Below, in pieces: positions 1 through 58,343 of a DNA stretch of 58,343 bases. Position 1 is the stretch's first letter, and every line of letters starts with the position of its first letter. The translations under genes and the position numbers were made by a program. This stretch comes from Saprospiraceae bacterium (GTDB lineage: Bacteria > Bacteroidota > Bacteroidia > Chitinophagales > Saprospiraceae), in contig JAIYAV010000199.1 of the NCBI GenBank assembly GCA_027488855.1, forward strand, positions 1 to 58,343, written 5' to 3'. The notes under the pieces are model-generated. The model worked only from the letters and a program-made list of their open reading frames with translations, was not told the DNA's origin and ran no database searches.

Positions 1-1681
1 CAGCAAAAATAACCGGGCGGTAAGCTTCTGAAATCCCGGCGTACAAGCTGGCAAAGCCATTGAGCTTGTACTGTGCACTGGCACCAAACAAGGGGAAACG
101 ATGCATGATTTGATTGGGTACTTTTGCAGGAGCCAGGTATGAAATGGTACCCGTCATGTCGGTGGTGCCATTTTCTACCCGCATGCCAGCTGACACAGAC
201 AAACGTGGATTCAACTGCAACAAATGCTCCGCAAATACAGCAATATTTCCGGTGCGGAACCACAAATCCCGACCAAAACCAGGAGTGACTAAACTCAGGT
301 CGTAGTCAAAACCAGCAGTACCTCTGCCAATTTGTTGGCGGTTCAGGTCATTGTTGATGTAGCGTACGCCAGCAATGGTGGTGTGTTTGATGCCACCCGT
401 GTTGAACTGGTGCTTGAAACGCGCTTCGGCAGTGAAGCTGTTGAAGTTGTCAATATCTACCTGGCGATTCGAATAAACACCTGCTGCATTGGGAACGTCC
501 TTTCTGTCGGCAAAACCAATAAACATCACACTGTTGCGGGTACCGTACAGGCCATTGGCAATGACGCTGAGCTGGGTGCGGGGGCTGATTTTCCAGTCCA
601 AATTGAGCGAAGGCACCCAGATATCTGGGGAATAATAGTTGCGGGCACGGGTGGCTTGCCGTGGATTGTCGAAAAACAAACCATCAGAAAGTGGCCCGGG
701 GATGTGGTACTTGTAGTAGGAGTGGGCGACTTCTGCCTTGAGGGTCAAGTTGGGTGAAAAAGCATAAGCCAGAGAAAGGAATTGGCCACTGGATTCGCTG
801 TCGGCGTTGTCACGGTATCCATCTGAGGCACGGTTGTGCGCATAAGCGTAATAGCTGAATTTGCCGATTTTGCCACCTATGGCGTGGTACATGCTGCGGG
901 TGTCAAAAGAGCCGTAATTGAACTGGCCTTCGTAGGAAATTTTACGCGTAGTATCCGCCGTTTTGGTCACGTAGTTGATCATCCCACCAAAGGTAGCACC
1001 ATACTGCAAAGAAGCCGTTCCGCGGATCAGTTCTACTTTTTCCACACTCTCCATCGGTGCGCTGAAGTGGCTAGCTGGGTAGCCATACAAGTCGCTGTTG
1101 GTCATTACGCCATTGAGGCGCACGTTGTACTCCCAGGAGCGGTGTGGGTCGAGGCCACGGGTGGCAATGTTGATCTGGTTGCCCGAGCCATCCATATCGT
1201 ACACAAACACGCCGGGGACTTTGGCAAAAAGTTGGCGACCGGTTTTGTCAGCTAAGTTGACATCCATATCTGCGATTGAAATCACCTCATTCTTTTTGCC
1301 CGAGGCGATGTAGGTGCCGACTACTTCTGGCAAGCGTTCGATCACAGTTTGTTGCTGGCTTAATTCTCGCACCGTAAAGGTATTGAGGTCAAAACTGGTG
1401 GCGGTCAGGCTTACCTCCACGTAAAGATCGGATTTGACCTCAACTTCTTGGGGCTCGTAACCGAGCATAGAGATGGATAAGATTTGTTGCTGCTGTTCTG
1501 TTTGGGTTGCGATTTCAAAACGCCCTTCAGCGTTGCTTTCCACTCCGGCTTTGCTTCCTTTCCACAGGATAGCAGCTCCCTTGAGTGGTTGGTTTTGTGC
1601 ATCGGTGATGCGTCCTTTTACCATTTGGCCTTGTGCCAAAAATGGCAAAAGCCACAATAGGCCGAGTAAGTACTTGGACAT
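1..1681 (-). CDS. TonB-dependent receptor, FecA-like (partial, C-terminus outside window)
   Basis: Outer-membrane receptor for a ferric chelate or similar ligand, powered by TonB/ExbBD. The frame is open from ATG at 1681 to the window edge, giving 560 residues. Residues 1-18 look like a signal peptide (MSKYLLGLLWLLPFLAQG). Residues 20-92 form a carboxypeptidase-regulatory-like domain (KGRITDAQNQPLKGA). The plug domain follows at about 118-245, with TRGLDPHRSWEYNVRLNG at 174-191 and VELIRGTASLQYGATFGG near 219-236. The rest is beta-barrel strands. The plug wording is typical of Bacteroidota receptors annotated as Fe(III)-dicitrate transporter FecA. The ligand itself cannot be read from the sequence. 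No sigma/anti-sigma pair lies beside it in this window. Confidence 0.88.
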   Translation of the reverse strand, partial: MSKYLLGLLWLLPFLAQGQMVKGRITDAQNQPLKGAAILWKGSKAGVESNAEGRFEIATQTEQQQQILSISMLGYEPQEVEVKSDLYVEVSLTATSFDLNTFTVRELSQQQTVIERLPEVVGTYIASGKKNEVISIADMDVNLADKTGRQLFAKVPGVFVYDMDGSGNQINIATRGLDPHRSWEYNVRLNGVMTNSDLYGYPASHFSAPMESVEKVELIRGTASLQYGATFGGMINYVTKTADTTRKISYEGQFNYGSFDTRSMYHAIGGKIGKFSYYAYAHNRASDGYRDNADSESSGQFLSLAYAFSPNLTLKAEVAHSYYKYHIPGPLSDGLFFDNPRQATRARNYYSPDIWVPSLNLDWKISPRTQLSVIANGLYGTRNSVMFIGFADRKDVPNAAGVYSNRQVDIDNFNSFTAEARFKHQFNTGGIKHTTIAGVRYINNDLNRQQIGRGTAGFDYDLSLVTPGFGRDLWFRTGNIAVFAEHLLQLNPRLSVSAGMRVENGTTDMTGTISYLAPAKVPNQIMHRFPLFGASAQYKLNGFASLYAGISEAYRPVIFA

Positions 1682-1701
1682 AGGATTACAATTTTTTAAG
1701 A

Positions 1702-1772
1702 GTTAGAGTAAAAAAATGTGTGTTAGAGTAAAAAAGAAAATATGAGTACCCTTAGACTTGAGGACAAAGATA
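1702..1772 (-). promoter_or_regulatory. Possible promoter/leader of the TonB receptor with a 14-nt direct repeat
   Basis: Two copies of GTTAGAGTAAAAAA (plus strand) lie at 1702-1715 and 1722-1735, exactly 20 bp apart, just upstream of the receptor start. A TATCTTTG match to the Bacteroidota -7 element reads on the minus strand at 1772-1765. No good -33 element sits at the usual distance, so the promoter call is weak. The repeat would fall in the untranslated leader. Confidence 0.3.
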
Positions 1773-1929
1773 CCTTGCGCCCAGAAAGCCTAGAATGACA
1801 AATGTTAGATAATCCCTTGTAAGTGAAGTTGTATGTAGATAGGAATGCTCAATGCATCTGGGCAAAAGTAAAAAAGGTGGCGTAAAAATAAAAGCTAAAT
1901 GGAGAATTTTAACGCTTTATAGATAAATT

Positions 1930-2427
1930 TTAATCGATTGGGCGAACTTGTTTGACAAAAAAGAGCGTATCCACCGCCATCCTTGGAAACTCCAGCGGTA
2001 AATCATCAGCTTCAACCCGATCAAAGCCATTTTTTTCATAAAACCGCACCGCTGCTTCCAGGCGGGGTATGGTGCCCAGCCAAATGCTTTCCAGTTCATT
2101 TTTCAGGCACCATTCTAGGGCTATATCCATCAAAGATTGAGCCAGGCCATAAGTTTTTCCCCGATACTCGGCGGCTACGAACATTTTGCGCAGGGCAGCC
2201 CGGTGGGGCGGAAATTCAATCAAGGCAATGGTGCCGATGACCCGATTTTCTTCATTGGTAGCTACCCAAAAATTGCCCCGCCCTTGTTGATACACTTCAG
2301 GAATGGTCAATAAATCAGGTTGGTCTTCCAGGGTGATAGGTACCTTGAATTCAATCTGTTGAATGGACAATATCAAGTCGATGATGCCTTGACGGTGCTC
2401 GGGTTGGTAGGTTTGAATGGTGATCAT
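1930..2427 (-). CDS. GNAT-family N-acetyltransferase
   Basis: Predicted acetyl-CoA-dependent N-acetyltransferase of 165 residues, a normal length for a single GNAT domain. The acetyl-CoA binding motif A is visible at about residues 80-101 (LRKMFVAAEYRGKTYGLAQS, with R-G-x-x-x-G-x-A), and the C-terminal part has the RFYEKNGF block common in GNAT enzymes. The substrate is unknown. It starts 10 bp after the stop of the upstream TetR-family gene on the same strand, so the two are probably cotranscribed, and it may acetylate a compound sensed by that regulator. That link is inference from position only. Confidence 0.85.
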   Translation of the reverse strand: MITIQTYQPEHRQGIIDLILSIQQIEFKVPITLEDQPDLLTIPEVYQQGRGNFWVATNEENRVIGTIALIEFPPHRAALRKMFVAAEYRGKTYGLAQSLMDIALEWCLKNELESIWLGTIPRLEAAVRFYEKNGFDRVEADDLPLEFPRMAVDTLFFVKQVRPID

Positions 2428-2437
2428 TGGTCTGTAA

Positions 2438-3073
2438 TCATGAATCGGCCAGGAGCTGTTGGTAAACCTCCAAACCCCGTGCAGTTAAATGTGGGGCCAA
2501 GGTAGCAAAAAAGAGCCGAACGTAGTACTTGCGTTTGTAATCTGAATCGCCATCCAGCATGATTTCGGCACTGGCCATCCAATAATCTCCGATCAGGGAA
2601 GCTTGCCCAATCCAGTCTTTATATTGGCCTGGGTATCGCTCCGCTTCAACCCAGCCACCTGCTTGTAAGGCTGCAATAAGGGGGAGAAACTGCCCTTGGC
2701 GCACTTTGGCCAGTTCCCGGAAATGCTGTTTTAGCCGCTCGTGCCTGCGCATGATGTCCGCAAAATCCAGCATCAAAAATTTGTAGCGCTGGAAAATGGC
2801 AAAAGTTCGCTCAATGGAATGGTAGGTAAATGGTAGGTCGATGCCTTGATTACTGGCTAATTGCATACTCTCAGAAATCAACACATCCAACTCTTCAACC
2901 AGCCGAAAATACAGGGCTTCCACGATTACATCCACGTTAGCGTAATGGTAACTCAGGTTGCCAGGAGTCATGTTTAGCTGATCTCCAATGCCACGTATGC
3001 TGACCTGCGCAACCCCTCTTTCATTGAGCAATTCCAGGGCTTTTTCGAGAATCCTTTCCTTGGTTTTTGACAT
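2438..3073 (-). CDS. TetR/AcrR-family transcriptional regulator
   Basis: DNA-binding regulator of 211 residues. The N-terminal helix-turn-helix domain spans about residues 5-52 (KERILEKALELLNERG, then SIRGIGDQLNMTPGNLSYHY). The rest is an all-helical ligand-binding domain with no recognisable ligand signature. It is divergent from the FAD monooxygenase gene at 3163, and the 89-bp gap carries a nested inverted repeat that overlaps the promoters. The simplest model is autorepression plus control of the monooxygenase, with the GNAT gene downstream in the same transcript. Confidence 0.88.
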   Translation of the reverse strand: MSKTKERILEKALELLNERGVAQVSIRGIGDQLNMTPGNLSYHYANVDVIVEALYFRLVEELDVLISESMQLASNQGIDLPFTYHSIERTFAIFQRYKFLMLDFADIMRRHERLKQHFRELAKVRQGQFLPLIAALQAGGWVEAERYPGQYKDWIGQASLIGDYWMASAEIMLDGDSDYKRKYYVRLFFATLAPHLTARGLEVYQQLLADS

Positions 3074-3089
3074 TTCGGGAAAAATATTT

Positions 3090-3137
3090 TTTAGAACACT
3101 TGACCTAATTATGCAAAATTAGTACATTTGTTCTAAA
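3090..3137. promoter_or_regulatory. Nested-dyad operator overlapping divergent promoters
   Basis: TTTAGAACA (3090-3098) is the exact reverse complement of TGTTCTAAA (3129-3137). Inside it, CTAATT (3105-3110) pairs with AATTAG (3117-3122). Both dyads share the axis 3113.5. The plus-strand promoter for the monooxygenase is TTG at 3100-3102, 20 bp, then TACATTTG at 3123-3130. A minus-strand TAATTTTG (3121-3114) fits the -7 element for the TetR gene, though no clear -33 was found for it. The dyad therefore covers RNA polymerase contacts in both directions, as expected for a TetR-family repressor site. Confidence 0.65.
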
Positions 3138-3162
3138 TTTTCTAATTTTTACACCTTGACTC

Positions 3163-4305
3163 ATGAAGATCAACATTATTGGTGCAGGCATTGGCGGACT
3201 TACCACAGCCATTGCACTTGAAAAAAAAGGCCATCAGGTTGAAGTGTTCGATGCCGCTGTCGCATTGCGCCCCATCGGGGCAGGCATCATTATGGCTTCC
3301 AATGCCATGCAGATTGCCCGCAGATTGGGTTTTGCAGATGAAATTGCCCAGGCTGGCAACGTACTCGACCGCTTTGGGATTGCCGATCATGAGGGGCGAC
3401 CCTTGCAAATGATGGACATCCAGGCCATTCGTACAAAATTTGGTGAACCCAGCGTGGCCATTCACCGGGGGCAATTGCAACAGGTTTTGTTGCAACAATT
3501 GCCCAATACCCCCATTCATGTCAACAAACGACTTCAATCGATCCAACAAGTCTCCGGAGGCAAAGTTCTCGCCTTTTTTGAAGACGGGAGCCAGGCCGAA
3601 TCCGATGTCTTGATCGGAGCGGATGGCCTGCGCTCGGCGACCCGGAAAGCGATTTTTGGCGAAAAACCCTTGCGTTACTCCAGCCATACTTGCTGGCGAG
3701 GCATCATTGAACACCAGTTCGAAGCCGCTCATGAAGCCAAAGAGTTGTGGGCAAAAACAGGTGGCAAAAGGGTGGCAATGATCCAGGTAGCGCCCAATAA
3801 AGTTTATTTTTATTACACCGAAAAACACAAGTCAGGCTTTAAGGTGCCTTCGACTGATCAGCTCAGCTATTTGCAGGCGCAATTCAGTGAATTCCCGCCC
3901 ATGTATGCAGAGGTGATAGCCAAAGCCAATCCCTCCGAAATTTTCCACGATGACCTGTACGACCTCAAGCCGCTCGCCAAATGGCATCAGGATCGAGTCA
4001 TGCTGTTGGGTGACGCCGCCCACGCGACCACACCCAACATGGGGCAGGGCGGCTGTCAGGCCATTGAGGATGCCTGGTATCTGGCGGAATATTTGGAAAG
4101 GTATAGTAATGTCGCGGAGGCTTTTGCGGCGTACGAACAATTCCGGCGGCCCAAGATCAATTTTGTAGTGAACACCTCATTTATGATTGGCAAAATGAGC
4201 AACCTGGGTGGGGCTTTGGGGCACCGTTTGCGGAATTGGGTATTGTCGGCTACACCGAAGAAGATGGCAGAGCAGCAGTTGGAGACTTTGTTTAGGTTAC
4301 AGTAA
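3163..4305 (+). CDS. FAD-dependent monooxygenase (aromatic hydroxylase family)
   Basis: Flavoprotein hydroxylase of 380 residues in the class A family (salicylate hydroxylase / kynurenine monooxygenase / TetX-like). The Rossmann GxGxxG is at residues 7-12 (IIGAGIGGL), a DG motif lies near 160 (DVLIGADGLRS), and the FAD-ribityl motif is GDAAHATTPNMGQGG from residue 283. These are the three hallmark motifs of the family. The substrate cannot be read from sequence: an aromatic compound or an antibiotic-like molecule are both possible. Control by the divergent TetR regulator suggests inducible detoxification or catabolism. Confidence 0.85.
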   Translation: MKINIIGAGIGGLTTAIALEKKGHQVEVFDAAVALRPIGAGIIMASNAMQIARRLGFADEIAQAGNVLDRFGIADHEGRPLQMMDIQAIRTKFGEPSVAIHRGQLQQVLLQQLPNTPIHVNKRLQSIQQVSGGKVLAFFEDGSQAESDVLIGADGLRSATRKAIFGEKPLRYSSHTCWRGIIEHQFEAAHEAKELWAKTGGKRVAMIQVAPNKVYFYYTEKHKSGFKVPSTDQLSYLQAQFSEFPPMYAEVIAKANPSEIFHDDLYDLKPLAKWHQDRVMLLGDAAHATTPNMGQGGCQAIEDAWYLAEYLERYSNVAEAFAAYEQFRRPKINFVVNTSFMIGKMSNLGGALGHRLRNWVLSATPKKMAEQQLETLFRLQ

Positions 4306-4318
4306 GATGACCTATTCA

Positions 4319-4477
4319 AAAGCGACACTTTTTATCACAGAGTAAGCACAAAGGGGCACAGAGGACACAAAGTTAGATGTTGACAGCGTTTTCGTTTACA
4401 AGTCACCCTTGTCAACATCTAACTTTGTGTCCATTGTGTTCTCTCTTTTTTCCTCTGTGATAAAAAAATGTCGCTTT
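4319..4477. repeat. Long imperfect inverted repeat with AAAGCGACA ends (element A)
   Basis: The left arm begins AAAGCGACAC at 4319 and the right arm ends TGTCGCTTT at 4477. The arms, about 65-70 bp each, include ATCACAGAG near the tips and GGACACAAAGTTAGATGTTG further in. The element lies between the convergent monooxygenase and MFS genes. It could act as a bidirectional terminator, but no transposase is nearby. A solo arm of the same sequence occurs at 6472-6540. Confidence 0.8.
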
Positions 4478-4517
4478 AGTTGTGCTTGGCGAAGGACAAC
4501 ATCAAGTTTCTCCGCGC

Positions 4518-5777
4518 TCACCCCAAACTCATATCCCGCAACTTCGGCGCCTTCCACCAAGTCGTCAGCACCACCACCAAAGTCATACTTCCCCCAAAAA
4601 TGACCGAAGGCACAAGTCCCATGATTCTTGCGGCCAAACCCGATTCAAAAGCCCCCAATTCATTCGAAGACCCAATGAACAAGGCATTAACCGCTGAAAC
4701 CCGGCCCCGCATTTCATTCGGCGTATACAACTGGACAACGGTACCTCGGATCACCATACTGATGTTGTCAAAAAAGCCCGTGCCCGCCAGCATCACCAAC
4801 GAAAACCAGAAAGAGTTGGAAAGGGCAAAAAGAATGGTACAGATGCCAAAACCAGCCACAGCACCTAGCAGCAATTTTCCGGTGTTGGCCAAAGGCGGGC
4901 GAAAGGCCAAAATCCAGGCCATGATGAAGGCCCCTACCGCTGGAGCAGCGCGAAGTGCCCCAAACCCTTCGGGGCCAACGGCCAACACGTCTTTGGCAAA
5001 AGCAGGCAACAAGGCCACCGCTCCTCCAAACAACACCGCAAACATATCCAGGGCCAAACTGGCCAGGATGATCTGGTTTTTGAATACAAAGTTCAAGCCC
5101 GTACGCACACTGACCAAAAAACCTTCCCGGGGCATCTTTTTGCCTTCAACAAGTTGAGGTGTATGTTTGCTCGGAACCAATAAAATGAAACCTAAGCTCA
5201 CCAGTGCTAAGACCGCTGCTAAAATGTAACTCGGCCAGGCACTTTTGCTTGCTGCACACAAAATTCCTCCCACGGCTGGCCCGCCCATCGAGGATAGTTG
5301 CCAGACCATAGTGTTCCAGGTTGCTGCATTGGCATACAATTGAGGTGGCACGAGTTGTGCAGCAAAAGCGGTTTGTGCCGGACTTACAAATCCGCGCAAC
5401 AAGCCCGTTAGGCCAACAATAATGTAGATGGGCATCGTGCCATAAAGGTCCAACGCTTGAGGAAAACGATGGGTGATCAGGTACAAGCCAAAAGCACAAA
5501 CAGCATACAAACTGATACAAGTGATCATGATTTTGCGTCGATCAAAGATGTCGGCGATGTAGCCGCCAATCAGGGTCACCACTAAAAAGGGTAAAAACTC
5601 GGCCAGCCCAATCAAACCCAGGGAGAAAGGATCTTTGGTGATTTCATAAATCTGCCAACCTACCGTAGGTCCCAGCACATTTACCCCAAAGGTGACTGCT
5701 ACACGGGAAAAGAGGTAGTTTCGATAATCGGCAATTTTGAGAACTTCGTAAGCGACTTTGGGTTGCGTTTGTGCCAT
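4518..5777 (-). CDS. MFS transporter (EntS/MFS_3-like exporter)
   Basis: Inner-membrane major facilitator of 419 residues with about 12 hydrophobic segments. The N-terminal half has GLAEFLPFLVVTLIGGYIAD followed by the RRK loop between helices 2 and 3, and a later block reads ALFIGSSNELGAFESGLAAR, typical of the EntS/DUF894 branch. The start is placed at ATG 5777 (MAQTQPKVAYEVL). A longer frame reaches 5933 but would leave only 11 bp to the divergent gene at 5945, and its extra residues are not family-like. The substrate is unknown; relatives export siderophores or drugs. Confidence 0.82.
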   Translation of the reverse strand: MAQTQPKVAYEVLKIADYRNYLFSRVAVTFGVNVLGPTVGWQIYEITKDPFSLGLIGLAEFLPFLVVTLIGGYIADIFDRRKIMITCISLYAVCAFGLYLITHRFPQALDLYGTMPIYIIVGLTGLLRGFVSPAQTAFAAQLVPPQLYANAATWNTMVWQLSSMGGPAVGGILCAASKSAWPSYILAAVLALVSLGFILLVPSKHTPQLVEGKKMPREGFLVSVRTGLNFVFKNQIILASLALDMFAVLFGGAVALLPAFAKDVLAVGPEGFGALRAAPAVGAFIMAWILAFRPPLANTGKLLLGAVAGFGICTILFALSNSFWFSLVMLAGTGFFDNISMVIRGTVVQLYTPNEMRGRVSAVNALFIGSSNELGAFESGLAARIMGLVPSVIFGGSMTLVVVLTTWWKAPKLRDMSLG

Positions 5778-5944
5778 GTGTTTGAGTGCCTGTTGGAAAG
5801 TGGGCACAAGATAAGGTTCTAATCCCATCTCCAGCAAATCCCAACTAGCGCTTTTGCAAATACTGCCGTCAAAGCCAATTTTTAACGAAGGATTGCAGAG
5901 AGAAATAGTATTTTCGTGAATTGGTATCCTCAACTAAATAAGAC

Positions 5945-6454
5945 ATGAAAAACCTGATCTTTTTTTTGTTCTTCTTGAGCATCGCTTCAATGGCCAGTGC
6001 CCAAAATGCAGAAACGGCCAAACCCAAATTGTACAACCCTTCAGCCGATGCCAAAGCCGACATTGAAACTGCGGTGAAACAGGCAGCGAAAGAAGGCAAA
6101 CACGTGTTGTTGCAAATAGGCGGCAACTGGTGCAGCTGGTGTATTCTTTTTCACAACAAAGTGACAACCAATGACACCCTCAAAACGGTGCTGGAGAAAA
6201 ATTTCATCCCTTATCATTTGAACTACAGTCCAGAAAATAAAAACGAGGAAATTTTGGCTTCTTTGGGTTATCCTGAGCGTTTTGGTTTCCCTGTTTTTGT
6301 GATCCTGGATGGCAAAGGCAATCGCCTGCACACCCAGAATAGCGCTTATCTGGAACAAGGTAAGGGGCACAGTACTGCAGCCGTATTGGAGTTTTTTAAC
6401 CATTGGTCGCCAAAGGCGATTGACCCGAAGTCGTATCAGAAAAAGGGGAAGTGA
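5945..6454 (+). CDS. Secreted thioredoxin-like protein
   Basis: Periplasmic thiol-disulfide protein of 169 residues. Residues 1-20 form a clear signal peptide ending ASAQ. The active-site motif NWCSWC has Cys63 and Cys66 at the end of the first core strand, followed by a helix, and a later GFPVFVILDGKGN block (about 118-130) holds the cis-proline region. The CSWC dipeptide and the conserved NW before it fit the thioredoxin_7 / DUF255-like group rather than classical WCGPC thioredoxin. The partner is unknown. It is convergent with the DUF2809 gene. Confidence 0.85.
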   Translation: MKNLIFFLFFLSIASMASAQNAETAKPKLYNPSADAKADIETAVKQAAKEGKHVLLQIGGNWCSWCILFHNKVTTNDTLKTVLEKNFIPYHLNYSPENKNEEILASLGYPERFGFPVFVILDGKGNRLHTQNSAYLEQGKGHSTAAVLEFFNHWSPKAIDPKSYQKKGK

Positions 6455-6471
6455 GTTAAAGATGTAGTATC

Positions 6472-6540
6472 AAAGCGACATTTTTTTAGCACAAAGTGAA
6501 AAAAAGAGGACACCAAGGACACAAAGTTAGACCTTGACTG
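6472..6540. repeat. Solo arm related to element A
   Basis: AAAGCGACATTTTTTTAGCA starts at 6472, and the copy continues with a purine-rich stretch and GGACACAAAGTTAGACCTTG up to about 6538. This matches one arm of the inverted repeat at 4319-4477 with several substitutions. No second arm follows. It fills the gap between two convergent genes. Confidence 0.7.
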
Positions 6541-6544
6541 TTTT

Positions 6545-6934
6545 TTACTTTTTGTTCTTGGTGTACTTTTTTTCTACCAAAATTACCATCAGAATTCCAC
6601 AAGTATAAGTCAGCATATCCAGCCATTCAAAAGAACTGCCAATGATAATGCGCGCCGCCCTGGAATGTTGTAGCCCGAGCACTTCAACGATGCGGAAATA
6701 CTGCAATACCTCTACGGTATAGGCGAAAAGCAAAACACCAAAGGCCGTAGGCACCACAGGGGTATTTAAAAATGATTTAACGAAGCAATAAATCAGGATG
6801 ACGACCAAAAAATCGCCAACGTAGGGGCGAATGAATTGGTCGTGGACGAAGAGGGCGATGAGGACTTCGGTGATGAAAAGCAGCAGTGTTGAAATGGCGT
6901 AAAATGGGGAAAATTTAAAAAAAGGATATGACAT
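6545..6934 (-). CDS. DUF2809 family membrane protein
   Basis: Small integral membrane protein of 129 residues with four predicted hydrophobic segments. The RPYVGDFLVVILIYCFVKSF block and the later SFEWLDMLTYTCGI block match the DUF2809 family, whose function is not established. It starts 30 bp downstream of the alpha-hydroxy-acid oxidase gene on the same strand and is probably cotranscribed with it. The C-terminus is a short lysine-rich cytoplasmic tail. Confidence 0.8.
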   Translation of the reverse strand: MSYPFFKFSPFYAISTLLLFITEVLIALFVHDQFIRPYVGDFLVVILIYCFVKSFLNTPVVPTAFGVLLFAYTVEVLQYFRIVEVLGLQHSRAARIIIGSSFEWLDMLTYTCGILMVILVEKKYTKNKK

Positions 6935-6964
6935 TCTGAGAACTTTAAATGGTTAAAAACTTAA

Positions 6965-8233
6965 TTAAAAAACCAAACATTCCCGATTGATCTCTCCAAT
7001 TTCCCGGCACCCTGCCAAGCGCATGGTCAATTCAAAGTCGGACATGAAGTGCCGCAATACTTGGTACACGCCCTGCTGCCCACCCAGCGTGAGCCCATAG
7101 ACATAAGGCCGGCCCAAACCAACTGCACTCGCGCCCAGCGCCAGCGCCTTGAACACATCCGCACCACCTCGAATACCGCTGTCAAGGATGACGGGCACCT
7201 GTTTGTTCACCGCCGCTACAATTCCTGGCAGTGCTTCAATCGCGCTGATGGACCCATCTACCTGGCGGCCACCATGGTTGGACACTACGATGCCATCCAT
7301 ACCATAATCCAGCGCTTTGCGGGCATCATCGGGATGCAGGATCCCTTTCAGTAGGATGGGTAGTTTGGTATGCTCACGCAGGAAGGCCAAATCCTCCCAG
7401 GTGATGGCGGGATTGGAATAAGTTTGGACAAAGAGTTGCACGGCGGCCATGGGGCGGCCCGAGCGCAATTTGCGCAAGAACCCCTTGCCAGGATACCGAC
7501 TTACGCTGCTGATCAGTCCTTGGATCAAGTCCAAAGAAAGGGGAGGCCGGGCTGGCCCAGAACCAGGGTTTTGCAGCTTTTCATCCAACATTTTTTGAAA
7601 CACCGGATCGGAGGTATACTGTGCAATACCTTTTCCTTCCAAAAAAGGCAGGTAAGCCAATTCCAGATCCATGGTGCGCCAACCGAGTAGGGTAGTGTCC
7701 AGGGTAAGCACGATGCCGCTACAGCCACAAGCCTCGGCTCTTTGGACAAAACTGGCCACGAGGTCGCGATTTTTGGACCAATACAATTGGAAAAAGCGGG
7801 GACTAGAGCCCATTGCCTCGGCACAGGTTTCCATGGGTACCGAAGCTTGATTGGAAAAAACGTAGGGGATGCCTGCCTCGGCTGCGGCCCGTGCTACGGC
7901 CAGGTCAGCCTCGGGGTGCACCATTTCCAGGACACCGATCGGGCAAAGCCAAAAGGGAGATGGTGTTTTTTGTCCAAATAACTCCGTTGAAGTATCGCCT
8001 TGCTCCACATTGCGCAACATGCGGGGCACAATTTTCCATTGCCCAAAACCGGAGCGGTTGCTCGCTACCGTGTCTTGATTGCCAGCGCCGCCTACAATGT
8101 AACCAGCTGCCTGGGGACTCATTTTTTGGATGGCCGCAGCTTCCAGTTTGTTCCAATCTGGATTGATGGTGTCTTTTTTTCCGGCAAATCCATTGATGTA
8201 GATTTTGGATTGCCAATCGATGGCTTTGTGCAT
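6965..8233 (-). CDS. FMN-dependent alpha-hydroxy-acid oxidizing protein (lactate oxidase/monooxygenase-like)
   Basis: TIM-barrel flavoenzyme of 422 residues that oxidises an alpha-hydroxy acid such as L-lactate or glycolate to the keto acid. The signature SNHGGRQVDG is at 318-327, giving catalytic His320 and Arg323. The FMN-binding lysine region is LKGILHPDDA (Lys296). The phosphate-binding block DSGIRGGADVFKALALGA runs from 351. The N-terminal YIVGGAG block (Tyr45) is also present. The segment at about 191-260 is longer than in glycolate oxidase and resembles loop 4 of lactate 2-monooxygenase. There is no signal peptide, so it should be cytoplasmic. Whether oxygen or a quinone accepts the electrons is not decidable from sequence. 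Confidence 0.88.
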   Translation of the reverse strand: MHKAIDWQSKIYINGFAGKKDTINPDWNKLEAAAIQKMSPQAAGYIVGGAGNQDTVASNRSGFGQWKIVPRMLRNVEQGDTSTELFGQKTPSPFWLCPIGVLEMVHPEADLAVARAAAEAGIPYVFSNQASVPMETCAEAMGSSPRFFQLYWSKNRDLVASFVQRAEACGCSGIVLTLDTTLLGWRTMDLELAYLPFLEGKGIAQYTSDPVFQKMLDEKLQNPGSGPARPPLSLDLIQGLISSVSRYPGKGFLRKLRSGRPMAAVQLFVQTYSNPAITWEDLAFLREHTKLPILLKGILHPDDARKALDYGMDGIVVSNHGGRQVDGSISAIEALPGIVAAVNKQVPVILDSGIRGGADVFKALALGASAVGLGRPYVYGLTLGGQQGVYQVLRHFMSDFELTMRLAGCREIGEINRECLVF

Positions 8234-8355
8234 GGCAGAGCTTGATTAAACGGTAAAGCTCTAAAGTAGAAAAACCTCAGCGTATGGAGTGATTTTGGTG
8301 CGAACTTTTTGTGTAGCTATGCGTATATTGGAAATGGTTCTTGAAGATCAATGGT

Positions 8356-9081
8356 ATGAAAAAATGGATTTATGGTTGGTTGCTCTTCGCTTTTTTGAGC
8401 CACCGGAGTTTTGCCCAGGAAAGCGAACTGAAAGGATTAGGCACCTGGAACGTGCTCAACATTAAAGCTGACATCGGCGAGCGGTGGACAATTTTTGTAG
8501 AGCCTCAATTGCGCAGTCTGCGCTGGTACGATCATTTCCACTACTACGAAATTAAGGGGGGAGTGACCTACGATTTGAGCAAAACCTTCAGTCTAACTAC
8601 CGGCTTTGGGCGTTACGATACCTACCAGGAAGGAGGTGATTTTGTCACCCCCAAAGCCAATAATGAAATCCGAACCTGGCTGCAATTACAAATGTACCAA
8701 TACCTCAATCGGATTCGATTTGAACACCGTTACCGCGCGGAACAACGTTGGACGAGCAGAGGCTACCGCAACCGCTTTCGTTACCGCTTCAATACCTTGA
8801 TGCCGCTCAATGGGCCAAAAGTAGAGCCAGGTATTTTTTTTCTGACCGCTTCGGATGAATTATTCTTGACGGATCGGGCACCCTATTTTGAACGCAACCG
8901 CTTTTTTGCCGGGATAGGCTACGAATTTTCGCCCCTTTTTACCCTTCAAACGGGTTGGATGAATCAGTTCGACTACCGCATCAACGATGAAACGGGCCGC
9001 AATTTTTTGCAAATCTCTTTTCTTTTTGAGTTGCAATGGCAACAAGCCGAAAGGACTACTCGACCCGATTCGATGAATTAA
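8356..9081 (+). CDS. DUF2490 domain protein, secreted
   Basis: Protein of 241 residues with a signal peptide (MKKWIYGWLLFAFLSHRSFA). The body is rich in alternating aromatic strands, with WTIFVEPQLRSLRWYDHFHY, RIRFEHRYRAEQRW and RNRFRYRFNTLMPL, ending in FLQISFLFELQW. This pattern of outer-membrane beta-strands is typical of DUF2490, a family with no established function. ATG at 8356 is chosen over an in-frame TTG at 8341 because it begins exactly at the signal peptide. The DUF1611 gene follows 63 bp later and may be cotranscribed. Confidence 0.8.
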   Translation: MKKWIYGWLLFAFLSHRSFAQESELKGLGTWNVLNIKADIGERWTIFVEPQLRSLRWYDHFHYYEIKGGVTYDLSKTFSLTTGFGRYDTYQEGGDFVTPKANNEIRTWLQLQMYQYLNRIRFEHRYRAEQRWTSRGYRNRFRYRFNTLMPLNGPKVEPGIFFLTASDELFLTDRAPYFERNRFFAGIGYEFSPLFTLQTGWMNQFDYRINDETGRNFLQISFLFELQWQQAERTTRPDSMN

Positions 9082-9144
9082 AAAACAAGAATACATATAC
9101 AAGCTGCGCACAAAGGATTATTTTAGCCCGAAAATAAGTTTCTT

Positions 9145-10188
9145 ATGGCGACGGGCACCGCAATTGTACTATCTGGAGGAATGTTGAATGAAATCAATGC
9201 TAAAACCACGCATGGCTTATTGCGGGGCAGTGAACGCTTTGAAATTTTGGCAGTAATTGACACCAATCACGCGGGGAAGGATGCTGGCGAAGTGATGGAT
9301 GGTCGCCCCTGCGGTGTGCCAGTTTATGGTACCATAGATGAGGCATTACAAAATGTAAGTGTGCTACCAGATTTTTGTATCGTTGGAGTAGCGACGATAG
9401 GTGGGGTGCTGCCTCCCAGCATTCTGGACGAAATTCGCGAGGCTTTGATGCACGGCATATCAATTGTGAATGGTTTACACGATTTTTTGAGTGAAAGGCC
9501 AGATATCTTAAAACTCTCCCAAGCCAATGCGGCCATGCTGATCGATGTGCGCAAGCCCAAACGCCGCGCTGAATTGCATTTTTGGGAAGGGAAAATTTAT
9601 CAGGTTACCGCGCCAATCGTAGCTGTAATGGGCATGGACTGCGCCACAGGCAAACGCACCACCGCCCGCTTTTTGCGCGATGCCTGCCGGGCTCAGGGTA
9701 AAAATGCCGAGATGATCTACACCGGGCAAACGGGCTGGATGCAAGGGGGGGAGTATGGTTTTATTTTTGATTCGACGCTCAATGATTTTATCTCCGGGGA
9801 GTTGGAGCACGCCATTGTATCTTGTTGGCAAGAAACAAATGCAGATATTATTTTTTTGGAAGGTCAATCGGCTCTACGCAACCCGAGTGGGCCTTGTGGG
9901 CCGGAGTTTCTGATTTCAGGCAATGCTAAAAAAGTGGTGTTGGTGGTGCCGATCAAACGCGAGTTTTACGATGATTTGCCAGAGTGGGGGCGGATTCCTT
10001 CAGTGGAAAGTGAGATTAAGCTGATTAATGCGTACGGTTCTGAGGTGGTGGCAGTGGCGTTGAATACGCAGGGGGCGACGGGGGAAGAGATTGAGGCGTA
10101 TCGGAGGGAGTATGAGGAGAAATTGGGGGTGCCGGTTGTAGCTCCACTGGAAGAGGGGGTTGGGCGGATTTTGGAGGTGCTGGGGTGA
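9145..10188 (+). CDS. DUF1611 family protein (DgcN-like)
   Basis: Cytoplasmic protein of 347 residues. The N-terminal third (1-135) is Rossmann-like. A P-loop-like motif, GMDCATGKRTTA, lies at 163-174 and starts the ATPase-like C-terminal domain, where NADIIFLEGQSALRNPSG is a conserved block. This architecture matches DUF1611. One family branch (DgcN) is reported as a D-glutamate N-acetyltransferase encoded beside an enolase-superfamily epimerase (DgcA). No epimerase gene lies beside this copy, so the specific activity is open. Confidence 0.82.
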   Translation: MATGTAIVLSGGMLNEINAKTTHGLLRGSERFEILAVIDTNHAGKDAGEVMDGRPCGVPVYGTIDEALQNVSVLPDFCIVGVATIGGVLPPSILDEIREALMHGISIVNGLHDFLSERPDILKLSQANAAMLIDVRKPKRRAELHFWEGKIYQVTAPIVAVMGMDCATGKRTTARFLRDACRAQGKNAEMIYTGQTGWMQGGEYGFIFDSTLNDFISGELEHAIVSCWQETNADIIFLEGQSALRNPSGPCGPEFLISGNAKKVVLVVPIKREFYDDLPEWGRIPSVESEIKLINAYGSEVVAVALNTQGATGEEIEAYRREYEEKLGVPVVAPLEEGVGRILEVLG

Positions 10189-10491
10189 CAGACAAATCAA
10201 TCGCCTTTTCGTCAAATCACAATGGATATCCCCTTACAATTTCTGTTTAGGATTAGGCTGATCAATAGTACAATGTCAGGTTTTGATGCTCTCACTAATT
10301 CTAAATGGAGCACGTTCCGTAAAAGTTGAAGGTGCATCACTATCATCTTACCTCAATAATTCCCCGCCACTACTATAAAAGTTACAATTTTCAGTCTACC
10401 TTTGCGGGATTATGAAATTATCGTAAGCATTTAACTGCGCTAAACGGCTAAGTGTTTTACATTTTAACACGCAAAAGTATCGCACACTTCT
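10189..10491 (+). other. Intergenic region upstream of the pyrophosphatase gene
   Basis: 303 bp with no credible coding frame. A TACCTTTG match to the -7 promoter element lies at 10397-10404, so the leader of hppA would be about 80 nt long and AT-rich. I see no strong hairpin or riboswitch-like structure in it. The first 150 bp hold nothing recognisable. Confidence 0.5.
10397..10404 (+). promoter_or_regulatory. Candidate -7 element for hppA
   Basis: TACCTTTG fits the Bacteroidota TAnnTTTG consensus 88 bp before the hppA ATG. No TTG or TTTG lies at the ideal 19-21 bp upstream, so the call rests on the -7 element alone. Confidence 0.4.
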
Positions 10492-12741
10492 ATGGAATCC
10501 TTAGTGTACCTACTACCAGGTTTTGGTATTTTGGCTTTGCTGTACATGGCTTATTTATCCTCTTGGGTAACCAAGCAAGATGCTGGTGGAGATAAAATGC
10601 AGGAAATTTCGGCTGCAATTGCCGATGGAGCAATGGCTTTTTTGAAAGCCGAATATAGCCGCTTGGCTATTTTTGCCGTCATTGCCAGTGTATTACTGGT
10701 GATCCAATCCCAAATGGTTGAGAACTCCCATTGGTTGATTTTTGTCGCCTTTATTTTTGGCGCAAGTTTCTCTGCTCTCGCTGGTTTCTTTGGCATGCGC
10801 ATTGCGACCAAAGCCAACGTGCGCACCACTCAGGCCGCTAAAACCAGTTTGGCACAAGCCCTCAAAGTTTCCTTTGCCGGAGGTACGGTAATGGGGATGG
10901 GTGTAGCAGGCTTGGCAGTGTTGGGTTTGAGCGCTTTCTTTATCTTTTTCTACAACTTCTTTATGGGTGGCACCATGGGCGACAGCGTGGATACGGTGAT
11001 CAGCATGGAGCGTGTCCTGGAAGTATTGGCAGGTTTTTCGCTGGGAGCGGAATCCATTGCCTTGTTTGCCCGGGTTGGTGGCGGTATTTATACCAAAGCT
11101 GCTGACGTAGGTGCCGACCTCGTAGGTAAAGTAGAAGCAGGTATCCCTGAAGACGATCCTCGCAACCCGGCCACGATTGCCGACAACGTGGGTGACAACG
11201 TTGGTGACGTAGCAGGTATGGGTGCCGACCTTTTTGGTTCATATGTTGCTACTGTATTGGCAGCGATGGTATTGGGCAACTACCTTATCGGCGACAACCC
11301 CAATGTACTGGCGGACGCATTCGGTGGCATTGGCCCAATTTTGTTGCCGATGTTTATCGCTGGTTTGGGCATTATATTCTCCTTTCTGGGCAGTTTGTTG
11401 GTGCGTGTAGGTGAAGGCAATGCCTCTGCTCAAACCGTACAAAATGCACTCAACCGCGGCAACTGGGGCTCAATCATCCTGACTGGTGTGGTTTGTTACC
11501 CAGTAATCACCTGGATGTTGCCTACCGATTTGAACATCAACTATTTCGGCGAAGGTATCAGATCAGTACCTTCCATCAACGTGTTTTTTGCAGTATTGGT
11601 AGGTCTGGTCGTAGGTGGCTTGATCTCGCTAATCACTGAGTATTATACCGCCATGGGCAAAAAGCCGGTGAATGACATCATTCAGCGTTCTTCCACTGGC
11701 CCAGCTACCAACATCATCGAAGGCTTGGCGCAAGGGATGCTTTCCACTGCAATGCCAGTAATCCTTTTTGCGGTAGCGATTTTTGTTACCTATTCTTTGG
11801 CTGGTTTCTACGGCGTAGCATTGGCTGCTTCCGGTATGATGGCTACTACGGCTATGCAGTTGGCGATCGACGCTTTCGGGCCGATTGCTGACAACGCTGG
11901 TGGTATTGCCGAAATGAGCGAATTGCCTAAAGAAGTACGCGAGCGTACCGATATTCTGGATGCAGTAGGCAACACCACTGCGGCCATCGGTAAAGGTTTT
12001 GCAATTGCTTCAGCGGCTTTGACTGCCTTGGGCTTGTTTGCTGCTTACGTGACCTTCACCAAAATTGACGGAATCAACATCTTCAAAGCGGATGTTCTTG
12101 CCGCCTTGTTTGTCGGTGGCATGATCCCGGTGGTATTCTCTGCGTTTGCAATGCGTGCGGTAGGTCGTGCAGCCATGTCGATGGTGCAGGAAGTACGCCG
12201 CCAGTTCCGCGAAATTCCAGGTATCATGGAAGGAACGGGCAAGCCTGATTATGGCCGTTGTGTAGACATCTCTACCAAGGCTGCCATCCGCGAGATGACC
12301 ATTCCTGGTTTGATCACCATCGTTACTCCGATTGTCGTTGGTTTCTTGCTGGGACCAGAAGCACTAGGTGGCTACATGGCTGGTGTAACCGTATCAGGTG
12401 TGATGTGGGCCATCTTCCAGTCCAACGCAGGTGGTGCCTGGGACAACGCCAAGAAGTCATTTGAAAAAGGTGTGGAAATCGACGGTCAAATGTATTACAA
12501 AGGTTCTGAGCCACACAAAGCTGCCGTTATCGGTGACACAGTGGGTGACCCTTTCAAAGATACTTCTGGCCCATCCATGAACATCCTCATCAAATTGACC
12601 TGTCTGGTTGGTTTGGCCATTGCGCCAATCCTCGGCGAGCAGTACGCTGCCAAGCAGGAGGAAGTTGGCCAAAAACAAGAGAAAAAAGAAATCAAGCTGG
12701 AATCAAAGTTGGAGAAAGACGCTCCAGCGGAGGTGTTCTAG
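10492..12741 (+). CDS. hppA: Membrane-bound ion-pumping pyrophosphatase (K+-dependent type)
   Basis: Integral membrane enzyme of 749 residues, about 16 helices, that couples pyrophosphate hydrolysis to H+ or Na+ export. The substrate-binding block [20 protein letters not shown] with [20 protein letters not shown] is intact, as is the C-terminal [20 protein letters not shown] block. The signature around residue 497 reads GNTTAA. Alanine here marks the K+-dependent subclass, whereas K+-independent pumps have lysine (GNTTKA). H+ versus Na+ transport cannot be settled by eye. After the last helix there is a charged tail of about 30 residues rich in Lys and Glu. A strong terminator follows. Confidence 0.95.
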
Positions 12742-12756
12742 CTTAGAATAACTCGG

Positions 12757-12799
12757 TAAAAAACTCCTGTCCAATCGTATTTGGGCAGGAGTTTTTTTT
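12757..12799 (+). terminator. Rho-independent terminator after hppA
   Basis: AAAAAACTCCTGTCC (12758-12772) pairs with GGGCAGGAGTTTTTTTT (from 12783), leaving a 10-nt loop and a run of eight T. It lies 17 bp after the hppA stop. The A-tract before the stem may let it also serve the convergent xisH-xisI pair. Confidence 0.85.
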
Positions 12800-12827
12800 G
12801 TGATTTTTAAAAATAAAAATTTCCTCT

Positions 12828-13166
12828 TCATGAAATCGCCAACCCTAAATGTTTCCTCACTTCAGGGGACCTGAATGAAGGCACGATGTCTTCTGCTGGT
12901 ACACCTGCTTCCAATAACTGATCAATTACACCTTCTTCTGTCCAGTCCTCTTGGATCCAAATCTTACCATTTTTGATGTCAAAATGCAAAGTGCAACCAT
13001 GTAAACGCTTGGTGCCGTCCCAACCGATCTTCATCAAATAATAATGATCATCCTTTTCATCCACTACCACTTGTACCTCATATTCATCGATATGTCTAGT
13101 TGGAGGATAGACATGGGAGTTGATGATGTTTTTGATGATTTCACGATAACGAGCTATTTTTTCCAT
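12828..13166 (-). CDS. xisI: XisI-family protein
   Basis: Protein of 112 residues that matches the XisI family along its whole length: KYREII-like N-terminus (MEKIARYREIIKNIINSH), the central YYLMKIGWDGTKRLHGCTLH block, KIWIQEDWTEEGVIDQLLEA, and the C-terminal PEVRKHLG ending. XisI was named as a factor controlling excision of the fdxN element in the cyanobacterium Anabaena, where it acts with XisH. Its ATG overlaps the end of xisH by 13 bp, so the two are translationally coupled. No nif genes or site-specific recombinase are in the window, so an excision role here is unlikely. Confidence 0.88.
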   Translation of the reverse strand: MEKIARYREIIKNIINSHVYPPTRHIDEYEVQVVVDEKDDHYYLMKIGWDGTKRLHGCTLHFDIKNGKIWIQEDWTEEGVIDQLLEAGVPAEDIVPSFRSPEVRKHLGLAIS

Positions 13167-13570
13167 GACAAAATTTCATTTTTTTTAGTGTCAAAAACAA
13201 AATATTGCACTTTCTCTTCCTCCAAAGTGATTTGAATAAATTCTTTTCGGAACAAACGATCATAAGCTTCCGATGGAACAGCCAAAATAACGGTGCGATC
13301 ATCTTGATGGGTTAACCTTAAGATGCGCCGATAATTAAGGTATTGCCCCAAAACTTCATGGAACTCATAAATGAGCGACTTAGCGATAAAACTTTTTACT
13401 TCAACAGCTATTTTCATTGCTCCTTTTTCCGCGGCAATTACTTTTTCAGCACCAAGATCAATCGATAAATCAGCGTCTCCATATTGAACTTGAAAGGGAT
13501 CATGGGTGATCGTCCAACCGTCTTTTACCAGTGCTTGACGTACATTGTCGTGATAAATATCCCTTGCCAT
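13154..13570 (-). CDS. xisH: XisH-family protein (PD-(D/E)XK fold)
   Basis: Protein of 138 residues. It begins MARDIYHDNVRQALVKDGWT and continues ITHDP, the standard XisH opening. Asp38, Glu57 and Lys59 (DLGAEK then IAVEVKSF) form a PD-(D/E)XK nuclease-like signature, followed by the QYLNYRRIL helix. The start at 13570 is preferred over an in-frame ATG at 13597 because it matches the family N-terminus, and the -7 promoter element lies at 13592-13585, downstream of the longer start. It forms an operon with xisI. In other bacteria this pair is often strain-variable and lies in accessory DNA. Confidence 0.88.
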   Translation of the reverse strand: MARDIYHDNVRQALVKDGWTITHDPFQVQYGDADLSIDLGAEKVIAAEKGAMKIAVEVKSFIAKSLIYEFHEVLGQYLNYRRILRLTHQDDRTVILAVPSEAYDRLFRKEFIQITLEEEKVQYFVFDTKKNEILSWKK

Positions 13571-13584
13571 AAATTCATTTGTTG

Positions 13585-13616
13585 CAAAAATACGCATTAT
13601 AATGTATACTTGTCAA
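13585..13616 (-). promoter_or_regulatory. Promoter of xisH-xisI
   Basis: On the minus strand, TTG (13616-13614), 21 bp, then TATTTTTG (13592-13585) match the Bacteroidota -33/-7 consensus. Transcription would begin about 8 nt before the xisH ATG, so the leader is very short. Confidence 0.6.
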
Positions 13617-13633
13617 CCAGTTTTCTTTAACAG

Positions 13634-15439
13634 TTATTTCAACCAATCCCCCAAATCCCATCCATACTCCGGCGCAACCAACTCCGGCGCATGATGCGGC
13701 TTCTTCCGCGCATCCACAATCAGCGGCCCCCGACAACCCCAATGTTTATGTTCCACAAAAGCGTCCACCCCATGCAAATCATGCGAAGGATTGGCACGAG
13801 TGAACGTAACCCACACAAAATTATTCAAAGTAGCCGCCAAAAACTGCGGATCATCACACAAGACAACCAATGGAAATCCTTCCAACCCAGCCTGCCCCTT
13901 TAAAGCATCGGCCAAAACCTGAACATCTGCATACGATTCATTGCTGCTAAACGCTGGCCCGCTAATCGCCAATACCCCCGGCAAAGCCACCTGCGGCCCA
14001 CTAAAACCTGTTGGCAAATTAAAAGCCGACGAGGGTAGGGTAGTGGCCAATTCCCGACGTTTTGCCCCCCGGCAAGCCATCACGACTTTTGAGCCCGCAT
14101 TCCAGCCCGACCCTGAATAATCCAGCGTATCAATGGTCGTTTTGGTATGAAAATGCAGATCTCGCGTCCAATCAATGCGCTCCAGCACATGATGGAAAAA
14201 GTCCGCAATATCATGGCAATCCAAATTCGGGTCATCATCCGCAGCAGCGATGACCAGGAATTTGGCCAAGCTGGTCTGCCCCGAGCCCAAAATGTGATTG
14301 GCCTGGGTCAAAATCTCCTCCGGTACCCGCTCGCGGAAGGGCATGTAGCGCTCCTGCCCGATGGCCAGCAACAAGGGGTGTACCCCCGCTGCATCCACGG
14401 CATGAATTTGTTTGATCCCTGGAAACTCCTGAGGGGTAAGCAGTTTGACAATTTTATGGATCAAGTACCCAAAACTGCTGTCTTCCATCGGTGGGCGACC
14501 CACTACGCTGAAATGCCAGAGTGGATTTTTCCGGTAATACACTTTATGCACATCCATTACCGGGAAATCGTGGGTCAAGCTGTAATAACCCAGGTGATCG
14601 CCAAATGGCCCTTCGGGTTTTTTCTCCCCTTTGCGGATTGTTCCCGTGATCACAAAATCGGCATCACTGGACAGTACGTAACCATCCTGCCAGGTATAAC
14701 GGAAGCGCCGACCTGCCAGCATCCCCGCAAAAGTCAGTTCCGACAATCCTTCCGGCAAGGGCATAATCGCCGAAAAAGCGTGCGAGGGTGGCCCACCGAT
14801 AAAGATGGAGCACTTAAAATCTTCTTCGGTCTCATTATATAAGGTGTGGTGTACACCAATGCCCCGGTGCAATTGGTAGTGCAGGCCGATCTCTTTGTTC
14901 GTGACATATTCATTGCCGTCCAGTTGGATGCGGTACATCCCCAGGTTGGATTGCATGATGTTTTTAGAACCTGGAGGTAGGCTGAATACTTGGGGCATGG
15001 TCACGAATGCCCCACCATCCATCGGCCAGGATTTGATCAGGGGCAACTGATCGATCGTGGTTTCGCCCCATTGCACAGGGCCCTTGCCAATGCTGCGCAT
15101 AGGCAGGGCGCTTAAGGCGGTGAAAGGGGCACCCAGATAACGAACAGGGTTTTTGAAAAAATTGGCCGGATCAGCTTTGAGTTCAATCACCCGTTTGACT
15201 TTTTCCAATGTATGCCGAAAAATGAAGTCGGTTCTTTCGTAGGTACCATATATATTACTCACGGCTTGGAAAGGGCTGCCTTTTACTTTTTCAAATAAAA
15301 TTGCCGGACCACCTTCATCAAAAATGCGGCGGTGGATTTCGGCCATTTCCAGATTGGGGTCTACTTCTTTTTTGATGCGGAGTAGCTGGCCATGTTTTTC
15401 GAGATCATTCACACAAGCGCGCAGGCTGGAGTAACTCAT
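13634..15439 (-). CDS. UbiD-family decarboxylase
   Basis: Cytoplasmic decarboxylase of 601 residues, the length usual for Bacteroidota UbiD-like proteins, expected to use prenylated FMN. Recognisable blocks are the N-terminal SYSSLRACVNDLEKHGQL, the GGPAILFEKVKGSPFQAVSN segment, the cofactor region GPPSHAFSAIMPLPEGLSEL, and the active-site PEGPFGDHLGYYSL. The start at 15439 is preferred over an in-frame ATG at 15499: it matches the family N-terminus and lies about 30 bp after a good promoter, which the longer form would overlap. The product may act in quinone synthesis or on aromatic acids. No ubiX or men gene is adjacent. Confidence 0.85.
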   Translation of the reverse strand: MSYSSLRACVNDLEKHGQLLRIKKEVDPNLEMAEIHRRIFDEGGPAILFEKVKGSPFQAVSNIYGTYERTDFIFRHTLEKVKRVIELKADPANFFKNPVRYLGAPFTALSALPMRSIGKGPVQWGETTIDQLPLIKSWPMDGGAFVTMPQVFSLPPGSKNIMQSNLGMYRIQLDGNEYVTNKEIGLHYQLHRGIGVHHTLYNETEEDFKCSIFIGGPPSHAFSAIMPLPEGLSELTFAGMLAGRRFRYTWQDGYVLSSDADFVITGTIRKGEKKPEGPFGDHLGYYSLTHDFPVMDVHKVYYRKNPLWHFSVVGRPPMEDSSFGYLIHKIVKLLTPQEFPGIKQIHAVDAAGVHPLLLAIGQERYMPFRERVPEEILTQANHILGSGQTSLAKFLVIAAADDDPNLDCHDIADFFHHVLERIDWTRDLHFHTKTTIDTLDYSGSGWNAGSKVVMACRGAKRRELATTLPSSAFNLPTGFSGPQVALPGVLAISGPAFSSNESYADVQVLADALKGQAGLEGFPLVVLCDDPQFLAATLNNFVWVTFTRANPSHDLHGVDAFVEHKHWGCRGPLIVDARKKPHHAPELVAPEYGWDLGDWLK

Positions 15440-15469
15440 TGAATTTTTGTTTAAGTTCTGTGCAAGCAA

Positions 15470-15499
15470 CAAAAATAAACAGGAAGAGTTTTTGCACAA
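15470..15499 (-). promoter_or_regulatory. Promoter of the ubiD-like gene
   Basis: Minus-strand TTG (15499-15497), 19 bp, then TATTTTTG (15477-15470). This is a close match to the Bacteroidota consensus and lies 30 bp upstream of the chosen start codon. Confidence 0.6.
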
Positions 15500-15675
15500 G
15501 CGGTATTCCCAATAATTACAGAATCAGCGCAAAAGGAGTCAAGCAATGGTAAAAATCCGTAATCATATTGAAAAAAATCATTGCAATGCCGCAAATTCCT
15601 GCAAAAGCATGACCGTTTTTTCATTAATCCTTTTTACCTTTCGCCATCCAAACAAGAATAAACAAAAACACCGAT

Positions 15676-16581
15676 ATGCAGCAGTACCATACACTGCTTC
15701 AGCACATCCTGAAAAATGGAGTACGCAAGCATGACCGTACCGGCACAGGCACCATCAGTGTTTTTGGTTATCAAATGAGGTTTGACCTCAATCAGGGATT
15801 CCCACTTATCACCACGAAAAAAGTACATGTCAAATCCATTATCCACGAGTTGTTGTGGTTCCTCAAAGGGGATACCAACATCCAATACCTCGTGCAAAAT
15901 GGAGTAGGCATCTGGAATGAATGGCCCTTTCAGTTTTGGTTGCAAAACCAGCATCCTGAATTGGCAATCGAAAAATACAGTCCAGCTTGGAAAGACAAGC
16001 TCGGCACATTCGTGGAGCGCATCAAAACCGACGATGACTTTGCGGCTCAATGGGGAAACCTCGGGCCAGTATACGGTCAACAATGGCGCAATTTTGAAGG
16101 TGTGGATCAAATTGTGCAAGTAGTAAACGACATCCGGCGCAACCCTGATTCCCGGCGTTTGCTGGTATCTGCCTGGAATCCTAAAGACATTCCAGTGATG
16201 GTCAAATCGGGTTTACCCCCCTGTCACGCTCTATTTCAGTTTTATGTGGCGGATGGTAAACTCTCTTGTCAGTTGTATCAACGTTCTGCCGATGTATTTC
16301 TCGGCGTTCCATTCAATATTGCTTCCTATGCCTTGCTTACGTTGATGATGGCACAAGTATGCGGCCTGCAGCCAGGTGAATTTATTCATTCATTCGGCGA
16401 TGCCCACTTGTACCTCAATCACCTTGAGCAAGCCCAACTTCAAATTTCCCGCGAACCGCGCTCCCTCCCAAAAATGAAATTGAACCCCGCTGTGAATGAA
16501 ATCTTTGATTTTCAATACAGTGATTTTTTGCTCAGCGACTACGACCCATACCCAGCCATTAAAGCTGAAGTATCGGTTTAA
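15676..16581 (+). CDS. thyA: Thymidylate synthase
   Basis: Makes dTMP from dUMP using methylenetetrahydrofolate. 301 residues, aligning over its full length with Thy[20 protein letters not shown] at 20-38, [18 protein letters not shown] at 55-72, the catalytic [20 protein letters not shown] block with Cys183, and [19 protein letters not shown] after it. It is longer than the 264-residue E. coli enzyme because about 37 residues are inserted after NEWPF (near 85-125). Some other ThyA enzymes carry an insertion in the same place. It is monocistronic as far as can be seen. Confidence 0.96.
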
Positions 16582-16640
16582 ATGTAAGAAAGTCAGATTT
16601 ATTTAGAGTTGATCTAAATAACTACGTCTTTCTTTAAAAG

Positions 16641-16673
16641 TTTGTTAAAAAGATATAGCTAATTATATCTTTG
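16641..16673 (+). promoter_or_regulatory. Promoter and overlapping dyad of the ACIII-oxidase operon
   Basis: TTTG (16641-16644), 21 bp, then TATCTTTG (16666-16673) match the Bacteroidota promoter consensus. AAAGATATA (16649-16657) is an exact inverted repeat of TATATCTTT (16664-16672) with a 6-bp centre, and its right arm covers the -7 element. The leader to the actA ATG is about 55 nt. The dyad is a candidate regulator site. Confidence 0.6.
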
Positions 16674-16735
16674 CGCTGACTGAAAAATGACAGTTTATAC
16701 AATCTTGTTATACTAGGTTATAAAACGCAAGTACG

Positions 16736-18160
16736 ATGATATTTAAGTCTCTGACTAGCCGAGTACTGCTCATTGCATCTCTATTGTTCAGCACCATGGC
16801 AATGTATGGCCAAGGTGCGGCAAAGGGCGATGACAAGGCGGGGAAAACCCTTTTCCAGAACAATTGTGCCTCTTGTCACAACAAGAACATGAAGAGCGAC
16901 CTTACTGGTCCTGCTCTAGGCGGTGTTGAAGAGCGTTGGGCTGCCTACCCACGCACCGATTTGTACAAATGGATTCGCAATTCTCAATCCATGATCAACA
17001 CCCATCCACGGGGCAAAGAACTGTGGGCCAAATGGCAACCAACCGTAATGAACAGCTTCAACGGATTGGGTGATCAGGACATCGAGAACATTCTGGCGTA
17101 TATCCAGTGTATGTACGATGGTTCTTGTGATCCAGCCGCTGCTGCCGCTGCGGGTGGAGCAGTTGCCGGAGGAATCGAAAAGCCGAAGAACAACACCATG
17201 TTGTACATTCTGCTGGCAGGTATCCTGGGCATCTTTGCGGTTGTTCTTGCGCGCATCCTGTCCAACCTCAATTACATGTTGGCGGTAAAAGAAGGCCAAG
17301 TAGCTGAACGCAAAACGCTGAAGCAAATCCTACTCAGCAAAGGTGTCATTGCTTTCGCTTTGTTCGCAGCAGTTGTTTTGGGTGGATACACTACGGTGAA
17401 TCAGGCAATCTCACTGGGGCGCCAACAAGGCTATCAACCCGATCAGCCGATCAAATTTTCGCACACCACCCACGCTGGTCTGCACAAAGTTGATTGTAAT
17501 TACTGCCACGATAGCGCACGGCGGAGCAAACACTCCTCTATTCCTGCAGCCAATACCTGTATGAATTGCCACCGTGCCATCAAGGTAGGTTCTAAATATG
17601 GTACAGCGGAGTTGACCAAGATTTTCGCTTCGATTGGTTACGATCCGAAGTCAGACAAATACATCGAGAATTACGAAAACCTCTCCGAGGACGAGATCAA
17701 GAGTACCTTCACTGCATGGATTGAGGATAATGCAATCCAGGCAGGTAAGTCTCCTGATGCGGCCGTTAAGGAAGGTGGTTTGCAGTGGGATGCCATTAAG
17801 GAGGCATTGACTGATGCAAAAACGGGCGATAAAAAAATTCAAGGTCCAATTGAGTGGGTGCGCATCCACAACTTGCCAGACCATGTATATTTCAACCACG
17901 CACAACACGTTTCAGTAGGTCAGGTAGCCTGCCAAACTTGTCACGGTAAAGTGGAAGAAATGGATGTGTTGCAGCAACATGCGCCACTGTCGATGGGCTG
18001 GTGTATCAACTGCCACCGCCAAACGGAGGTCAAGTTTGCCGACAACGGGTACTACAATAGCTACTACGCGAAATTCCACAAAGAACTTCAGGAAGGTAAG
18101 CGGAAAAAAGTAACCGTTGAAGACATTGGCGGTTTGGAATGCCAAAAATGCCATTACTAA
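16736..18160 (+). CDS. actA: ACIII subunit ActA, multiheme cytochrome c with six CXXCH motifs
   Basis: Membrane-anchored multiheme cytochrome of 474 residues that carries electrons from the ACIII iron-sulfur subunit towards the oxidase. After a signal sequence (1-26), a cytochrome c class I-like domain holds CASCH at 44-48. Two hydrophobic segments follow at about 154-172 and 204-222. The periplasmic multiheme part has CNYCH (254), CMNCH (275), CQTCH (399), CINCH (423) and CQKCH (469, two residues before the end). ActA is usually described as pentaheme; the sixth motif is the N-terminal domain. It is the first gene of the operon, followed by a hairpin cluster. Confidence 0.93.
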   Translation: MIFKSLTSRVLLIASLLFSTMAMYGQGAAKGDDKAGKTLFQNNCASCHNKNMKSDLTGPALGGVEERWAAYPRTDLYKWIRNSQSMINTHPRGKELWAKWQPTVMNSFNGLGDQDIENILAYIQCMYDGSCDPAAAAAAGGAVAGGIEKPKNNTMLYILLAGILGIFAVVLARILSNLNYMLAVKEGQVAERKTLKQILLSKGVIAFALFAAVVLGGYTTVNQAISLGRQQGYQPDQPIKFSHTTHAGLHKVDCNYCHDSARRSKHSSIPAANTCMNCHRAIKVGSKYGTAELTKIFASIGYDPKSDKYIENYENLSEDEIKSTFTAWIEDNAIQAGKSPDAAVKEGGLQWDAIKEALTDAKTGDKKIQGPIEWVRIHNLPDHVYFNHAQHVSVGQVACQTCHGKVEEMDVLQQHAPLSMGWCINCHRQTEVKFADNGYYNSYYAKFHKELQEGKRKKVTVEDIGGLECQKCHY

Positions 18161-18165
18161 CCCAC

Positions 18166-18264
18166 CCCACGGTTTCAACCGTGGGAGGGTATAACCCGGC
18201 TCCACCCCACGGTTTTAACCGTGGGAGGGCATATTCCACCCCCGCCCACGGATTTATTCGTGGG
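18166..18264. repeat. Cluster of three CCCACG hairpins between actA and actB
   Basis: Three 20-nt hairpins lie in tandem: CCCACGGTTTCAACCGTGGG (18166-18185), CCCACGGTTTTAACCGTGGG (18206-18225) and CCCACGGATTTATTCGTGGG (18245-18264). The first two stems are perfect. The same family recurs at 21621 and 31087-31193. Inside an operon, such stems could cause partial termination or act as RNA processing barriers. They look like REP-type repeats. Confidence 0.85.
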
Positions 18265-18320
18265 TGCGAGATATCGCCCGCCCAGCGGGTCTTTGGATAA
18301 CCAGACGCATCTCAACTCAG

Positions 18321-21300
18321 ATGAAAAATCAAAATAAAGAAATCTGGATCGGTACAGATCAAATTGCCAACGATCCGATTTACAACGAGATCACCAATCA
18401 GGAGTTTTACGAGCGGCCATTATCTGAGCAATTGGCTGATGATAAAACAATGGACCTGAACGCCAATCGCCGCGACTTCCTCAAGTACCTTGGCTTCGGC
18501 CTTGGTGCAGCAACCATTGCTGCCAGCTGTGATATTCCAATCAGAAAAGCGATCCCCTACGTCGTCAAACCTGACGAAATAGTACCAGGGGTAGCTACTT
18601 ATTATGCCTCTTCCTTTGTAAACGGAGGTGACTATTGCGCCATTTTGGTGAAGACCCGCGAAGGTCGCCCCATCAAAATAGAAGGCAACAGTCTTTCCAG
18701 TGTTACCAAAGGGGGAACCAGCGCACGGGCTCAGGCCAGTGTGTTGAGTTTGTATGACTCTAACCGTTTCGATGGTCCATACCGCGTCAAAGGTGGTAAG
18801 CTAGATCGGGCGGATGCCAGATTTGGCAAAGGTCCTTCGCTGGCGGAGATCGACAAGGAAATTGCAAAAAAACTGACCAGTGGTAGTCGCATCCGCATTG
18901 TGGCTCCGACCATCCTGAGTCCAATGACCAAGCAGGCGATTGCTGATTTCCAGGCAGCCTACGCCAATACCGAAGTAGTCATCTACGACCCAGCTTCCAG
19001 CTCGGCTCTGTTGCAAGCCAACGAGCAGTGTTTTGGTCAGGCGGTAGTACCTGCTTATAGCTTCGATAAAGCTGAAGTCATTGTTGGTTTTGAGTGTGAC
19101 TTTTTGGGCAGCTGGGTTTCTCCAATTGAATTTGCTACCCAGTACATTCAAAACCGCAAAATCACTGACGTAAATCAAACCAAGATGTCTCGCCACTACC
19201 AAGTGGAAGCACACTTGAGTTTGACCGGCTCCAATGCCGATAACCGGATTTTGGTAAAACCATCTCATCAAGGAGCTGCAGTTGTTGCGTTGCACAACGA
19301 AGTTGCCGCCTTGACTGGTGGAACCAAAGTATCTGGACCATCTCTACCTGCGGAAACCGCAGCGAAGTTCAAAGCTGTTGCAAAAGATCTGGTAGCTGCT
19401 AGCGGGAAAGCCCTGGTTGTTTCTGGTTCTAACAACACTGGCGAACAAATCTTGGTGAACTCCATCAACGCAATGTTGGACTCCTATGGCAATACCATCA
19501 CTTTTGCCAATGCTTCCAACCAACGCCAGGGTCAGGATAAAAATGTTCAAAAACTGGTCAAAGACATGGCTGCTGGCCAAGTCGACGCGGTTTTCTTCTT
19601 CGACGGAGTCAACCCAGCCTACGACCTACCCAATAGTGATAAATTCCGCGATGCCATCGCTAAAGTGAAGCTGAAAATTTCTTTTTCGATTGCACCCAGC
19701 GAAACTGTGCTGCTTTGTGATTATGTAGTACCTACCAATCACTACCTCGAAAGCTGGGGTGATGCGGAACCAAAGCAAGGCCACTACAGCTTGATCCAGC
19801 CTACGATTGCTCCTTTGTTCAAAACTCGTCAGGTTGAAGAGACTTTGTTGACTTGGGCGAAAAGCGACAAGTTGAATAAGGATTCGGAGCAGCCGATGTA
19901 CGATTACCTGGTGGCTTTCTGGGAAGCCAACATCTTCACCAAACAAAGCCGCTTTGCAACCTTCCAAAGCTTCTGGGACAGCACTTTGCACGATGGTATC
20001 TTTGAGGTGCCTTCCGCTGTGGTTCCTGAGTTTGGTTTCGGCGGCGATGTAGCTGCTGCTGCTGCCAAAGTGCGCAAACCTGGCGCTGATGGTTTGGAAC
20101 TGGCTTTCTTTGAAACAGTCAACTTGGGTGATGGCAAATATGCCAACAACCCCTGGTTGCAGGAAATGCCCGATCCAGTTGCCCGTACAGTATGGGGCAA
20201 CAACCTGGCTGTTCCTGTTAAGTATGAAGGTGGCATTCGTTTCAAAGCCCTGAATGACCTCAACCAACGCGAAATGTACGGCTCAGCCGACTTCGTAGAA
20301 GTTGAAGCCAAAGGACAAAAAGTAACCACTAGCGCTGTACGCCAGTTTGGTCAAATGTGGGATACCGTCGGTTTGGCCATCGGTTATGGACGCGAATGCA
20401 CTGGTTACCAAGGCCGCGCCATTGGGGACAAAGTGGGGGTCAATGTTTATCCAATGATGAGCATTGATGCGGACGGCAACACACAGTACTACGCCGTAAG
20501 CGCCAAAGTATCTGAATCAGTCGGAAAAGACAAAGATTTTGCTTGTGTACAATACCACCATGGTATGGGTATGACGGGCAAAGATAAAAATGGCAAACAG
20601 ATCAAAGCCGGCGATGGCAAAGACCTGAACCTGGACGAACACACTTCCATGACTCTTGGTGCTGGTTACCAGGGCGGTATCGTGGATCGTTCGATCATCT
20701 ACAAGAGCAACATCAAAGAATTGCCGGAACTGGCTGAGAAAATCAAGGAGAAACGCGCCGAAGCTCAACACCTCAACGATCAAACCCTCTATCCATTTGA
20801 CAAATATGTAGCCAACAACTACAGCCAGTCACAATGGTGGGCAATGCACGTTGACCTGAGTGCCTGTATCGGTTGTGGTGCTTGCCAGGTAGCTTGTGTG
20901 GCTGAAAACAACGTACCCGTTGTAGGTAAATTTGAAGTATCTCGCCACCACGAAATGAGCTGGTTGCGCATCGATCGTTACTTCTTTGGTGACTACGAAA
21001 CGCCAAACGTGGTTTACCAACCGATGATGTGCCAGCACTGCGACAACGCTCCTTGTGAAAACGTTTGCCCAGTAAACGCTACCAACCACAGTTCCGAAGG
21101 TTTGAACCAAATGTCGTACAACCGTTGTATTGGTACCCGTTACTGTGCCAACAACTGTCCGTATAAAGTACGTCGCTTCAACTGGTTGGATTATACCGCT
21201 GCTGATATTTTCCCCATCAACGAGAACCACATCAACAGTGAAGAACTGCCTTATACTGCTGACAACTTGATGCGTATGGTATTGAACCCAGACGTAACGG

Positions 21301-21590
21301 TACGCTCTCGTGGGGTGATCGAAAAATGTAGTTTCTGCGTACAACGCATCCAGGAAGGTAAACTGACTGCCAAGCGTGAAGGCCGCAAACTGAAGGATAA
21401 CGATATTAAATCTGCATGCCAAACGGCTTGTCCTACTGGTGCCATCGTCTTCGGTGACCGCAATGACAAAACTGCCGAAGTAAGCAAGCGGATGGAGCAT
21501 CCGTTGAACTACCTCGCACTCGAGGAAATCAACGTACAATCTTCAGTAAACTACCAGGCTAAGGTTGTCAACCGGAACGAAGCTGTATAA
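18321..21590 (+). CDS. actB: ACIII subunit ActB, molybdopterin-oxidoreductase-like plus iron-sulfur protein
   Basis: Large periplasmic subunit of 1089 residues. A twin-arginine motif (NRRDFLK, 49-55) precedes a hydrophobic stretch and Cys70 in a lipobox-like ATIAASC, so Tat export and lipid anchoring are likely. Residues about 80-830 resemble a molybdopterin oxidoreductase fold, which in ACIII carries no molybdenum. The C-terminal part is a ferredoxin-like subunit: CIGCGACQVAC from Cys849, CQHCDNAPCENVCP, CIGTRYCANNCP, and CSFC paired with CQTACP (Cys1033), giving ligands for four clusters. ATG at 18321 is chosen; an upstream in-frame GTG at 18264 falls inside a hairpin repeat. Confidence 0.93.
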   Translation: MKNQNKEIWIGTDQIANDPIYNEITNQEFYERPLSEQLADDKTMDLNANRRDFLKYLGFGLGAATIAASCDIPIRKAIPYVVKPDEIVPGVATYYASSFVNGGDYCAILVKTREGRPIKIEGNSLSSVTKGGTSARAQASVLSLYDSNRFDGPYRVKGGKLDRADARFGKGPSLAEIDKEIAKKLTSGSRIRIVAPTILSPMTKQAIADFQAAYANTEVVIYDPASSSALLQANEQCFGQAVVPAYSFDKAEVIVGFECDFLGSWVSPIEFATQYIQNRKITDVNQTKMSRHYQVEAHLSLTGSNADNRILVKPSHQGAAVVALHNEVAALTGGTKVSGPSLPAETAAKFKAVAKDLVAASGKALVVSGSNNTGEQILVNSINAMLDSYGNTITFANASNQRQGQDKNVQKLVKDMAAGQVDAVFFFDGVNPAYDLPNSDKFRDAIAKVKLKISFSIAPSETVLLCDYVVPTNHYLESWGDAEPKQGHYSLIQPTIAPLFKTRQVEETLLTWAKSDKLNKDSEQPMYDYLVAFWEANIFTKQSRFATFQSFWDSTLHDGIFEVPSAVVPEFGFGGDVAAAAAKVRKPGADGLELAFFETVNLGDGKYANNPWLQEMPDPVARTVWGNNLAVPVKYEGGIRFKALNDLNQREMYGSADFVEVEAKGQKVTTSAVRQFGQMWDTVGLAIGYGRECTGYQGRAIGDKVGVNVYPMMSIDADGNTQYYAVSAKVSESVGKDKDFACVQYHHGMGMTGKDKNGKQIKAGDGKDLNLDEHTSMTLGAGYQGGIVDRSIIYKSNIKELPELAEKIKEKRAEAQHLNDQTLYPFDKYVANNYSQSQWWAMHVDLSACIGCGACQVACVAENNVPVVGKFEVSRHHEMSWLRIDRYFFGDYETPNVVYQPMMCQHCDNAPCENVCPVNATNHSSEGLNQMSYNRCIGTRYCANNCPYKVRRFNWLDYTAADIFPINENHINSEELPYTADNLMRMVLNPDVTVRSRGVIEKCSFCVQRIQEGKLTAKREGRKLKDNDIKSACQTACPTGAIVFGDRNDKTAEVSKRMEHPLNYLALEEINVQSSVNYQAKVVNRNEAV

Positions 21591-21620
21591 ACCTACATTA
21601 TTAACCTAGGGCTTTTATAA

Positions 21621-21636
21621 CCACGGTTAGCCGTGG
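21621..21636. repeat. CCACGG hairpin between actB and actC
   Basis: CCACGGTTAGCCGTGG forms a 6-bp stem with a 4-nt loop. It is a shorter relative of the hairpins at 18166-18264 and lies 17 bp before the actC ATG. Confidence 0.75.
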
Positions 21637-21652
21637 CACTAACAATAAAATC

Positions 21653-23083
21653 ATGAGTGGACACATTTCTCCAATACGGGAACCCCTGATTACAGGTGCT
21701 AAAACGTACCACCAAATCACGGAGGACATCTGTGGGCCTACTGAACGTACGCCTTCCGTTGCCTGGATGATTGCCTTCATTCTTGCCGTAACGGGCCTCG
21801 CAGTTTATGTATTTTGTGTAACCTGGACCATTTGGGTCGGGATCGGTTCCTGGAACCTGAACCGGACGATCAACTGGGGTTGGGACATTACCAACTTCGT
21901 TTGGTGGGTCGGTATCGGTCACGCGGGTACTTTGATTTCTGCCATCTTGTTGCTGTTCCGTCAGAAATGGCGGACAGGGGTAAACCGTGCAGCGGAAGCG
22001 ATGACCATCTTCGCGGTAATTTGCGCGGGTCAGTTCCCGCTCATCCACATGGGCCGCCTGTGGCTGGGATTCTTCATCTTCCCTTATCCCAATACCCGCG
22101 GACCACTTTGGGTTAACTTTAACTCTCCGCTGCTTTGGGACGTATTTGCGATCTCTACCTATTTCACGGTTTCTTTGCTGTTCTGGTACACTGGTTTGGT
22201 GCCTGACTTTGCAACGGTACGCGACCGTGCTTCGGGTTTCCGTCGCAAAATGTACGACTTCCTAGCTTTTGGCTGGACAGGTTCTGCCAAGCACTGGCAA
22301 CGTTGGGAAAGTTTGTCGCTGATCCTGGCGGGTTTGTCCACTCCGCTGGTACTCTCAGTACACACCATCGTATCCTTTGACTTTGCCACTTCAGTTATTC
22401 CTGGCTGGCACACCACCATCTTCCCTCCTTACTTCGTAGCGGGTGCGATCTTCTCTGGTTTTGCCATGGTGCAAACCCTGATGATCATCACACGCAAAGT
22501 ATTGAACCTGCAAGATTACATCACGCTAGAGCATATCGACAGTATGAACAAAGTGATCCTGGCAACAGGTAGCATCGTTGGGGTAGCCTACCTCACCGAG
22601 TTGTTCATCTCCTGGTATTCTGGATACATCTATGAGCAATTTGCTTTCTACAACCGTTTGATGGGGCCTTACTTCTGGTCTTACATCGGGATGATGGCTT
22701 GCAACGTAATTTCTCCACAAATCTTTTGGAGCAAAAACCTGCGCAAAAACATCACCGTGACCTTTGCAATGTCCATCTTCATCAACATCGGGATGTGGTT
22801 TGAGCGTTTCGTCATCATTGCCTCTACCTTGGCGCGTGATTATTTACCTTCTTCCTGGAGCTACTATTCAGCTACTTGGGTAGAGGTTGGTCTCTTCGTC
22901 GGTACTTTGGGCTTGTTTTCTACTTGTTTCATGATTTTCACCCGCGTTGCACCGGTAGTAGCCATTGCTGAAATCAAGAGTATCTTGAAGAACGCTGGCG
23001 ACCAATACGTAGGGATGAAAAATGCACTGAAGCATGACCACAAGCACGAGTCAGTGAAAGCAAACGGCGGCGACGCGCACTAA
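21653..23083 (+). CDS. actC: ACIII subunit ActC, NrfD/PsrC-like quinol-binding membrane protein
   Basis: Integral membrane subunit of 476 residues with about ten hydrophobic helices, of the NrfD/PsrC family. It holds the menaquinol oxidation site next to ActB. Typical blocks are WTIWVGIGSWNLNRTINWGW, FVWWVGIGHAGTLISAILLL and PLIHMGRLWLGFFIFPYPNT, the last close to the quinol site in family structures. The C-terminus is a soluble tail with a His-rich end (KHDHKHE, then GDAH). It starts 62 bp after actB and 31 bp before actD. Confidence 0.93.
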   Translation: MSGHISPIREPLITGAKTYHQITEDICGPTERTPSVAWMIAFILAVTGLAVYVFCVTWTIWVGIGSWNLNRTINWGWDITNFVWWVGIGHAGTLISAILLLFRQKWRTGVNRAAEAMTIFAVICAGQFPLIHMGRLWLGFFIFPYPNTRGPLWVNFNSPLLWDVFAISTYFTVSLLFWYTGLVPDFATVRDRASGFRRKMYDFLAFGWTGSAKHWQRWESLSLILAGLSTPLVLSVHTIVSFDFATSVIPGWHTTIFPPYFVAGAIFSGFAMVQTLMIITRKVLNLQDYITLEHIDSMNKVILATGSIVGVAYLTELFISWYSGYIYEQFAFYNRLMGPYFWSYIGMMACNVISPQIFWSKNLRKNITVTFAMSIFINIGMWFERFVIIASTLARDYLPSSWSYYSATWVEVGLFVGTLGLFSTCFMIFTRVAPVVAIAEIKSILKNAGDQYVGMKNALKHDHKHESVKANGGDAH

Positions 23084-23114
23084 TCTAATTTCGAGACAGC
23101 AAAAACGAAGTGCA

Positions 23115-23648
23115 ATGACAAGATCTCCAAATAAAGATGTACTCTTCGGTCTGTATGATGACGAGACCAAGATTCTTAGTGCAGTAAGCGAAGCTCGTGC
23201 TGCACACCTGGACATTTACGATGTGTTTACCCCATTCCCGGTTCACGGCATGGAAGACGCAATGGGTTTCACCGAAAGCCGCCTCCACCAGGCTGGTTTT
23301 GTATACGGCTTGATCGGAACTTTGACCGCCTTCTTGGGTATGACCTGGGTATTTACCAGCGATTGGCCCATCATTTTCGGTGGCAAACCATACTGGTCGG
23401 TTCCTGCGTTCATTCCGGTTACTTTTGAGTTGACGGTACTTTTTGCCGCAATTGGGATGGTGGTTACTTTTTACACCATCTGTGGCATGGGCCCTGGCAT
23501 CATCAACCCTACACTGCACGACCGCATTACCGACGATAAATTCTGTCTGGCCTTTGATGTAACCGATGTATCTGATGACGAAAAAGCCAAGTTCAAGACT
23601 TTTTTGGAAACATCCGGTGCGGAAGAAATTGATCAAAAGCACATTTAA
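23115..23648 (+). CDS. actD: ACIII subunit ActD (DUF3341)
   Basis: Small membrane subunit of 177 residues with an N-terminal soluble domain (GLYDDETKILSAVSEAR, then YDVFTPFPVHGMEDAMG) and two transmembrane helices (about 76-95 and 110-135). This matches DUF3341, the ActD family of ACIII. It has no cofactor motif; its role in the complex is structural as far as known. The gene sits in the conserved act order between actC and actE. Confidence 0.92.
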   Translation: MTRSPNKDVLFGLYDDETKILSAVSEARAAHLDIYDVFTPFPVHGMEDAMGFTESRLHQAGFVYGLIGTLTAFLGMTWVFTSDWPIIFGGKPYWSVPAFIPVTFELTVLFAAIGMVVTFYTICGMGPGIINPTLHDRITDDKFCLAFDVTDVSDDEKAKFKTFLETSGAEEIDQKHI

Positions 23649-23691
23649 ACCCGGACAGCCGGTCAATGTTTGAACCAAGGAAAATCGAGCA

Positions 23692-24555
23692 ATGATGAAA
23701 AACTTAAAATATATTCTTTATTCGGTAGCCGCAGTCAGCCTGCTCTACTCCTGCTCACCAGCAGGAGGCAATTACGCTGGCAAGGAATACATGCCGGATA
23801 TGGCGCACTCAGTTGGATTTGAATCCCAGTCATATGCCAACTATTCACGCAACAACTGGGATAGCGCAAGTGTAATCAACCGCAAATTTTTGTCTGGCCC
23901 ATTGAAACCTGCCGCAGGCACCATCCCTCGTGGATATGCAGGCTTCAGTTTCGCCAGCCCCGCTGCTTATGATTCCATCATGAACATCCTCAGAGGAGGT
24001 AATCAGCTAAATGCCATTGCAGTACCTGTGAATGGCAAAGTGCCCTACCACTATGGTGACACGGAAGAGGAGCGGATTCGCGCCAGCAAAGATATTGTCG
24101 GCAACCCTTTTCCAATTACCGAAGCTGGTTTGGCCAAAGGCAAAGAACTCTACAACATCTACTGCGGTATTTGCCACGGTGAAAAAGGGGACGGCGCCGG
24201 CTACCTGATTCGGGATGCCAATCCTGCCAAAGGTGATCCGGGTGGTGTTTATCCTGCTGCTCCGGCCAACTTTATGCTGGATACTTTCTACATTTCTACC
24301 AATGGACGTTTTTACCATGCCATCATGTACGGCAAAAACGTAATGGGTGGTTATGCTGAAAAATTGAGCTTTGAGGAAAGATGGCAAGTGATTCACCACA
24401 TTCGCTCTTTGCAAGCAACGGCTAAGCCGGGTACAATCTATAGCCCTACGGCGAATACCCTGAATCCAAGTTTTGCTGTACCAGCGGCGCAAGTGAAAAA
24501 AGCTACTCCTTCAAGTTCAGCGCCTTTGGTGCCTGCACCCAAGAGCAGCAAGTAA
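23692..24555 (+). CDS. actE: ACIII subunit ActE, monoheme cytochrome c lipoprotein
   Basis: Periplasmic lipoprotein of 287 residues. The signal peptide ends at LLYSC, with Cys21 as the lipidation site. One heme motif, CGICHGEKGDG, lies at 158-168 within a class I cytochrome domain, and the VMGGYAEKLSFEERW segment near 225 probably supplies the distal methionine. In characterised ACIII-oxidase supercomplexes the ActE heme passes electrons on to the oxidase. The last 40 residues are a Pro/Ala/Ser-rich linker with no fold. Two adjacent ATG codons start the gene. Confidence 0.92.
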   Translation: MMKNLKYILYSVAAVSLLYSCSPAGGNYAGKEYMPDMAHSVGFESQSYANYSRNNWDSASVINRKFLSGPLKPAAGTIPRGYAGFSFASPAAYDSIMNILRGGNQLNAIAVPVNGKVPYHYGDTEEERIRASKDIVGNPFPITEAGLAKGKELYNIYCGICHGEKGDGAGYLIRDANPAKGDPGGVYPAAPANFMLDTFYISTNGRFYHAIMYGKNVMGGYAEKLSFEERWQVIHHIRSLQATAKPGTIYSPTANTLNPSFAVPAAQVKKATPSSSAPLVPAPKSSK

Positions 24556-24599
24556 ATTGATTAACCTTCTTTTGAAGAAAAATAAATAACCGACGAGCA

Positions 24600-25931
24600 A
24601 TGAACCAATTCACCTTCGAAGCCAAGCAAAAGACTTTCCTGCTCGGGTTTATGATACTCGGTGTGTTGTGTCTGGTGTTGTCCTACTTTGTGGACTCCGA
24701 ACCCATGCACGTACGCTTCTGGTCTAATTATCTCCACAATACGGTGTTTTTCACCGGTATTGCAGGTATTTCCATGTTCATTCTAGCTGCCTTCACCACT
24801 GCCTGGGCAGGGTGGTACGTTGGGATGAAACGGGTTTGGGAAGCATTTTCTCTGTTTTTATTGCCAGGTTTATTGTTGTTCATTCCCATCATCATTGGGA
24901 TGTGGGGACACTGGCACCACCTTTACCACTGGGCAGATGCTCACGCTGTGGCTACTGACCCAATTTTGAAAGGCAAATCGGGATTCCTGAATCCCGTTTG
25001 GTATACCTTTGGTACCCTGATCATTGTGGGCACCTGGTATTATTTTGCCTTCAAAAACCGGCAGTTGTCCGTTGCGGAAGATGCAGATGGTCAAGGTATC
25101 GCCGACAACTACTGGCACCACCGCAAAATGCGCACCTACGCAGCGATTTTCCTGCCCATTTTTGGCTTCACGAGTGCAGCCGTAATTTGGCAGTGGGTGA
25201 TGTCGGTAGATGCACACTGGTACTCTACGCTGTTCGCTTGGTATAGCGGCGCAAGTTGGTTCATTTCAGCAATTGCTATTACCATTCTGATGCTGATGTA
25301 CCTGAAAGGCCGTGGTTACCTCGAACACGTTACAGAAAACCACTTGCATGACATTGGTAAATTCTTGTTTGCTATCAGCATTTTTTGGACTTACATGTGG
25401 TTTTCACAGTACATGTTGATTTGGTATGCCAACGTTGGGGAAGAAACCATTTATTTCCGCCACCGTTTGGACAACTATCGGCCTTTGTTCTTTGCCAACC
25501 TGATCATCAATTTTGTGCTGCCATTTTTCATTTTGCTGCGCAACGACAACAAACGCAAATACGGCCCAATGGCCATTGCGGCTATCCTGACTTTGTTTGG
25601 TCACTGGCTAGATTTCTTCTTGATGATCAAACCCGGTACCCGTCTGACCGCAATCGAAGCTGCGGCTGAACATGCTGGTGGACATGGTGCTGAGGCTGCA
25701 GAAGAAGCACACAGATTCCTGAGTTTTGCTGCTGGTTTTTCTATGCCGGGCTTGTTGGAACTGGGTATTTTCGTGGGCTTTCTGGCTGGTTTTGTTTACT
25801 TTGTATTCAAACAACTTGAAAAAGCTGCGCTGGTTCCTGCCAACGATCCATACATTGACGAAACCATGCACCACTCGGTTTGGCCCTATCCAGAAGATGG
25901 GCATGGCACTCACGACGCTGCGCATCACTAA
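24600..25931 (+). CDS. actF: ACIII subunit ActF, second NrfD-like membrane protein
   Basis: Integral membrane subunit of 443 residues with about ten helices, paralogous in fold to ActC. Recognisable blocks include GMWGHWHHLYHWADAHAV near 100, HWYSTLFAWYSGASWFIS near 205 and the conserved MWFSQYMLIWYANVGEET near 265. It pairs with ActC in ACIII and is usually called quinol:cytochrome c oxidoreductase subunit 2. A loop with HAGGHGAEAAEEAHR and a His-rich C-terminus (GHGTHDAAHH) are present. It is the last act gene before coxB. Confidence 0.92.
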   Translation: MNQFTFEAKQKTFLLGFMILGVLCLVLSYFVDSEPMHVRFWSNYLHNTVFFTGIAGISMFILAAFTTAWAGWYVGMKRVWEAFSLFLLPGLLLFIPIIIGMWGHWHHLYHWADAHAVATDPILKGKSGFLNPVWYTFGTLIIVGTWYYFAFKNRQLSVAEDADGQGIADNYWHHRKMRTYAAIFLPIFGFTSAAVIWQWVMSVDAHWYSTLFAWYSGASWFISAIAITILMLMYLKGRGYLEHVTENHLHDIGKFLFAISIFWTYMWFSQYMLIWYANVGEETIYFRHRLDNYRPLFFANLIINFVLPFFILLRNDNKRKYGPMAIAAILTLFGHWLDFFLMIKPGTRLTAIEAAAEHAGGHGAEAAEEAHRFLSFAAGFSMPGLLELGIFVGFLAGFVYFVFKQLEKAALVPANDPYIDETMHHSVWPYPEDGHGTHDAAHH

Positions 25932-26029
25932 TTTAGACGAAATCTAAACAAGTGAAAATTAGCGCAACGCTGGAACACATCATTGAATCTTTGGTTGTAA
26001 ATTTGAATTCGATTAAAATTTAGAGAATA

Positions 26030-27517
26030 ATGACTGCTTTGCTCGTATTCTTAAGTCTCGTCCTGATCGTTGTGATTGCCATTCAAATTGGCAAGGTAAC
26101 CGAATTGGCTGCCAAAATTCGCGGTGAGGAAGAAATGCAGGAGATTGTCAATGGTAGGCAAGGGCTCTACATGATCATTTTTATGGTCGCTTTTTTGGTG
26201 CTTACTGCCTACACTGGCGCAGTGTACAAAAACTATTACCTGGGTTTCGGCCCCATGCAGGCAGCATCTGCCCACGGGGGCAAGATCGACGCCATGTTCA
26301 ACGTAACTCTGGTGATCTGTGGAATTGTATTTGTGCTCACTCAAATCCTGCTGTTTTATTACGCTTGGAGATACTCTGGCCGTCGGAACGGGAAAGCCAA
26401 ATTCATCTCTCATGACAATAAGTTGGAGGCGGTCTGGACCATCATTCCGGCTATAGTCATGGCTTTCCTGGTGATTCGTGGTTTGGATGCTTGGAATGAA
26501 ATCATGGCCGACATCCAGCCTGGTGAGGACTACATGGAGATTGAAGCAACGGGTTTCCAATTCGGTTGGGCCTTGCGTTACCCTGGACCAGATGGAGTGT
26601 TGGGGCCTAAAAACTACAAACTCATTTCGGGTGCAAACCCTTTGGGCCAAGACTGGACCGATGAGCGTAACGTAGACGATTTCCATGCCGATGAATTGGT
26701 ACTGCCCAAGGGCAAAAAAATCCGGGTGCGCATCACTTCCAAGGACGTTTTGCACAACTTCTACTTGCCTCATTTCCGGGTAAAAATGGACGCCATTCCT
26801 GGTATTCCTACCTACTTCGTGTTTGAGCCGCAAAAAACCAATGAGGAATTCCGCGAACAATTGCGCAATTATCCTGAATACCAAGTGCCCTCTGATCCAA
26901 AAGATCCAAACTCCAAGCCGAAATGGGAGGTGTTTGACTACGAACTGGCTTGTGCAGAATTGTGTGGCAATAGCCACTTTGCCATGCGCAAAACAGTCAG
27001 AATCGTGGAGCCAGAAGCATATGAGATGTGGGCGATGCAGCAAAAGTCCTACTACCTGAGCAACATCCGCTTCAAGGACGAAGACCCGAATAAGGACAAA
27101 CTCTTCTCCTCTGAAATTGAGGCACGCAAGGAAGAATTCATCGAAGCCTTGGATACTGCTTTGACTACTTCGAAAAAGACAGTACAATTCAGCTATGTAA
27201 CTTTTGCAACTGGTTCAGAAAAACTGACTGGGGTATCTCGTTACGAACTGGACAACCTGGCTGCGGCCATGAAAGAAAAATCTGGCTTGAAAGTGCAACT
27301 AGCTGGCTATACAGACGATACTGGCGAAGATGCCCAAAACCTAGCTTTGTCGCAAAAACGTGCAGATGCAGTGTTGAAATACCTGCAAAGCAAAGGTGTC
27401 GCAGCTAGTCGGCTGAGTGCTAAAGGTTTTGGTGAGGCTCAACCAGTCGTCGCAAACGATAGTGACGAAAATCGCGCCAAGAACCGCCGTACGGAGTTCC
27501 GTATCGTGGGGCAATAA
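26030..27517 (+). CDS. coxB: Cytochrome c oxidase subunit II fused to an OmpA-type peptidoglycan-binding domain
   Basis: CuA electron-entry subunit of the oxidase, 495 residues, much longer than a plain CoxB. Two extra hydrophobic segments (about 3-20 and 46-65) precede the classical helices at 88-112 and 135-153 (EAVWTIIP). The cupredoxin domain carries all CuA ligands: His242, then CAELCGNSHFAM with Cys308, Cys312, His316 and Met319. After a charged linker (about 345-380), residues 385-495 form an OmpA C-terminal-like domain: FATGSEKLTG, LAGYTDDTGEDAQNLALSQK, KGFGEAQPVV and NRRTEF. This would face the periplasm and bind peptidoglycan. The frame is continuous, with no sign of an assembly error. 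Confidence 0.93.
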   Translation: MTALLVFLSLVLIVVIAIQIGKVTELAAKIRGEEEMQEIVNGRQGLYMIIFMVAFLVLTAYTGAVYKNYYLGFGPMQAASAHGGKIDAMFNVTLVICGIVFVLTQILLFYYAWRYSGRRNGKAKFISHDNKLEAVWTIIPAIVMAFLVIRGLDAWNEIMADIQPGEDYMEIEATGFQFGWALRYPGPDGVLGPKNYKLISGANPLGQDWTDERNVDDFHADELVLPKGKKIRVRITSKDVLHNFYLPHFRVKMDAIPGIPTYFVFEPQKTNEEFREQLRNYPEYQVPSDPKDPNSKPKWEVFDYELACAELCGNSHFAMRKTVRIVEPEAYEMWAMQQKSYYLSNIRFKDEDPNKDKLFSSEIEARKEEFIEALDTALTTSKKTVQFSYVTFATGSEKLTGVSRYELDNLAAAMKEKSGLKVQLAGYTDDTGEDAQNLALSQKRADAVLKYLQSKGVAASRLSAKGFGEAQPVVANDSDENRAKNRRTEFRIVGQ

Positions 27518-27617
27518 CATAAATGTTAAATTGAACCAAGTGGGTTCAATTGAGTTGTTATGGAAAGTGACTCAATTCAAAATTTGGCATTGTAAACGAA
27601 TTTAAAACATTCAGCAG

Positions 27618-29474
27618 ATGGCTCACGTAGCAAACCATCCAATGACGCAAGAAGAAGAGCTGATAGAAAAGCTGGGTTATGATGATCATTTCCACGATCA
27701 TCATGAAGGCGACCGTTATCAGTCCAACTTCATCAATACTTATGTATTCAGCATGGACCACAAAATCATCGCCAAACAATTCCTCATTACGGGGATGATT
27801 TGGGCTTTGATTGGCGCGGGCATGTCCTTGATTTTCCGTTTGCAATTGGGCTTTCCTGAAGAAAGTATGGCCTGGTTGAAGCCCCTGCTGGGTAAATGGA
27901 TCATCATCAACGCGGAGACCGGAATGGGTACGCTTTCGCAAGATTTTTACTATGCGTTGGTGACCATGCACGGAACCATCCTGGTGTTTTTTGTACTGAC
28001 CGCTGGTTTGAGTGGTACGTTTAGTAACTTACTCATTCCATTGCAGCTGGGGGCACGAGACATGGCTTCGCCATTTCTAAACATGCTTTCGTACTGGTTC
28101 TTCTTTATGTCCGGTATGATCATGATGTTCTCTCTGTTTGTAAGTACAGGCCCATTCTCTGGGGGATGGACCGCTTACCCACCTTTGAGTGCATTGCCAC
28201 AAGCCTCGTCTGGCTCTGGTGCTGGTATGACCCTGTGGTTGTTGAGTCTGGTCTTCTTCGTAGTATCTGTACTACTCGGTGGGATCAACTACATCACAAC
28301 TGTACTCAACCTGCGCACCAAAGGAATGACCATGTGGCGGATGCCACTGACCATTTGGGCCTTCTTCGTGACGGCGATCATTGGTCTGTTGTCTTTCCCG
28401 GTATTGGTTTCCGGTTTCTTGTTGCTGATGTTTGACCGTGGTATGGGCACTAGCTTTTACCTGAGCGAAATTTACGTCGGCGGCCAAGCCCTAGATCACG
28501 TAGGTGGTAGCCCAATTTTGTACCAGCACTTGTTCTGGTTCTTGGGACACCCAGAAGTATACATCATCATTTTGCCAGCGATGGGTTTGGTTTCAGAAGT
28601 ACTTTCGGTACATGCACGCAAACCAATCTTTGGCTATAAAGCAATGGTATTGTCAATTTTGGCCATTGCGTTTCTATCCTTTATCGTTTGGGCACACCAC
28701 ATGTTTATGTCGGGGGTAAACCCATTTATCTCCAACTTCTTCGTGGTGTTCACCCTGATCATTGCGGTTCCTTCGGCGGTAAAGGTGTTCAACTGGATTT
28801 CTACGATCTACGCCAGTAATTTCCGCTTCACGGCGGCCAGTATGTTTGCGATCGGGTTCGTTTCGATGTTCATTTCGGGTGGTTTGACGGGGATATTCCT
28901 GGGCAACTCTGCCATTGACATCCAACAGCACGATACCTATTTCGTAGTTGCGCACTTCCACATTGTAATGGGGGTTGCTGCTTTCTTCGGGATGTTTGCG
29001 GGAATCTACAACTGGTTCCCCAAGATGTACGGTCGATTCATGAACGAAACCTTGGGTAAAATCCACTTCTGGGGTACGATGATTGGTGCTTATGCCATCT
29101 TTTGGCCAATGCACTACATCGGTATGGCCGGGGTACCTCGGCGCTACTATCGTTTTGATACTTTTGCTTCGTTCTCGCATTTTGATGACCTGAACAAGTT
29201 CATTACGATTGCAGCCATTGCTACTTTTGCTTTCCAGGTTTTGTTTGTCGTCAACTTCTTCTACAGCATTTGGAAGGGCAAAAAGATGACCACATTAAAT
29301 CCCTGGGGCGCTTCTACGCTGGAGTGGACTACTGGTATCAAGCCAGGTCACGGCAACTGGGCGGGCAAAATTCCTTCTGTACACCGTTGGCCATATGACT
29401 ATGGCAAAGATGGTAAGGAATTCATCTCTCAGATTACGCCGATGGAAGAGGGTGAAACACCAGGCGAACATTGA
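27618..29474 (+). CDS. coxA: Cytochrome c oxidase subunit I
   Basis: Catalytic heme-copper subunit of 618 residues with 12 or more helices, reducing oxygen to water and pumping protons. The CuB/active-site motif GHPEVYI gives His311, Glu313 and Tyr315, and the other CuB ligands are His360-His361 in WAHHMF. The heme-ligand block HDTYFVVAHFHIVMG lies near 436-450. The GHPEV glutamate marks an A1-type oxidase. The cytoplasmic N-terminus has an unusual DDHFHDHHEGD stretch at about 22-32. It follows coxB by 100 bp; a small TTGAACC/GGTTCAA hairpin lies in that gap. Confidence 0.96.
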   Translation: MAHVANHPMTQEEELIEKLGYDDHFHDHHEGDRYQSNFINTYVFSMDHKIIAKQFLITGMIWALIGAGMSLIFRLQLGFPEESMAWLKPLLGKWIIINAETGMGTLSQDFYYALVTMHGTILVFFVLTAGLSGTFSNLLIPLQLGARDMASPFLNMLSYWFFFMSGMIMMFSLFVSTGPFSGGWTAYPPLSALPQASSGSGAGMTLWLLSLVFFVVSVLLGGINYITTVLNLRTKGMTMWRMPLTIWAFFVTAIIGLLSFPVLVSGFLLLMFDRGMGTSFYLSEIYVGGQALDHVGGSPILYQHLFWFLGHPEVYIIILPAMGLVSEVLSVHARKPIFGYKAMVLSILAIAFLSFIVWAHHMFMSGVNPFISNFFVVFTLIIAVPSAVKVFNWISTIYASNFRFTAASMFAIGFVSMFISGGLTGIFLGNSAIDIQQHDTYFVVAHFHIVMGVAAFFGMFAGIYNWFPKMYGRFMNETLGKIHFWGTMIGAYAIFWPMHYIGMAGVPRRYYRFDTFASFSHFDDLNKFITIAAIATFAFQVLFVVNFFYSIWKGKKMTTLNPWGASTLEWTTGIKPGHGNWAGKIPSVHRWPYDYGKDGKEFISQITPMEEGETPGEH

Positions 29475-29579
29475 TGTAGATTGGACAACAGCTGATGAGC
29501 TGTTTGAGGGAAAAATAGATCATTTTCAATAGGAGAGGAGGACTTGACTCATTCCAGTTCTCCTCCCCAATACTTCTTG

Positions 29580-30482
29580 ATGACTGTGGCGGTAAAAACA
29601 GCAGTGTACAAACCTTTGGCCGCTTTTTGGCAAAAGGTGGAAGACTTCAAATTACTGGTGAAATTGCGTTTGACCCTCACCGTGGTGTTTTCTTCGGTGA
29701 TGGCCTACTTGATTGCGGTACCTGGGCCCATTTCGGGATTGAGTATTGCAATCCTTGCGGTGGGCGGTTTTTTGGTCACAGCAGCAGCGAATGTACTCAA
29801 TCAGGTGCTGGAAAAGGACTATGACCGCTTGATGAAACGTACGGCCAATCGCCCATTGGCAACTGGACGTATGAAAGTGGCCGACGCTGTGCTTTGGGCA
29901 GGATTAATGAGTATGTTGGGCATTACTGCTTTAGCTTTGTTCAATCCTTGGACTGCCTTTTTTGGCACCCTTGCACTGGTTTCTTATGCTTTTTTATATA
30001 CCCCGCTGAAAAGAATTTCCCCCATTGCAGTTGCAGTAGGAGCAGTTCCTGGAGCCTTGCCAACCCTGATTGGTGCGGCGGCGGCAGAAGGGTACATTTC
30101 AGCATTGGGACTGACTTTATTTACCATTCAGTTCTTCTGGCAGTTTCCCCACTTTTGGTCGATTGCCTGGTTGGGACGTGAAGATTACGAGCAGGCTGGT
30201 TACAAATTGTTGCCTGGCCCTGAAGGACAGAAAGAGCAATACACTGCATTACAATCCTTTTTGTACGCGTTGGTACTCATTCCGGTAGGTTTCCTACCCA
30301 TGAGCCTGGGTGTTGCTGGTTGGATCGCGACCACTTGTATTGTGGTATCAAGCGTCTTTTTTGCCTATTTGGGCTGGCGTTTGTATCGGAATAACGATCG
30401 CAAATCGGCGTTGCACTTGATGTTTTTCTCTTTTGTGTACATTCCGCTTGTTTTGGTTGTGTTATTACTAGATCAACTTTAA
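29580..30482 (+). CDS. ctaB: Protoheme IX farnesyltransferase (heme O synthase)
   Basis: UbiA-superfamily membrane prenyltransferase of 300 residues that makes heme O, the precursor of heme A for CoxA. The prenyl-diphosphate site NVLNQVLEKDYDRLMKRTAN followed by RPLATGRM is intact, and the second Asp-rich region is WSIAWLGREDYEQAGYKLLP. ATG at 29580 is preferred on homology length. An in-frame TTG at 29544, 8 nt after AGGAG, would add 12 residues and is possible. Heme A synthase (ctaA) is not in the window. Confidence 0.92.
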   Translation: MTVAVKTAVYKPLAAFWQKVEDFKLLVKLRLTLTVVFSSVMAYLIAVPGPISGLSIAILAVGGFLVTAAANVLNQVLEKDYDRLMKRTANRPLATGRMKVADAVLWAGLMSMLGITALALFNPWTAFFGTLALVSYAFLYTPLKRISPIAVAVGAVPGALPTLIGAAAAEGYISALGLTLFTIQFFWQFPHFWSIAWLGREDYEQAGYKLLPGPEGQKEQYTALQSFLYALVLIPVGFLPMSLGVAGWIATTCIVVSSVFFAYLGWRLYRNNDRKSALHLMFFSFVYIPLVLVVLLLDQL

Positions 30483-30493
30483 TCTGGAAAACC

Positions 30494-31072
30494 ATGGAAG
30501 GAACCTTCCCCAATGCTTACGGTCGGAATAGAATACATCCTCAAACTTTCGCCTTGCTGGTTGCTTGTGCGAGTATCATGATGATGTTTGCAGCCTGGAC
30601 GAGTGCCTTTATGGTACGCCAAGCTGCTGGGAATTGGCTGGAATTCAGCCTACCCCAAGTATTTACCCTGAGCACGGTTTTGATCTTGCTGAGTAGTTTC
30701 ACCTTGCATGTATCGTATCGTGCGTTTTTGAAAGGCAATGAAAAAGTGTACCAATATGGTTTGGTTGTAAGCCTGGTACTGGGGCTGTCTTTTTTGTACA
30801 CTCAATACCAAGGCTGGTTGGCACTCTCCGCAATCGGAGTAGAACTGACTACCAATCCTTCGGGGTCTTTCGTCTATGTGTTTTCGTACGTGCACGCTGC
30901 GCACGTAGTTGGAGGCTTGGCCATCCTGCTACTGAGTACCCTGCACGCATTTTCCCTGGGCTTAAAAGTAACGCCCAAGCGAAAACATCGCTTCGAATTG
31001 AGTATGATCTACTGGCATTTTGTAGATTTGCTCTGGGTTTACATCTTTTTCTTTTTGATGACACAGATGTAG
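30494..31072 (+). CDS. Heme-copper oxidase subunit III, short form
   Basis: Membrane protein of 192 residues with five helices, of the CoxC/COX3 family. It starts 11 bp after ctaB. The characteristic blocks are SYVHAAHVVGGLAILLLS near 135-152 and IYWHFVDLLWVYIFFFL near the C-terminus. It is the first of two subunit III genes in the operon, an arrangement common in Bacteroidota. Which of the two, or whether both, enters the mature oxidase is not clear from sequence. Confidence 0.9.
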   Translation: MEGTFPNAYGRNRIHPQTFALLVACASIMMMFAAWTSAFMVRQAAGNWLEFSLPQVFTLSTVLILLSSFTLHVSYRAFLKGNEKVYQYGLVVSLVLGLSFLYTQYQGWLALSAIGVELTTNPSGSFVYVFSYVHAAHVVGGLAILLLSTLHAFSLGLKVTPKRKHRFELSMIYWHFVDLLWVYIFFFLMTQM

Positions 31073-31086
31073 CCAACCCATGGAAT

Positions 31087-31193
31087 CCCACGATTTAAAT
31101 CGTGGGTTGTGGGAGGCCAAACAAAAAAAGCCAACCCACGGATTTATCCGTGGGAGGCACATATAGAACCATAACCCACGACTTTAGTCGTGG
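31087..31193. repeat. Cluster of three CCCACG hairpins between the two subunit III genes
   Basis: CCCACGATTTAAATCGTGGG (31087-31106), CCCACGGATTTATCCGTGGG (31135-31154) and CCCACGACTTTAGTCGTGG (31175-31193). All three stems are perfect with compensated base changes, which means the hairpin rather than the sequence is conserved. The last one ends 14 bp before the next start codon. Confidence 0.85.
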
Positions 31194-31207
31194 AAAAAAG
31201 CTATCTA

Positions 31208-32167
31208 ATGGCGACTACAGATACCGCACTTGAACACCACGTTCATGAACACGATCACGAAGGCGATGCCTGGGATGGAGCACAATCTCCGTTTAAGGCC
31301 AGCTATGGCAAACTGATGATGTGGTACTTCCTCTTATCGGATGCCTTTACTTTTGCTGGCTTTCTGATTACTTATGGTTCGCTGCGTTTCAGCAGTCCAA
31401 CCTGGCCTGTACCAGACTTCGTGTTTGCTACCGACCCTTTCGGCATTTCCGCTTACTTCGGTTCGGCGCCATTGATTTTCGTAACCTTTATGTCCTTTTT
31501 GCTGATCATCAGTTCGGTGACGATGGTTCGTGCCGTACAGGAAGGACACCGGGAGAACAAAAATGGGGTATTGATTTGGATGATCCTGACCATCTTTGGT
31601 GGTTTGGGTTTCTTGGGTTGCCAAGCCTGGGAGTGGACCAACCTGATCAGTGGGGAAAACATGTCTTTGACCCGCAATACCTTCGGTACGCACACTGCCG
31701 ATGGCTATTACCTTGATCACGAAGGCAAAAAGAGCGCTGAAACCTTCCGCGAAGGGGAAAGTTACCTCATTCACCGCCATGCTGCAGGTGGACACGGCGA
31801 AAGCCATGAAGCGGGTCACGGTGCAGCTCATGAATACAAAAAAGGCGAACAGGCTGGTTACATGATGGATGACCAAGGCTTCATCCACCGCAAATACGTA
31901 TACGCTGATGGCCCACTGAAAGGTCAAACGCAAACCGAACAATTCGGCCCGAGAGCCTTCGGTGCACTATTCTTCTTCATCACGGGTTTCCACGGCTTCC
32001 ACGTATTCTCGGGAGTGGTGTTCCTGCTGATCATTGCGCTCAACGTTGCCAGCGGGGTTTACGCGGCGCGGAAGAATGGTTATGAAATGGTCGAAAAAAT
32101 TGGGTTGTACTGGCACTTCGTGGACTTGGTATGGGTCTTCGTATTCCTGGTATTTTACCTGCTTTAA
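31208..32167 (+). CDS. coxC: Cytochrome c oxidase subunit III with a His-rich insertion
   Basis: COX3-family membrane protein of 319 residues. The N-terminus is His/Asp-rich (EHHVHEHDHEGDAWDG). Helices are recognisable at MMWYFLLSDAFTFAGFLITY, IFVTFMSFLLIISSVTMV, and in the C-terminal half FGALFFFITGFHGFHVFSGV and IGLYWHFVDLVWVFVFLVFY. Between the two halves lies an extra hydrophilic segment of about 100 residues (roughly 150-250), rich in His, Gly and Glu (HRHAAGGHGESHEAGHGAAH). ATG at 31208 is used; an upstream in-frame GTG at 31190 is inside a hairpin repeat. Confidence 0.92.
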   Translation: MATTDTALEHHVHEHDHEGDAWDGAQSPFKASYGKLMMWYFLLSDAFTFAGFLITYGSLRFSSPTWPVPDFVFATDPFGISAYFGSAPLIFVTFMSFLLIISSVTMVRAVQEGHRENKNGVLIWMILTIFGGLGFLGCQAWEWTNLISGENMSLTRNTFGTHTADGYYLDHEGKKSAETFREGESYLIHRHAAGGHGESHEAGHGAAHEYKKGEQAGYMMDDQGFIHRKYVYADGPLKGQTQTEQFGPRAFGALFFFITGFHGFHVFSGVVFLLIIALNVASGVYAARKNGYEMVEKIGLYWHFVDLVWVFVFLVFYLL

Positions 32168-32202
32168 CATCCAATGGTTGAACCTAATTTAATGCTCTAT
32201 AG

Positions 32203-32628
32203 ATGTCACACGTATCTTACGAACAAAGTAAAAAAAACGTAGTCAAAGGTTTGATCCTTCTGGCGGTAGTCACCTTGATTGAGGTAGTCATCTCTCTCTT
32301 TGGCAAAGGTCACATTTTTAAAGGGGTTCATGGCAATGTGATTGTCTTGGCGACCTGTGGTTTGCTCATTGCTGGTTTGTCCTTGTACAAAGCCTACTTT
32401 ATTGTGTATGAATTCATGCACATGAAGTACGAAGTAAAGGGTTTGGCCATGAGTGTCATACTGCCAATGCTGCTCTTGGTTTGGGCCATCATCGCCTTTT
32501 TTCAGGAAGGAAATGCCTGGAAAAATCGCCGGGAAGACATCAAGAACCGAGACTCCCAACCGGCTGCACCAGCCCAGGAAGGCAGTTTGTTGTCTCCAGA
32601 TACGTATCAAATGGATTGGAAGGGTTAA
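32203..32628 (+). CDS. Cytochrome c oxidase subunit IV family protein
   Basis: Small membrane protein of 141 residues with three hydrophobic segments, of the prokaryotic COX4 family. The YKAYFIVYEFMHMKYEVKGL block between helices 2 and 3 is the family hallmark. It lies 35 bp after the second subunit III gene and closes the oxidase operon, since a strong hairpin follows 18 bp after the stop. The C-terminus is hydrophilic and proline-rich. Confidence 0.9.
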   Translation: MSHVSYEQSKKNVVKGLILLAVVTLIEVVISLFGKGHIFKGVHGNVIVLATCGLLIAGLSLYKAYFIVYEFMHMKYEVKGLAMSVILPMLLLVWAIIAFFQEGNAWKNRREDIKNRDSQPAAPAQEGSLLSPDTYQMDWKG

Positions 32629-32646
32629 TCTTCTTCCATTCACATA

Positions 32647-32680
32647 CAAAAGGCGGGCTACAACCCGCCTTTTGTGTTTT
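32647..32680 (+). terminator. Terminator hairpin at the end of the oxidase operon
   Basis: CAAAAGGCGGG (32647-32657) pairs exactly with CCCGCCTTTTG (32664-32674) around a 6-nt loop, followed by TGTTTT. The T-run is short, so some read-through to the SCO-like gene is possible. Confidence 0.75.
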
Positions 32681-32774
32681 AGTACTCTTTTTCTTTTGAT
32701 CAAAGTATGACTCAATGCTAAAAAACATTTACCGTCCTTTGGTGTTTCGTTAGCATAAAAGAAAACCGAACAGA

Positions 32775-33377
32775 ATGAAAAAACGGCTACAAACCACAGC
32801 ACTGTTCTTGATGTTGGTGGTAATGCCTGCGCTGAGTTGGTACTACCTCAAAAAAGGAGAACGTTATCAGGTCGAAATGCGCGCCCAACTAAAAGACTAC
32901 GGCAAACTGCCGAATTTTTTCCTTCCAAAATTACTGGAAAGCGATAGTCTGTCGAGTACGGATCTACAAAACAATGTGATCATTGCCAAGGAGCTGGATG
33001 CCAAGGAACTGGAGCAGGATAAAGACTTGCTGTTTGCACTCAATAGCCTCCACACCCAGTTCGATGATCGCTACGATGTACTTTTTTTACTGCATACTAC
33101 CGTGCAGGATTCGGGCAAAGTGGGTGCTTTTTTGCGCAAAAATAAACTTGCCGACCCCGAGCAGGTATTGATCACGAGCAGTAACCCCGAACTAATTCAA
33201 TCCTATTCCTTCCCTAAAGCAGGTATGGTGGCAATCATTGACACTGCGGGTACCATTCGCCGCTACTACAACTACCGCGATGGCAATGAACTCCGCCGAC
33301 TGACTGAGCACGTTACTGTACTCATGCACCGCGATAAGAAGAACGACCCTTATTTGAACCGTGAAAAAGAAAAATAG
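32775..33377 (+). CDS. SCO-like thioredoxin-fold membrane protein lacking all cysteines
   Basis: Protein of 200 residues with one N-terminal membrane anchor (about 7-27) and a periplasmic thioredoxin-like domain. The C-terminal block [20 protein letters not shown], then [12 protein letters not shown], and the position next to cox genes match SCO1/SenC proteins, which deliver copper to the CuA site of CoxB. SCO proteins need a CxxxC pair and a distal His; this protein has no Cys at all, and an acidic, Lys-rich stretch ([13 protein letters not shown]) replaces the motif. It cannot work as a normal SCO chaperone. It overlaps nothing and is followed 1 bp later by the DUF420 gene. Confidence 0.75.
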
Positions 33378-33378
33378 G

Positions 33379-33954
33379 ATGGAAGCAAATTTGCAATTGG
33401 AAAAGAAGTTGAACGTAGCCGCCTGGATCATTACCGTAGCGGTTTTGGGACTGGTTGGGTTGATGCGCAGGGTAAAAATCACCATGCCAGAGGGGGTAGA
33501 TTTAGGCTTTTTGCCACCTTTTCACGCTACCTTGAATGCATTAACTGCTTTGGTTTTATTGGTCGCCCTGTATTTCATCAAGCAGAAAAAAGTGCAACAA
33601 CACCGCAATGCCATTTATGTGGCAATTGTGCTGTCGGTACTTTTTTTACTGTCGTATGTGGCTTACCATTTTACTACGCCAGAAACGCTGTTTGGAGACA
33701 GCAATCACGATGGAGTTGTAAGTGAAGTGGAAAAGGCCGCCGTGAGTGGGGTTCGTCCCTTTTACCTGGTACTGCTCCTCAGCCACATCGCGCTGGCAGC
33801 AGGGATTTTCCCTTTTATTTTGTTCACCTTCATTCGGGCTTACACCAATCAGATTGAGCGCCACCGCAAAATGGCGCGTTGGGTATTTCCGTTGTGGCTT
33901 TACGTAGCCATTACCGGACCGATCTGCTATTTTATGTTGATTCCTTACTATTAA
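33379..33954 (+). CDS. DUF420 membrane protein (CtaM-like) with an EF-hand-like loop
   Basis: Integral membrane protein of 191 residues with about five helices. PPFHATLNALTALVLL, AYHFTT and LLLSHIALAAGIFPFILFTF, then HRKMARWVFPLWLYVAITG, match DUF420, a family that includes CtaM/YozB, needed for heme-copper oxidase function in Firmicutes. Between helices 3 and 4 lies D107-S-N109-H-D111-G-V-V-S-E-V-E118, a full 12-residue EF-hand-type calcium loop pattern. ATG at 33379, one base after the SCO-like stop, is chosen over an upstream in-frame GTG at 33361. Confidence 0.85.
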   Translation: MEANLQLEKKLNVAAWIITVAVLGLVGLMRRVKITMPEGVDLGFLPPFHATLNALTALVLLVALYFIKQKKVQQHRNAIYVAIVLSVLFLLSYVAYHFTTPETLFGDSNHDGVVSEVEKAAVSGVRPFYLVLLLSHIALAAGIFPFILFTFIRAYTNQIERHRKMARWVFPLWLYVAITGPICYFMLIPYY

Positions 33955-33983
33955 TTCCTTAAATTTGAACAAAAAATGACGCT

Positions 33984-34247
33984 ATGCGCTCGATGAAATA
34001 TTTCAAAATCGGATTGATCCTCGCTGCTTTTTTCCTCTTTGCTGCACCTGCTGTGGACGCGCAATGCCCCATGTGCCGGATGGCCGTGGAAAGCAACCTC
34101 AAAGGGGGGGGTAGTGCCGGAAAGGGCCTGAATGCGGGTATTCTTTACATGTTGGCTACCCCTTACGTATTGGTAGGCAGCCTGGCCTTCGTATGGTGGC
34201 GCAACCGCCGTAAAAATCAAGACCTGCTGGAAAAAGAAGAGGAATAA
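33984..34247 (+). CDS. Small membrane protein with a CPMCRM motif
   Basis: Protein of 87 residues: a signal sequence ending VDAQ, then CPMCRMAVESNLKGGG, a single transmembrane helix (about 52-72) and a charged tail. The CPMC pair sits just outside the membrane and could bind copper or form a disulfide. I recall similar small proteins beside oxidase genes in other Bacteroidota, which points to oxidase assembly, but I know of no characterised member. It starts 29 bp after the DUF420 gene. A second ATG three codons later is an alternative start. Confidence 0.75.
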   Translation: MRSMKYFKIGLILAAFFLFAAPAVDAQCPMCRMAVESNLKGGGSAGKGLNAGILYMLATPYVLVGSLAFVWWRNRRKNQDLLEKEEE

Positions 34248-34279
34248 GCCGCCAGCTAGGATTTTACTAATGTGCACTT

Positions 34280-34412
34280 CAGTAGTGGGGCAAAAAATTA
34301 GTGATCATTTTTTCTGAGCCAAAGGATTAGATAAGGCACTTGAAATGAAACGTTTACTTATCTAATCCTTTGGCAAAATGATCACTTATTTTTTTATCGC
34401 CCATAGCACTGA
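34280..34412. repeat. Long imperfect inverted repeat between convergent genes
   Basis: Left arm 34280-34335 and right arm 34357-34412. The inner 17 bp are GCCAAAGGATTAGATAAG-like and nearly perfect, followed outward by TGATCA, an A/T tract and a CAGT tip. The central loop is about 21 nt. It lies between the CPMCRM gene and the convergent DUF423 gene, so it may terminate transcription from both sides. Confidence 0.75.
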
Positions 34413-34422
34413 TCTGAGGTCT

Positions 34423-34453
34423 ACTCCCCGAAAGTTTCAAACTTTCGGGGAGT
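34423..34453. terminator. Perfect 15-bp hairpin, probable bidirectional terminator
   Basis: ACTCCCCGAAAGTTT (34423-34437) and AAACTTTCGGGGAGT (34439-34453) pair perfectly around one base. It is 58 bp beyond the DUF423 stop on the minus strand. There is no long T-run, so it may be a repeat of the same hairpin style as the CCCACG units rather than a true terminator. Confidence 0.55.
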
Positions 34454-34511
34454 TCCAGGCAGCGACTCAATCTCAGAATGAGTAAAAAACTGTGCCTCAG
34501 TAAGTAGGAGC

Positions 34512-34925
34512 CTACTCTTTATCGATTTTCCCAGAGCGGTCATAATGAACGAAACTCGAATAAAACAAGGCCCCCCAACCCAACAAATAACACGCACCTC
34601 CAAGAGGGGTAATTGGCCCTAACCACCCAACTGAAAGATTGTGCAAGTCTCTTGTACTCAATGCATACAAAGAGCCAGAAAATAGCAGCACTCCAGCTGT
34701 AAAGGCCCAACCAGCAAAACGTAGTGAACCCTTGCGGCCAAAATGGCTCAAAATGGCAACCACTAAAATGGCTATAGCGTGGTAAAATTGATACCTTACT
34801 GCCGTTTCAAAAGTCTCAAAATGTTTTGGACTCAAATGTGGTCGCAGGCCGTGAGCGGCAAAAGCCCCCAAGGCTACCGCTACAAAGCCAATCAGGCTAC
34901 CAATGCGTAAAAAAATATTCCTCAT
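34512..34925 (-). CDS. DUF423 family membrane protein
   Basis: Membrane protein of 137 residues with four helices. GSLIGFVAVALGAFAAHGL at 7-25, TAVRYQFYHAIAILVVAI and the C-terminal WLGPITPLGGACYLLGWGAL match DUF423 (YgdD-like), a family without known function. The start at 34925 (MRNIFLRIG) is preferred; an in-frame ATG at 34982 would overlap the divergent gene. It is convergent with the oxidase accessory genes. Confidence 0.85.
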   Translation of the reverse strand: MRNIFLRIGSLIGFVAVALGAFAAHGLRPHLSPKHFETFETAVRYQFYHAIAILVVAILSHFGRKGSLRFAGWAFTAGVLLFSGSLYALSTRDLHNLSVGWLGPITPLGGACYLLGWGALFYSSFVHYDRSGKIDKE

Positions 34926-34949
34926 AGATCGCGGCTTAAGTTTAATCGA

Positions 34950-37214
34950 GTGGTAAATATACTTCAATATCAGATTTTGCAAAGACTCTATACTAGAACA
35001 CTCAGTTTGTTTTTGGCCATTTCTCTATTGGCCTGCGAACAACGGCAGAATCTGGAAACTTTGGTACCTGAAAATGCCTTGGCTGTAATTACTCCTCAAA
35101 AAGCAAGTGCCGAATTGCCCTTTCCAGGTCTTAGGTGGAATACGGTACTAATGCCTTTGAGCAAAAATCAAACTGGAGTATTGTACTTCAGTACGGCTCA
35201 ACCAGAAATTCAAATTACCAAAACCAAGGGTTTAAAACGTACCACCCGTACTCAATGGGGAGCGGTGCAATTTGAGCACTTTCAAGATGCGAAGGGGCAA
35301 AAATGGGTGTTGGCGCAAATCAAAAAGGTCAAATATTTAGCGCGTGAAGCAGCACTGGTCGAAGAGGCTGCGCTTGGTTTTAAAGCAGGTAAACGCGCTC
35401 ATTGGGTCACTGCACTATCCGCCAATCAATTGCAGTTGAATTATGCAGGGCTAAGTGATTTTTACGGACTAAAGGGGGATGTACTCGCGGCGCATTGCCA
35501 AAATGTTACCTTAGAACTTCAACCCCAAGCGGGGCAGATCCAAGGGCAGCTGCAATTTGCCAGCCCTCCCCGGATGAACACAAAAGACCTGGAAGCCCTT
35601 TTGACCATTGCTCCAGGATCGGCGCGAAGTGTTGTTCCTTACTTTGGTGCTGATGGTACTTTGGCCCAATTGAAGGCTGAATCTGCCTTTTTATTCCATT
35701 TTGGCCGGGAAAAAAGCAGCCAATCCGCCCTGGTTTTACCCTTCGCCTCGAATACATTGGCTCAAAATGCCTTGAATGAGCTGGCAGAAAATTATGGGGC
35801 ATTGGCTCCACTAAACTATCAAACGTATACCCTTCAACCCGTTCTAGATATAGGCTTAAGTGCGGTGAATATCCGCCAGGCTACCCTCGTCGTTTTTGAC
35901 CGGTTTTTGGTCATCGGTGCTTCTGAAAACCTCGTGGAGCGTTGGATAGATGCGGTGATTGTGGGGAATACCATTGCCAAACAGTTGCGCCAGCCCCCCA
36001 GCGGCCTATGGATGCGTCTGAGTGCCGATCGGGATCTGGGGTACCTGATTGCCCAACTCAATCAGAGCTTGAACCTGCAATTGGCCCTTCCCGATCCCTT
36101 ACAATGGGAAGGGGAAACAATTGGCAAGCACTGGACATTTCGGGACGCACCCAACCTGGAATCCAATAACCAAGCCTCGACTGAGCTTTGGCAACTGGAT
36201 TTGCCCCAAGGCAAGGTCAAACAACTGTGGGCCATCGATACCTGGAACCACGGCCTGCTCGAAACCGATGAAGAACACCTACTTTCCTTGGACTTGGAGG
36301 GGAATATTCAGTGGGACAAAAAACTGGAAGCACCTCTTGTAGGCACAGTGACGCCAGTACTGCGCCCTGAATTGGGCCAAACTTTGGCTTACTTCGCCAC
36401 CGAAAAAGCCATTCACGCCTTGCAATCAGATGGGCAGGAGGCGCCAGGTTTTCCCCTAATACTAAGCTCCGCGACCACTTCGGGTTTGTGTGTAGGCGGG
36501 CGGGAGCAGTTTTTGTTTTATACCAGTGCCGATGGCCGAATCTATGGCCTGGACAAATATGGGCAACCCTTGAGTGGCTGGAATCTCGGGCCAAAAATTG
36601 GTGCCGTAAAGCAGCCTTTGAGTTATTTTCAGTCGGTCACAGAGGATTACCTCCTTGCCCTGACTGAAGAGGGGAAACTCCATGTGTTGGATCGGGCTAC
36701 TCAGGCGCATTTTTCCATCCAAACACTTAAAGGCCCCTTTTCCAGCCCTCCCCAATGGCAGTGGGATCAAATGAGTCAAAGAATTGTGGTGGCGGATGGG
36801 CAAGGGAAGGCTCAGGTGTTTAATGGAAAAGGGGCGTCTTTTTCTTTGTCGATTACGGCAGGTTTGGCTGGTGCAACTCGGTTTTGTTTTGTCGATTTGG
36901 TAGGAGATGGCCGCAAGGATTATTTGGCGGCGAGTGGCGCGCAATTGTTTTTGTATGCCTACGACAAGGATGAATTCAAGATGGTGTTTGAAAAATCTTT
37001 CAACGAGCAGATTGCTGGAATTTTTGCTGTAGGACAAAAGGAAAATGCCCGAATTATTTGTAGCATTTTGGGGGAACATCAGGTCTGGTGTTTGTCAGCT
37101 AAGGGGGAGGTAGTTGAAGGATTCCCGGTTGCTGGGGACCATTTTGTTTTTTTCTTTCAACAAAAAATGATACTTACAACAATTGATAATCGGGTGTATG
37201 CTTATGCGTTGTAA
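34950..37214 (+). CDS. Large lipoprotein with a C-terminal PQQ/WD-like beta-propeller
   Basis: Predicted lipoprotein of 754 residues, family not recognised. A lipobox (AISLLAC, Cys29) follows a short N-terminal segment that begins at GTG 34950; no ATG is available near it. Residues 30-380 form an unknown alpha/beta region with a LWMRLSADRDLGYLIAQLNQ segment. From about 410 onwards, repeated units such as QLWAIDTWNHGLLETDEEHL, LLSLDLEGNIQWDKKL and GRIYGLDKYGQPLSGWNLGP look like blades of a PQQ-type propeller. Such propellers bind proteins or act as scaffolds. No enzyme motif is seen. It is divergent from the DUF423 gene. Confidence 0.65.
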   Translation: MVNILQYQILQRLYTRTLSLFLAISLLACEQRQNLETLVPENALAVITPQKASAELPFPGLRWNTVLMPLSKNQTGVLYFSTAQPEIQITKTKGLKRTTRTQWGAVQFEHFQDAKGQKWVLAQIKKVKYLAREAALVEEAALGFKAGKRAHWVTALSANQLQLNYAGLSDFYGLKGDVLAAHCQNVTLELQPQAGQIQGQLQFASPPRMNTKDLEALLTIAPGSARSVVPYFGADGTLAQLKAESAFLFHFGREKSSQSALVLPFASNTLAQNALNELAENYGALAPLNYQTYTLQPVLDIGLSAVNIRQATLVVFDRFLVIGASENLVERWIDAVIVGNTIAKQLRQPPSGLWMRLSADRDLGYLIAQLNQSLNLQLALPDPLQWEGETIGKHWTFRDAPNLESNNQASTELWQLDLPQGKVKQLWAIDTWNHGLLETDEEHLLSLDLEGNIQWDKKLEAPLVGTVTPVLRPELGQTLAYFATEKAIHALQSDGQEAPGFPLILSSATTSGLCVGGREQFLFYTSADGRIYGLDKYGQPLSGWNLGPKIGAVKQPLSYFQSVTEDYLLALTEEGKLHVLDRATQAHFSIQTLKGPFSSPPQWQWDQMSQRIVVADGQGKAQVFNGKGASFSLSITAGLAGATRFCFVDLVGDGRKDYLAASGAQLFLYAYDKDEFKMVFEKSFNEQIAGIFAVGQKENARIICSILGEHQVWCLSAKGEVVEGFPVAGDHFVFFFQQKMILTTIDNRVYAYAL

Positions 37215-37312
37215 GAGGAAAAGTGCGTATTCTATAACGTTTGGTAACGACATGCTGATGGGACTTGGAAATACGTTTGGGATTAGGGCATTAGGAGTTT
37301 AAACGCAATGAA

Positions 37313-40300
37313 GTGATAGGAGCAGCAAACAGCCAGCGTAATTTCTTTTTCCTAAAACAGCTGTGCTGCTTTGGGCTCATCTACCTAAGCCTTTTGCCTT
37401 GGGGATACCCCCAACCTCAAAAGCCCAAACTCCACTTCAAACACATCCAAAACGAAGACGGCCTCGCCAACAGCACCATTGAAGCCATCCACCAGGATCA
37501 TCGGGGCTTCATGTGGTTGGGCACTCGTGACGGACTGAACCGTTATGATGGGTATCAAATGACCGTATACAAATACGACCCGAAATACCCTTACAGCCTG
37601 AGCGACAGTTATGTGACCTGTATTTATGAAGATAGCCAGCACCAATTGTGGGTGGGCACCCTCAATGGGCTGAACCGCTATGACCCCCAACTCAACCGTT
37701 TTACCCGTTTTCAACACGCCAACCAGCAAAAAAACAGCCTTAGCCACAATTATGTGACAGCTATGTTGGAAGACCATCAAGGCACTCTTTGGGTCACAAC
37801 TCTCGGCGGAGGCATCAATAAGCTGGATCTTAAAACCGGCACATTCCGCAGCTTTCACCAAAGCGAAGGCCTGAAAAGCGAGGAAGTCTATTGTCTATTT
37901 GAAGATGCAAAAGCTCAATTATGGATGGGTACTAGCAAAGGATTGCACCTCTATGACCACGACACACAACGATTTCGAAGCATTTCATTGCCCGAAAACT
38001 TGCGCGGAGGTGCCCAACCCGCCATTCGCAGCATTGCAGCCACACCCAAGGGCCATTTGTTACTAGGCAGCAGTGACAATGGTCTAATTGACTACGAACC
38101 CCAAAGCCAGGCTTGTCGACAATATACCTACAGCGACGCCGATCCCTTTTCAATCAGCAGCAACCTCATCCGCAGCATTTTGATCAGCAAAAACGGCCAA
38201 ACCTGGATCGGCAGCATCAATGGTGGTCTGGATCGCTTTGTCCCCCGAACTGGCCGCTTCTACAATTACCAAAACGAACCCGACGACCCCCAGAGCCTTT
38301 CCCAGCGCACCGTATCCGCCCTATCCGAAGACAACCAGGGTAACCTCTGGATTGGTACCCACCGCGGCGGTGTGAACCTATACATGCCCAAAACCGAAAA
38401 ATTTGAACTGTACCGCCAGGAGCCCCGCCCGAATAGTTTGAGTTACAACGATGTCAAAACCTTTGCTGAAGACCGCTACGGCTACATCTGGATTGGCACC
38501 GATGGAGGAGGCTTGAACCGTTTTGAGCGCAAAACCCGCAGTTTTAAGCATTATCGGCACCAGGCTTTTGACCCGCGTACGATTGGTTCCAATGAAGTGC
38601 TAGATGTCTTTGAAGATCGGCAGGGGCAACTGTGGGTGGGCGCCTGGGGCGGAGGACTGTGCTTGTATGAGCGCAACAGCGAGCAATTCACCCGCTTTCA
38701 GCACCGCCCTCGGGATTCGAGCAGCATTAGTTCGAATTACATCCAAAAAATCTTCGAAGACCGGAAGGGCAATTTTTGGGTGGCGACTTATTTTGGTGGC
38801 TTGAACCTATTTGATCGCCAAAGCCGGACTTTCCGCCGCATTACCCGCAGCCAGAGTGGCAAAACCCGCCTACTGGGCAATAATGTCGTTTCGATCAACG
38901 AAGACCACCACGGAAACCTTTGGATCGGCACCGACGATGCAGGCCTCAATTGCCTCAACGCCAGCACTGGTGAGTTCAGTCATTATTTTCACCAGGATGA
39001 AAAAAAGCCCGACCTGCGGGTTCTTTTTGTGGACAAAAAAGGCCAGTTGTGGTTGGGGCAGGCTGGTCTTTACCAGTTTGATCCGTCACAAAACCAATTC
39101 AAATTATGGACGGAAAAAGCTGGACTGGCCACTGAATTCATCAAAGGAATTGCCGAGGATGAGGACGGCAACCTGTGGGTTTCCACCTCCCATGGCCTCA
39201 CCAAAATTCACCCCAAAACTCTGCGCTTTCGCAAATTCAATACCGCTGATGGGCTCCAGGGCCTGGAATTTGAAGCCAATGCGTTTTTAAAAACCAAAGA
39301 CGGGCAACTCTTTTTTGGCGGCGTAAATGGCTTCAATGCCTTTTATCCCAAAAACATCACCACCAATGAATTCCTGCCACCGGTATACCTCACCGATTTT
39401 CACCTCCACAACGAAAAAGTCTGGCCGGGGGATAAAAACTCGCCCTTAAAGCAAGACATCAGCTTGACCGATAAAATAGTGCTCAGCTACAAACAGGCCA
39501 CTTTTTCCTTTGACTTCGCTGCCCTGAATTACACCGCCGCCGAAAACAACCAATACGCCTACATGCTGGAAAATTGGGACGAGGCCTGGAACGAAGTAGG
39601 TACCGAAAAACGCGCCTCCTACACCAATGTGAGCCCCGGGGAATACACCTTTCGCGTCAAAGCCAGCAACAACGATGGGCTGTGGAACGAAACCGGGCGC
39701 AGCTTAAAAGTGATCATTTTGCCACCCTTTTGGGCCACCTGGTGGTTTAGGTCTTTACTTGTCTTGAGCATTGGTGCGGGTTTGTATTGGTTTTACCGTT
39801 TCCGCCGGAATTTGGAACTCCAACGTTTGGAAGAGCAAAAACGCGAGGAATTGCACCAATTGCAGTTACAGTTTTTCACCAACATCACCCACGAATTCCG
39901 CACGCCGCTGTCCCTGATTTTGGGGCCGATCGAAAAGTTGTTGAAAGAAGAAACCCGCCTGAGCCAACGCAAGGACTACCAGGTCATCCAGAGGAACACC
40001 AATCGGCTCCTACACTTGGTCAATGAGTTGATGGATTTCCGAAAATCCGAAGCAGGCATTTTGCGCCTGCACGTGATGGAAGGCAATGTCGCCTGGTTTT
40101 TGCAGGAGATTGTCGAAGAATTTAGCACACTGGCTCAGGAAAAAAACATTGACTTTGTGGTAACCCCAGGGCATGCCAGCACTGGATTTTGGTTTGACCG
40201 ACAGATTTTGGAAAAAATCCTCATCAACCTGATCAGCAATGCTTTCAAATATACCCCCGTTGGTGGCCGGATTATGCTTGAAATTGTCGAAAATCTGGAC

Positions 40301-41491
40301 AATTTTAAACCCAGTTTTGTCAATGAACTGACCCTAAAAAGTGAGTACAAAGCCCAACGTTACCTCTATTTTCGGGTGCTCGACAACGGGATTGGCATTT
40401 CCAAAGAATCCATCGGGCATTTGTTCGAACGTTACTACCGCATTTCGGATGCCCACCTGGGCTCCGGGATTGGATTGGCTTTTGTCAAAAGTTTGACTGC
40501 CCTGCACAAAGGGGCAATTCTGGTGTCCAGTGAGCGGCACCAGGGTACCGAAATTGTGATCGGGATTCCCTGTACCCGTGAAGATTATAGCCCAAATGAG
40601 CTTTGGCTTGATGGACTGAATAGCCCCGCGACCCTGGAAAGTTTCCAGGCACAATATGATTATTTTATGCCTTTGGGCGAGGAAAAACCAGAGCTAGAGG
40701 TCGACCCACCCCTCATATCATTTCCAGGTTTCCACATTCTCGTGGTGGATGACAATGAAGAATTGCGCACTTTTTTACGCGAAATTTTGGCTATCCGCTA
40801 CCAGGTTTCAGAAGCCCAGGACGGCCAGGAAGCCTACGAAAAAGCCCTGGTTGAGCAACCTGACCTCATCATCAGCGACATCATGATGCCCGTGATGGAT
40901 GGCATCGAATTTTGTAAAAAAGTGAAGTCAGACCCGCAACTCGCCCACATTCCCTTCATGCTGTTGACCGCAAAAGAGGCGCTGGAATCCAAAATTGAAG
41001 GCACCAGCTCCGGGGCGGATTATTACTTTGCCAAACCGATCAGCATCGAGTTGTTGGAGCTGAACATCAAAAATATTTTTGCCCAAAAACAAAAACTGGT
41101 CGAGCGCTATGTACATGATCATCACGCCGAAGTGAAGGATCATGTACATTCGAGCAAAGACAAAGAATTCCTAGAAGCTCTCATCACCCTGATCGAAAAC
41201 AACCTGCTCAACCCCGACCTCAACATCGACTACCTCTGCACCCAAATGGGCATGAGCCGCACCAAATTGTACAACAAAATCAAAGGCATGACCAACCAAT
41301 CCATCAATGATTTTGTGCGGACCGTGCGCTTGAAAAATGCAGTGAAATTGATGGTAACCCAGGATGTGTCGATCGCCGAGGTGATGTACAGCGTGGGTAT
41401 TCAAACGCAGTCGTATTTTACCAAGGCGTTTAAGGCGGAGTACGGGAAGACGCCGTCGCAGTTTTTGAAGGAGTTGCAGGGGCGGGGGTGA
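37313..41491 (+). CDS. Hybrid two-component system regulator (HTCS)
   Basis: One-piece sensor and regulator of 1392 residues. A signal sequence (about 10-35) precedes a two-component propeller of about 14 repeats (FMWLGTRDGLNRYD, LWVGTLNGLNRYD and so on) to about residue 680, then a Y_Y_Y domain (735-800) and one transmembrane helix (811-829). The kinase has His860 in THEFRTPLSL, an N-box NLISNAFKYTP and G-boxes DNGIGIS and GSGIGLAF. A receiver domain (about 1139-1255) has phospho-acceptor Asp1189 in ISDIMMP. The end is an AraC-type HTH domain (1295-1390). HTCS proteins sense oligosaccharides in the periplasm and activate sus-like loci; the galactan locus 5 kb downstream is the nearest candidate. 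The start is GTG. Confidence 0.9.
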   Translation: MIGAANSQRNFFFLKQLCCFGLIYLSLLPWGYPQPQKPKLHFKHIQNEDGLANSTIEAIHQDHRGFMWLGTRDGLNRYDGYQMTVYKYDPKYPYSLSDSYVTCIYEDSQHQLWVGTLNGLNRYDPQLNRFTRFQHANQQKNSLSHNYVTAMLEDHQGTLWVTTLGGGINKLDLKTGTFRSFHQSEGLKSEEVYCLFEDAKAQLWMGTSKGLHLYDHDTQRFRSISLPENLRGGAQPAIRSIAATPKGHLLLGSSDNGLIDYEPQSQACRQYTYSDADPFSISSNLIRSILISKNGQTWIGSINGGLDRFVPRTGRFYNYQNEPDDPQSLSQRTVSALSEDNQGNLWIGTHRGGVNLYMPKTEKFELYRQEPRPNSLSYNDVKTFAEDRYGYIWIGTDGGGLNRFERKTRSFKHYRHQAFDPRTIGSNEVLDVFEDRQGQLWVGAWGGGLCLYERNSEQFTRFQHRPRDSSSISSNYIQKIFEDRKGNFWVATYFGGLNLFDRQSRTFRRITRSQSGKTRLLGNNVVSINEDHHGNLWIGTDDAGLNCLNASTGEFSHYFHQDEKKPDLRVLFVDKKGQLWLGQAGLYQFDPSQNQFKLWTEKAGLATEFIKGIAEDEDGNLWVSTSHGLTKIHPKTLRFRKFNTADGLQGLEFEANAFLKTKDGQLFFGGVNGFNAFYPKNITTNEFLPPVYLTDFHLHNEKVWPGDKNSPLKQDISLTDKIVLSYKQATFSFDFAALNYTAAENNQYAYMLENWDEAWNEVGTEKRASYTNVSPGEYTFRVKASNNDGLWNETGRSLKVIILPPFWATWWFRSLLVLSIGAGLYWFYRFRRNLELQRLEEQKREELHQLQLQFFTNITHEFRTPLSLILGPIEKLLKEETRLSQRKDYQVIQRNTNRLLHLVNELMDFRKSEAGILRLHVMEGNVAWFLQEIVEEFSTLAQEKNIDFVVTPGHASTGFWFDRQILEKILINLISNAFKYTPVGGRIMLEIVENLDNFKPSFVNELTLKSEYKAQRYLYFRVLDNGIGISKESIGHLFERYYRISDAHLGSGIGLAFVKSLTALHKGAILVSSERHQGTEIVIGIPCTREDYSPNELWLDGLNSPATLESFQAQYDYFMPLGEEKPELEVDPPLISFPGFHILVVDDNEELRTFLREILAIRYQVSEAQDGQEAYEKALVEQPDLIISDIMMPVMDGIEFCKKVKSDPQLAHIPFMLLTAKEALESKIEGTSSGADYYFAKPISIELLELNIKNIFAQKQKLVERYVHDHHAEVKDHVHSSKDKEFLEALITLIENNLLNPDLNIDYLCTQMGMSRTKLYNKIKGMTNQSINDFVRTVRLKNAVKLMVTQDVSIAEVMYSVGIQTQSYFTKAFKAEYGKTPSQFLKELQGRG

Positions 41492-41498
41492 GGATGAA

Positions 41499-42320
41499 TC
41501 AGCGCTTCATGACTACAATATTTTCCACTTTTACCGCCCCAGGAATTTCACTCAACCTATCGACTCCATAGAATAACTTTGGATATTTACGGATGTCCAT
41601 TACGTAAAAAATATCGGGGTCATCCTTGTCCCGCAAGCTTAAAAAACCATCTGGTGTAGCAGGGATGCTGGAGGCAACCAAAGCCTGGATTTTTTCTAAA
41701 CTGTCTCCAACATGTACGCCCGAAGTCGTTGGAATCTGCTCATCCAGGATCGTAATCCGAGAAATCGGCTGCCGATCCTGCCAGTTGCTTTCGGCGACAA
41801 AAGCCTTTTTATTGTTGCGACTAAAAACCAAAGCATTCCAGCTGAGGGATTCATTTTCTTCATCGCGGATAAGCGTATTTTTTTGCTGAAAACAAGGGTG
41901 CCAAGGTCCCTTGACTGTACTTATGATTTTGTTTAAAAGCTTGTTTTTGATGGCATTTACAGTGATGGAACAAGGTGCAAAAGCAGCCCGCTTTTGTAGT
42001 TTAAAAATCGATTCAAATACTAGACTATCTTGATCCCAGTGTAAAATTTTGTTTTTTATGATTTGATCTCCATTTTTTAGAATAAGTATTTGGTTTTCAA
42101 TGGTATATCGAAACCAATAAGTCGTATCTGCTCGGGAGTCCAAGTTGATCAAATTGTCGGGCAAAAATTGGAGGTATGGATAAATCGATTGTGGATCAAA
42201 GGGTTTCCAAAGACCAAGTGGGTGGCTTGGAGGAATGGTAACCAGAGCTTGTGCGCGGCAGATGTTAGGCTCCAAAGTGATGAGTAAAAAAACAATGTTA
42301 ATAATTTTTATTAAAACCAT
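41499..42320 (-). CDS. Secreted protein of unknown function
   Basis: Protein of 273 residues with a signal peptide (MVLIKIINIVFLLITLEPN, ending CRAQ). I recognise no family. The body mentions no catalytic motif; it has mixed alpha/beta character and a C-terminal VKVENIVVMKR ending. The wording IENQILILKNGDQIIKNK and the DSLEKIQALVASSIP segment are unassigned. The start at 42320 is chosen because it begins at the signal peptide; a longer frame to 42392 would run into the DoxX-like gene on the other strand. It is convergent with the HTCS gene, with only 7 bp between stops. Confidence 0.6.
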   Translation of the reverse strand: MVLIKIINIVFLLITLEPNICRAQALVTIPPSHPLGLWKPFDPQSIYPYLQFLPDNLINLDSRADTTYWFRYTIENQILILKNGDQIIKNKILHWDQDSLVFESIFKLQKRAAFAPCSITVNAIKNKLLNKIISTVKGPWHPCFQQKNTLIRDEENESLSWNALVFSRNNKKAFVAESNWQDRQPISRITILDEQIPTTSGVHVGDSLEKIQALVASSIPATPDGFLSLRDKDDPDIFYVMDIRKYPKLFYGVDRLSEIPGAVKVENIVVMKR

Positions 42321-42372
42321 TTTTTGTTGTAATTTGTACGACTTTTTATCATTCCTTAAAAACGCTAAAACC

Positions 42373-42747
42373 ATGAAAAGAATTTCCCTCATCTACTGGA
42401 TCGTCACCGGGCTTTTTGCTGCCTTCATGATTTTTTCCTCCATTTCCAACGTGACTTTAGCACCAGAAGCAGTTGCAATGCTGAGTGACCACCTGGGGTA
42501 CCCCAAGTACATCATTCCTTTTTTGGGCGCTGCCAAAATTGTGGGTGCCATTGCAATTTTGATTCCTTCCTTTCGGCGCATCAAGGAATGGGCGTATGCG
42601 GGCTTGTTTTTTGACCTGGTGGGCGCCTTTTTTTCCCTGCTCAAAGTAGATGGCCCTCAGCCTAGTGTTTTTTTTATGCTGATCTTTATTGGCATGTTGT
42701 TGGCTTCGTACTTTTTGTGGCACAAGAAGATTGCAACGGTGGCGTAG
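42373..42747 (+). CDS. DoxX-like membrane protein
   Basis: Membrane protein of 124 residues with four helices, starting MKRISLIYWIVTGLFAAFMI. The LGYPKYIIPFLGAAKIVGAI block and the EWAYAGLFFDLVGAFFS segment match the DoxX-like family of small membrane proteins, mostly of unknown function. The upstream frame extends to 42235 but has no family-like residues, so ATG at 42373 is used. It is divergent from the secreted unknown protein and convergent with the cyclase gene. Confidence 0.8.
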   Translation: MKRISLIYWIVTGLFAAFMIFSSISNVTLAPEAVAMLSDHLGYPKYIIPFLGAAKIVGAIAILIPSFRRIKEWAYAGLFFDLVGAFFSLLKVDGPQPSVFFMLIFIGMLLASYFLWHKKIATVA

Positions 42748-42804
42748 GGCTTCAAAATGTACTGGATTCGAACTTTGCGGCTGAACAGAGTTGGCACATG
42801 ACTG

Positions 42805-42919
42805 CTGAGGTGATCCTATGGTGTCTTAGGTTTCTTAGGTGGTGAAAAAGAAAAGCCTGCGAAGCAGGATAATTATTTCACCACCTGAGAAACCTAAGAT
42901 ACTCAAGGAATCACCTAAG
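42805..42919. repeat. Inverted repeat with central GAA-loop hairpin
   Basis: Left arm 42805-42847 (core GTCTTAGGTTTCTTAGGTGG) and right arm 42876-42919 (core CCACCTGAGAAACCTAAGAT) pair with a few mismatches. The centre carries CCTGC-GAA-GCAGG (42855-42868). It fills the space between two convergent genes and ends two bases before the cyclase stop codon. Confidence 0.75.
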
Positions 42920-42921
42920 TA

Positions 42922-43734
42922 TCACTTCCCCTCTGGCACCAACGCCACGATCCGCAGTGGCCCACCACTCCCGCCCTTGATCTTCATCGGCAAGGCCGCC
43001 ACCCAAATCCCCGTGGGAGGCAATTTTTCCAGATTCGCCAGGTTTTCAAAAGCCGGAATGTCTTCTTTGAACAAAATCTGGTGGCTTTCAAAATGGGTGG
43101 ATTGCCCGTAGTCAATGCTGGGTGTATCCAAACCGATGGCGTGAACCTTGCGTTGGGTGCTCAGCCATTTGGCCGCTTCAGGGTGCAGTCCCGGGAAATG
43201 CAATTTGGCAATGGCCGCCGGGCCTCTTTCCGCCGTGCCCATGTATTTGAGTTTGTCGGGCCAGTACTGTCCAAATCCAGTGCGCAGCAGTACAATCACT
43301 CCATCTGGTAGTTGCCCGTGTTCTTTTTCCCAGGCCAAAAAATCAGCCACATCTACCCGGTAATCGGGCTGCCCTTTGGCATTTCCCGATACATCAATCA
43401 CTACGGCATTGCCCATCAATCGATCCAGTGGAATCTCATCCATGGTTTGATGGCCTTTGGCAAAATGGATGGGCGCATCCAGGTGGGTGCCGCCGTGTTC
43501 CGCTGCGCAGTAATTAAAAGCCGTGTAATAAAACCCACTGTCGGTAACCCCGGCAAATACCGTGTCGAGTCGAAAATCATCGGCGGTGGGCCAATAAATG
43601 GTGTTTTCGTCAAAGTCGTGGGTGAGGTCGATCCAGGTGCCTTTGGGGAAAAGGGGAGCTGGCGGCTTTGGGGTACAGGAAAAGAGGGCAAAGAGGCTTA
43701 GGATCAGAAGGGGGAGGGTAGTGTGCGTTTTCAT
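42922..43734 (-). CDS. Cyclase-family (kynurenine formamidase-like) lipoprotein
   Basis: Predicted metal-dependent hydrolase of 270 residues in the cyclase/formamidase family (PF04199 type). The signature HGGTHLDAPIHF at 80-91 supplies metal ligands His80, His84, Asp86 and His90. SIDYGQSTHFESHQILF near 210 is the second conserved block. Unlike most relatives it has a signal peptide with a lipobox-like ALFSC (Cys20), so it should be anchored outside the cytoplasm. The substrate is unknown. The start at 43734 is chosen on the signal peptide; a longer in-frame form exists to 43788. Confidence 0.82.
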   Translation of the reverse strand: MKTHTTLPLLILSLFALFSCTPKPPAPLFPKGTWIDLTHDFDENTIYWPTADDFRLDTVFAGVTDSGFYYTAFNYCAAEHGGTHLDAPIHFAKGHQTMDEIPLDRLMGNAVVIDVSGNAKGQPDYRVDVADFLAWEKEHGQLPDGVIVLLRTGFGQYWPDKLKYMGTAERGPAAIAKLHFPGLHPEAAKWLSTQRKVHAIGLDTPSIDYGQSTHFESHQILFKEDIPAFENLANLEKLPPTGIWVAALPMKIKGGSGGPLRIVALVPEGK

Positions 43735-43904
43735 GTTAGGTGTAATTGAGCTGGTTTCAAGTGGAGTGGAAATGGCATCTTGTTTCACAAAATACTGTTT
43801 TTGGAGATTTGGAGGGTTGTTTTGAAGGGGAAAGTGGGCGAAGTGCTAAGAGGCGCGAGGCGTTGTTTGAGCTAATGAAGAAGGCTGGTTTGAGCCATAC
43901 AACT

Positions 43905-43989
43905 AACCGCGGAGCGGTTCAATTCAGAATAGCCCCGGTCGTCCGGGGAATAGGAACGCGGCAGGTGCTTGCAACCGCGGTAGCGGTTG
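43905..43989. repeat. AACCGC-type repeat, copy 1 (inverted relative to copy 2)
   Basis: Begins AACCGCGGAGCGGTT, continues with AATTCAGAATAGCCCCGGTC and a CCCCGG-TCGT-CCGGGG stem (43933-43948), and ends AACCGCGGTAGCGGTT. The 31-bp core from AATTCAG to GGGGAAT is identical to copy 2 at 45782-45867, in the opposite orientation. Confidence 0.8.
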
Positions 43990-44110
43990 AATTATTTGTC
44001 CAGATGATTGTCTAGAATGGGTTGAAACATCACCAAAGCGGCATTTTTAACGTGGGTTTAGAATTAGTGGAATTGAAAATCAATTCGATAAACTCCAGAC
44101 GAGGTTTTTT

Positions 44111-44224
44111 GCTGCCGGGAGGGCAGCTATCTCGTTAGATACAAGGTAACCGGGATATTGTTGCGGCTGCCCGGCGGGCAGCTATCTTTGAAAAAATCTT
44201 GAAGATAGCTGTCCGCCGGGCAGC
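44111..44224. repeat. GCTGCC hairpin group
   Basis: GCTGCCGGGAGGGCAGC (44111-44127), GCTGCCCGGCGGGCAGC (44166-44182) and GCTGTCCGCCGGGCAGC (44208-44224) each fold on their own. The last two also pair with each other as a 23-bp inverted repeat that includes TATCTT/AAGATA (44166-44188 with 44202-44224). This is a third hairpin style in the window. Confidence 0.75.
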
Positions 44225-44310
44225 AAGGAACCATAAACATTCCATTATTTCTACCCGGATAACTGCTCTCCTGGCAGTTTTAATTCAAAACTCACGCAGT
44301 AGTGGAAGAA

Positions 44311-45672
44311 TCATTGTTTCGATTGATTTTGCACGACAAGTTCCATTACTTCCTTGATGCCTTCAACAAAATTTTCAATCCATTGTTGGCGATCCGTTTT
44401 GTTAATGAGGACGTTGAGGCCTTCGGCGTTTATGTGATCTGGATGAAAGTAAATTTTATCACTTTCTGCTACTACTTTTCGATAAAGGAAAGGGTTGTCT
44501 TTGGTTGAAAAATCATTGGAGAAAGCATTGATTTTGGCAAATGCCTCCGGCAAGCTGGTGTGCATTTCGTTCCAAGGCATTAACTGGCAATCATCGGCTA
44601 AAACTGCAAAACCGTAATAAATGCTATGATGGAGTTCAACTTTAAGTGCAAGATTGGATGTGGCAATACCATGTAAACGAAGACAAATACCGAATTGAGA
44701 AACCTTATTTTTTTGGTAATAATGCTGGATCAGCTCATTGAGCTTATGTTGCTCAATTTTTGTCGTCTTATCCATAAAGAACACATCCCCGTCACTGAGC
44801 TTAAAGTGATCTTTTAGGGCTTGAAACAGTTCGACCATCAGTTTTTCCAAAGAAGTAATCTTCAATAAAGTGAGTGCTTTGTGGAGGTCGTTGACAAGCC
44901 GATAGTTGCCGTCTTTCGCCAAAATGTCTCCGATTTCTTTAAGGTATTCCTGATCCATGGATTGATTGGTTAAGAAGCTGATATTGAGTAGATATTGATG
45001 AATGCTTTCGCTTAAAAGCGGAATGTTGAGCACTTCGTTTTGACATACTTTCAACCATGTCGCGATGTCCTCCTGATAAGACAAACAAAAGTAGTCCTGA
45101 TCTTTCTGCAGGCCGTTGACGCTGTTTGCACTGGGACGGGTGCCCTTTAAGGTCAGGTAAATTAGCCTGAAATCCTGAGCGGATTTTTTGGCAAATTCAT
45201 GATAATCATGCAGCTGTTTATTTTGGTCGCCCGCGTAAATTTTGTTTTCGATAATGATTTCCCTGCGCTTGTCATCGCGCAAGTAGATGTCCAGGCGACG
45301 GTTGTTGTCAATCACTTTTTCAATTTTGATCTTGGCAGTTTCCACATTGAAGTCAAAATCTGGAAAGAACTGCGTGACAAACAATTCCAAAAACTTTGCC
45401 CCTTGCAGGTGAGCACCTTTGGGGTTCAACAACTCGGCCAAAAAGCGTGAATGTAAGCGAACCTCATCAGCGTGGATGTTAAGGATTTTGAAAAGGTTGA
45501 ATTTTTCTCCTTGTTGGGCTGCCCGATCGTCGTACCTTTTTTTGATTGGACTGACTCCGCTAAATAGGTTTTCGCATTGCATAAGTTTAATTTTTTCTGT
45601 TGTAGCTTCTTTCGTACCTGGAATCTGCCCTTGTTCCATATTGGGGTGGGCTTCTTTTTCTTTGGCTGGCAT
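44311..45672 (-). CDS. PD-(D/E)XK nuclease superfamily protein
   Basis: Protein of 453 residues. The N-terminal half has the block NIHADEVRLHSRFLAELLNP, then KGAHLQGAKFLELF, and the nuclease signature Asp128 (RRLDIYLRD) with Glu142-Asn-Lys144 (IIIENKIYAGDQNKQLHDY). This matches the PD-(D/E)XK family of uncharacterised proteins found singly in accessory DNA. The C-terminal half is helical with no known domain. The start at 45672 (MPAKEKEAHPNMEQG) is a judgement; ATGs at 45639 and 45582 are alternatives. The gene stands alone, between two inverted copies of a GC-rich repeat. A role in DNA cleavage or defence is inference. Confidence 0.75.
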   Translation of the reverse strand: MPAKEKEAHPNMEQGQIPGTKEATTEKIKLMQCENLFSGVSPIKKRYDDRAAQQGEKFNLFKILNIHADEVRLHSRFLAELLNPKGAHLQGAKFLELFVTQFFPDFDFNVETAKIKIEKVIDNNRRLDIYLRDDKRREIIIENKIYAGDQNKQLHDYHEFAKKSAQDFRLIYLTLKGTRPSANSVNGLQKDQDYFCLSYQEDIATWLKVCQNEVLNIPLLSESIHQYLLNISFLTNQSMDQEYLKEIGDILAKDGNYRLVNDLHKALTLLKITSLEKLMVELFQALKDHFKLSDGDVFFMDKTTKIEQHKLNELIQHYYQKNKVSQFGICLRLHGIATSNLALKVELHHSIYYGFAVLADDCQLMPWNEMHTSLPEAFAKINAFSNDFSTKDNPFLYRKVVAESDKIYFHPDHINAEGLNVLINKTDRQQWIENFVEGIKEVMELVVQNQSKQ

Positions 45673-45781
45673 GGGAGTTGGTTTTATTGTTTTGGTTTTA
45701 TACGGGAAGGGTAGGGGAAAGGTTGCACAATGTTGGATGTTTTTCCAACGAAGTACAACTTGGCCACAAGAAACTAAATTC

Positions 45782-45867
45782 AACCGCCTCCGCGGTTGCC
45801 AAAAACACCCGAAAACCGGATTCCCCGGACGACCGGGGCTATTCTGAATTCAACCGCCTCCGCGGTT
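45782..45867. repeat. AACCGC-type repeat, copy 2
   Basis: Bounded by two AACCGCCTCCGCGGTT units (45782-45797 and 45852-45867), with a CCCCGG-ACGA-CCGGGG stem between. It shares a 31-bp identical core with copy 1, reversed. Together the copies bracket the nuclease-like gene. Confidence 0.8.
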
Positions 45868-45966
45868 AGAAGGTCTAGGAAAGGAAATATTCTCCTTTCA
45901 AACTTTACCCAATACAGCGAAATTTCACCATAGCCGATCCTAACTTTATCACCAAAAAACAAGAGA

Positions 45967-46368
45967 ATGATACCCAAATTCTTGCTCTTAACCACCTTTA
46001 ACCTGCTAGCGCTCGCGACCTTCGCCCAATCCTACTGCTTCCTCAACGAGGGCCTGAAAGTCCAGACTAAGATCACTTTCTCTCTCCAGAACAACCGCAT
46101 CCTCCAAGGGCGCTGGGAAAGCTGGGATTACAGTGCCGACAGCAATGAGGTGTTTCCTTTTGAGGGGGTAAAAGTTGGGCTGAAGCTCAAGGTCGTTTTT
46201 CCTGAAAAAGTGGTGCCCTATCAAATTCCTGGACCTAGGCACGAAAACGGCTGGACTTTGTACCCTAAAAAACTGCTCATTCCCGCTATTCAGCGCAATT
46301 ACGAGACAAACAAATACGGGATGATTCCGATTGAGTTGGAGTCTTGCCCGGTGGAGGATAAGAAATAG
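45967..46368 (+). CDS. Small secreted protein of unknown function
   Basis: Protein of 133 residues with a signal peptide (MIPKFLLLTTFNLLALATFA, then Q). The mature part is beta-rich (TFSLQNNRILQGRWESWDYS, then EGVKVGLKLKVVFPEKVVPY) and has two cysteines, Cys24 and Cys128, that could form a disulfide. I recognise no family. It stands alone; the next gene on the same strand is far downstream. Confidence 0.6.
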   Translation: MIPKFLLLTTFNLLALATFAQSYCFLNEGLKVQTKITFSLQNNRILQGRWESWDYSADSNEVFPFEGVKVGLKLKVVFPEKVVPYQIPGPRHENGWTLYPKKLLIPAIQRNYETNKYGMIPIELESCPVEDKK

Positions 46369-46382
46369 GGGAGCAATGCTTT

Positions 46383-46410
46383 ATCCGAGTTGCTATTCAT
46401 GTCGCTTTGG
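46383..46410. repeat. Solitary element end, TCATGTCGCTTTGG
   Basis: ATCCGAGTTGCTATTCATGT, then CGCTTTGG, resembles the right end of element B (50070-50108) over about 28 bp. No partner end is nearby. Confidence 0.55.
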
Positions 46411-46482
46411 TTTTCATATACCTTCACAAAAAAAGCCCCATTCTCACCGAACAGGGCTCCCCATGTTTTTTGTTTGTCCACT

Positions 46483-49400
46483 CTATTTTTCCAACTTCAA
46501 ATAAGCCTTCGCAATTTCATCATACACCGGCAGCAACTCATTCGACTTACCTTCCCGGTCAAACACCTGTTCCCAGGTACTCAGCGGCTCCCAGATACAA
46601 GTGCCCTTACCTTTGCCGTTCGGCAACTCAAAAGCAATTTTGTTCACCTCCCGTTTCAATTGGGAGTACTCCACCACGATCACGTCACGTTGGTAGCGCC
46701 GCACCAGGTCGTTCAGGTTGTGCTCCAAATCCTCCAGGGTGCCGTGCCATTTGGGGTAATACGATTCACCAATCACATCAAAATGCACCCCCCGCGCCAA
46801 CATATTGTCGATGAAAAAGACCGACTCGTGGTTTTGGCCACCCAGCGCTACGTGCAGCATCATCACAATGTTGGGGTCCACCGCTTTGACCGCAGCGGTG
46901 CCCGCATTGAGCAATTGCGCCAACTGATCCAGGTTACTCACCTTGCCCTCCGGCCAAATGATGCCGTGGTTGATTTCGTTGCCGATTTGCACCATGTCGG
47001 GCGTCGTGCCCTGGTCTTTCAGTTCCTGGATCACCTGCCGGGTGTAATCGTACATCGCCTTTTTGAGTTCGGTAAAACCCAGGCCCCGCCAGGCGGCTGG
47101 TTTGTATTGCTTGCCTGGGTCGGCCCAGTAGTCGCTGTAGTGGAAGTCGAGCAGGAGTTTCATGCCGGCAGCTTTGACCCGTTTGGCCATGGCCTTGGTG
47201 TGGGCCGGATCACAAAAACCTTTTTGGGGTGAGTAGCCGGAGTCGCGGGCAGGGTTGTTGAAAATTCGCAAGCGCACGTAGTTTAAGCCGTGTTGTTTCA
47301 AACTTTCGATGGCATCTACAGGGCTTCCTTTTTCCGAAAATTTGATGCCTCGGGCTTCCAATTCGGGCAAAAAGGAAATATCCGCCCCCAACATCTGCCC
47401 CACCGGGCGCGGTTTGGCCGCTTCCCCTTTCAGTTCATACGTTTTATCGATGGTAATGCTAGCTACCTCACGAGGTGTCACGGTGATGATATCGGTAGAA
47501 CCCTTCCACAAGCCCGCCGCGGTGGCTTCAATCTTGATGATGTCAGGTTTGAGGCTGCCCTGCACGATGAATTGGGCTTTACCATTGAACAAGCGGCGTT
47601 GCCAGGCCCCATCCACACATTGGTCGGGTTCGTGGCTGCTGGGGTCACCGTTGCCAACGCCGATGATTTTGCCCTCACCTTCGATGGAAAAGCGGATCAG
47701 GTTGTCGGCATCGGGTACTTCGCGGCCTTCGCGGTCTACTACCGTGACGTTGATGACACTCACGTCCTGGCCGTCGGCGAGCATGGTGGTTTTGTAAGGG
47801 GTGAGCACTACTTCGGTTGGCGTACCCGTGGTTTCAACTTTGGCGCTCAGTTTTTTGCCTTTTTTGTAGGCGATTGCTTCGAGTTTGCCGGGTTCGTAAT
47901 TGACAGTCCATTGCAGGTGGCCATTGCGTTTCATCTCTTGTTTGCCTAGGCTTTTGCCATTCAAAAAAAGCTCCACGTCGTCCGCATTGGAATTGACCCA
48001 CACATCGATGGGTTGGCCCCGTTTGTCGCGCCAGTTCCAGTGCGGAGAGATGTGCAATACGTCCTGATCGGTCCACCAGCTTTGGTAGTAGTAGTAGAGG
48101 TTTTTGGAAAAACCACACATGTCCATCACCCCAAAGTGTGAGCTGATGTTGGGCCATTGGTAGGGCGTCGGTTCACCTCGGTAATCGAAGCCCGTCCAGA
48201 TGAAACCGCCCAGCCAGAAGTCGCTTTCGGCTGCCAGCATCCACCATTCCTCGGCACGACTAGCCCACCAGGGGGCGTGAATGTCCTGGTCGGGCAGGTA
48301 GGCACGGATGCTGTCTTTGCTGTATTCTCCCCGGGTGCTTACCGTACTGCCCATCTCAGTACCGATAATGGGTTGATTGGGGTGTTCGGCGTGGTAATCG
48401 GCTACGGCATACTGGCGGTAATTGAAGCTACGCACCGGGATCACCTCGTTGATGCCTTTGTAGACATTGGCCAAGTCGGCGGCGTAAGTGCAGGTGCGGG
48501 TGGGGTCTAGTTGTTTGAGTTTGGCGATGTAGGTTTGGGCGATGCGTTTGCCGTGGCTGGTGGTATGAATCCAGCCCTCTTCATTGCCGATCGACCACAT
48601 GAAGACCGAAGGGTGATTGCGATCCCGCTTTACCAGTCGTTCGAACTGGCCCATGTATTCTGGCCCGCTGTTGAGCAAGCGCTGCTCGTCCATCACCAGC
48701 ATGCCCAGACTGTCACAGGCGTCGAGCAGTTCGGGGGTGGGCGCATTGTGGCTAGTGCGGTAGGCATTGGTACCCATGTTCTTGAGCAGGGCAATGCGGT
48801 AGTATTGCAGGTAATCGGGTAGGGCACTGCCCACTCCCGCGTGATCCTGGTGGCAATTGACGCCGTAGAGTTTGATGGCTTCGCCGTTGAGAAATACCCC
48901 ATCGGGTTTGATTTCAATCTTGCGGATGCCGTAACGGATGTTTTGTTTGTCGAGCAGTTTGCCATTCGAGCGTACTTCAACCACCAACCGGTGCAGGTAG
49001 GGATCTTGCAAAGACCACAAGTGGGGATTGCTGAGTGGGATGCTGTGTTTGAGGGTTTGTTCGCTGTTTGCGCCTAGTGTAATCGTTTGTTCTTTCGGTA
49101 CGCCGACCAGCTTGCCTGTCCGATCCTGGAGGTAAGTTTTGAGGGTACAAATGCTGTTTTGGGTGTTTTCGTTGGCCAGGGTGCTTTCTACCTGCAGGGT
49201 GGTGGCATTGCCCTGGAAATTGGTGTAAGCGAAAATGCCATCAGTAGCTATGTGCGAGTTTGGGTACTTGTTGAGCCAAACATGGCGATAAATGCCAGCT
49301 CCTTCGTAAAACCAACCTTCGTACTGGGTGGCGTCCACCCGGACGACGATGACGTTATCGCGATTGTAATTGATGAAGTCGGTGATGTCGTAGGCCATAC

Positions 49401-49890
49401 CGATGTAGCCACTGGCGTTGGTACCGAGGTAAAAGCCGTTGATCCAAACCTGGGCATTGCGGAAGACCCCATCAAACTGGATTTGAAAACGTTGACTGGA
49501 ATCGGCGGGGGAGACCCGAAAGTGCTTGCGGTACCATCCGATGCTGGTTTCGGGGAAATGGCCACCTACGGGTTTGTAGCCGTGGGCCATGATGTCAAAA
49601 TTGTCTTTGTAAACAAATGGCAACTCCACGGCCCAGTCGTGGGGCAGGTTGAGGCTGCGCCAGGTACTGTCTTTGAAGCTGGGATCGATGGCGGTTTGGG
49701 CGGCGCCGCCGGATTTGGAAAAAATGGTGGTGATGCCGTAGTTGAAGTCTTTTTCGGGGTTGGCGGCGTGGCCGAAGTGGAATTTCCAGTTGGCATCGAA
49801 GTTGATGCGCTCGCGGGGGGAGCTTTGGGCATATGCCCATATTGGCAAGATGCACAGGAGGCTAAAGTAAATGCATTTGAAAGCTTGCAT
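46483..49890 (-). CDS. GH2 beta-galactosidase fused to GH53 endo-beta-1,4-galactanase
   Basis: Secreted two-enzyme protein of 1135 residues. A signal peptide (MQAFKCIYFSLLCILPIWAY, then AQ) precedes a complete GH2 beta-galactosidase-type enzyme: sugar-binding domain, Ig-like domain, TIM barrel with acid/base Glu437 (SIGNEEGW) and nucleophile Glu512 (IGTEMGS), then C-terminal beta domains (about 650-815). From about 830 a GH53 domain follows (GADISFLPELEARG, LLLDFHYSDYWADPGKQ), with Glu972 (QIGNEINHG) and Glu1074 (VVVEYSQL) as catalytic pair. GH53 cuts beta-1,4-galactan internally; GH2 removes terminal galactose. Both halves keep their catalytic residues. The start at 49890 is set by the signal peptide; a longer frame to 50034 runs into a repeat. 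It is the last gene of the locus. Confidence 0.92.
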   Translation of the reverse strand: MQAFKCIYFSLLCILPIWAYAQSSPRERINFDANWKFHFGHAANPEKDFNYGITTIFSKSGGAAQTAIDPSFKDSTWRSLNLPHDWAVELPFVYKDNFDIMAHGYKPVGGHFPETSIGWYRKHFRVSPADSSQRFQIQFDGVFRNAQVWINGFYLGTNASGYIGMAYDITDFINYNRDNVIVVRVDATQYEGWFYEGAGIYRHVWLNKYPNSHIATDGIFAYTNFQGNATTLQVESTLANENTQNSICTLKTYLQDRTGKLVGVPKEQTITLGANSEQTLKHSIPLSNPHLWSLQDPYLHRLVVEVRSNGKLLDKQNIRYGIRKIEIKPDGVFLNGEAIKLYGVNCHQDHAGVGSALPDYLQYYRIALLKNMGTNAYRTSHNAPTPELLDACDSLGMLVMDEQRLLNSGPEYMGQFERLVKRDRNHPSVFMWSIGNEEGWIHTTSHGKRIAQTYIAKLKQLDPTRTCTYAADLANVYKGINEVIPVRSFNYRQYAVADYHAEHPNQPIIGTEMGSTVSTRGEYSKDSIRAYLPDQDIHAPWWASRAEEWWMLAAESDFWLGGFIWTGFDYRGEPTPYQWPNISSHFGVMDMCGFSKNLYYYYQSWWTDQDVLHISPHWNWRDKRGQPIDVWVNSNADDVELFLNGKSLGKQEMKRNGHLQWTVNYEPGKLEAIAYKKGKKLSAKVETTGTPTEVVLTPYKTTMLADGQDVSVINVTVVDREGREVPDADNLIRFSIEGEGKIIGVGNGDPSSHEPDQCVDGAWQRRLFNGKAQFIVQGSLKPDIIKIEATAAGLWKGSTDIITVTPREVASITIDKTYELKGEAAKPRPVGQMLGADISFLPELEARGIKFSEKGSPVDAIESLKQHGLNYVRLRIFNNPARDSGYSPQKGFCDPAHTKAMAKRVKAAGMKLLLDFHYSDYWADPGKQYKPAAWRGLGFTELKKAMYDYTRQVIQELKDQGTTPDMVQIGNEINHGIIWPEGKVSNLDQLAQLLNAGTAAVKAVDPNIVMMLHVALGGQNHESVFFIDNMLARGVHFDVIGESYYPKWHGTLEDLEHNLNDLVRRYQRDVIVVEYSQLKREVNKIAFELPNGKGKGTCIWEPLSTWEQVFDREGKSNELLPVYDEIAKAYLKLEK

Positions 49891-49932
49891 GTTTTTTGTT
49901 TTGTGGCATTTGGAGTGGAACTGGGGAGAGCC

Positions 49933-50106
49933 AAAGCGGCATGATGGCAAAACGGATGAAAAAGGATTGAACGGATTTAAACGGATTCTGGCTTTTGCCT
50001 TCGGCAAAGCCTTTTTTATTTGATCATAAGACAATACCGCCGAAGGCGGAAAAATCCGTTTATATCCGTTTCATCCGTTCAATCCGTTTTACTATCATGT
50101 CGCTTT
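49933..50106. repeat. Inverted repeat with AAAGCGRCATGAT ends (element B)
   Basis: AAAGCGGCATGAT (49933-49945) faces ATCATGTCGCTTT (50094-50106). Inside, both arms are built from short AAACGGAT-type units (about 12-bp period), and the centre holds GGCTTTTGCCTTCGGCAAAG and CCGCCGAAGGCGG hairpins. It lies within the polysaccharide locus between the GH53 and GH2-GH53 genes, so transcripts of the last gene must cross it. Confidence 0.8.
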
Positions 50107-50108
50107 GG

Positions 50109-51137
50109 TTATTTAAAAGCGTTTAGTGCGGAAGTCGGCTTACCCGAATTGTCAAAAGCGCCCAAGGTATAACCCTTCCAGTTGTTGTACGCCTGTGGTT
50201 CCCAGTACAGAACGCCCAAACCCTTGCCTCCTGAAACCGACTTAACCTTGCTGATCAAATCGCTTAAAAACTTGCCAGATTCCGTAGCACTGTCCCAACT
50301 CATGCCCACTTCCACCACCATCACTTCTTTGCCATAACGAGCCACCATGTCGTTCATATTGCTGAGGCATTGTTGGTTGAGCGTGGCCCAATCAGTCGGA
50401 GAAGGGTACAAGGACATGCCGATCACATCGTATTTGGCCCCATTGGCTTTGAGGCCATCGAACATCCAGCGGAAGAGCGAGTTGTTGTACCCATTGGAAA
50501 TATGAGCGATGACTTTTGTTTTTGGGAAAACCGACTTTACGGCATCGGCTCCGGCATTGAAGAGTTGCGCGAAGTTGCTCATGTTCTCCGAAGCTTTGCC
50601 ATCTGGCCAGAGCATACCATTGTTGGTTTCATTGCCTACTTGGACCCACTCGGGCTCGACGCCGCTGTTTTTTAAGGCAGTAAGTACTTCGATGGTATGG
50701 GCGGCCAGAGCCGTTTTTAAACCTGCCAAATCCATCCCCACCCAGGCGGCAGGTTTGGTTTGTTTGCCCGGATCGGCCCAGGAATCACTGTAATGAAAGT
50801 CGATCATGATGCGCAAACCCAGCGCTTTGGCGCGTAGCGCTTTGGCGACTACATCGGCGGTATTGTTCCAGGAAGGGGAGGGGTTGACCCATACCCGCAG
50901 GCGGATGCTGTTCATGCCTAGGGATTTCATTAAAGCCATTGCTTCTTGTTGAGTGCCCGCAGCGTTGAAAAACTTGAGGCCTGCCGCTTCCATTTCGGTG
51001 ATCCAACTGATGTCGGCACCTTTGGCGAACTCGGCTTTGGGCTTGTTGTCCGTGGGCGGATCAACGGTGATCGGCGCATTTTTTTTGGAACACGTGAGGC
51101 TTAACAGGATAGACAGAAATAGGATGATGCGTTTCAT
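50109..51137 (-). CDS. GH53 endo-beta-1,4-galactanase, lipoprotein
   Basis: Glycoside hydrolase of 342 residues that cuts beta-1,4-galactan chains (type I arabinogalactan). The signal peptide ends LLSLTC with Cys16 as a probable lipid anchor, so surface display is likely. The GH53 barrel shows FAKGADISWITEMEAAGLKF at 37-56, LRVWVNPSPSWNN, MIDFHYSDSWADPGKQTKPA at 111-130, acid/base Glu170 (QVGNETNNG) and nucleophile Glu276 (MVVEVGMSWD). It is the single-domain partner of the fused GH53 domain in the next gene; the two are clearly divergent in sequence. Confidence 0.93.
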   Translation of the reverse strand: MKRIILFLSILLSLTCSKKNAPITVDPPTDNKPKAEFAKGADISWITEMEAAGLKFFNAAGTQQEAMALMKSLGMNSIRLRVWVNPSPSWNNTADVVAKALRAKALGLRIMIDFHYSDSWADPGKQTKPAAWVGMDLAGLKTALAAHTIEVLTALKNSGVEPEWVQVGNETNNGMLWPDGKASENMSNFAQLFNAGADAVKSVFPKTKVIAHISNGYNNSLFRWMFDGLKANGAKYDVIGMSLYPSPTDWATLNQQCLSNMNDMVARYGKEVMVVEVGMSWDSATESGKFLSDLISKVKSVSGGKGLGVLYWEPQAYNNWKGYTLGAFDNSGKPTSALNAFK

Positions 51138-51249
51138 GCTGGTGATTTAAATAAAGTCAGCCCTGAGTGATGGAATTTTCCATGCACCCAGGGATTGACG
51201 TAAGCACAATAATAGAACACTAAAGTAAAAAGACCTTAAAAAACGCTTA

Positions 51250-52416
51250 TTACAACTTAGTCAATTTATACGTTTTGTTGATGAACTCCACGCTGATGCG
51301 GTAAGTCCCGGCTTCATCAGGCGCAGGAATATCCACTCCGGTATCTGCCACCAATTTTCCACCTAATTTCACTGTTGGTGAATCGGCATTGGCAATGGCA
51401 AATTTGTGATCCCAACTGCCATTTTGAGGCAAGAGCAAGTACTTTTTGCCATTGCTGAGTGGCACACTGATTTCAAAAGCACCGCTAGAAATCTGGGTGA
51501 ATTGCTGAGTGGGTACAGGAACCGGATTGTTCCAGCCTCCCACCGTGGCGTCACCTACGATGAACAAATTGGTTGGAGGCAATTCGGAATTGGCCACGGG
51601 AGTAACGGTATATTTACCCTTTACAAAATCAACTACAATTTTGTAAGTTCCACTAGCCAAGGGTGCCGGGATGTCCTGACCTGAATCCACGATGAAGTCC
51701 CCACCGTCACGCATCCCCGCTGCACCAGCATTGGCCACCGCGTATTTATGCCCCCAGTCGCCATTGGTAGGCAAAAAGAGGTATTTGTTGCCCCCGGTCA
51801 ATTGGAAAATGCCACCAAAAGTGAATTTATCCAATCTCGTGAATTTCTGACTTGGTGTGGGTACAGGGTTATTCCAGCCGCCCTGGGTAGCATCACCCAC
51901 GATGAACAGGTTGTCGGGCACTGGATACAACGCGATCGGCTCAGTAGAGTAGGGGCTCACCGTCAGGTTGAGAGTGTTCGAAACCAACTCAGTGCTGGGC
52001 AAATACAAGGCTGCCTTTAAACGAATGGCCAGACTGTAATTCCTGGCGCTGTCGGCAATACCTAGATTGGCCAGGATGCGGTTGAAATCCTTGCCATTCA
52101 CTACACTGTTTACCGCATTCGTCACGGTTAAACGCTGGGGCTTGGCGAAGTTTTTCCCCAGTGAATCAATCTCCAAAGTGTAGGTCACGTTGTGGCTGGA
52201 TTTGGCCCCATCAATTTGGTAATTGGGATCCGACCAGTTGAAAGTGATGACGTTTTTGGAGGAATCGGCAGGCACCAGATTGACCCGATTGACCGAACTG
52301 GACAGCGTAGGCGCCACCCCATCGGTGAATACGGAATCGATGTCCTCTTTGCTACAAGAGGCCAGTACCAGGCCTGCTAGAAGAAATAGGAATATAAGAC
52401 GAATATACTTTTTCAT
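51250..52416 (-). CDS. SusE/SusF-like outer-membrane glycan-binding lipoprotein
   Basis: Lipoprotein of 388 residues with lipobox VLASC (Cys20). The N-terminal part (about 25-150) is a SusE-type Ig-like domain. Two tandem binding modules follow, each beginning with a copy of LFIVGDAT-GGWNNPVP and ending in a KYTVTP- or KTYKLT-type strand (about 165-270 and 280-388). These modules bind glycan on the cell surface in relatives. It sits 35 bp after susD and in the usual third position. The start at 52416 is set by the signal peptide. Confidence 0.88.
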   Translation of the reverse strand: MKKYIRLIFLFLLAGLVLASCSKEDIDSVFTDGVAPTLSSSVNRVNLVPADSSKNVITFNWSDPNYQIDGAKSSHNVTYTLEIDSLGKNFAKPQRLTVTNAVNSVVNGKDFNRILANLGIADSARNYSLAIRLKAALYLPSTELVSNTLNLTVSPYSTEPIALYPVPDNLFIVGDATQGGWNNPVPTPSQKFTRLDKFTFGGIFQLTGGNKYLFLPTNGDWGHKYAVANAGAAGMRDGGDFIVDSGQDIPAPLASGTYKIVVDFVKGKYTVTPVANSELPPTNLFIVGDATVGGWNNPVPVPTQQFTQISSGAFEISVPLSNGKKYLLLPQNGSWDHKFAIANADSPTVKLGGKLVADTGVDIPAPDEAGTYRISVEFINKTYKLTKL

Positions 52417-52451
52417 AAAACAAACATTTGTGCACATTAAACAATAGCGCA

Positions 52452-54017
52452 TTAATTATACCCTGGATTCTGCTGCAAATTCGGATTCGTATTGATCTCC
52501 GGTGCAGGAATGGGGAAAATGGTACGGAAACTCTCCACTGCCCGACCATCTTTCACATTGCCTTTCCAGGGCCAGAGGTAATCAGCAGTAGTGAATTGGT
52601 TGAAACGAATGAGGTCGGTACGGCGTTTGCCTTCCCAATGGAATTCGCGGGCGCGTTCATCGATGATGCTTGGCAAATTGAGCGTAGCCAGATCATTGTT
52701 GTTGTTGCCAAAAGCCCGGCGGCGCAGCGCATTCACATAACCCAGGGCCTCACTGGTGCTCCCCCCCGTGCCGCCGCGTACAACGGCTTCGGCATAAATC
52801 AGGTGGGCTTCGGCGAGGCGGAAAATGGGAAAATCATTGTCCACCCAGGTCAGGTTAGAACCATTGGCCCCAGCAGCAGTTTTGTTCGACCATTTTTTGA
52901 TGGAAAAACCATCGCGGAAATTGCCGATGTCTTCGATGGCTTTTTTCTGGCCGGCTTCCTGGAAATTGGCGCGTTGGTCACCAGTGCTGAATTTGTCCAC
53001 CAGCGCACTCGTCGTACGCAAACCACCCCAGGGGTTGTCCACCCCAAAATCAGCGGCTTTCATGTCGCCGCCAATCGGTGCATGTACGAGGTAGGTGGTG
53101 CCGCCCCAGGTACGGGTTTTGACCCCGTCAAAAGTGGCCGCAAAAATCATTTCCGTCGACTTGTGATTGTCGGCCAAAAACAGGTGACGATAATTGCCCT
53201 GCAAGGCATATCCTCCCTCGGCGATTACTTTTTTGCTGTAAGTAATGGCTTCGCTGTATTTGGCTTGGCCCGTATACACTTGGGCATTGAGGTACAAATT
53301 GGCCAAAAGCATCCATACAGCGGCTTTGTCGGCGCGGCCATATTCGTTCTGCTTGGGTGCGGGCAACTCGGCTTCAATGGCTTTGCATTCACTTTCAAGG
53401 TAGTTGAACAGGTCAGCGCGGGAAATTTGCTCGGGTAAAAAGGCGCCAATCGCGTCTTCTTCGGTCACAAAAGTCACATTGCCAAACAAATCCAGGGCAT
53501 GCCAGTAACTCAAGGCACGCAGGAAACGAGCCTCAACTTTGTAGGCGCGGATTTTATCTGCATCTGTACCGCTGATTCCCCGACTGCTCAATACGCCATC
53601 TTCCGACTCGCGGATGAAGGAGTTGGCCAGGGCAATCTGGTAAAACAAACGGCTGTACATGGCCCGTAGGAAGTTGTCGGCAGGAGTCCAGTCCATTTCG
53701 TGAAAATCCTTGATGGTCTGATCGTTCCAACCAATCACGGCTTCATCGGTACACAATTCCTGGAGGTTCCAGTAGTTGCGGAGGTAGGAGGAAAAACCTT
53801 CGTCGATGCCGCCTAGGTCACCACTGCCATCGGGGCCATTGTTGCCCGTAAGGGACAGGCCGCCATAAATTTTAGCTAGTGAGCTGCGGTAACCCGCTTC
53901 GTTGGCGTACAGTTTATCGGCAGTAAGGCCATTCTCAGGCGTACGATCCAGGTCTTTGGTACAGTCTACCAAAAAGACTGCACAAATTATGAAGAGGCTG
54001 AATTTTAAATTGTTCAT
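52452..54017 (-). CDS. susD: SusD/RagB-family glycan-binding lipoprotein
   Basis: Surface lipoprotein of 521 residues that caps the SusC transporter and binds oligosaccharide. The signal peptide ends FLVDC (Cys19). The N-terminal KDLDRTPENGLTADKLYANE and helical TPR-like region, the WTPADNFLRAMYSRLFYQIA block, and the C-terminal LRRRAFGNNNND, IIDERAREFHWEGKRRTDLI and FRTIFPIPAPEINTNPNLQQ, then NPGYN, are all standard SusD features. It is separated from susC by 23 bp. The substrate is inferred from the GH53/GH2 neighbours as beta-1,4-galactan. Confidence 0.93.
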   Translation of the reverse strand: MNNLKFSLFIICAVFLVDCTKDLDRTPENGLTADKLYANEAGYRSSLAKIYGGLSLTGNNGPDGSGDLGGIDEGFSSYLRNYWNLQELCTDEAVIGWNDQTIKDFHEMDWTPADNFLRAMYSRLFYQIALANSFIRESEDGVLSSRGISGTDADKIRAYKVEARFLRALSYWHALDLFGNVTFVTEEDAIGAFLPEQISRADLFNYLESECKAIEAELPAPKQNEYGRADKAAVWMLLANLYLNAQVYTGQAKYSEAITYSKKVIAEGGYALQGNYRHLFLADNHKSTEMIFAATFDGVKTRTWGGTTYLVHAPIGGDMKAADFGVDNPWGGLRTTSALVDKFSTGDQRANFQEAGQKKAIEDIGNFRDGFSIKKWSNKTAAGANGSNLTWVDNDFPIFRLAEAHLIYAEAVVRGGTGGSTSEALGYVNALRRRAFGNNNNDLATLNLPSIIDERAREFHWEGKRRTDLIRFNQFTTADYLWPWKGNVKDGRAVESFRTIFPIPAPEINTNPNLQQNPGYN

Positions 54018-54040
54018 TTCGGTTTGATTTTGCGAGCTGA

Positions 54041-56986
54041 CTAAAATTCGAGATTAATACCCAGTGCAAATACCCGTGGACGTGGGTAAATGGCATTGTC
54101 TATGCCGCCAGCGATTTCGGGATCCAGGCCACTGTACTTGGTCACCACGAATACGTTTTGGACACTGGCATTGAGGCGGGCAGTCATACCCGACTTGCCC
54201 ATTGTACCTAGGTCGTAGCCAAAGTAAAGGTTGTCCATGCGCAGGAAGGAGGCGTCTTCCAGGTAATAGTCCGCCCAGGTTTGGCGATTGTCGAAGCGGG
54301 TGTTCAGGATGTCCCGGTGCGCATTGCTCAAGTAGCCCTGGTTTGGGAAAATGCTTTGGTAAATGCCCGCGCCAGCTTTTACGGCATTGTACATGTAGTT
54401 GCCCAGGTTGGAGCGCATCACACAACCAAAGCTGAGCTTATCGTAGGTTCCGCTCAGGGTAAAACCGAAGTAAGCGTTGGGTTCCGGGTTTTTGTACCAA
54501 CGTTTGTCGGTTTCGCCTAAGGTACCGCTGCCATCCAAGTCTTTGTAGAGTCCTTCGATGGGGTTGCCTTGCTCGTCATAGACCGTTTTGTACAAGAAAA
54601 AAGTATTGGGTCGGTAACCCACGCTGTGTTTTTGTACAAAATTGAAACCCGTGCCACCTACATCCGCGCCGAGGAAATTTGGGTCGCTGATGAGTTGCAG
54701 TTTGGTGATTTCATTTTGCAGGATAAAGGTGGCATTGACCCCCAGATCGAGGCTGAATTTGGCGTTGCTGACTACCTTGGTGTTGAGGGCTAATTCCAAA
54801 CCCTGATTGCGGATTGAACCCACGTTGGTCAGCAGGTTATTGGTGAAGTTGGTACCCGCTGCTACTGGAACTACTGCCAACAAATCGCGGGTGTTTTTGA
54901 TGAAAAAGTCGGCACTGAAGCTGAGCTTGCTGTCAAAAAGCCCCAGGTCTAAACCGATGTTTTGGGTTTCGGTTTTTTCCCACTGTAAGTTGGCATCATA
55001 ACCTTGTGGCCGAACCACAGTCACAAACTCATTGCCAAACTGGTATTGCGCGGCGGCATCACCGTAAAAGTAGTTGGCCTGATAGCCATAGTCAGCGATA
55101 CCATCTTGCTGACCAATGGTACCCCAACCCAGGCGGAGTTTCAGGTCGGACACTACTTTGCTGCCCTTCAAAAATGCTTCATTGCTGATCCGCCAAGCCA
55201 GGGCTGCGGATGGGAAATTGCCCCAACGTGCATCCGGGCTGAAGCGAGAAGAGCCGTCTCGGCGCAAGGTAAAAGTCAAGAGGTAGCGATCCCAGGCGCT
55301 ATAATTCAAACGGCCGTAGAAGGAGACCAGGGTGTTTTGGGTGGCAAAATCAATCCCGGCGGGTTCAAACTCGGTGCCATCGGCGCGTAGGTCTGGATAG
55401 CTGGGGGATTCGGTTTTCCAGTCTTGCCAGGAATACCCGGCGATGAAGTCCAGACGGCTGTGAATGGCGTCGAATTCCTTGGCATAGTTGAGGTAAAACT
55501 CCAGCAGTTTGTTGCTGCGGGTTTGTTTGTATTGGTTGTTGGTACCGCCGCGGTTGGCTTGAGAAGCGGCTTCAGCGGGTACAAAAACGGTACCGGAGCC
55601 CCAGCTTTGGTCCATCCCCAGGTTCAAATTAGCACGCAGTTCGGGCAAAAAGTGCATTTTGTAATCCAACTGCACATTGCCGATCAAACGGTCGGAGTTG
55701 CCCTGGTCTTCACGCATGTACAGCAACCCGAGGGGGTTGCGTGCCGCGTTGAAGTTGGGTTGAGCGCCGTTCAGCCACTCAAAGTAGCCGCCAAAAGGTT
55801 GCTCGCCGGAGTAAATCGGTTGGGTGGGGTCGAAATAAACGGCTGCACCCACGGCACCTTGGTTGGCGAAGAAGCTGTTGGTTTGGGCGTATTTGGAATT
55901 GACTTTGACCGAAAGGTGATTGTCCAAAAAGCTAGGCGAGAGGTTCAAGGCTACCGAAGTCCGTTGCAGGTTGTCGCGCAGCAAAATCCCGTTTTGGTTC
56001 AAATACCCTACCGATAGGCGATAAGGCAGACGTTTGATGCCCCCGCTGAAGGAGATGTTGTTGTCGGTGGTGAAAGCGCCCCGGTAGATTTCTTCCTGCC
56101 AATTGGTGTTGCCCGTGCCGACCAGGAGGCGGTCAGCGGAAGAAGCGATGGTGCCCGTGTACCCGTTGACAACTGAGCGGAACTCATCTCCAGTCAATAC
56201 ATCGACAGCACCCGTTTTGAAACCTACCGAGTTGAGGGTCGAGAAATTGACTTTGAACTGGCCTGCACTGCCGCTTTTGGTGGTGATGAGGATGACCCCA
56301 TTGGCGGCTCGTGAACCATAAATGGCGGCAGCGGAAGCGTCTTTGAGGATGTTGAAACTTTCGATGTCGTTGGCGTTGAGCAGCGCCAAGGGGTTGGCTA
56401 CGCCGGAAATTCCGCCATTGTCGACTGGTACGCCATCGATGACGATCAGTGGCGAGTTGCTGGCATTCAAGGAACTCCCACCCCGAATGCGGATGCGGCT
56501 ACCCGAGCCCGGTGTACCACTGCCCGGAGTGATTTGTACCCCGGCCACTTTACCAGCAATCAATTGTTCGGGGGTAGAAATTTGCCCTTTTTGAAAGTTG
56601 TTGGCCGAAACGGTGGCTACTGAACCGGTCAGGTCTTTTTTCTTGGCGGTACCATACCCGACTACCACCAATTCTTCCAGGTAATTTTTGGATTCTTCCA
56701 AAATGATGTTTAAAACGGTGGCCGTTCCGACCGTTTCGAAATGGGCTTTGAAGCCAGTGAAGGAGATTTCCAGCACATCGCCGACTTCAGCGACAAGGCT
56801 GAATGCTCCATTTTCATCGGTAACTGTACCATTTTGTTTGGCTTTGCTGAACACCGTTGCGCCGGGCAAGGGTTCTTTGGCGGTGTCGACTACCCGCCCG
56901 CTGAGGGTGACTTGCTGGCTCCAGGCTACCACGCTGAAGAGCATGGCGAGCAGGAGCAAGCCAATGTGATGCGATCTGATTTTCAT
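54041..56986 (-). CDS. susC: SusC/RagA-family TonB-dependent oligosaccharide transporter
   Basis: Outer-membrane transporter of 981 residues. A signal peptide (1-23) precedes a carboxypeptidase-regulatory-like domain (VTLSGRVVDTAKEPLPGATV, 26-45), a TonB box/linker (LEELVVVGYGTAKKKDLTGS) and the plug with the SusC hallmarks IAGKVAGVQITPGSGTPGSG and IRIRGGSSLNASNSPLIVID, then GVPVDNGG. Barrel strands fill the rest and end in ALGINLEF. It is the first gene of the locus, with promoter and direct repeats upstream at 57024-57088. With SusD it should import galactan oligosaccharides into the periplasm. Confidence 0.95.
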   Translation of the reverse strand: MKIRSHHIGLLLLAMLFSVVAWSQQVTLSGRVVDTAKEPLPGATVFSKAKQNGTVTDENGAFSLVAEVGDVLEISFTGFKAHFETVGTATVLNIILEESKNYLEELVVVGYGTAKKKDLTGSVATVSANNFQKGQISTPEQLIAGKVAGVQITPGSGTPGSGSRIRIRGGSSLNASNSPLIVIDGVPVDNGGISGVANPLALLNANDIESFNILKDASAAAIYGSRAANGVILITTKSGSAGQFKVNFSTLNSVGFKTGAVDVLTGDEFRSVVNGYTGTIASSADRLLVGTGNTNWQEEIYRGAFTTDNNISFSGGIKRLPYRLSVGYLNQNGILLRDNLQRTSVALNLSPSFLDNHLSVKVNSKYAQTNSFFANQGAVGAAVYFDPTQPIYSGEQPFGGYFEWLNGAQPNFNAARNPLGLLYMREDQGNSDRLIGNVQLDYKMHFLPELRANLNLGMDQSWGSGTVFVPAEAASQANRGGTNNQYKQTRSNKLLEFYLNYAKEFDAIHSRLDFIAGYSWQDWKTESPSYPDLRADGTEFEPAGIDFATQNTLVSFYGRLNYSAWDRYLLTFTLRRDGSSRFSPDARWGNFPSAALAWRISNEAFLKGSKVVSDLKLRLGWGTIGQQDGIADYGYQANYFYGDAAAQYQFGNEFVTVVRPQGYDANLQWEKTETQNIGLDLGLFDSKLSFSADFFIKNTRDLLAVVPVAAGTNFTNNLLTNVGSIRNQGLELALNTKVVSNAKFSLDLGVNATFILQNEITKLQLISDPNFLGADVGGTGFNFVQKHSVGYRPNTFFLYKTVYDEQGNPIEGLYKDLDGSGTLGETDKRWYKNPEPNAYFGFTLSGTYDKLSFGCVMRSNLGNYMYNAVKAGAGIYQSIFPNQGYLSNAHRDILNTRFDNRQTWADYYLEDASFLRMDNLYFGYDLGTMGKSGMTARLNASVQNVFVVTKYSGLDPEIAGGIDNAIYPRPRVFALGINLEF

Positions 56987-57023
56987 GATGTAACTAGTTA
57001 AGTGTGTTCACGCTGAACTAGTA

Positions 57024-57088
57024 CAAATTTAGCTGGAGTGGGGGAAGGGGTTTTGTGCAGATCGTCATAGTTTTGGTGCAAATCGTCA
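57024..57088 (-). promoter_or_regulatory. susC promoter with 21-bp-spaced direct repeats (HTCS/AraC-type operator)
   Basis: A TAAATTTG -7 element reads on the minus strand at 57031-57024. Upstream of it, TTTTGTGCAGATCGTCA (57051-57067) and TTTTGGTGCAAATCGTCA (57071-57088) are direct repeats with the TGCA-ATCGTCA cores exactly 21 bp apart, two helical turns. AraC-type activators, including HTCS output domains, typically bind such tandem sites just upstream of the -33 region. The absence of a good -33 element fits an activator-dependent promoter. Confidence 0.65.
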
Positions 57089-57170
57089 GAATAGGGGGGG
57101 AGAGCTCGTTTTTGGAATTAGGGCAATTGATGAAGTGAACATTGAAAAGGGAGAACCATGCTTACGCTTA

Positions 57171-57201
57171 TTTGATTCTTCTGTTTTTTGATCTATATTT
57201 G
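57171..57201 (+). promoter_or_regulatory. Promoter of the vapBC-type pair
   Basis: TTTG (57171-57174), 19 bp, then TATATTTG (57194-57201) is a near-ideal Bacteroidota promoter. It lies 15 bp before the antitoxin ATG. A GTACAAAGTAC partial palindrome (57201-57211) covers the transcription start and may be the autoregulatory site. Confidence 0.65.
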
Positions 57202-57216
57202 TACAAAGTACTACAC

Positions 57217-57465
57217 ATGACGAAGATCATTATCCAAATTGAACGTAGTGAAGATGCCAAGCTACTGGAGGCCTTCGCCAACAGACTTGGGTTGGTCTAT
57301 GCTTATCAAGATGAATCAACTTCTACAGAAGCTTCTCGGATGACGGATGATGAATGGGTAAAATCCATCAATGGTAGTTGGAATGATTTTCCGGAAACAG
57401 CGGAAGAAATGATCGCTGTTATTGAAGACAATCGAACTATGGGTAGAGCAATTGAAATGTTATGA
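57217..57465 (+). CDS. Putative antitoxin of a VapBC-type system
   Basis: Small acidic protein of 82 residues (MTKIIIQIERSEDAKLLEAF at the start, EEMIAVIEDNRTMGRAIEML at the end). It overlaps the following PIN-domain gene by 4 bp (ATGA), the classic toxin-antitoxin arrangement. The antitoxin role is inferred from that position. The sequence has no clear ribbon-helix-helix or AbrB motif, so the family is not assigned. The start at 57217 is set by the promoter, which lies between it and an in-frame upstream ATG. Confidence 0.7.
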   Translation: MTKIIIQIERSEDAKLLEAFANRLGLVYAYQDESTSTEASRMTDDEWVKSINGSWNDFPETAEEMIAVIEDNRTMGRAIEML

Positions 57466-57863
57466 GTTTTTTACTGGATACCAATATTATCGTGTTTTGG
57501 TTAAAAGGACGTTATAATATTGCTGAGAAGATAAACGGAATTGGCTTGGAAAAATGTTTCGTTTCAGAAGTTACCGTTGCAGAATTGCGATTTGGTGTGG
57601 AATGTTCACCTATTGAATTGATTGAAGAGAAACGATCAAGACTTGAAAACTTACTTGTCCGTTTACAAACGATTCCTTTTGCAATTGCCATTGATACTTA
57701 CGCGCGTGAAAAAGCTCGCTTGCGGAGGGCAGGGGAAATTATCCCAGATTTCGATTTGTTGATTGGAGCTACGGCCATAGAGGCTGGCCTAAAAATGGTG
57801 ACAAACAATAGTAAACATTTGTCTCGGATAGAGGGGATTGAAATAGAAGATTGGACTTTGTGA
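57462..57863 (+). CDS. vapC: PIN-domain toxin, VapC family
   Basis: Predicted Mg2+-dependent ribonuclease of 133 residues. The acidic PIN residues are in place: Asp6 (FLLDTNI), Glu41 (SEVTVAELRFG), Asp96/Asp98 (IIPDFDLLIGATAI) and the C-terminal VTNNSKHLSRIEGIEIEDW. This is the FitB/VapC type seen in many bacteria, where the toxin cleaves tRNA or rRNA and is blocked by its antitoxin. It is translationally coupled to the upstream small gene and convergent with the DUF433 gene. Confidence 0.88.
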   Translation: MSFLLDTNIIVFWLKGRYNIAEKINGIGLEKCFVSEVTVAELRFGVECSPIELIEEKRSRLENLLVRLQTIPFAIAIDTYAREKARLRRAGEIIPDFDLLIGATAIEAGLKMVTNNSKHLSRIEGIEIEDWTL

Positions 57864-57916
57864 GCAATTAAAACGATCATTCCTTTCCATATGCCCGCAG
57901 AGCTGAATCTCCTAAA

Positions 57917-58255
57917 TCAACATGAGCTCCCTTCACCATTTTCAAGAATCTCCAATTCTATTTCTGCTTGGTGAATGAGGTAATAATTCCAGACACTATC
58001 CAAATCCTGCTGCCGCAACGTGGGATAATTTTCCAGTAATTCGGTATCATCAAAGCCCAATTTCTTCGAAGCAACCAATGACCAAACAGGTATTCTAGTT
58101 CGAATGATGCAAGCGCTACCACCACAAACCCCAGGCGTTTTTTCAACCCCTGGAAAAGCATATGCATCGCCACCTGCAACTTTTTGAATCAGCATGGCCC
58201 TTTCACCGGGGGTGAATTCAGGAAGTAGTGCTTCAACTTTTTGTAAAGCGGTCAT
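57917..58255 (-). CDS. DUF433 domain protein (antitoxin-like)
   Basis: Protein of 112 residues. The DUF433 region (about 35-100) reads TPGVCGGSACIIRTRIPVWS, LGFDDTELLENYPTLRQQDL and WNYYLIHQAEIE. DUF433 proteins have an HTH fold and are often the antitoxin of a pair with a DUF5615 PIN-like toxin encoded just downstream. Here the downstream space (57864-57916) holds no such gene, so the protein is an orphan or lost its partner. The N-terminal 30 residues are an extra segment seen in part of the family. Confidence 0.85.
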   Translation of the reverse strand: MTALQKVEALLPEFTPGERAMLIQKVAGGDAYAFPGVEKTPGVCGGSACIIRTRIPVWSLVASKKLGFDDTELLENYPTLRQQDLDSVWNYYLIHQAEIELEILENGEGSSC

Positions 58256-58272
58256 CGATACTTAATTTTATC

Positions 58273-58303
58273 CAAAATTAGGAGTTTGAGTGATAATAAA
58301 CAA
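58273..58303 (-). promoter_or_regulatory. Promoter of the DUF433 gene
   Basis: Minus-strand TTG (58303-58301), 20 bp, then TAATTTTG (58280-58273), 18 bp before the start codon. This is a good match to the Bacteroidota consensus. The last 40 bp of the window hold nothing recognisable. Confidence 0.6.
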
Positions 58304-58343
58304 GGTCAGGGTGAAGATTGCAAATATCATTGGTGCTCTTTCC

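Follow-up and report, generated by a model that had tools for sequence, protein, structure and literature searches.

Are the respiratory complexes of bacteria free to diffuse, or do they hold a fixed position? A locus from a Saprospiraceae bacterium bears on this open question: why does subunit II of its cytochrome oxidase (CoxB) end in an OmpA-type domain, and would that domain hold the oxidase to the cell wall? With this domain, a candidate anchor occurs naturally and is encoded as part of the oxidase. The gene lies in a stretch of 58,343 nucleotides (contig JAIYAV010000199.1), which as a whole is referred to here as the window. Its relevant features are as follows:

16736..25931, plus strand: actA-B-C-D-E-F, alternative complex III (ACIII) genes (Pfam for actA–E)
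26030..27517, plus strand: coxB-ompA fusion gene, 495 aa (uninterrupted translation, Pfam)
26030..26506, plus strand: membrane part of CoxB, residues 1–159 (Pfam COX2_TM 76–149, AlphaFold2 helices)
26537..27064, plus strand: CuA domain, residues 170–345 (His242, Cys308, Cys312, His316, Met319)
27065..27178, plus strand: linker, residues 346–383 (a lone helix, 360–379, in the model)
27179..27514, plus strand: OmpA domain, residues 384–495 (Pfam 391–486)
27618..29474, plus strand: coxA, oxidase subunit I (Pfam)
29544..30482, plus strand: UbiA-family gene (Pfam), which we take to be probably ctaB
30494..31072, plus strand: COX3-family gene, 192 aa (Pfam)

The product of the fusion gene is a CoxB of the aa3 type in which no CuA ligand is missing, followed by a linker and a complete OmpA domain. 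As the sequence-only reading had proposed, positions 26030–27517 stay open as one frame over 495 aa, and the five CuA ligands stand where they had been placed and do not vary across alignment A1 (19 rows). The signatures TDDTG, SQKRA and NRRTEF were all found in the tail, and the domain search that this reading called for matched it to OmpA (PF00691) at residues 391–486 (E 4.4e-23; 81.9 bits against a cut-off of 27.2), over the whole Pfam profile (1–98 of 98). The preceding parts matched COX2_TM at residues 76–149 (1.5e-10; 41.6 bits, cut-off 22.8) and COX2 at residues 170–259 (1.7e-10; 41.3 bits, cut-off 22), and the cut-off of the NCBI CoxB equivalog TIGR02866 was not reached (136.9 bits, cut-off 147.7). 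By genome-wide Pfam search, coxB-ompA is the sole PF00116 match of a genome that contains 35 OmpA matches; in the window, no frame of at least 60 aa other than CoxB scores E < 1e-3 with the CoxB-derived OmpA profile. A scan of ten further OmpA frames from this genome showed extra domains of repeat and adhesion type (PD40, TSP_3, TPR, SprB and similar) and no membrane energy enzyme. A chance OmpA-like stretch was ruled out by the E-value, the whole-profile coverage and the PDB relatives. An assembly join particular to the source record was likewise ruled out, because OmpA is present on CoxB in 17 of the 19 loci of named records (52–99% identity), the two exceptions being Saprospira grandis.

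AlphaFold2, run on A1, gave a model of moderate confidence (mean pLDDT 74, pTM 0.61), with predicted membrane helices at residues 2–31, 34–65, 81–114 and 130–159, a CuA domain rich in strands, and an OmpA part of strands and helices from 384 to 494. The model leaves the relative placement of the domains unfixed. The CuA and TD motifs are spaced 110–116 aa apart in 55 fused rows of the family, near-copies counted.

The ACIII-aa3 gene context claimed for the locus was likewise found, with act and cox genes together: actABCDEF lies upstream of coxB, actF being called by a PDB match (6btm_F, E 6e-62), and coxA and the UbiA- and COX3-family genes lie downstream. This order is constant in the 39 loci compared, fused and unfused, within the reach of each locus. 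Near the act/cox genes of unfused relatives (40 sources), the CoxB-derived profile found no separate OmpA gene at E < 1e-3. By analogy with Flavobacterium johnsoniae and Rhodothermus marinus, ACIII and the aa3 oxidase would be physically associated here as well.

Fused CoxB is usual in one family and occurs sporadically in four others of the order. In a phylum sample, full-length matches occurred in 6 of 395 genomes, all six from the window's own, Saprospiraceae-like family (f1). In a class sample, 139 of 395 genomes matched at 1e-60, and none of the listed matches outside f1 extended into the OmpA part in an open frame; OmpA was also absent from 17 CoxB frames taken from outside the order. 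The order sample comprised 298 genomes, counted by hand (87 f1, 211 others). CoxB was present in 85 of the 87 f1 genomes and, by coverage, fused in 72 of these 85; the rest were two with a degenerate domain, ten unfused, whose tails were all read, and one split over contigs. The CoxB of G675 proved unfused on inspection of its frame. Among the fused relatives is a named isolate, Membranihabitans marinus (L051). As for the 211 order-mates, 18 had no match at 1e-40, 35 f2 genomes stood outside the count, and frame lengths were obtained for 158, of which seven from four families were fused (G808, G819 and G850 of f58; G833 and G927 of f62; G804 of f73; G882 of f72); the CoxB of G816 and that of G878 are truncated. 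Searches within single families found 2 of 26 CoxB fused in f62 (30 genomes) and 3 of 5 in f58 (6 genomes). Fusion counts from query coverage alone are too low: coverage ended early, at 351 in G804, at 347 in G882 and, for the pyrophosphatase described below, at 716 in G837, all of which are fused, and frames were therefore inspected. Other extensions of CoxB were also seen. Unfused CoxB of the family may bear a long His/Glu-rich tail (L098) or long charged tails (L112–L114, L056), and in other families of the class (L203, L205–L213) a single CxxCH lies in an N-terminal stretch that appears to be a cytochrome c joined to the front of CoxB.

According to PMC7192894, Porphyromonas gingivalis PorE grips the diaminopimelate (DAP) of the stem peptide through its Asp576, Asn584 and Arg591 side chains, and the alignment equivalents of these residues in CoxB show the same spacing of 8 and 15 residues:

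27314..27316, plus strand: Asp429, equivalent to PorE Asp576 (alignment)
27338..27340, plus strand: Asn437, equivalent to PorE Asn584 (alignment)
27359..27361, plus strand: Arg444, equivalent to PorE Arg591 (alignment)

The conserved Asp/Arg pair noted in the sequence-only reading was thus located by alignment as D429 and R444, and its conservation in relatives was confirmed. An OmpA profile picked out 56 of 118 distinct CoxB tails of at least 20 aa (E < 1e-3); all three residues are present in 55 of the 56, a count biased toward such rows because the profile was built from motif-selected ones. The lone exception is L135, whose sister L134 narrowly missed the threshold (E 0.003); both belong to genus g216, and their C-terminal stretch, though similar in length, has none of TDxxG, RA and NRR. 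A Pfam scan of the L135 CoxB did not report OmpA. A domain without the wall-binding motifs provides a natural control.

The OmpA part is, judging by substitution ratios, under purifying selection: against L040, L060 and L041, its dN/dS was 0.16, 0.03 and 0.09, compared with 0.09, 0.05 and 0.08 for the core, with dS > 2 (saturated) in the L060 and L041 pairs. Its history is one of repeated change. Accounting for the fused and unfused states on the core tree (114 rows) takes 16–18 changes, at least 10 of them forced by starred branches. Two f58 genomes have a CoxB of 405 aa, and the DNA flanking the stop still aligns with the end of the lost domain, which is a decayed relic. On a domain tree of 78 rows, in which many forks are open because the columns are few, 23 of 24 f1 domains form one group (86/83), the f1 domain of L010 groups with a paralog, the f58 domains are separate, and the f62 domains are nested with a genomic paralog (100/98).

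That f62 paralog is a frame of 902 aa with H_PPase at residues 13–707 and OmpA at 796–890, i.e., a membrane pyrophosphatase with an OmpA tail. Among the order-sample matches listed, such frames occur in at least four genomes of four families:

L243:1812-4508, minus strand: pyrophosphatase-OmpA (f62, G833)
L246:1501-4254, minus strand: pyrophosphatase-OmpA (f58, G808)
L271:1474-4269, plus strand: pyrophosphatase-OmpA (f75, G832)
L294, minus strand: pyrophosphatase-OmpA, 957-aa frame (f72, G837)

G833 and G808 have OmpA on both oxidase and pyrophosphatase; the CoxB of G832 is unfused, and that of G837 is a 354-aa frame. The window's own membrane pyrophosphatase (10492–12741) has a short charged C-terminal tail without OmpA. 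A different tail, rich in Cys, Lys and Glu, was seen on the pyrophosphatase of L296 (G871). The C-terminus of membrane pyrophosphatases lies on the periplasmic side, and hence both carriers can present OmpA to the wall. These enzymes have 16 helices according to PMC5150537, and we found no report of a pyrophosphatase with such a domain in the open-licence literature.

The two kinds of carrier meet in the trees. In a 40-row tree, from which the G837 pyrophosphatase domain was left out, four CoxB domains of f62, f72 and f73 and three pyrophosphatase domains form one group (100/100). The four corresponding CoxB cores each group with members of their own family, those of L121, L122 and L236 next to unfused ones and that of L218 next to one cut and two unfused members. 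In approximately unbiased (AU) tests, whose hypotheses were chosen post hoc from trees already viewed, a single clade of every CoxB OmpA domain was rejected (p-AU 0.011; 3.9e-61 in a smaller set), as was a single clade of the f62, f72 and f73 cores. A single ancient CoxB-OmpA fusion is ruled out by the domain trees, and the passage of one fused coxB among f62, f72 and f73 is ruled out for the cores. Taken together, the domain and core trees suggest that CoxB captured OmpA modules independently in several lineages, and they indicate several independent captures along with many losses. In some lineages the source was possibly exchange with the pyrophosphatase gene, in either direction.

On this evidence, the OmpA domain of CoxB is probably a noncovalent peptidoglycan anchor on a periplasmic tail, useful but dispensable. 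The domain would reach the wall and bind the DAP stem peptide, and a domain so bound would act as a flexible leash from the wall to the oxidase, and to an ACIII supercomplex should one form here, limiting lateral diffusion. The Pfam OmpA match, the DAP triad, the near-constant spacing, purifying selection, fusion in 72 of 85 family members, repeated capture and the pyrophosphatase parallel all speak for such a tether. The many losses, the f58 relic and the g216 domain without the motif argue against an essential anchor, and the frequent loss and the g216 domain are reasons for caution about the tether itself. The oxidase would then be tethered, and its tether may position it. Another possibility is that the domain does bind peptidoglycan but is of use because it fastens the inner membrane to the wall: abundant enzymes that face the periplasm would serve as posts, and the holding of the oxidase would be a by-product. 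Related domains are borne by CoxB and by the unrelated H_PPase, so that the anchor may count for more than the enzyme that bears it, and the 35 OmpA matches of the genome fit this use; we nevertheless consider it unlikely, since in this window the oxidase carries the fusion and the pyrophosphatase does not, and none of the ten other scanned OmpA frames is a membrane energy enzyme.

Less probable still is a docking role, in which the OmpA fold would not bind the wall and would serve as a protein contact or cap in ACIII-aa3, or as a contact with an outer-membrane partner. The nearly constant linker length and the g216 domain, of similar length but free of TDxxG, RA and NRR, would favour it; against it stand the different ancestries of the captured domains and a DAP triad kept in 55 of 56 tails, which docking alone does not demand. 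That the fused domain is a neutral passenger without benefit seems very improbable: frequent loss and sporadic occurrence outside the family would agree with this, but dN/dS of 0.03–0.16, conservation of the triad, fusion of 72 of 85 family CoxB and repeated capture would not. Returning to the wall anchor, a fusion that arose several times and was often lost suggests that some bacteria may tether energy machinery to the wall. More tentatively, and with slightly less than even confidence, we propose that wall-tethering is a recurrent solution for energy-converting inner-membrane enzymes, in which OmpA was captured by CoxB and pyrophosphatase, with some modules in common and a parallel in photosystem I PsaB, and by which supercomplexes would be fixed. 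Close unfused relatives, the decayed relic and a genus with a motif-less domain are ready controls.

The locus can be compared with several known systems. The ACIII-aa3 of F. johnsoniae and the ACIII-caa3 of R. marinus have the act and cox set in common with the window, and the portions available of their descriptions make no mention of an OmpA domain on subunit II (PMC8552683, PMC5928083, PMC8361435). The C-terminal part of caa3 subunit II is a cytochrome c domain; the CoxB of the window ends in OmpA and has no CxxCH. The ActA of F. johnsoniae has an extra cytochrome c domain, which apparently substitutes for that of subunit II in caa3 (PMC5928083); the ActA of the window likewise has six CxxCH motifs, so that the C-terminal slot of the caa3 cytochrome c is occupied here by OmpA. 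PorE, which shares the DAP-site spacing, is a periplasmic lipoprotein of the type IX secretion machinery that associates with the outer membrane, whereas CoxB is an inner-membrane respiratory subunit (PMC7192894). Sequence searches also gave matches to PomB and type VI proteins. MotB/PomB and the long form of TssL sit in the inner membrane and direct a periplasmic OmpA domain at the wall, but they are stator and secretion parts, whereas CoxB is a redox enzyme. In the open-licence literature, we found no described oxidase with an OmpA-type tail. A PDB sequence search retrieved photosystem I PsaB (7f4v_aB), presumably of Gloeobacter violaceus, an energy-complex core subunit with an OmpA-like C-terminus at 786–864 (E 8e-13). 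Its paper models PsaB 3–727, and the words 'peptidoglycan' and 'OmpA' are absent from its text (PMC9000952). Although it belongs to a photosystem of another phylum, unlike CoxB, this PsaB chain with its OmpA-like C-terminus is the closest precedent that we have met. The hypothesis of wall-tied energy enzymes can now be tested directly.
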